Source: a virus
Virus record (IMG/VR): IMGVR_UViG_3300040801_001105
Span: 1-20,652 of that record
Length of the DNA: 20,652 bases
Reading direction: 5' to 3' (one strand)
A model generated the notes under the pieces. That model was not told where the DNA came from and made no database searches. It was given only the letters and a program-made list of their open reading frames with translations. This document shows, piece by piece, positions 1-20,652 of the stretch (within the stretch, counting starts at the first letter, position 1; every line of letters begins with the position of its first letter). The position numbers were made by a program, and so were the translations under genes.

Positions 1-966
1 AATTAGATTACCAATCAATCCTCTTGGTGAATTAAAGGCATTAGAAAATGATTCTTTTAATGAAAGAATACCATTGTTGAATTTTTCTGAAATACTTTTT
101 AAACCATCTGTCATTCCTTTGATATAGGTTTTAGGATTAAGAATTCTTCCAAGCCTTTTAAAAAGTCCATCATTTGATCTTTGAAGAAATACATATAGAT
201 CATTCATTCTATGCCATATTTCCCTAAGATAGATTGTTATAAATCCATCTCTTCCTTTATCACCTAGAGATTTTTCTACTCCCGAATCAATTTGTTTTAC
301 TTTTTCTAATATCTCAGAAGTCACATTCATTTGGTGTTTTTCTTTATTACCAAATAATAAATGAAATGTTCCCTTTGCAACTGTTTTTATTCCTTTAAAT
401 ATTGCCTGAGAAACAAATTTCAGACCATCCAATAATTTAGATGTTAGATTCTTCAACATATCTTTTAAAGAAGAAAATCCATTTTTGACCATTTCACCCA
501 TTTTTTTAAATGGCGACAAAATTTTATCAACAGTATTCTTTAATGATTTTTGTATAGATTCTTTTAATGAGATTATAGGAGAAACAATCTTCTCTATTAA
601 TAATGAAGAATCATTAAATAGAGAAGATTTTTTTGTCTTTGTTGGGTTTCCTTCTTCTGCATTCGATGTTCTTTGAAAAAACGATCTATTTTGGAATAAA
701 GATGATTCAATGTTTCGTATACTTTTTAATAAAGAAGTTAATAAAATATTAGTAGTATTATTATCAGTTTCTTCTTTTGTTGCCTCTGTATCATTATTTC
801 TTGTTTTTATTTTAATTCTGTTATTATCACTTCTTTTTATTTTATTTTTCATATTAAAAGACTCAGGATTTATAGAATTTCCCTGATCATTATTAGGATC
901 ATTTTCAGAATTATAATTTTTTACTGAATGGATTGTTTCTGAAATGTTTTTTTGATTTTGAGGCAT
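1..966 (-). CDS. Putative tape-measure protein (gp29-like position), 3' end beyond window
   Basis: Open for 322 codons from ATG at 966-964 down to base 1 with no stop, so the C-terminal part lies outside the window. The first ~100 residues are rich in Asn, Lys, Ser and Thr and look disordered. From about residue 120 on there are amphipathic helical stretches (around SPFKKMGEMVKNGF and FVSQAIFKGIKTVAKG) with Lys/Leu periodicity. I see no enzyme motif. The call rests on context: the gene lies directly downstream of a tail-tube gene and a gp26-type frameshift pair, where long-tailed phages keep the tape-measure gene. Tape-measure proteins are helical, poorly conserved, and fix tail length inside the tube. 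No clear ribosome-binding site precedes the ATG. It could instead be another helical virion protein; the length beyond the edge would help decide. It contains a strong inverted repeat at 586-629. Confidence 0.55.
   Translation of the reverse strand, partial: MPQNQKNISETIHSVKNYNSENDPNNDQGNSINPESFNMKNKIKRSDNNRIKIKTRNNDTEATKEETDNNTTNILLTSLLKSIRNIESSLFQNRSFFQRTSNAEEGNPTKTKKSSLFNDSSLLIEKIVSPIISLKESIQKSLKNTVDKILSPFKKMGEMVKNGFSSLKDMLKNLTSKLLDGLKFVSQAIFKGIKTVAKGTFHLLFGNKEKHQMNVTSEILEKVKQIDSGVEKSLGDKGRDGFITIYLREIWHRMNDLYVFLQRSNDGLFKRLGRILNPKTYIKGMTDGLKSISEKFNNGILSLKESFSNAFNSPRGLIGNLI
586..629 (-). repeat. Long inverted repeat (19 bp paired) inside the tape-measure candidate
   Basis: Arms 586-598 and 617-629 are perfect 13-base complements. 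Inside them, 601-606 and 611-616 form a further 6-bp stem closed by a 4-base loop at 607-610, with only a 2-base bulge at 599-600. The mRNA of the minus-strand gene would fold into an almost continuous hairpin in codons ~113-127. It is inside a coding region and is not an obvious terminator. Function unknown. Confidence 0.8.
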
Positions 967-995
967 TTTTTAACGGAACGATAATAATAGTTCTT

Positions 996-1190
996 TTATA
1001 ATTGATTTTCTAATTGATTTTTTATTTGATTTTCTTTTTCAATATGATTATTTAATAGATGTATATATATTTCCCTTTCCCACGGAAGCATTTCTTCTAA
1101 TTCTGTTAACGAACATAATTTATATTCTTGTATTAATACGAAATTTGTATTGTAATAAGAATATAATGATTCATTAGATAGGGCTAGAAA
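996..1190 (-). CDS. gp51-like reading frame without start codon, reached by -1 frameshift from the gp26-like gene
   Basis: This frame is open from 1220 down to the TAA at 996-998, in the -1 frame relative to the gp26-like gene. From the CTA at 1187-1185 it encodes 63 residues, including the tract LEEMLPWEREIYIHLL and an acidic/Lys/Gln helical tail. There is no ATG, GTG or TTG before an internal Met about halfway along, so separate translation of the whole frame is unlikely. It overlaps the end of the upstream gene exactly at a run of nine T on the coding strand. The simplest reading is a fusion product of about 310 residues made by -1 slippage, equivalent to the T part of lambda G-GT and perhaps to T4 gp51. 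The gene ends 29 bases before the tape-measure candidate. A homopolymer sequencing error that splits one gene is the main alternative. Confidence 0.65.
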   Translation of the reverse strand, partial: FLALSNESLYSYYNTNFVLIQEYKLCSLTELEEMLPWEREIYIHLLNNHIEKENQIKNQLENQL

Positions 1191-1927
1191 AAAAAATCTT
1201 TCAATCCTTTTACTTCGACATCATTAATGGTTTCACAAGATTTACATTTGAACTTAACATCATTGGACAAATACGGATAGTCTTCAAAAAATTTTTCAAT
1301 TTTTTGCATTTGTGGTATTGATAAAGAATCAATAAACTCATCTAATTCTTCTGGATCAATGTCCTCTCTAGGATATACTGTTTCCTTATCATAAATCGAT
1401 ACAACAGAATTTTTGATAGTAGTATATACCTGAGATGTTTCTGGTTCTTTATTATCATTATCATCATTTTCTTGAATAATAATGTCATTCAATGAAGGAT
1501 ATCTAAGTACAATTCCAACATCATCTGTCAATTGAATTTTTTGTTTTTCTGGATCATAATTCTTTAATTGTACATCATTGATGATAACATCAACATCGTT
1601 TTCTGCTTCACATTTTTCACAATCTAAACGAACTGTGGTTTTTTCACCGATTGATCTAGATGATATTTGTAAGAAAACAGATTCGGCATCAAAGGAAGGA
1701 AGATTTTTTACATCCATCTTTTTTGTTTTGTCATTATCTACAGAAATAACACAAGACTCAATGATTTCCATAAATGATGCATAGATGTGTTGAATATCAT
1801 CGCTTTCTAATGAAATCAATAGATTTTTTTGTTCCTTAACCAAAAATGGTTTAAATTGGAACTTCTGTTTTGTAGATGGAATTTTTCCAAGATATATAGG
1901 ATGTTTCAGTGATGGTAATTGTTTCAT
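1184..1927 (-). CDS. gp26: gp26-type baseplate hub / tail assembly chaperone (G-like)
   Basis: The 247-residue product begins MKQLPSLKHPIYLGKIPS and then PFLVKEQKNLLISLES, the N-terminal pattern I associate with the T4 gp26 baseplate family (Pfam T4_baseplate). T4 gp26 is about 208 aa. Two CxxC pairs are visible (C103/C106 and C228/C231), suggesting a zinc ribbon. In T4, gp26 is needed for hub assembly. I chose the ATG at 1927-1925, not the GTG 12 bases upstream, because AGGTG sits nine bases before this ATG and overlaps the GTG; this is one of the few clear Shine-Dalgarno sequences here. The gene lies between the tail-tube gene (40-base gap) and the tape-measure candidate. Its last codons run through a T9 slippery site, so I infer a G/GT-type chaperone pair acting on the tape measure in the cytoplasm. 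Confidence 0.75.
   Translation of the reverse strand: MKQLPSLKHPIYLGKIPSTKQKFQFKPFLVKEQKNLLISLESDDIQHIYASFMEIIESCVISVDNDKTKKMDVKNLPSFDAESVFLQISSRSIGEKTTVRLDCEKCEAENDVDVIINDVQLKNYDPEKQKIQLTDDVGIVLRYPSLNDIIIQENDDNDNKEPETSQVYTTIKNSVVSIYDKETVYPREDIDPEELDEFIDSLSIPQMQKIEKFFEDYPYLSNDVKFKCKSCETINDVEVKGLKDFFF
1187..1198 (-). promoter_or_regulatory. Candidate programmed -1 frameshift site (T9 slippery run)
   Basis: On the coding strand the zero frame reads GAT TTT TTT TTC TAG, so nine T (plus-strand A run 1188-1196) lie immediately before the stop at 1184-1186. Slipping back one base on T TTT TTT or T TTT TTC leaves full tRNA-Phe pairing, avoids the stop and enters the 63-codon downstream frame. I do not see a convincing stimulatory stem just downstream. 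Homopolymer T runs are known slippery sequences (HIV-1 uses U UUU UUA). Confidence 0.6.
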
Positions 1928-1967
1928 ATTGTTTTTCACCTAATTATTATATTGCTGTAAGTGTGTT

Positions 1968-2507
1968 TTATGGATTAATAATTTGTCTTCTATCATAGAC
2001 AACAGTAACATTTAACTTTTGTATCTCATTCGCGGATGCATTTCCAAAGTCAATAGGATCAGTCTGAATAGGGAAAACATTGAACAGTTTAATACCTTTT
2101 ATCTTTTCATTGTTTTTATCTAACTGCCATACTTCCCATGATCCGGCTATAATATCTTTCTTATATGATAATTCATATGTAAAAGAATTGACTATTTTCT
2201 CCATCCAAAATGAAAACAATTCTAATATTTTATAGTCTCCATTTAAATGAAATGTGAATGATATTTCTTCTGTCGTAAAGGAATTCGGTGTTCGAATAGG
2301 ATGTGCAGTCGTTGATAATTCTCCTGTGACAATTCGATGTCCAGGCCAATTTGCAACGTCACAGAATATATTCATTTGTTCCATTGATGCAATATATGGT
2401 ACACTAGGAGGAACAGATAGCAGCACTTGATATCTGTTTTTAAATGATGGTCCACCAGCACCATCAAGAAATCCTGAGAAACTTGGAACCGAATAATTGA
2501 CTGCCAT
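1968..2507 (-). CDS. gp19: Tail-tube protein, T4 gp19 family (major tube or tube-initiator paralogue)
   Basis: The 179-residue product is close to the length of T4 gp19 (163 aa). It shows the tube-protein pattern: a start with KNRYQVLLSVPP, a central segment NIFCDVANWPGHRIVTGELS followed by TTEEISFTFHLNGDYKILELFSFW, and a C-terminal strand QKLNVTVVYDRRQI. Such proteins stack as hexameric rings to form the inner tube of the contractile tail. The gene sits next to the gp26-like and tape-measure candidate genes, and no sheath gene is nearby in this window. It could therefore be the major tube protein or a gp54-like tube initiator; the length favours the tube protein. Its own late promoter box lies 40 bases upstream, separated from the start by four hexamer repeats. 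There is no Shine-Dalgarno. Confidence 0.75.
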   Translation of the reverse strand: MAVNYSVPSFSGFLDGAGGPSFKNRYQVLLSVPPSVPYIASMEQMNIFCDVANWPGHRIVTGELSTTAHPIRTPNSFTTEEISFTFHLNGDYKILELFSFWMEKIVNSFTYELSYKKDIIAGSWEVWQLDKNNEKIKGIKLFNVFPIQTDPIDFGNASANEIQKLNVTVVYDRRQIINP

Positions 2508-2509
2508 AT

Positions 2510-2533
2510 ATTGTTATTGTTATTGTTATTGTT
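2510..2533 (-). repeat. Four perfect hexamer repeats in the leader of the tail-tube gene
   Basis: The plus strand reads ATTGTT four times without error (2510-2515, 2516-2521, 2522-2527, 2528-2533), that is AACAAT x4 in the transcript. The array begins three bases upstream of the ATG and fills the space between start codon and late promoter. It should give an unstructured A-rich leader. Copy number could vary by slippage. Confidence 0.85.
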
Positions 2534-2546
2534 GTTACTTTTCTTT

Positions 2547-2554
2547 TATTTATA
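2547..2554 (-). promoter_or_regulatory. T4-type late promoter box upstream of the tail-tube gene
   Basis: The minus strand reads TATAAATA exactly, the consensus -10 element of T4 late promoters, which is read by a gp55-type sigma factor with no -35 element. Transcription would begin near 2541, giving a leader of about 34 bases to the ATG at 2507. The box lies in the intergenic gap after the 213-aa gene, so it would drive the tube, gp26-like and tape-measure genes. Confidence 0.75.
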
Positions 2555-2559
2555 AGGAG

Positions 2560-3201
2560 TTATTGAATCATTTTTCTTGAATCAAAATATACTGTGGTTT
2601 TTGATGCCTTTTGCCATTGTGCATTTTCGAGAAAAATGACTCTCCACCAATCCTCTGGGTGTACCCAATACATTTGAGATTTAACATGTTCTGTTAAATA
2701 GTGTTTGAAACATGGTTTGAAAAAACGGTATTTCTGTGTACTTTTTAATAGATTATATGTTAATGCAAGTCTTGATTTTTCATTAATGACTTGATTCGTT
2801 GTTAAGGTGTCTAATAGAGCATCAAAAAATTTTGCACGTAATACTGGTGGTAAATAGTGGACGTTCATTGAATAAAACCCGCCTTTTGCTTCACCTACAA
2901 TAATTCCTAATGGAAATCGATCCCAATAGGGAAGTGTATCATAATGCTTCGCAGAATAATAGTACATATACATTTGTCCAACAACAGATGTTTGCGCTAC
3001 TCCTGCTACTTCTCTTTTTTCTGTTTCTATTTGTTTTAGAGTTCTTCTTGGAGATAATTTTCTTGTGTATGCTCCAAAGTTATCAAGATGTGCTCTAAGC
3101 CATTGTACAGACTGTTCTTGTTCACGAGGAACTTGTTTTTTTCTGAATACGTCTTTAAGACGATCAAGAAATGAACCAATTTTATGAGAAATTGAAGGCA
3201 T
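2560..3201 (-). CDS. Conserved T4-like phage protein of unknown role (213 aa)
   Basis: I recognise the general type but not a firm function. The core GQMYMYYYSAKHYDTLPYWD then FPLGIIVGEAKGGFYSMNVHYLPPVLRAKFFDALLD resembles proteins found near head and tail completion genes in T4-like cyanophages and relatives. The N-terminus is basic (KIGSFLDRLKDVFRKK) and could be an amphipathic helix; the C-terminus is rich in aromatic residues (MYWVHPEDWWRVIF). No signal peptide, membrane segment or catalytic motif is evident. T4 places gene 2 (DNA end protector) next to gene 4, and a gp4-like gene lies two genes upstream here, so a gp2-like role is possible but only positional. The upstream gene ends five bases before this start; no Shine-Dalgarno is visible. 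Confidence 0.6.
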   Translation of the reverse strand: MPSISHKIGSFLDRLKDVFRKKQVPREQEQSVQWLRAHLDNFGAYTRKLSPRRTLKQIETEKREVAGVAQTSVVGQMYMYYYSAKHYDTLPYWDRFPLGIIVGEAKGGFYSMNVHYLPPVLRAKFFDALLDTLTTNQVINEKSRLALTYNLLKSTQKYRFFKPCFKHYLTEHVKSQMYWVHPEDWWRVIFLENAQWQKASKTTVYFDSRKMIQ

Positions 3202-3206
3202 AGTAT

Positions 3207-3914
3207 TTATTTATTATCGTATCTTTGAACTTTAGTAATTAGACGAACATCGAATACTGCTAATTGAGTTGGTTCATTCGAATGTATGATATGATTTCCA
3301 TCATCGTATGCTGCGTGTATACCGAGGTTTCTTAGAGTTTTATTCCAGATTGCACCGGCTTTATCATTATCATATAGAGAGAAATGTGTTTTTTCTATAT
3401 AATTTTCAATAAGGGACCAAAGATTAAATCCAGGATTTGATTTAAAGTATAGCATATATTTTTCAAAATCATCTAAGACATTAGATGAGTATCTTTTAAT
3501 TTCTTGATAGACGGTATCATCTTTCATTTTACTTGAATACATTTTTTCAATTTTTTCTAGATATTTTTTATATTCGGATGATTTAACTTTGGAAAGGTTG
3601 ATGACACCTGAGTCTGATTTTAATTCAAAGATATTAATATATTTTCTATCACCTGCATATGGAATTTCATCGGTTTTTAATACAAATTTAGAAGGATATG
3701 CATATACTCCTAATGGTCCTGTATGAGAAGCAATTGGTCGAATACCTAATTTTGGAACATCCGTGAACGAAACAAAAGAATTTTTTATTCCTAGAGAACT
3801 CATTTTATTGGCAATATGATAATGATTTTCTATAATATCTATAATGGATACTTTAGGATTTTTATCAGGATTTCTTCTTGCTTCTTTTAAGAACGTTTTA
3901 TACTGTTTTTTCAT
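3207..3914 (-). CDS. Uncharacterised phage protein with possible ADP-ribosyltransferase-like layout (235 aa)
   Basis: Function not recognised. After a basic N-terminus (MKKQYKTFLKEARRNPDK) comes SFVSFTDVPKLGIRP, then GPLGVYAYPSKFVLK, AGDRKYINIFEL, and a C-terminal block IWNKTLRNLGIHAAYDDGNH followed by IIHSNEPTQLAVFDVRLITKV. The order (an early GxYxYP strand, then a late strand ending in a VFD-type segment after a GIHAAYDD-like turn) loosely resembles phage ART-PolyVal-type domains, but I cannot place the catalytic triad. The ATG lies inside the end of the upstream gp4-like gene (17-base overlap) after a purine-rich AAGAAGAAG tract, so translation is probably coupled. It could be a virion protein delivered with the DNA or a packaging accessory. 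Confidence 0.6.
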   Translation of the reverse strand: MKKQYKTFLKEARRNPDKNPKVSIIDIIENHYHIANKMSSLGIKNSFVSFTDVPKLGIRPIASHTGPLGVYAYPSKFVLKTDEIPYAGDRKYINIFELKSDSGVINLSKVKSSEYKKYLEKIEKMYSSKMKDDTVYQEIKRYSSNVLDDFEKYMLYFKSNPGFNLWSLIENYIEKTHFSLYDNDKAGAIWNKTLRNLGIHAAYDDGNHIIHSNEPTQLAVFDVRLITKVQRYDNK

Positions 3915-4386
3915 TCTTTTTTCTTCTTCTTCTTTTTGTATTAGTATTTAATATTCCCATTTGTTTTAATTCATTTTCGGTCCATATTACAAATTTCATA
4001 TTATTTTTGGATGCATATGCTTTCGCTGCTTTCCATTTAGATTGGTTTTTAATATATGTCAATGATTCAGAAATATATCGGTTTGTTTGACGTTGTTTTG
4101 GTTTTTTTATTGGTGGACTTGTTTGTTTATACGGCTTTACTTCGACAAGAAATATTTCTCTATTATTAAAGACAATTTTAAAATCGCAAAAATATCTATG
4201 GATTTTATTGTCCGTTTCACATAGGTATGGTATAATTATTTCTTCAGAATTCCATAAAATTACTTTAGGATTCTGATCACAAAATTTCATTACTTGTCGT
4301 TCCCATAATGATCTGAAGTAAATATTGTCTACATCTCCATCATATTTATTAGGATTTTTTGGTTTGTATTTTCCTTTATAGCTCAT
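3898..4386 (-). CDS. gp4: Head completion protein gp4-like nuclease (T4 gp4/gp50, TnsA-like fold)
   Basis: The 162-residue product has the gp4 signature in order: YFRSLWERQVMKFCDQNP (E29), WNSEEIIIPY, HRYFCDFKI (D68) and FLVEVKPYKQTSPP (E82, K84). E...D...ExK is the pattern of PD-(D/E)xK nucleases, as in the TnsA-like domain. In T4, gp4 acts late in head maturation, before tails join; a role in processing packaged DNA ends is plausible from the fold. This is the first gene of the leftward block, with a late promoter box about 55 bases upstream and a purine-rich AAGAAAGA leader just before the ATG. It overlaps the next gene by 17 bases. In T4 this gene lies beside gene 53; here the neighbourhood is kept but the strand is reversed. 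Confidence 0.9.
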   Translation of the reverse strand: MSYKGKYKPKNPNKYDGDVDNIYFRSLWERQVMKFCDQNPKVILWNSEEIIIPYLCETDNKIHRYFCDFKIVFNNREIFLVEVKPYKQTSPPIKKPKQRQTNRYISESLTYIKNQSKWKAAKAYASKNNMKFVIWTENELKQMGILNTNTKRRRRKKNEKTV

Positions 4387-4404
4387 TCTTTCTTAATTTT
4401 TCTT

Positions 4405-4412
4405 TATAAATA
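4405..4412 (+). promoter_or_regulatory. T4-type late promoter box for the rightward block
   Basis: Exact TATAAATA in the divergent gap. Initiation is expected near 4419, giving a leader of about 54 bases before the gp48 ATG at 4473. It lies to the left of the opposing box at 4440-4447, so the two promoters point towards each other. Confidence 0.8.
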
Positions 4413-4439
4413 ATGTTAATAAACACTCTATTACACGAC

Positions 4440-4447
4440 TATTTATA
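4440..4447 (-). promoter_or_regulatory. T4-type late promoter box for the leftward block
   Basis: The plus strand reads TATTTATA, so the minus strand carries exact TATAAATA. Initiation is expected near 4433, about 47 bases before the gp4-like ATG at 4386. The transcript would overlap the start of the rightward transcript by roughly 15 bases. Confidence 0.8.
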
Positions 4448-4472
4448 AAAAGTACATAACCACAGTAATAAT

Positions 4473-5474
4473 ATGCCAGCTTTAAGATATCCCCTAAACG
4501 AGCTAGATACCGATGTAAAGACAACTCGTATAAAATTTACTGCTTCTGAGACAGGTAAAACGGTTAATGTCGGAAGTGTAATGCTCTATATGCCCCAAGG
4601 AGTATCCTTTGGAGATCAGGCAAATTACGGAACTTTCGAGATGGGTGCTCTTGGAGGTGCAATTCAACGAAAAATTATAGATGAAATTAAAAATGAAATA
4701 GATGCCTCTGGTGAAAGTGTTGGTGCTTGGCAATTTGGAAAAAGAATTGCATCAAAACTTGCATCTAATGCTACAGATTCTATAAAAGGACAATTTAGTT
4801 CATTGGATTCTTCTATTTCTGGAATTGCCAGCGGTTTTGGCAATTTGTCTACATATTTATCTAGACAAATTGCGCCACAAAACATTCAAGACATGATTCG
4901 GTATAATACAAAACAAGTATTAAATCCTAATACACATACATTATTTAATAATGTAGAGGTAAGAACTTTCTCGTTTTCATTTAGAATGATTGCAGAAAGT
5001 TTTGAAGAATCAAGAGCAATAATGATTATTAATAACTTTTTTAGGGAATATATGTATCCAGAAGTCACACAAAGTCCGGGATTTTTGACTAAATTTCCGG
5101 TGACATGGGACATTAAATTTTTATATGGAACAGGTTCAACTTATGAAGAAAATCATTGGATACCTAAAATTCATAAAACATTTTTAACATCGTTCAATAC
5201 AACATATAATAATGAAGCTAATTCGTTTCATAAGCAGGGTGAACCATACGATGTTTCTGTTTCGATGTCATTTATGGAAACAAAAGCATATGATAGAGCT
5301 ACTATTTTAGGTGGAGATGCAGCAGCATCCGAAGCAATGGAAAATGAAACACCAGCAGACGGAAATCCTAATACACCACCAATGGAAGTACCATCCGATG
5401 ATGATGTTACAAATATTATTATTAATGATCCTTTAAATCCTATTAGAACACCAGGAATTAATCCTCTTCCATGA
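4473..5474 (+). CDS. gp48: Baseplate tail-tube cap, gp48-like
   Basis: The 333-residue product is near T4 gp48 in length (364 aa). The N-terminal part is followed by a low-complexity Ser/Gly helix region (residues ~70-125). The C-terminal part carries tube-fold features: NVEVRTFSFSFRMIAESFEE then SRAIMIINNFFREYMYPE, FPVTWDIKFLYGTG, and a closing strand PYDVSVSMSFMETKAYDRA. gp48 and gp54 form the first rings on the hub and nucleate the tube. No separate gp54-like gene lies next to it, so this protein may do both jobs. The last ~55 residues are acidic and Pro/Asn-rich, probably disordered. It is the first gene of the rightward block, with no Shine-Dalgarno but an AATAATATG start context; its stop overlaps the gp53 start as ATGA. 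Confidence 0.8.
   Translation: MPALRYPLNELDTDVKTTRIKFTASETGKTVNVGSVMLYMPQGVSFGDQANYGTFEMGALGGAIQRKIIDEIKNEIDASGESVGAWQFGKRIASKLASNATDSIKGQFSSLDSSISGIASGFGNLSTYLSRQIAPQNIQDMIRYNTKQVLNPNTHTLFNNVEVRTFSFSFRMIAESFEESRAIMIINNFFREYMYPEVTQSPGFLTKFPVTWDIKFLYGTGSTYEENHWIPKIHKTFLTSFNTTYNNEANSFHKQGEPYDVSVSMSFMETKAYDRATILGGDAAASEAMENETPADGNPNTPPMEVPSDDDVTNIIINDPLNPIRTPGINPLP
4840..4873 (+). repeat. 12-bp perfect hairpin inside gp48, overlapping an alternative hairpin
   Basis: Arms 4840-4851 and 4862-4873 are perfect complements around a 10-base loop. A second stem, 4823-4830 with 4838-4845 (8 bp, extendable by G-U pairs), shares bases 4840-4845, so the two structures exclude each other. Confidence 0.6.
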
Positions 5475-6313
5475 GTTATTTTTCATATTTTCCGACAAGG
5501 AATAATCATCCAGTATTTTTAATCAATGACGAAAATACTAAACAAGTTCCTTTAAATATAACATTTCCTGATTTTTTTCGTCATATAGGTCTTTCGCATT
5601 TCGGTGCAAATGATGCTAATTTTTATTATGATAAAATACAAATACTGGATGGAGAAAGACCAGACCAATTATCATATCGTCTCTATGGTTCGACAATATA
5701 TTATTGGACATTTTTTCTTTTAAATGATAATCTTCGATTAGGAGAAGGATTACAATGGCCTTTGTCTCAAAAACAATTAGAAAAGAAAATAGCAATAGAC
5801 TATGAAGGACAAACCATTGTTTCATATGGTAATAAGAATATTACTCCAATAAAAAATCCAATTGTATATACAAAACGTGAATCTTTGGTTAATAAATTCC
5901 AAATCGGTGAAAGAGTACGTGGATTGCTTTCAAAAGTTGAAGGAACTATAGTAAACATTAGACCAGAAATGGGGCAGTTAATCACTAAAGATGTTTCGAC
6001 AGTTTTAGATGAACAATTCTTTAGAGTGGGTGAAACTGTTTTAGGATTAACATCCTCAGATACAATGATATGTGATTCAGCATTATTAAATTATGCAGCA
6101 GTCTATAAATATTTTGATCCAGTGACAGGGAGAGAAATTAATAATAGAAACTTTATTATCACAGATGAAACTCAACCAACCAATGGTATATCATCAATAA
6201 CTTTTGAAGAGCATCTGAAACAGATTAATGAACAATTACGAGTAATAAGAGTATTAAAAAAAGATTCTATAAGAAATTTTGTTGATACTTTCAAACAATT
6301 GATAAAAAGATAA
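5471..6313 (+). CDS. gp53: Baseplate wedge/hub linker gp53
   Basis: Residues 1-~105 carry the gp53 pattern: MSYFSYFPT start, FPDFFRHIGL, YYDKIQILDGERPDQLSYRL and YGSTIYYWTFFLLNDNLRLG, then WPLSQKQLEKKI. The segment resembles a LysM-like fold known from gp53. T4 gp53 is 196 aa; this protein is 280, with extra C-terminal sequence (IGERVRGLLSKVEGTIVNIR and a Lys/Arg-rich tail). In T4, gp53 clamps neighbouring wedges together and onto the hub to complete the baseplate. The start codon overlaps the gp48 stop (ATGA), so translation is likely coupled. The hub gene follows six bases after the stop. Confidence 0.88.
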   Translation: MSYFSYFPTRNNHPVFLINDENTKQVPLNITFPDFFRHIGLSHFGANDANFYYDKIQILDGERPDQLSYRLYGSTIYYWTFFLLNDNLRLGEGLQWPLSQKQLEKKIAIDYEGQTIVSYGNKNITPIKNPIVYTKRESLVNKFQIGERVRGLLSKVEGTIVNIRPEMGQLITKDVSTVLDEQFFRVGETVLGLTSSDTMICDSALLNYAAVYKYFDPVTGREINNRNFIITDETQPTNGISSITFEEHLKQINEQLRVIRVLKKDSIRNFVDTFKQLIKR

Positions 6314-6319
6314 AATATT

Positions 6320-9274
6320 ATGACTACAAAAGTTGGATTACCATTAATAAATGTTGAGGGAACAGAACAAGCAGATGCTATTGAATCCCATGTGAAAATT
6401 GAAAAAATATTTCTTTATTCTACAGCAGATCAATCCACTGGTATTACATATGGATCAATGAATTTAAATGATCCCAATGCATATGATGTGACACAAGTTG
6501 CTGTTGAATTAGAAATAACCGAATCAATACATTCCTTGGCAGTTGTAGGTTCATTAACAATTGTTGATAATTTTAACTTTTTTACTAATGCCAGAATACA
6601 TGGTCAAGAAAAAATATGGATTAAATTTAGAAGATTCAATCCACAGGCTCAAAATTATGATGCATCTATTGAACGCGAATTTTTAGTAACAAATATTAGG
6701 GGTATTTCAAGAGGTGAATTTAGAGGTACATTCACATTAGAATTTGCATCTCCACATGTATATTTTGATAAATTGAAAAGAATTGGTCGTTCATATGGTT
6801 TTGTTGAACTATCCGAAAAAGATTTATCAGAACCAAAAGATCAATATAAAAATGATGTTTCTGGTGGAAAAGATGCCATTAAAGGATGGAGAGAAAAATA
6901 TACAGAAGATTCTGGAAAAATAATCGAATATGCAAAAATTAGTGATGTTATTCAAGAACCTGAATCTGATTTTGGTTTTATAAATCAACGAGTAAATTCA
7001 TTTAAATATCCAGAAGAATTTATTTATGATATTCTTAGAAATGATTTAGGTCTTCCAAAAGAAAAAGTCTGGCTGTATGCAGGCAAGAGCGGTACAGGTG
7101 CTAATAGAAATTGGATTGATAGAATGAAAGTTATCATTCCTAATTGGAGACCATTACAGGCAATCAAATGGTTAATTCGAAATACCTATTATCGTAAAAA
7201 AGATAATAAAGGAGTCAAAGGTCATCCTTGGTTTTGCTATGATACATTATTAGCAGGCATTAGAATAGAACCATATGAAATGTTAATAGGATATTATAAT
7301 CCAGAAAATGATGATTCCTGGCATCTCGAAATGCAAGGTATGGGTAACGAGATTAATGACGCAGAATTAGCCTCAACTGGAAGAGTGTCTAAAGTAATGA
7401 CAGGAATATATCGTTATAATCCACAATATATTGCTGATCCTCATTCGGTAACATATTTTGCAGATGTCCATAGAAAAATACTAGAAATAGAATTTGGATT
7501 TTCTTGTGATAAATATACAAATACTTCTAATGGTGCCTATTCTACAAGAGAATGGTTTGTAGATATTGCAACAAAATATACGATGCCAAATCTTCATGTT
7601 TCTATAGATGGAACAAGAATACAATATAATGATGAAACCATTACTCAAGGAATGGATACATTATCTGTAAATCATTACTTATCATATGCAGACGATGTTG
7701 ATTCACAGGCTCCTGATTTAGATCAATCAAATTATACTTATTATGTTCCATACAATTCTGCATTACATGGAACTACCGAAGAAACATATCCATATAATAG
7801 AGCATTTGGTTTTAATTATGGTGTTCCTTCATCTGGTGGTATTGGTCCGGGTTCTATACATAAACCAAGTGATATAAATCCTGAATTATCCGAAGAAGTA
7901 ATCAATACAGGATTACCAAATGGTTCACCAATGGCGGATGGTTCATATCGATTAACAAGTAAATATGGTTATAGAACACATCCTATTGATAAAACCAGAA
8001 AAATGCATAAAGGAATTGATATGGCTGCGCCAACAGGAACACCAGTATATTCACCATATGAAGGAAAGGTTGTATTTGCAGGACAAGCAAGTGGATATGG
8101 CAATTATGTTAAAATACAACATGCGGATGGAACAGAAACAAGATATGGTCATTTAAATTCCATAGATGTTTCTGTTGGACAACCAGTTAAACCAGGACAA
8201 AAAATTGGTGGAGTAGGAAGTACCGGAAAAAGTACCGGACCACATCTTCATTATGAAATTAGAAAACACGACAATCCTGTTGATCCATTACCATATATTC
8301 AAGGGAAAAAAATGTCTACAACTACCTCAGAGGTTGGTGGTCAAGGTGGTCCTGGTGATACGTGTCCTATATCTGGATTAGTTCAATCATCTTCTAATTA
8401 TGGTCAGACACAAAATTCTGTCGGCGTTTCTCAAGCAGAATGGAATACATATCGAAAAACTATTGCTCAAATAGAAAGTTCTGGTAAAGGATATACGGCT
8501 GTTGGAGGTGCAAATAATCATTACGAAGGAGCATATCAAATGGGAAGAGCAGCAAAAACAGATGCAGCAAAAAGATTAGGGATTCCTTATCCATCGAGAT
8601 CAGAGTTTTTAGCGAATCCTGATCTACAAGAAAAAATGTTTGATTCATATACAGCACAGAACCATGCCTATTTATCTAGTAATTCTAAATATCAAGCATT
8701 GACACCACAACAGAAAATGGCTGTTCTTGGTTATGCTCATAATCAAGGTGCTGGTGCAGCATCTAAATGGCTAAATGGTGCAGCCCCAGGAACAGATGCC
8801 TTTGGAACATCCGGAACAAAATATTCTAAATGTGTTGCAAATAATTTAAATGCCGAAGACCTTCCTGTCGATGATTCTATTAATAATAATGATGATGATG
8901 GATATACAACAGGTGGAGAAGGATATAGTTCTGGAGGAAAATATATTCAAGATTATAATCCTCAAGAATTAGGAAGAATAGGAAGAATGGGTGATATGAT
9001 CAGAAAGAATATGAATTTTATGCAACACAAGATTAAGGTTCTTGGTGATTTTAAATTAAATCCAGGAATGGTAGTTCAACTTGAAATACAAAAAACTGCT
9101 CCTACTGAATTCTTGCAGAATCAAATGACAGGTTCAAGAAATGATCCAAATGTTATTGATGAATATCTTTCTGGTATTTATTTTGTTACGGAATGTACAC
9201 ATATATTTAAAGAACAAAAATTCTTTACATATGCAACAATTAATCGTGATTCTTCAACTCAAGATTTAGATTAA
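6320..9274 (+). CDS. gp27: gp27-type baseplate hub with inserted M23 peptidase and transglycosylase-like domains
   Basis: The product is 984 aa, against about 390 for T4 gp27. Residues 1-~500 form the hub body (AVELEITESIHSLAVVGSLT; EFRGTFTLEFASPHVYFDKL; later WRPLQAIKWL). Residues ~540-655 are an M23 (LytM-type) zinc endopeptidase with H563/D567 in HKGID, H611 in YGHL and H642/H644 in HLHYE, so the active site looks complete. Residues ~700-840 look like a lysozyme/lytic transglycosylase domain, with E719 in IAQIESSGK and GAYQMG further on. The hub fold resumes at ~885-984 (LNPGMVVQLEIQKTAP; LSGIYFVTECTHIFKEQKFF). The enzymes are thus inserted inside the hub, joined by Gly/Ser linkers. The likely role is to cut peptide and glycan bonds of the cell wall during injection. 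The gene ends in four in-frame TAA codons. Confidence 0.88.
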   Translation: MTTKVGLPLINVEGTEQADAIESHVKIEKIFLYSTADQSTGITYGSMNLNDPNAYDVTQVAVELEITESIHSLAVVGSLTIVDNFNFFTNARIHGQEKIWIKFRRFNPQAQNYDASIEREFLVTNIRGISRGEFRGTFTLEFASPHVYFDKLKRIGRSYGFVELSEKDLSEPKDQYKNDVSGGKDAIKGWREKYTEDSGKIIEYAKISDVIQEPESDFGFINQRVNSFKYPEEFIYDILRNDLGLPKEKVWLYAGKSGTGANRNWIDRMKVIIPNWRPLQAIKWLIRNTYYRKKDNKGVKGHPWFCYDTLLAGIRIEPYEMLIGYYNPENDDSWHLEMQGMGNEINDAELASTGRVSKVMTGIYRYNPQYIADPHSVTYFADVHRKILEIEFGFSCDKYTNTSNGAYSTREWFVDIATKYTMPNLHVSIDGTRIQYNDETITQGMDTLSVNHYLSYADDVDSQAPDLDQSNYTYYVPYNSALHGTTEETYPYNRAFGFNYGVPSSGGIGPGSIHKPSDINPELSEEVINTGLPNGSPMADGSYRLTSKYGYRTHPIDKTRKMHKGIDMAAPTGTPVYSPYEGKVVFAGQASGYGNYVKIQHADGTETRYGHLNSIDVSVGQPVKPGQKIGGVGSTGKSTGPHLHYEIRKHDNPVDPLPYIQGKKMSTTTSEVGGQGGPGDTCPISGLVQSSSNYGQTQNSVGVSQAEWNTYRKTIAQIESSGKGYTAVGGANNHYEGAYQMGRAAKTDAAKRLGIPYPSRSEFLANPDLQEKMFDSYTAQNHAYLSSNSKYQALTPQQKMAVLGYAHNQGAGAASKWLNGAAPGTDAFGTSGTKYSKCVANNLNAEDLPVDDSINNNDDDGYTTGGEGYSSGGKYIQDYNPQELGRIGRMGDMIRKNMNFMQHKIKVLGDFKLNPGMVVQLEIQKTAPTEFLQNQMTGSRNDPNVIDEYLSGIYFVTECTHIFKEQKFFTYATINRDSSTQDLD

Positions 9275-9283
9275 TAATAATAA
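9272..9283 (+). repeat. Four tandem in-frame TAA codons ending the hub gene
   Basis: The hub frame ends TAA TAA TAA TAA, and the next ATG starts at 9285. The same block ends gp25 (12575-12586) and gp6 (14459-14470). No Shine-Dalgarno is present, so the AT-rich block forms the whole leader of the next gene. Confidence 0.85.
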
Positions 9284-9284
9284 C

Positions 9285-10058
9285 ATGGATAGAGAATTTG
9301 ATTTTTTTCATCAAATAGGACAATTCCAGGTTCCTTGGACGGGTGTTGTTGAAGATCGTAATGATCCAGCCTTTATGGGACGAATTAGAGTAAGAATTTT
9401 TGGAGTACATTCTACTGATAGAACAGAAGTTCCAACAGAAACATTACCTTGGGCAACACCATTGTTTCCATCGACTTCTGCATCCTTTGGAGGTATTGGT
9501 GCTACTGCTTCAGGATTAATTGAAGGAACATGGGTGATGGGATTTTTTCGTGATGGATTTTCCTGTCAAGACCCAATTATTTTTGGTCCGATATTATCGA
9601 GTTCTTCTCCAAAATGGACGGGTACACAAAATATGTTAAAACAAAGTAACATATATAATAAAACAGCAGGAAGTATAGAAAATAATATTGTACCGTCAAC
9701 CAATGATTTGACTGACATACAAAATGAATCTTTTGGAAAGAAATTAATGGGATTTGGGACAAAAATACAAGAAAAAACATCTGAAATAACAAAAGAAATA
9801 TTAAAGAGTATTGGTATTACTAATATGGATGGTTTCAAAGATCATGCATTAGAAACCGAAGAATTTGAAGAACAAATAAATAGTGTTTCGGAAAGCATTG
9901 CAGAACAATTGATTCTAGAATTAGAACCAGAAATAAAAACACATTTTAAAATCGATGAAATTGATAGTGACACTAAAAACAATTTAAAAACAGAATTAGA
10001 AGATGACACTAAAAACAATTTAAAAGAATTAATTATCGAATATCAAAGAAATAAATGA
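9285..10058 (+). CDS. gp5: gp5-type OB-fold spike adaptor (N-terminal half of a split gp5)
   Basis: Residues 1-~112 match the gp5 N-terminal OB domain: WTGVVEDRNDPAFMGRIRVR, IFGVHSTDRTEVPTETLPWA, and then ATASGLIEGTWVMGFFRDG and QDPIIFGPI. In T4 this domain ties the spike to gp27. Classical gp5 continues into lysozyme and then a beta-helix; here the remainder (~113-257) is Lys/Glu/Asn-rich and probably helical, with no lysozyme. The acidic C-terminus contains DTKNNLK twice, encoded by a 22-bp direct repeat (9968-9989 and 10004-10025). The stop overlaps the next start (ATGA), so this half and the beta-helix half are probably made in step. The leader is the TAA block with no Shine-Dalgarno. Confidence 0.88.
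   Translation: MDREFDFFHQIGQFQVPWTGVVEDRNDPAFMGRIRVRIFGVHSTDRTEVPTETLPWATPLFPSTSASFGGIGATASGLIEGTWVMGFFRDGFSCQDPIIFGPILSSSSPKWTGTQNMLKQSNIYNKTAGSIENNIVPSTNDLTDIQNESFGKKLMGFGTKIQEKTSEITKEILKSIGITNMDGFKDHALETEEFEEQINSVSESIAEQLILELEPEIKTHFKIDEIDSDTKNNLKTELEDDTKNNLKELIIEYQRNK
9968..10025 (+). repeat. 22-bp direct repeat in the OB protein gene
   Basis: The same 22 bases occur at 9968-9989 and 10004-10025, with starts 36 bases (12 codons) apart and in frame; both encode DTKNNLK. This looks like a recent small in-frame duplication in the helical C-terminal tail. Confidence 0.85.
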
Positions 10059-12121
10059 ACAACGCTGATTACGAATTTGAAGGTTTCTTAAATACAATTA
10101 GTCGTAATGCCTTAGATAAAGGTGTTCAAAAAATTCAACAAGAAATCAATAATGAATTAAGTCCATTATATAAAACGATTACGGATGTTAATAATTTAAT
10201 TGATGAAAAAAGTGCATTGGTTGAATTTGCTACTGATAATCTAGGAAATATTATCGAAGATTCCACTGATATTATTAGTTCATTTTTATCTACTGATTTT
10301 ACTGGAATTGTTGAAGGTATTCTTTCTATAGGAAATCTCGGAGGATTTTCTAAATTTATTTTTGGTGTAATCGAAAGACCATATCTTATATTAAATGAAG
10401 TCTTTAATATATTTTGGGACCCCTTAGCATCCTTTATGACGGATTCTTTAATTGCAGATGATTTCTTTTTTAAAAGTATAGAAGAAATTATTCAAGAACC
10501 GTTAATTTCTACCTTTACTGATTTAAGAAAAGGATTATTACCAGGAACATTATATGAAAGACCATTAACAAAACATCCACTATATCCTTCAGAACCGGAT
10601 GTACACAGAGTATCAAGAAATGATAGAACTGTGTATGAACCAGGAGGAATGAAATATAATTATGATAGTGCAAGAGACCCATTATTATTAGAACCAAAAA
10701 TGTCATATAATGCGACATATCCATATAATCATTTTATGACAACAGAATCCGGACATATTTTTGAATATGATGATACACCTTCATATGAAAGAATACAAGA
10801 AAGACATTGTTCCGGAACAGGTTATCATATTAATGCAGATGGAAGTCGAAAACATTTCGTTATGGGAGACGAATTTAGTGTTATTATTCGGGATAATCGA
10901 GTACATATATTTGGAAAATTAGAATTATATGTAGATAAAGAAGCACAGATTTCTATTAATGGTGATGCAAGAATTAATATTGCCAGAAACGCCGAAATAC
11001 ATGTTCGTCGGGATGCTAATATACATACACTAAGAGATTTCAATGTTTTTGCAGGAAGAAATATTACATTAAATGCACAGGAAAACATTAAATTCAATGC
11101 AAAGAAAAATATTGAAACTTTTTCTCAAGAAGAAACTAAATTGCATTCGAAAAAATTAATGCAATTATATACAGATGAAACGTTTGAATTAAATTCTACT
11201 AAAAAAACTAAACTACAATCACTTACGCATGTAGAAATAACTGCACCATTAATTGATATAAATTATGCGTCTGGAGATTCTTTTTCTGTGAAAGGAAACA
11301 TTCCATCTCCTATTGGAAAAAAACCACATGAAATGACAATTCCATATAAAACAGAGGAATTTACAATTCGTCATGAAGGTTTTCCAGGATCGTCTGCAAC
11401 GATTTCTCAGGGTTCTATTAAAGCAGCGATGAGAAAAGGAGAATTAGGCGTAGAAGAATGGGTAAATAGACAGCCTGATATTGTATTAAAAAAACCAGAA
11501 AGTAATGAAAATTCTAGTTCTGGTGGTGGTTCCATTATTGAGGGAGTTGGTATTGATAATGAAGACGATTTAAAAGACCCTGCTAATCCGATATATGATT
11601 TTAAAATATCCAAACATTGTTATGTCAGAGATTTAACATTATCTGCATATTTTCCTCATTATTTACAAGAACAATGTGGATTATCAATCAACGAAATTGT
11701 TAAGAATCTTTCTAAATTAGCCAGATCGGCGGTTGATCCATTATATGAACATTTGGGTGGTTTTGCAGTAAATACCTATGGAAGACCAAAAGGTAAATTA
11801 CAATTAACATCCGGATTTAGAAAAGCAACAAGTTGTCGTAGTCAACATGAAAAAGGAAATGCATTTGATTTTCAAGTAATCGGTCTTGGAAAAGGATATT
11901 ATTATGATATGGCAAAATGGTGTGAAGGTGGTCTTGGCTATTCGGCAATTCTATTAGAATATAAAACAACAGGTACTAGACTTCCTTGGATTCATGTTCA
12001 AACAGCAGGTGGTGGTGGAACCTATACCTATTTAAATCATAAATTATATGAAAATCGATTCGTCAATCTATTACACAAACAAGCACTTCCACCAGATATT
12101 CATCATAAAGTAGAAGTATAA
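10055..12121 (+). CDS. Central spike protein: gp5-type beta-helix with C-terminal M15-like peptidase
   Basis: The 688-residue product starts with a helical region (1-~160) containing hydrophobic stretches (FSKFIFGVIERPYLILNEVF). Residues ~205-275 match the gp5/VgrG neck (YNHFMTTESGHIFEYDDTPS; GTGYHINADGSRKHFVMGDE). Residues ~275-405 are short alternating strand repeats (AQISINGDARINIARNAEIH; NITLNAQENIKFNAKKNIE) typical of the gp5 needle. After a Ser/Gly linker (~485-500), residues ~515-665 look like an M15 (DD-carboxypeptidase-type) zinc domain: TSGFR, SQHEKGNAFDF (H598, D605) and PWIHVQ (H647), with E635 a candidate catalytic acid. This would put a peptide-cutting enzyme at the tip end of the spike. 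The start overlaps the OB gene stop (ATGA). The frame ends at TAA within a TATAAATA box. Confidence 0.85.
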   Translation: MNNADYEFEGFLNTISRNALDKGVQKIQQEINNELSPLYKTITDVNNLIDEKSALVEFATDNLGNIIEDSTDIISSFLSTDFTGIVEGILSIGNLGGFSKFIFGVIERPYLILNEVFNIFWDPLASFMTDSLIADDFFFKSIEEIIQEPLISTFTDLRKGLLPGTLYERPLTKHPLYPSEPDVHRVSRNDRTVYEPGGMKYNYDSARDPLLLEPKMSYNATYPYNHFMTTESGHIFEYDDTPSYERIQERHCSGTGYHINADGSRKHFVMGDEFSVIIRDNRVHIFGKLELYVDKEAQISINGDARINIARNAEIHVRRDANIHTLRDFNVFAGRNITLNAQENIKFNAKKNIETFSQEETKLHSKKLMQLYTDETFELNSTKKTKLQSLTHVEITAPLIDINYASGDSFSVKGNIPSPIGKKPHEMTIPYKTEEFTIRHEGFPGSSATISQGSIKAAMRKGELGVEEWVNRQPDIVLKKPESNENSSSGGGSIIEGVGIDNEDDLKDPANPIYDFKISKHCYVRDLTLSAYFPHYLQEQCGLSINEIVKNLSKLARSAVDPLYEHLGGFAVNTYGRPKGKLQLTSGFRKATSCRSQHEKGNAFDFQVIGLGKGYYYDMAKWCEGGLGYSAILLEYKTTGTRLPWIHVQTAGGGGTYTYLNHKLYENRFVNLLHKQALPPDIHHKVEV

Positions 12122-12124
12122 ATA
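12117..12124 (+). promoter_or_regulatory. TATAAATA box overlapping the spike stop codon, before gp25
   Basis: An exact late-promoter match, but initiation would fall at about 12130-12131, almost on the gp25 ATG, leaving no leader. It may be weak, may give a leaderless message, or may be chance in AT-rich DNA. The box includes the TAA stop of the upstream gene. Confidence 0.4.
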
Positions 12125-12130
12125 GTAAAT

Positions 12131-12577
12131 ATGACTACAAATATAAACACATATCAAAATAGCTCGGCTATATATGAATATGAAGATATCTATACAAGAG
12201 ATAGAATATATAGTGATTTTGATTTAAGATTAATAAAACATCCTTTAAATAATAATCTAATTACATTAAAGGAAGAAATGTCTGTACAAAGAGCATTGGT
12301 TAATTTAATACTAACCGAACCAGGAGAAAAACCTTTCCATCCTAATTTTGGAACACCTTTAAATGGATTGTTGTTTGATATCGATTTGTTAAATCCATTA
12401 GATTTAGAAGATCAAATTGAAAAATCAATAAAACTATTTGAACCAAGAGTAAAAGTAAAAAAAATAAAAATCATTGATGGAAGAGATAGCAATTCTATCG
12501 GTGTTGAAATTGTTTATAGCATAATAAATCTTGAAATAAATAGAGATATAAAAGTTCACTTAAAAAGATTACGTTAA
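12131..12577 (+). CDS. gp25: Baseplate wedge protein gp25
   Basis: The 148-residue product matches the GPW/gp25 family (T4 gp25 is 132 aa). The core reads EMSVQRALVNLILTEPGEKP, then HPNFGTPLNGLLFDIDLLN, and the family EPR motif at residues 104-106 (KLFEPRVKV), followed by the closing strands. gp25 sits at the inner edge of the wedge with gp6 and gp53, contacts the first sheath ring and is thought to trigger contraction. The extra N-terminal ~25 residues are Tyr/Asn-rich. The gene is followed by four in-frame TAA codons and then gp6. No clear Shine-Dalgarno is present. Confidence 0.95.
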   Translation: MTTNINTYQNSSAIYEYEDIYTRDRIYSDFDLRLIKHPLNNNLITLKEEMSVQRALVNLILTEPGEKPFHPNFGTPLNGLLFDIDLLNPLDLEDQIEKSIKLFEPRVKVKKIKIIDGRDSNSIGVEIVYSIINLEINRDIKVHLKRLR

Positions 12578-12586
12578 TAATAATAA
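12575..12586 (+). repeat. Four tandem in-frame TAA codons ending gp25
   Basis: The gp25 frame ends CGT TAA TAA TAA TAA; the gp6 ATG follows at 12596 after an A-rich AAAAAGAAAA stretch. Same arrangement as at the ends of the hub and gp6 genes. Confidence 0.85.
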
Positions 12587-12595
12587 AAAAGAAAA

Positions 12596-14461
12596 ATGAC
12601 TACTGCTGCAACTCAATTAAAAGGAACTAATATTAATTTAGACTTTAATAGTATTAAAGAAAATTTAAAAACGTTTCTTTCATCTCAAAGTGAATTTAAT
12701 GATTATGATTTTGAATCATCTGGAATGAATATTTTATTAGATGTATTAGCATATAATACACAAATGAATTCAATGACAGCACATTTGGCAATTAGTGAAA
12801 GTTTTTTAGATAGTGTTCAGGCCAGATCAAATATTGTTTCTATTTCAAAACAATTAGGATATACGCCAAATTCGGTTTCTTGTGCATTAGCCACTATTGA
12901 TTTAACGGTAGTCCCATCTGATTCTTATACTGGTCTAGAAGCATATTTAAGACAAAATTCTGTTTTTTCTGGTGGTCAATTAGATTGGTATGTAACAGAA
13001 GAACATATTGCTACAAGGAATGCAGATGGTAATTTTGTTTTTTCTGATGTTTTATTACGTCAAGGTGTTAGAAAAGTAATTCGTTATTATTATGATGCAA
13101 AAAATCCATATGCTAAATTTGAAATACCAGACAGAGATGTAGATACCTCAACAATTCAAGTACGAATCAAAAATTCTGAATCCAGTTCATTGTATGTTAC
13201 ATATGAAAAATTCTCGGTTTTTTCTGCTATTGATGATCAAACCTCTGTTTATTTCCTCGAAGAAAATCCATTAGGATTATATGAAATATTTTTTACTGGT
13301 GGAAATGTTGGAATTTCACCAGAATCCGGAAATATCATAGAAATTGAATATTTCTATGGAGCAGGAGCAACCGCAAATGGTATTAATGTTTTTAATACAG
13401 ACATAGACATTACTAATACTACAGAAACTAAATTTATTACAACCATATCAGGTGGTAGTGGAGGAAATGATAAAGAAGATATTGAATCAATTCGATTCAA
13501 TTCATCACATTATTATGAAGCACAAAATAGATGTGTAACATATAAAGATTATGCTGCAATCATTAAAAAAGAATTTCCGCAAACAGAAACCATAAATGTA
13601 TGGGGTGGAGAAGATAGTACACCTGCTGAATATGGTCGAGTCTATATCTGTATAAAACCAACAGATGGTGATACGCTTTCTGAAGAATCAAAAGGATATA
13701 TTCTAACAGAAATTTTAGAAGGAAGAAGAGTTGCCACAATATCACCGAGGATTATTGATCCTGAATACACATATATAGGATTGAATGTTGTTTCAAAATA
13801 CGATGAAACCAAAACAACTAATACGCCACAAGAAATAGTAGATATTATCTATAATAGTATTCTTTCATATGAAAGAGATAACTTAAAAACATTCAATGGG
13901 ATTTTCCGTTATTCTCAATTATTGAGAAGTATAGATTCATCGGAATTTTCAATACAGAATACTACTGCAAACATATATTTAATTAAGCATTTATCATTAA
14001 CAAGATATTTTGACAATGTATTCCAATTATTCATTCCGGCTGATTTTTATGATTATGATGCCGAAAATGTCTTTGTTCGATCAACCAATTTCCGTCTTAA
14101 TAATCGATTACATTATATAACAGACAGACAAGATACTAGTGATACAAATAAAAGACAATTAATATTGGTATATAGTGGATCAGGAGGAACACAAATTGTT
14201 GAAGATGTTGATATTGGTTATATTAATATTCGTGAAAAAACAGTGTATCTTTATGGGTTTAATCCTGACATTGACACAGAAATCAAATTGTTTATCAATC
14301 CTAAATCAAATGATATTGTTCCGATGAGAAATCAACTAATTCAGTTGGATCATGATAATATAAAAATACGAGTTGAAAAAGATTTTCTTCAAACAGAAAA
14401 TTCATTGGGTACAGTTAGAAATAATCCAACAAACCGTAATATTTCTTTATTTGAACAGTAA
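12596..14461 (+). CDS. gp6: Baseplate wedge protein gp6 (J-like)
   Basis: The 621-residue product is close to T4 gp6 (660 aa). The N-terminal part has the diagnostic SSGMNILLDVLAYNTQMNS, then AHLAISESFLDSVQARSNIV and SISKQLGYTPNSVS. A beta-rich centre follows, with NRCVTYKDYAAIIKKEFPQT and INVWGGEDSTPAEYGRVYIC, which corresponds to the J domain of contractile tails. gp6 dimers form the ring that joins wedges and transmits the contraction signal with gp25 and gp7. The gene lies between gp25 and the gp7-like gene, in the same order as W, J and I in P2-like tails. It ends in four in-frame TAA codons, the last of which shares a base with the next ATG. A 9-bp hairpin lies at 13336-13358. Confidence 0.92.
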   Translation: MTTAATQLKGTNINLDFNSIKENLKTFLSSQSEFNDYDFESSGMNILLDVLAYNTQMNSMTAHLAISESFLDSVQARSNIVSISKQLGYTPNSVSCALATIDLTVVPSDSYTGLEAYLRQNSVFSGGQLDWYVTEEHIATRNADGNFVFSDVLLRQGVRKVIRYYYDAKNPYAKFEIPDRDVDTSTIQVRIKNSESSSLYVTYEKFSVFSAIDDQTSVYFLEENPLGLYEIFFTGGNVGISPESGNIIEIEYFYGAGATANGINVFNTDIDITNTTETKFITTISGGSGGNDKEDIESIRFNSSHYYEAQNRCVTYKDYAAIIKKEFPQTETINVWGGEDSTPAEYGRVYICIKPTDGDTLSEESKGYILTEILEGRRVATISPRIIDPEYTYIGLNVVSKYDETKTTNTPQEIVDIIYNSILSYERDNLKTFNGIFRYSQLLRSIDSSEFSIQNTTANIYLIKHLSLTRYFDNVFQLFIPADFYDYDAENVFVRSTNFRLNNRLHYITDRQDTSDTNKRQLILVYSGSGGTQIVEDVDIGYINIREKTVYLYGFNPDIDTEIKLFINPKSNDIVPMRNQLIQLDHDNIKIRVEKDFLQTENSLGTVRNNPTNRNISLFEQ

Positions 14462-14470
14462 TAATAATAA
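14459..14470 (+). repeat. Four tandem in-frame TAA codons ending gp6 and overlapping the next start
   Basis: The gp6 frame reads CAG TAA TAA TAA TAA TG; the final A of the fourth TAA is the first base of the next ATG (14470). The next gene therefore starts inside the stop block. Confidence 0.85.
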
Positions 14471-15609
14471 TGTCATCAAAAGAAATACAGAAACAACAGC
14501 AACTTCCGATTACTAATGTAAATGCGTTGAAATCAAAGAGAACTTTGATTTCAACGGCAAAGGTAAAAGGAGGTGGTGTTCAAACATCTCCATTAAAAAC
14601 ATCATCTAATTCTTTAACAAATCCACTAAAGAGTTCGAAAGAAATATTAACTGTCAATGATTTATTTCCTGCGGGATTACGTCAAGAAATACAAACATTG
14701 GTTTCATTATTAGAAAAATATTATCTTTCTGAAAACACAACAGATTTATCTGGTGTTTCTGCATTAATAAATACAATATCCGAAAAAAGAAATATAGATG
14801 CTATTGATATAGACGATGAAGAAACAATTATTAAATGGTTTTATGAATATGGAAGATCATTTTTTGCTGCAAATGATCTAAAACTGGATAAAAGAATATT
14901 TCTTAAATATATTGGAACTTTTTTAAGACAAAAAGGTTCGTTTGATGCGATTCGTAGTTTTTTTAGAGTTCTATATAATAAAACACCAAGGATTTATGTT
15001 CCTTGGGAAGATGTTTTAATTACATCTGACGGCAAATGGAAAGGAGAAAACCAACAAAGAATTTCTTTAGATGGTGCTCAAAGTGAATTGAAAGGATTTG
15101 TCCTTAGTAAAGGAGAATTTAAAACAAACGATGGGTTTTTAAGTGATAACATCTATCTTCAAGATAGTTATTATTATCAACAATATTCATATGATGTAGG
15201 TATTGATATACAAGGTGCAGACTGGGAAAAGCCTTTTAAGGAGCTATTACATCCAGCCGGATTTATCCTGTTCACCACACTATTATTAATTATTGAATCG
15301 ACAACAAGTGGTAAAATGCCTGTTGAACAATTCGGAAAAATTAATAATCTAATAAGAACATTAAAAATATTAATTATTGGAAACATTGTTGCGGCAACAA
15401 TAAAGACCGATGTTTGGACATTATTAAAAATTGGAATAGATATATCAACACAGAAATATCATGGAAAAACTCTATCAACAAGATTTTGGTTCAATACTTC
15501 AGCAGCAATAAATGACTATGGACAAACATCTATTGCTGAATTAATTTTAGGAGATTTTAATGCAAATTCTTATATTAAACAAGAAGAAGTTGGTTCACCT
15601 ATTGTATAA
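14470..15609 (+). CDS. Baseplate wedge protein, gp7/gpI-like
   Basis: The 379-residue product begins with a basic Ser/Lys/Thr-rich region (1-~60), probably flexible, then helices (LRQEIQTLVSLLEKYYLSEN). The key block is YIGTFLRQKGSFDAIRSFFR, VLYNKTPRIYVPWEDVLITS and SDGKWKG, a pattern I associate with wedge proteins that follow gp6 in T4-like cyanophages and with P2 gpI. In the core wedge of contractile tails, one gp7/gpI-type chain bundles with two gp6/J chains. T4 gp7 is much longer (1032 aa), so only the minimal part would be present. A C-terminal hydrophobic segment (GFILFTTLLLIIES) is probably buried helix or strand, not a membrane anchor. A perfect 14-bp hairpin lies at codons 19-29. 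The assignment relies partly on position. Confidence 0.7.
   Translation: MSSKEIQKQQQLPITNVNALKSKRTLISTAKVKGGGVQTSPLKTSSNSLTNPLKSSKEILTVNDLFPAGLRQEIQTLVSLLEKYYLSENTTDLSGVSALINTISEKRNIDAIDIDDEETIIKWFYEYGRSFFAANDLKLDKRIFLKYIGTFLRQKGSFDAIRSFFRVLYNKTPRIYVPWEDVLITSDGKWKGENQQRISLDGAQSELKGFVLSKGEFKTNDGFLSDNIYLQDSYYYQQYSYDVGIDIQGADWEKPFKELLHPAGFILFTTLLLIIESTTSGKMPVEQFGKINNLIRTLKILIIGNIVAATIKTDVWTLLKIGIDISTQKYHGKTLSTRFWFNTSAAINDYGQTSIAELILGDFNANSYIKQEEVGSPIV
14525..14556 (+). repeat. Perfect 14-bp hairpin near the 5' end of the gp7-like gene
   Basis: The arm CGTTGAAATCAAAG (14525-14538) is exactly complementary to 14543-14556, with a 4-base AGAA loop. It lies in codons 19-29 and is not followed by a T run, so it is not a standard terminator. 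It could be an RNase processing site or slow translation. Confidence 0.85.
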
Positions 15610-15612
15610 ATA
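15605..15612 (+). promoter_or_regulatory. T4-type late promoter box 1 upstream of gp8
   Basis: Exact TATAAATA that includes the TAA stop (15607-15609) of the gp7-like gene. Initiation near 15618 would give a leader of about 38 bases before the gp8 ATG. Confidence 0.65.
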
Positions 15613-15626
15613 CAATTAAAAATAAA

Positions 15627-15634
15627 TATAAATA
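15627..15634 (+). promoter_or_regulatory. T4-type late promoter box 2 upstream of gp8
   Basis: A second exact TATAAATA, 22 bases after the first. Initiation near 15640 leaves about 15 bases, including AGAGAAAAA, before the gp8 ATG at 15656. The pair suggests boosted late expression of gp8 and the following gene. Confidence 0.65.
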
Positions 15635-15655
15635 TATTTTAGAGAAAAAATTCAA

Positions 15656-17035
15656 ATGACAGCTATTGTTACAAAAAATCAAAGAATAGAAAATGCTAAT
15701 AATTTTATTTCAGCATATTCAGATTCCCCTATACAAAATCATCTTTATCTTTGGATAGCCAAATCTGATTATTGGTCAGATGATTTATCTGCAACCGCAG
15801 ATGATGTGGTAGAAACACCAATCGACGGTGAATATGATAAAGCAAAAATATATAATGAAATGATTGCTATGAAAAAAGTTGAGCCAGAAAATATTATTAA
15901 TACTGTACCAACAATTCAATGGACATTTGGTGAAGCATATACTGCCTGGGATGATAATTTTTCAGAAATAGTTTCAGAAGAAGGTGTAATCACCTATAAT
16001 ACAATCTATGATAAAAATTTTTATGTCGTTACATCAACATATAAAATATATAAATGTTTAGTAGCCGGTTCTTCTGTTTCTACCGTACAACCAACACATA
16101 GCGGAATAGAACCATTACAATATTCTGATGGATATGTCTGGCATTATATAGATGAAATTTCTGCATCAAATGCATTAACTTTTTATAACGATTCTTATTT
16201 GCCAGTTGTTGCTAAATCTTCGCAAGACCCTAATCAAACTAATATTTCTGGTGGTATTTTTAAAATCGTTGTTGAAGATGGTGGCTCTGGATATACCTCT
16301 GCGCCAACCGTGACAATTGAAGGAAATGGAACCGGAGCAGTAGCAACAGCAACTATTTCTAATGGTTCTGTGTCTTCTGTATCAATTAGTCTAACAGCAG
16401 GAATTATTGAAGCAGGAAAATATGGTTTAAGACATGGCACTGGTTATGATTATGCAAAAGTAAAATTTTCTGGTGGAGGTGGAACCGGAGCAAAAGCAAG
16501 AGTCGTTTTATCACCTAAAAATGGTCATGGATATGATCCTATTTCAGAATTGGGTGCATACAATGTTCAAGTAGCCGTAGATATTAATACAGATGAATCC
16601 GGCGATTTCATGGTTTCAAACGATTATAGAAAAATCGGATTAATAAAAAATCCATATGCCGCTGGCTCTTCACCATCTGAAATTTCTACTGTTTCTACAT
16701 TGAATTGTTTAAAAAATATTGAAGTCAATTCAGGAACATTTTCTCCCAATGATGTAATAAGAGATACAATAACATCTGCCTATGCATTTGTTGATTATTT
16801 TGATTCGGATAATATGTTAATCTATTATCATCAAAATGAAAAAACAGGATATGATTCTTTCGGAGTTGGAAATGCTATAGAATGTGCAGATACATCTGAA
16901 ACAGGTGTTATTCAATCAATGAATGAATCAGAGTATGAACCATTTACCGGAGATATTTTATTAATAGAAAATAGAGATGCTATTCAACGAAGTTCAACAA
17001 CTCGTGAAGAAATCAGAATGGTTATTCAATTTTAA
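15656..17035 (+). CDS. gp8: Baseplate wedge protein gp8
   Basis: The 459-residue product is longer than T4 gp8 (334 aa) but shares its landmarks in order: AIVTKNQRIENANNFISAYS at the start, IYKCLV, then SDGYVWHYIDEISA (residues ~157-170; T4 has GDGYVWEYLFEI), DYRKIGLIKNPYAA, and the C-terminal ILLIENRDAIQRSSTTREEI ending in MVIQF. gp8 forms a dimer that decorates the wedge near gp7 and gp10. The extra length comes mainly from a Gly-rich strand-repeat insertion at residues ~198-285 (GGSGYTSAPTVTIEGNGTGA and a second copy-like GGGGTGAKARVVL). Two late-promoter boxes precede the gene. The last gene of the window starts 12 bases after the stop. Confidence 0.92.
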   Translation: MTAIVTKNQRIENANNFISAYSDSPIQNHLYLWIAKSDYWSDDLSATADDVVETPIDGEYDKAKIYNEMIAMKKVEPENIINTVPTIQWTFGEAYTAWDDNFSEIVSEEGVITYNTIYDKNFYVVTSTYKIYKCLVAGSSVSTVQPTHSGIEPLQYSDGYVWHYIDEISASNALTFYNDSYLPVVAKSSQDPNQTNISGGIFKIVVEDGGSGYTSAPTVTIEGNGTGAVATATISNGSVSSVSISLTAGIIEAGKYGLRHGTGYDYAKVKFSGGGGTGAKARVVLSPKNGHGYDPISELGAYNVQVAVDINTDESGDFMVSNDYRKIGLIKNPYAAGSSPSEISTVSTLNCLKNIEVNSGTFSPNDVIRDTITSAYAFVDYFDSDNMLIYYHQNEKTGYDSFGVGNAIECADTSETGVIQSMNESEYEPFTGDILLIENRDAIQRSSTTREEIRMVIQF

Positions 17036-17047
17036 AGAAAAAAATTT

Positions 17048-20000
17048 ATGGCAACAATAACATATACTACACCACAACCACCATATCGAGATGATTTTGA
17101 TGGATCAAAAAAGTATTATAGAATTCTATATAAACCTGCATATCCTGTTCAGGCAAGAGAATTAACACAACAACAAACAACACTTCAAAACCAAATTGAA
17201 AAGTTTGGACGACATATTTTTGATGAAGGTTCATTAGTTTCTGGTGGTCAATTTGATATTGATACACAATTCCCTTATGTTATTCTTTCTAATGAAAATT
17301 CGGTCGGAAATATTGTAAACCCTACGAATTTTATTAATACAACAGTTATCGGTCAAACCTCCGGAGTAAAAGGACGGTTTATTCAGATACAACAAGTTTC
17401 ACACAATGGTACTTCATATTATGTAGGATTTGTAAGATATTTTGCCGGTTCAGAAGATATATCTTCTACAGATGTTACCTTTATCGAGGGTGAAATATTA
17501 GAAGATGTCTCCAATTCTTTGAATACTATTGCAATTGCAAATGAACAATTTGCAGATGTAGCAATACTTGGAGAAGGTTCTTTATTTTCTATCGAAGAAG
17601 GAGTAGTGTTTTCTAACGGATTGTTTCTTGACTTTGATAAACAAACCATTATTTTAGAACCATTCTCACGAACACCTAACTGTCGAGTTGGGTTCACTAT
17701 TAATATTAATATTGTAGGCTATGGTGATGATGAATCTTTATTAGATAATGCTAATGGAACACCAAACTATAATGCTCCTGGTGCAGATAGATTAAAATTA
17801 GAACCAATCCTTACTAAAATCGATCTTGATGCAACAAATTCATTGCCCGAATTTGTTGAACTGTTTAAAATAAAAAATGGTGTCATTCAAACAAAAAATG
17901 AAAGATCACAATATGCTATCATTGGAGATGAAATAGCTAAAAGAACCTATGATGAGTCTGGTGATTATTGTGTTAAAGGAATGGGCATTCGAATCCGTGA
18001 ACATCTTAATACAGGAGAAAATGAAGGTTATCTTTTAAGTGCAGATGGAGGTGATTCTACTAAATTAGATATAAATATTGAACCCGGATTAGCATATGTA
18101 AAAGGATATGAAATCAATAAATTGGTCACATCGCATATTGAAACCGATAAAAGTATTGATTATGTAAATGTTAATTCTCAGATATTATCTGTTCGTTCTT
18201 CTAATTATTTGTTGTTAGAAGAAATTGTTGGTATGCCTACCTTAGATCAAGGAACAGAAATAGATTTATATTCAGGAACATCTCCTGATATTGGTGAAAA
18301 AAGAGTAACAAATTCTTTAAAAAACACTGATACTCCTACTGGAACTAAACTAGGAACAGCAAAAGTTAAATCATTAGTATATGATTCTGGTGTATTAGGT
18401 ACACCATCTGGAAGGTTGAGATTACATTTATATGATATTCAATTATTAGAAAATGTTGGTGGTTTCCATAATGTTCGTTCGGTATATACAAATACACCAA
18501 CAGACTTTTTTGCAGATGTTGTTTTAAATACATCTACAGGTAAAGCAGAATTAAAACAAAAAAATCAATATCCTCTTCTATATCCTATTGGTACATCTTT
18601 TACAAGATCAATAAGAAGTGAAAATGAATTATCTGATACAACCTTTTCATTCCAAAGAACTAAATCCAATGTAATTATTAATACAAATGGAACATTGGAT
18701 GTTTCAATTAGTACATCCAATGAATTACTAGGATACGGAACAGGTGTATTATCTTCTACAGAAAAACAAACAGTATTTCTAACAGTAGAAGAGGATGTTG
18801 CAATTTCATTGCCCGGAACTGTTTCGGGTTCTTCTGGAACTACTTCAATAACAGGTTCAGGAACCGCGTTTACTCGATTAAATATCGGAGACAAGATTGA
18901 AATTGCTGGATTGACTGATACCTATATTGTTACTTCTATTACTAATGATACCTCATTGACAGTTGACAGAAATTTGACTGGAACCGCAAGTGGAGCCACC
19001 TATGAAAAAGTATATTATGCTGGAGATTATATTAATCTTCATGGAAAAGGAAGTGATGCGGGAACATTAAGAACTGTTTCTTGTAATTCTACAAGAACTG
19101 GAATGTCTTTTAATTTACAAGAAACATATTCTAGTACAGTCAATGCTACAGTATCTTTTTCGGTAACAAGATCATCTGCGTATGAAGTAAAAAAACAATT
19201 AAAGAACAATCGATTTGTTAAAATTGATTGTTCGTCATACGAGTGGGATTCTCCCGAAGATTTCACAAAGAAAATCTTTCTTGGATTTTCTGATATTTTT
19301 AAAATCCATCAAATTAGAAAACATACTTCTACATTTTCATCAGATTCAGATGGAACCGATGTAACAGACCAATTTACTTTTAATACAGGTCAAACGGATG
19401 ATTTTTATGATCATGGATATATTCAATTAAAAGATGGTTATTCTCTTTCTTCATCGGATTATCTATTAATAGAATTAGATTATTTCCTTCCTGATTTTTC
19501 GTTGGGTGTAGGTTATTTTTCTGTGGATTCATATCCTATAGATGATACTCAAGCCTCTTCTACTACAATATATACACATGAAATTCCAGTATATACATCT
19601 CCGGAAACTGGACAATTATATGATCTACGAGATTATTTAGATTTTCGTTCAGTAAAAGCAAATACTGCAACGGATGCAACTGCGGTTGGAAGTGCATCAA
19701 CAAATCCATCAACAACTAATTCATTTACATTTGCAGCGAATGGATTAAGATTACCAAAACCTTCTACTCAAATAATAGTAGATTATTCATATTATTTGGC
19801 AAGACGTGATCTTGTCACTCTAAATATTAATGGAGATTTTGGTATACGAAAAGGTATTTCTGATGAATCTCCGGTAACGCCAGCGGTTCCAGAAAATGAA
19901 ATGGGTATCGCTAAAATTTTCATTCCTCCATATCCATCATTATCAACAACATATGCAAGAATACTTAATAGAGAGGATATTGCATGTAAATTTAATCGCA

Positions 20001-20652
20001 TTACGTTTGAAAGACATACAATGAGAGATATTGGTGTCCTAAAAGAACGTATTAAATCTTTGGAGTATTATACAAGTCTCAATGCACTCGAAAAAAATGC
20101 TTCTGATCAATCAATCCTTGATGAAAATGGATTAGAAAGATTTAAAAATGGTATTTTTGTAGACCCATTTGTAGACCATTCATTGGGTGATTCTACCAAT
20201 GATGATTATAAAATAGCAGTTGATCCTAACGAACAATGTATTAGACCAAGATTTAGAATGGATTCTTCTTTATATAGGTTTCTTAATAATCAATCTTCTA
20301 ATGTTCAAATTGGTAAGTCCATTGTTACATTACCATATACAGAAACATCGTTCATAGAACAATTAAAAGCAACATCCTATAGAAATATTGAACAAAGTGT
20401 TTATCGTTTTATTGGTACTATAGAAATGGAACCCGACACAGACGTATGGGTTGATACAGATACTATCGATAAAACATATAATATTGATCTTTCTCCTTCT
20501 TTTAATGAATCTATTTTGACCGTCGAATGGGATTCCTGGGAAAAATATGCTACCGGATATAGTGGTTATGATAGAGATTTTAATGATAGATCAGACAATT
20601 TAAATGAGAATTATTATACAGGAACATATTCAACATATGCAGAAGCATTAAA
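17048..20652 (+). CDS. Large DUF4815-type virion structural protein, C-terminus beyond window
   Basis: Open from ATG 17048 through the right edge: 1201 complete codons plus two bases, with no stop in the stretches of the frame I checked along its length. The N-terminus YRILYKPAYPVQARELTQQQ then TLQNQIEKFGRHIFDEGSLV is what I recognise as DUF4815, found in large structural proteins of T4-like cyanophages and relatives. A segment at ~residue 597-640 (SGTAFTRLNIGDKIEIAGL, then TSITNDTSLTV) is a small beta module common in phage fibre and baseplate proteins. Later come ERIKSLEYYTSLNALEKNA, CIRPRFRM and WDSWEKYATGY. Its place after gp8 suggests a peripheral baseplate or fibre-attachment part, analogous in position to T4 gp9/gp10, though not clearly homologous. 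The leader is A-rich (AAAGAAAAAAA) with no Shine-Dalgarno. Hairpins at 17832-17858 and 19204-19233 lie inside it. Confidence 0.8.
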   Translation, partial: MATITYTTPQPPYRDDFDGSKKYYRILYKPAYPVQARELTQQQTTLQNQIEKFGRHIFDEGSLVSGGQFDIDTQFPYVILSNENSVGNIVNPTNFINTTVIGQTSGVKGRFIQIQQVSHNGTSYYVGFVRYFAGSEDISSTDVTFIEGEILEDVSNSLNTIAIANEQFADVAILGEGSLFSIEEGVVFSNGLFLDFDKQTIILEPFSRTPNCRVGFTININIVGYGDDESLLDNANGTPNYNAPGADRLKLEPILTKIDLDATNSLPEFVELFKIKNGVIQTKNERSQYAIIGDEIAKRTYDESGDYCVKGMGIRIREHLNTGENEGYLLSADGGDSTKLDINIEPGLAYVKGYEINKLVTSHIETDKSIDYVNVNSQILSVRSSNYLLLEEIVGMPTLDQGTEIDLYSGTSPDIGEKRVTNSLKNTDTPTGTKLGTAKVKSLVYDSGVLGTPSGRLRLHLYDIQLLENVGGFHNVRSVYTNTPTDFFADVVLNTSTGKAELKQKNQYPLLYPIGTSFTRSIRSENELSDTTFSFQRTKSNVIINTNGTLDVSISTSNELLGYGTGVLSSTEKQTVFLTVEEDVAISLPGTVSGSSGTTSITGSGTAFTRLNIGDKIEIAGLTDTYIVTSITNDTSLTVDRNLTGTASGATYEKVYYAGDYINLHGKGSDAGTLRTVSCNSTRTGMSFNLQETYSSTVNATVSFSVTRSSAYEVKKQLKNNRFVKIDCSSYEWDSPEDFTKKIFLGFSDIFKIHQIRKHTSTFSSDSDGTDVTDQFTFNTGQTDDFYDHGYIQLKDGYSLSSSDYLLIELDYFLPDFSLGVGYFSVDSYPIDDTQASSTTIYTHEIPVYTSPETGQLYDLRDYLDFRSVKANTATDATAVGSASTNPSTTNSFTFAANGLRLPKPSTQIIVDYSYYLARRDLVTLNINGDFGIRKGISDESPVTPAVPENEMGIAKIFIPPYPSLSTTYARILNREDIACKFNRITFERHTMRDIGVLKERIKSLEYYTSLNALEKNASDQSILDENGLERFKNGIFVDPFVDHSLGDSTNDDYKIAVDPNEQCIRPRFRMDSSLYRFLNNQSSNVQIGKSIVTLPYTETSFIEQLKATSYRNIEQSVYRFIGTIEMEPDTDVWVDTDTIDKTYNIDLSPSFNESILTVEWDSWEKYATGYSGYDRDFNDRSDNLNENYYTGTYSTYAEAL
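17832..17858 (+). repeat. 10-bp perfect hairpin in the DUF4815-type gene
   Basis: CAACAAATTC (17832-17841) pairs perfectly with 17849-17858 around the 7-base loop ATTGCCC. By itself it is only a little beyond what AT-rich DNA gives by chance. Confidence 0.5.
19179..19241 (+). repeat. Nested hairpin in the DUF4815-type gene (13 bp inner, 7 bp outer)
   Basis: Inner arms 19204-19216 and 19221-19233 pair over 13 positions with one G-U pair and a GTTA loop. Outer arms 19179-19185 and 19235-19241 (CGTATGA / TCATACG) are perfect and enclose it. The G-U pair works only in the plus-strand RNA, that is, in the message of this gene. Confidence 0.65.

Follow-up and report, generated by a model that had tools for sequence, protein, structure and literature searches.

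A tail assembly chaperone locus in which gp26-like and gp51-like frames are very probably joined by programmed -1 ribosomal frameshifting

In the stretch of viral DNA analysed here (IMG/VR virus record IMGVR_UViG_3300040801_001105, positions 1 to 20,652; hereafter the window) a gene resembling T4 gp26 ends on a run of nine T, and a second frame, resembling the C-terminal part of T4 gp51, continues beyond its stop with no start codon near its beginning. The locus thus raises the question of how this second frame is expressed. An earlier sequence-only reading had proposed that ribosomes slip back by one base on the T run and thereby produce a fusion protein, as in the tail assembly chaperone pairs of lambda and its relatives. 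Our analysis leads us to conclude that the locus very probably encodes a tail assembly chaperone whose long form is made by programmed -1 ribosomal frameshifting. The features on which the argument turns are these:

1..966, minus strand: tape-measure-like gene, the downstream neighbour, incomplete where the contig stops (match to phrog_1272, tail length tape measure, at E 3.6e-6)
996..1190, minus strand: extension in the -1 frame, which gives the long form its gp51-like C part (F plus 63 residues; phrog_634, T4 gp51 199-250)
1120..1166, minus strand: AU-rich hairpin some 23 nt past the heptamer, with a 10-bp stem and an inner one of 5 bp, a possible but weak stimulator
1184..1927, minus strand: gp26-like short form, the tail assembly chaperone N part (PF12322, phrog_150)
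1188..1196, minus strand: T9 run, which includes the slippery heptamer T_TTT_TTT (heptamer 1196-1190, zero frame GAT TTT TTT TTC; direct reading)
1205..1209, minus strand: AAGGA, resembling a Shine-Dalgarno sequence, with the first heptamer T following after 8 nt (family profile peak 7-9 nt)
1968..2507, minus strand: tail tube gene, the upstream neighbour (phrog_45, tail tube, E 5.9e-24)

The gp26-like ORF reads down from two possible starts, GTG 1939 or ATG 1927, of which the latter is likely to be used, with AGGTG, the motif that contains GTG 1939, as its ribosome site. The short form matches PF12322 (T4_baseplate, the gp26/gp51 family) with 175 bits against a Pfam gathering cutoff of 24.5 (E 1.8e-51, residues 19-250), and phrog_150 with E 8.9e-54. 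Its 3' end reads ...AAA GGA TTG AAA GAT TTT TTT TTC TAG, with the TAG at 1186-1184; the nine-T run (1196-1188) is the longest homopolymer of the window, and both the slippery run directly before the stop and the -1 relation of the frames can be read in the sequence, as had been claimed. The open stretch of the -1 frame extends from a point 34 nt ahead of the gp26 stop as far as a TAA at 998-996 and encodes 63 residues after the shared FFF. The earlier description of this frame as beginning exactly at the overlap holds for its homology to other gp51 proteins, which starts at the slip site, but not for the open frame itself, which has its first 34 nt in common with the end of the gp26 frame. No ATG, GTG or TTG occurs in it until an ATG 95 nt past the gp26 stop, well within the gp51-homologous region, in agreement with the claim that the 63 codons lack an early start. 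Its gp51-like character was borne out by a match to phrog_634 (baseplate hub assembly catalyst, E 5.3e-18); a tblastn search with the extension gave matches in 534 phage records (E<=1), and the two results together indicate that the frame is coding. The short form gave tblastn matches in 669 phage records. Since the chance of a 63-codon open frame at 30% GC is about 0.5%, as estimated from base composition, the case is carried by homology and conservation and not by frame length. Counted from GTG 1939 the fused product would have 314 aa, and counted from ATG 1927 it would have 310 aa, the latter being the length originally predicted. The order tail tube, gp26/51 pair, tape measure corresponds to that of the G/GT pairs, so that this comparison too is upheld, and a similar order is seen in IC12 and phiM12; the match of the gene at 1..966 to Tape_meas_lam_C is under the cutoff. 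There is no second copy of the gp51-like gene within the 20.6 kb, a fragment of an incomplete genome, and an Rfam search of the window returned no match.

The comparison with relatives covered 134 loci, namely 39 IMG/VR loci from a search with the short form, 80 IMG/VR loci read among at least 597 found with the extension, 14 isolate or single-virus records and the window; clustering at 80% identity reduced them to 81 clusters. A diverse alignment of 21 proteins (A1) offered no stretch conserved enough as a search query, and an alignment of the C part (A2) was used instead. The extension lies in the -1 frame in all 134 loci, cultured phages included, and nine tblastn records listing both the short form and the extension, checked by hand, all showed the same -1 relation. 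The frame break is neither chance nor a lone sequencing error. An in-frame xxT TTT TTN stands at the end of the short frame in 133 of the 134 loci and 80 of the 81 clusters, the sole exception among these loci being the Ackermannviridae phage Kuja with C_CTT_TTT. Examination of the codons showed that: 1) the position preceding the phenylalanines is occupied by D, S, N or A, in every case through a codon with T as its third base; 2) where it is serine, both AGT and TCT are used; 3) the second phenylalanine is sometimes replaced by leucine, as TTA; and 4) the heptamer is also kept in GC-rich relatives (ACP17 0.60, DLP6 0.55, BUCT608 0.54). From codon usage given the amino acids, the probability of the heptamer being kept in all clusters is about 10^-33, an upper-end figure, the lineages not being fully independent. 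As this is far beyond the expectation from codon usage, the nucleotides themselves are conserved and not just the protein. The T run at the slip site of relatives, whose counting had been proposed as a check, has six or seven T as against nine in the window. In three relatives (L043, L113, L128) the zero frame extends several codons past the heptamer before its stop, so that the heptamer, and not the stop, is the fixed point. The Straboviridae VH7D and avDM6 retain the frameshift form. Vibrio phage D528 has no heptamer and carries TAATG near its gp26-like stop; to judge from these sequences, the slip site may have been changed or lost in the lineages of Kuja and D528.

The nucleotides flanking the slip site carry further signals. 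Pairing to the anti-Shine-Dalgarno sequence upstream of the heptamer averages -6.6 kcal/mol across the family against -4.8 for synonymous re-draws (z -11), whereas ten control positions gave |z| <= 2. In the family profile the pairing is strongest where 7-9 nt separate the element from the heptamer, which is the spacing of an internal Shine-Dalgarno sequence promoting -1 slippage and not that of an initiation site; by cluster, the element is about equally strong where a start codon is lacking (-6.4) and where one lies nearby (-6.6). The 48 nt past the heptamer have a folding energy of -8.4, compared with -3.9 in synonymous re-draws (z -19, all clusters); taken singly, 38 of 80 clusters show z < -2, compared with 4-8 of about 80 at control positions, and the typical hairpin begins 5 nt after the heptamer, as in P-SSM2 and L095. 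Across the family, the sequences identify a -1 ribosomal frameshift cassette. The window stands at its weak end for both elements: its AAGGA pairs with -5.4 kcal/mol, not above the synonymous null of -5.0, and its hairpin reaches z -2.9 against dinucleotide shuffles but is not above the synonymous null (z -0.36). The longer T run of the window may compensate for these weak stimulators.

We then compared the two frames with the T4 proteins. The short-form profile matches both T4 gp26 (2e-15) and gp51 (2e-6), while the extension profile matches gp51 (1e-6) and not gp26. Profile-profile alignment places the short form on T4 gp51 13-200 (E 2e-13) and the extension on gp51 199-250 (E 3e-8), and PF12322 spans residues 1-206 of gp26 and 1-201 of gp51. 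By these alignments and spans, T4 gp51 is the long form encoded in one frame and gp26 the short form alone; what in T4 is a separate one-frame gene is, in the window, divided between two frames of one locus. Hence, the suggestion that T4 gp26 and gp51 are the same kind of pair proved right as to homology, but not as to arrangement, for in T4 they are two separate genes, gp51 having both domains in one frame and gp26 the first domain alone. An adjacent, co-oriented arrangement of T4 genes 26 and 51, as might be expected from the gene numbers, was rejected, the two genes being divergent. In the T-evens, gene 26 is followed by gene 25 and not by a C part; it ends in GAG TTC TTT GAG in T4 and similarly in the others, and none of the gene 26 ends read in T4 and other T-evens contains the heptamer, which is consistent with slippage no longer being needed there. 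In a tree, T-even gp26 and gp51 each form one group, and the two are jointly split from all frameshift loci (97/90); with its long branches, this tree is moderate evidence, consistent with a single duplication in the T-evens behind the two proteins. A review of T4 (PMC3004832) lists both as hub assembly chaperones, and gp51 is reported there to be absent from the particle though needed for assembly. T4 gp26 (L041 11803-12429) also weakly matches the family of gp28, the hub distal subunit (phrog_1140, E 9e-4), a match by which gp28 may be remotely related to the chaperones.

Could the gp51-like part instead be a separate protein, begun at or just past the gp26 stop by termination-reinitiation? 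Public records draw gp51 as a separate CDS, an ATG lies within +30 of the stop in 24 of the 81 clusters, and some loci (VH7D, Cr30, BUCT608, phiM12) show TAATG or TGATG. Yet 33 of the 81 clusters, the window and 32 others, have no ATG, GTG or TTG in the -1 frame from the upstream stop to +30, and where ATGs do lie nearby, homology begins ahead of them, at the slip site. These ATGs also lack a Shine-Dalgarno sequence (-0.85 kcal/mol), the SD-like element standing instead 7-9 nt before the heptamer, and the two domains share one chain in T4 gp51. A separate start codon in relatives, which had been named at the outset as the finding that would tell against slippage, is therefore no general explanation, and we regard reinitiation as highly improbable here; in another lineage D528, which has TAATG and lacks the heptamer, may genuinely use it, going by its sequence.

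The T run itself invites two other explanations. Long A/T runs make RNA polymerase slip, and on the nine T, the longest homopolymer of the window, transcriptional slippage might yield mixed mRNAs of which some read through in frame. The six or seven T of relatives, however, are too short for efficient polymerase slippage, and the conserved SD-like element and hairpins act on ribosomes; polymerase slippage as the explanation is very unlikely, although in the window phage it could add to ribosomal slippage. It might also be supposed that the true run has ten T and that a single continuous gene was broken by an assembly or homopolymer error, the T9 having been read from a metagenome contig for which a pattern scan found no near-identical contig. 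But the frame break is common to all 134 related loci, including isolate genomes with six-T runs, and because it recurs in this way the error fails as an account of the family; for the window we find it scarcely credible.

Programmed -1 ribosomal frameshifting thus remains our preferred reading, and the course of events would be as follows. Most ribosomes would end at the TAG at 1186 and release the gp26-like short form, while a minority, paused on T_TTT_TTT, would slip back one base into the -1 frame and read through it to give a long form of about 310 residues, the C part of which would be helical and gp51-like. If lambda G/GT is a guide, the two forms would together coat the tape measure, encoded just downstream, during tube assembly. 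Slippage in the window phage, its rate and the chaperone role are what we infer.

Structure prediction, for which the sequence rows came from IMG/VR loci only, gave an AF2 model of the short form with pLDDT 93 and one of T-even gp51 with pLDDT 86, the latter showing the same order of elements followed by three C-terminal helices for the extension. A Foldseek search of the short-form model against the PDB returned nothing significant, the HK97 chaperone 2ob9 having the highest probability (0.60) but an E of 1.4 over 67 columns; the predicted likeness to this fold is suggestive only. The T-even gp51 model likewise gave nothing significant, 2ob9 not being among its best 50 matches, and sequence profile searches against the PDB gave chance matches only. 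Against predicted viral proteins, the short-form model matched T4-like gp26 proteins.

The locus resembles several known systems in different respects. It shares with lambda gpG/gpGT and its relatives (HK97, P2, Mu) overlapping frames before the tape measure, a -1 slip shortly before the first frame ends and a second frame without a start; no sequence similarity to these was detectable in the searches run, and the slippery site is T_TTT_TTN in place of the G_GGA_AAG of lambda. The E. coli dnaX cassette combines an SD-like element about 10 nt upstream, a slippery heptamer and a downstream hairpin; its site is A_AAA_AAG and its frameshift product is truncated, whereas the product here is extended. 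T4 gp26/gp51 are homologous to the short form and the whole long form respectively, but are two divergent genes without the heptamer. The tail assembly chaperone locus of Vandenendeviridae/Andersonviridae, described for phage Adele (PMC12846349), likewise has a -1 frameshift and lies before the tape measure, with a conserved GTTTTT at the end of the short frame; it belongs to a different phage family from the window and is likened to it by arrangement. Closest are the TAC-N/TAC-NC tail assembly chaperones of T4-like phages described by Vladimirov, Gautam and Davidson (2022, Virology 566:9-15), as quoted in PMC10885494 and PMC12846349. The PRFect paper (PMC10885494) cites that work for T4-like phages in which the short protein and the long fusion have a gene each, and the Adele paper for poly-T slippery sequences in T4-like TAC-N genes. 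As far as these quotations convey, the T4-like systems agree with the window in having short and long forms that share the N part and a poly-T slippery sequence, some of the phages having adopted a two-gene solution, and differ from it in nothing of substance beyond the number of T, nine in the window and usually six or seven otherwise. By the same quotations, T4-like chaperone gene pairs, gp26/gp51 among them, are already in the literature and the idea is not new in kind, so that the novelty implied by the sequence-only reading falls away. The present analysis contributes a quantification of the conservation, the SD-like element and the collinearity of the match to gp51. We would only tentatively suggest, and think it on balance unlikely, that the SD-like element 7-9 nt upstream, T_TTT_TTN and, in about half of the clusters, a proximal hairpin form, in PF12322 phages, a conserved regulatory module whose description at this level of detail is new, with weakened stimulators in the window compensated by its nine-T run, possibly together with polymerase slippage.

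In the annotated phage records with the pair (L042-L057), gp51 appears as a separate and often truncated CDS, e.g. in IC12 (L046 3741-3881) and D479 (L055 3426-3518), and is missing from the annotation in ACP17 (L048) and avDM6 (L050); none of these records annotates a frameshift fusion. The present results correct this widespread annotation fault, in which gp51 is shown as a truncated gene of its own or left out and the fusion is never modelled in the records examined. Further, the direct collinear match ties gp51, the long puzzling 'hub assembly catalyst' of T4, to the tail assembly chaperones, and the loci provide a large natural set of frameshift sites, with and without a hairpin, for the study of what determines slip ratios.

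Elsewhere in the window, a 235-residue ORF (3207-3914) between the gp4-like and gp2-like genes had no family match at E < 0.05. In the hub region (6320-9274, 9285-10058, 10055-12121) one protein contains both an M23 peptidase and an endolysin-like stretch, and two overlapping ORFs divide between them the gp5-like OB part and the needle part; the second of these ORFs ends in an endolysin-like stretch (phrog_894).

Follow-up and report, generated by a model that had tools for sequence, protein, structure and literature searches.

Predicted peptidoglycan hydrolases of three types on the hub and spike of a T4-like baseplate

Which wall-cutting enzymes does a T4-like phage carry on its puncturing device, and in which of the device's proteins do they sit? 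In phage T4, a torch-shaped trimeric assembly of gp27 and gp5 carries three lysozyme domains, which act in the periplasm once the beta-helix has dissociated (PMC3004832). The question is raised by IMGVR_UViG_3300040801_001105, a virus record of 20,652 bases (analysed over its whole length and called the window below), in which Pfam and PHROG matches identify a T4-like baseplate cluster. Its + strand encodes, in this order, a tail-tube cap, gp53, the hub, an OB protein, the spike, gp25, gp6 and more wedge genes, while the - strand carries genes for head closure, the DNA end protector, the tail tube and a gp26-like hub protein, plus the beginning of a tape measure. The features considered here are:

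4473..5474, + strand: baseplate tail-tube cap homologue (phrog_230, E 3.9e-35)
5471..6313, + strand: baseplate wedge gp53 homologue (Pfam, E 3.8e-8)
6320..9274, + strand: 984-aa hub protein, a gp27 homologue interrupted by an enzyme insert (phrog_350 matches at the two ends, M23 and endolysin matches between them)
6320..7819, + strand: N-terminal part of the gp27 core, aa 1-500 of the hub
7940..8302, + strand: predicted M23 metallopeptidase domain, aa 541-661 of the hub
8390..8869, + strand: lytic-transglycosylase-like domain, aa 691-850 of the hub
8957..9271, + strand: C-terminal part of the gp27 core, aa 880-984 of the hub
9285..10058, + strand: separate gp5 OB-domain protein, 257 aa (Pfam Gp5_OB, E 4.1e-14)
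10055..12121, + strand: spike protein, corresponding to the C-terminal part of gp5, 688 aa
10055..10639, + strand: N-terminal region of the spike, aa 1-195, lineage-specific
10640..11314, + strand: gp5-type beta-helix region, aa 196-420 of the spike (end approximate)
11600..12070, + strand: M15 metallopeptidase-like domain, aa 516-672 of the spike
12131..12577, + strand: baseplate wedge gp25 homologue (Pfam, E 4.2e-13)

An assembly artefact or a frameshift as the source of this arrangement was rejected, since an independent contig (L001) has the same gene order and domains at 59% identity; a further one (L002) shows the architecture in part. The lineage is rare, its contigs being found only in the record series 3300040792-3300040801. 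Elsewhere in the window, an ORF of 235 aa (3207-3914, - strand) lies between the head-closure and DNA-end-protector genes and has no match in Pfam or PHROG, and an open-ended ORF of 1201 aa (17048-20650, + strand) closes the baseplate cluster and matches phrog_358 (E 3.5e-241), a family without an assigned function. Matches to sigma-70-like promoters were fewer in the window than in shuffled sequences.

The hub protein and its enzyme insert

The gp27 family (phrog_350) matches the hub at aa 47-160 (E 1e-22) and a second time at its very end (model positions 338-430 of 436, E 1.1e-11). The hhalign comparison with 14 gp27 proteins of other phages, from which the lineage of the window was excluded, reported gp27 homology over both halves (N-terminal half: E 1.3e-17; C-terminal half: E 2.1e-9), while a search of the PDB with the gp27 profile detected no sequence similarity to T4 gp27. 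Between the two halves (aa 1-500 and 880-984) lies an insert of about 380 aa that comprises the M23 and the lytic-transglycosylase-like domains. The AlphaFold prediction covers aa 530-860 of the hub, i.e. the insert region alone, and it is from the sequence that we regard the protein as an otherwise normal gp27 divided by the enzyme insert.

Between the hubs of the window and L001, the identity is 62% in the M23 domain, 69% in the glycosidase domain and 64-65% in gp27, compared with 35-42% in the linkers. The enzyme domains are thus conserved to the same degree as the gp27 core, and the linkers are poorly conserved; judged by their composition, the linkers around the insert are flexible. These linkers would suit a hub that is processed, with the M23-glycosidase insert cut out or freed during assembly or entry and gp27 acting as a mere delivery vehicle, and maturation cleavage has a precedent in T4 gp5 (PMC3004832). 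We nonetheless consider such processing improbable, as neither a protease nor a conserved cleavage site was seen and the insert sits between two halves of gp27 that are both needed in the fold.

The Pfam model of M23 peptidases (PF01551) is covered over its full length by hub residues 561-656 (E 2.9e-38), and the HxxxD and HxH motifs of the M23B/LytM type are present as H563-x3-D567, H611 and H642-x-H644, with all five residues retained in both hubs (window and L001). The best PDB match is NMB0315 (E 4.7e-32), and the AlphaFold model reaches Z values of about 19-20 against StM23, ShyA and lysostaphin (9gy1: 19.8; ShyA: 18.9), as expected of a LytM fold. The nearest NCBIfam models are those of ShyA and MepM, with scores far below their whole-protein cut-offs, so that the subfamily is only indicated. 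The closest proteins overall are Gram-negative DD-endopeptidases such as NMB0315, ShyA and MepM, a type of enzyme that cuts the common D-Ala-mDAP bond (PMC9662197). From sequence and model together, the hub M23 domain is predicted to be of the DD-endopeptidase type, with an intact active site. The model of the M23-glycosidase tandem is also matched by the pre-ejectosome protein of cyanophage A4 (PDB 9k2v; Z 13.7, though at an rmsd of 16), which suggests a similar pair of domains in the ejection protein of a podovirus.

The second domain of the insert found no match in a Pfam search, and in PHROG it matches phrog_5867, annotated as "endolysin" (E 4e-34). Among 43 relatives, the family Transglycosylas (PF06737) was hit weakly in seven (best E 0.019). 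The predicted structure (core pLDDT 94-98) matches MltE with Z 14.1 (147 residues, rmsd 2.7 Å) and MltC with Z 13.3, which points to the lysozyme-like helical fold of lytic transglycosylases in aa 691-850. A profile search of the PDB with an alignment of four sequences returned nothing useful; the profile of the 43 relatives reached gp144 of phage phiKZ, weakly (E 0.34) yet in register, placing E719 on Glu115, the catalytic residue of this transglycosylase (PMC5406664). E719 belongs to the first ES motif, lies outside the patterns used in the searches and is invariant in 66 of 66 relatives; the motifs YQMG and AHNQG (806-810) are further hallmarks of the domain. The predicted glycosidase assignment rests on fold, motifs and context, the sequence link to gp144 being weak.

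The closest relatives of this domain (43-46% identity) are encoded by the Synechococcus phages S-WAM1, RN05-S, S-H68 and S-B05, more distant ones (about 30%) are gp5 proteins of Sinorhizobium phage phiM9 and Agrobacterium phage Atu_ph04, and others reside in tape measures of Acetobacteraceae prophages. Every relative read in its context is a virion tail protein, i.e. a tape-measure-like protein upstream of gp27, a gp5 or a prophage tape measure. The motifs IES, YxGxYQMG, GYAHNQG and DGFGTxGT recur throughout the family (L013-L092 and L174-L180), in many marine T4-like phages and in the prophage tape measures. This transglycosylase-like family appears to be undescribed, lacks a Pfam model and is found widely among the tail proteins that marine T4-like phages encode. 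In S-WAM1, RN05-S and S-H68 the domain is part of a large separate tape-measure-like protein encoded immediately upstream of the gene for a plain gp27 (438-462 aa), and RN05-S and S-H68 also share the M23 domain. Among the fetched loci, glycosidase and gp27 occur in one ORF only in the window, in L001 (which was fetched under the handles L013 and L095 as well) and in L002, while in 50 cases the glycosidase is encoded by a separate ORF with gp27 elsewhere on the locus and 33 loci are fragments without gp27. The tape-measure-like type of the Synechococcus relatives bears M23, amidase and transglycosylase-like domains, so the virion encoded by the window could hold more hydrolases than described here; the start of its own tape-measure-like protein (1-966, - strand; phrog_1272, E 3.6e-6) runs off the window edge.

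The divided gp5 and the M15-like domain of the spike

The OB protein consists of an OB domain (aa ~16-130) followed by a charged and probably helical tail, with no lysozyme; the profile of the tail matches the lineage of the window only. The OB domain and the beta-helix of gp5 are encoded by two genes, as in L001 and L002. T4-type gp5 unites OB domain, lysozyme and beta-helix in a single polypeptide; here the lysozyme slot separating the other two is empty. The spike matches T4-type gp5 at aa 210-291 (E 1.3e-16) and phrog_430 (E 8e-36), and its first 195 or so residues (aa 1-195) have no significant match outside the window, L001, L002 and L003.

The C-terminal domain of the spike, common to the spikes of phages pf16, Cr30 and Melnitz, taken alone scores below the Pfam cut-off (E 0.03), and Peptidase_M15_3 matches 41 of 45 related domains (best E 2.4e-9). 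The best structural match of its model is the zinc DD-peptidase 1LBU (Z 10.6, 124 residues, 3.1 Å), followed by matches at Z 6.1; hedgehog proteins are also among them. A PDB profile search with an alignment of six sequences gave nothing useful, and a larger alignment reached hedgehog, with a weak sequence link (sonic hedgehog, E 0.16) in which S-H598, G, A, D605 and E635 align with the hedgehog signature. The zinc-ligand pattern of M15 peptidases, SxHxxGxAxD ... H, is present as H598, D605 and H647, invariant in 60 relatives, and E635, a possible catalytic acid located 12 residues before H647 and aligned with the Glu of the hedgehog YYESK motif, is likewise invariant. Because some of these residues lay in the search patterns, their conservation was recounted on sequences obtained with the other pattern (H598 and D605: 47/47; E635: 5/5; H647: 60/60). 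Between the window and L002, the domain has the lowest dN within the spike (0.05, vs a dS of 0.76). On the strength of model and sequence we predict that the spike ends in a zinc peptidase domain of the M15 type with an intact active site.

The hedgehog proteins are an example of how an M15-type fold can lose enzyme activity. At least one of the three domains might accordingly be a binding or scaffold module without catalysis, like the LytM domains of EnvC and NlpD or like hedgehog: degenerate members are known from both folds (EnvC is among the M23 matches and hedgehog among the M15 matches), and the searches made found no characterised member of the transglycosylase-like family. Retention of all M23 residues in both hubs and the invariance of E719, H598, D605, E635 and H647 argue against this possibility, which we consider unlikely.

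A preliminary description of the locus had proposed, from its sequence, that three different peptidoglycan-degrading domains reside on one needle, and the searches bear this out more strongly than it was put: the segments match enzyme families or folds (M23 of Pfam, MltE and 1LBU, respectively), and hub and needle together are predicted to carry an M23 endopeptidase, a lytic-transglycosylase-like glycosidase and an M15 peptidase, all with predicted active sites intact. The "complete-looking" M23 domain with H563, D567, H611, H642 and H644 and the transglycosylase-like domain with E719 were placed correctly, and so was the spike, two genes after the hub, because gp5 is split and the OB domain has a gene of its own in between (9285-10058). 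The M15 end of the spike had been recognised, with H598, D605 and H647 in their right positions, and its predicted fold matches 1LBU; the fourth conserved residue E635, the split of gp5 and the empty lysozyme slot had been overlooked.

Related spikes show what else the slot can hold. Splits of OB protein and spike also occur in Melnitz, L137, L166 and L167; gp5 is a single protein in pf16, Cr30 and many others. The gp5 slot or the OB protein carries a GH19-type domain in L104, L119, L131 and L146, Phage_lysozyme2 in Cr30 and L167, and a VanY/M15-type domain in Melnitz, L166 and L137; in L140 the slot holds a diverged version of the glycosidase described here, and in pf16 it is empty. Judged from these sequences, the M15 tip would be the constant part and the slot enzyme the variable one, in loci that were fetched by their M15 domain, whose presence there is by construction. 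The gp5 of L140 (3718-6381, 888 aa) contains OB domain, divergent transglycosylase-like domain, beta-helix and M15 domain, i.e. both enzymes in one gp5 of T4 order. In Melnitz (L010), the OB protein (4895-5935) has a VanY-type domain and the spike (5935-7938) an M15-like domain, at odds with the published account, in which no lysin-like genes besides gp67 are reported (PMC9004378).

Proposed working of the device

Like the T4 gp27-gp5 complex, the device has a gp27-type hub, a gp5 OB domain, a beta-helix spike and virion-borne peptidoglycan hydrolase. T4 has its only lysozyme in gp5, flanked by OB domain and beta-helix; here this slot is empty, gp5 is encoded by two genes, and the enzymes are inserted in gp27 and, in the case of M15, placed after the beta-helix. 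The spikes of Melnitz (Methylophilales), Cr30 (Caulobacter) and pf16 (Pseudomonas) have the same M15-like domain in that position, and Melnitz shares the division of gp5 into OB protein and spike. A second hydrolase sits in the gp5 slot or the OB protein of Melnitz (VanY type) and Cr30 (Phage_lysozyme2), and pf16 showed none; Cr30 and pf16 have a plain gp27, unlike the window.

More distant parallels exist in phages of Gram-positive hosts. The two domains of phi29 gp13 are a glycosidase and an M23 endopeptidase. Tal of Tuc2009 belongs to the gp27-like class, with its M23 domain as a C-terminal extension. Both gp13, from the tail knob of a Bacillus phage, and Tal, a lactococcal tail-associated lysin, resemble the present hub in bearing M23 peptidase on a tail-tip protein (PMC9662197, for gp13 its M23 part). 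They differ from it in that phi29 is short-tailed and its gp13 a separate tip protein, rather than part of a gp27 hub, that lacks an M15 domain, while the tail of Tuc2009 is long and non-contractile. Each enzyme type has precedents in virions, and needles with two enzymes are frequent among relatives; within the data searched, the novelty lies in three features occurring together, namely a third enzyme, an insert within gp27 and a gp5 slot left empty.

Very probably, the locus encodes the puncturing device of a T4-like myovirus, with an M23 and lytic-transglycosylase-like insert in gp27, a split gp5 and an M15 tip, which opens the wall for the tube. By analogy with T4, three copies of each chain would form hub and needle, and with this trimeric stoichiometry nine tethered catalytic domains would arrive together. 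Contraction of the sheath would drive the needle through the outer membrane, with the M15 domains near the tip of the spike and the M23 and glycosidase domains fixed to the ring that extends the tail tube, if positions are as in T4. Together, the three enzymes would cut stem peptides or cross-links as well as glycan strands and thereby open the wall locally to let the tube pass, the glycosidase on gp27 replacing the gp5 lysozyme of T4. In T4, gp5 is cut at the Ser351-Ala352 bond (PMC3004832), and the gene split may be a permanent version of this cleavage after Ser351, such that the spike detaches and the hub keeps its enzymes. Order of action, stoichiometry and the gene split standing in for the T4 cleavage are what we infer from T4. 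One may further speculate, tentatively, that the wall is opened in two stages, the M15-tipped spike, freed by the division of gp5, being shed after a first gap and the gp27 ring with its endopeptidase and transglycosylase remaining at the tail-tube mouth and widening the hole while the tube moves forward; such a staged process is not described for T4-like phages.

The preliminary description had also read the enzyme set as a sign of an unusual or thick, highly cross-linked host wall, which three activities could in principle open, but this is unsupported and we doubt it, as two-hydrolase needles are common in relatives that infect ordinary Gram-negative bacteria (Cr30 with Phage_lysozyme2 and M15, Melnitz with VanY type and M15), the hub M23 domain is closest to Gram-negative DD-endopeptidases, and movement of modules between tail proteins accounts for the set without special host-wall chemistry.

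Taken as such a device, the locus implies that T4-like phages need not have their tail lysozyme as a fixed part of gp5, and that wall-cutting modules shift among the tape measure, the slot in gp5, the OB protein and the hub. It would provide a natural three-enzyme set for studying how virions breach peptidoglycan, and its domains are candidate enzymes against Gram-negative walls.
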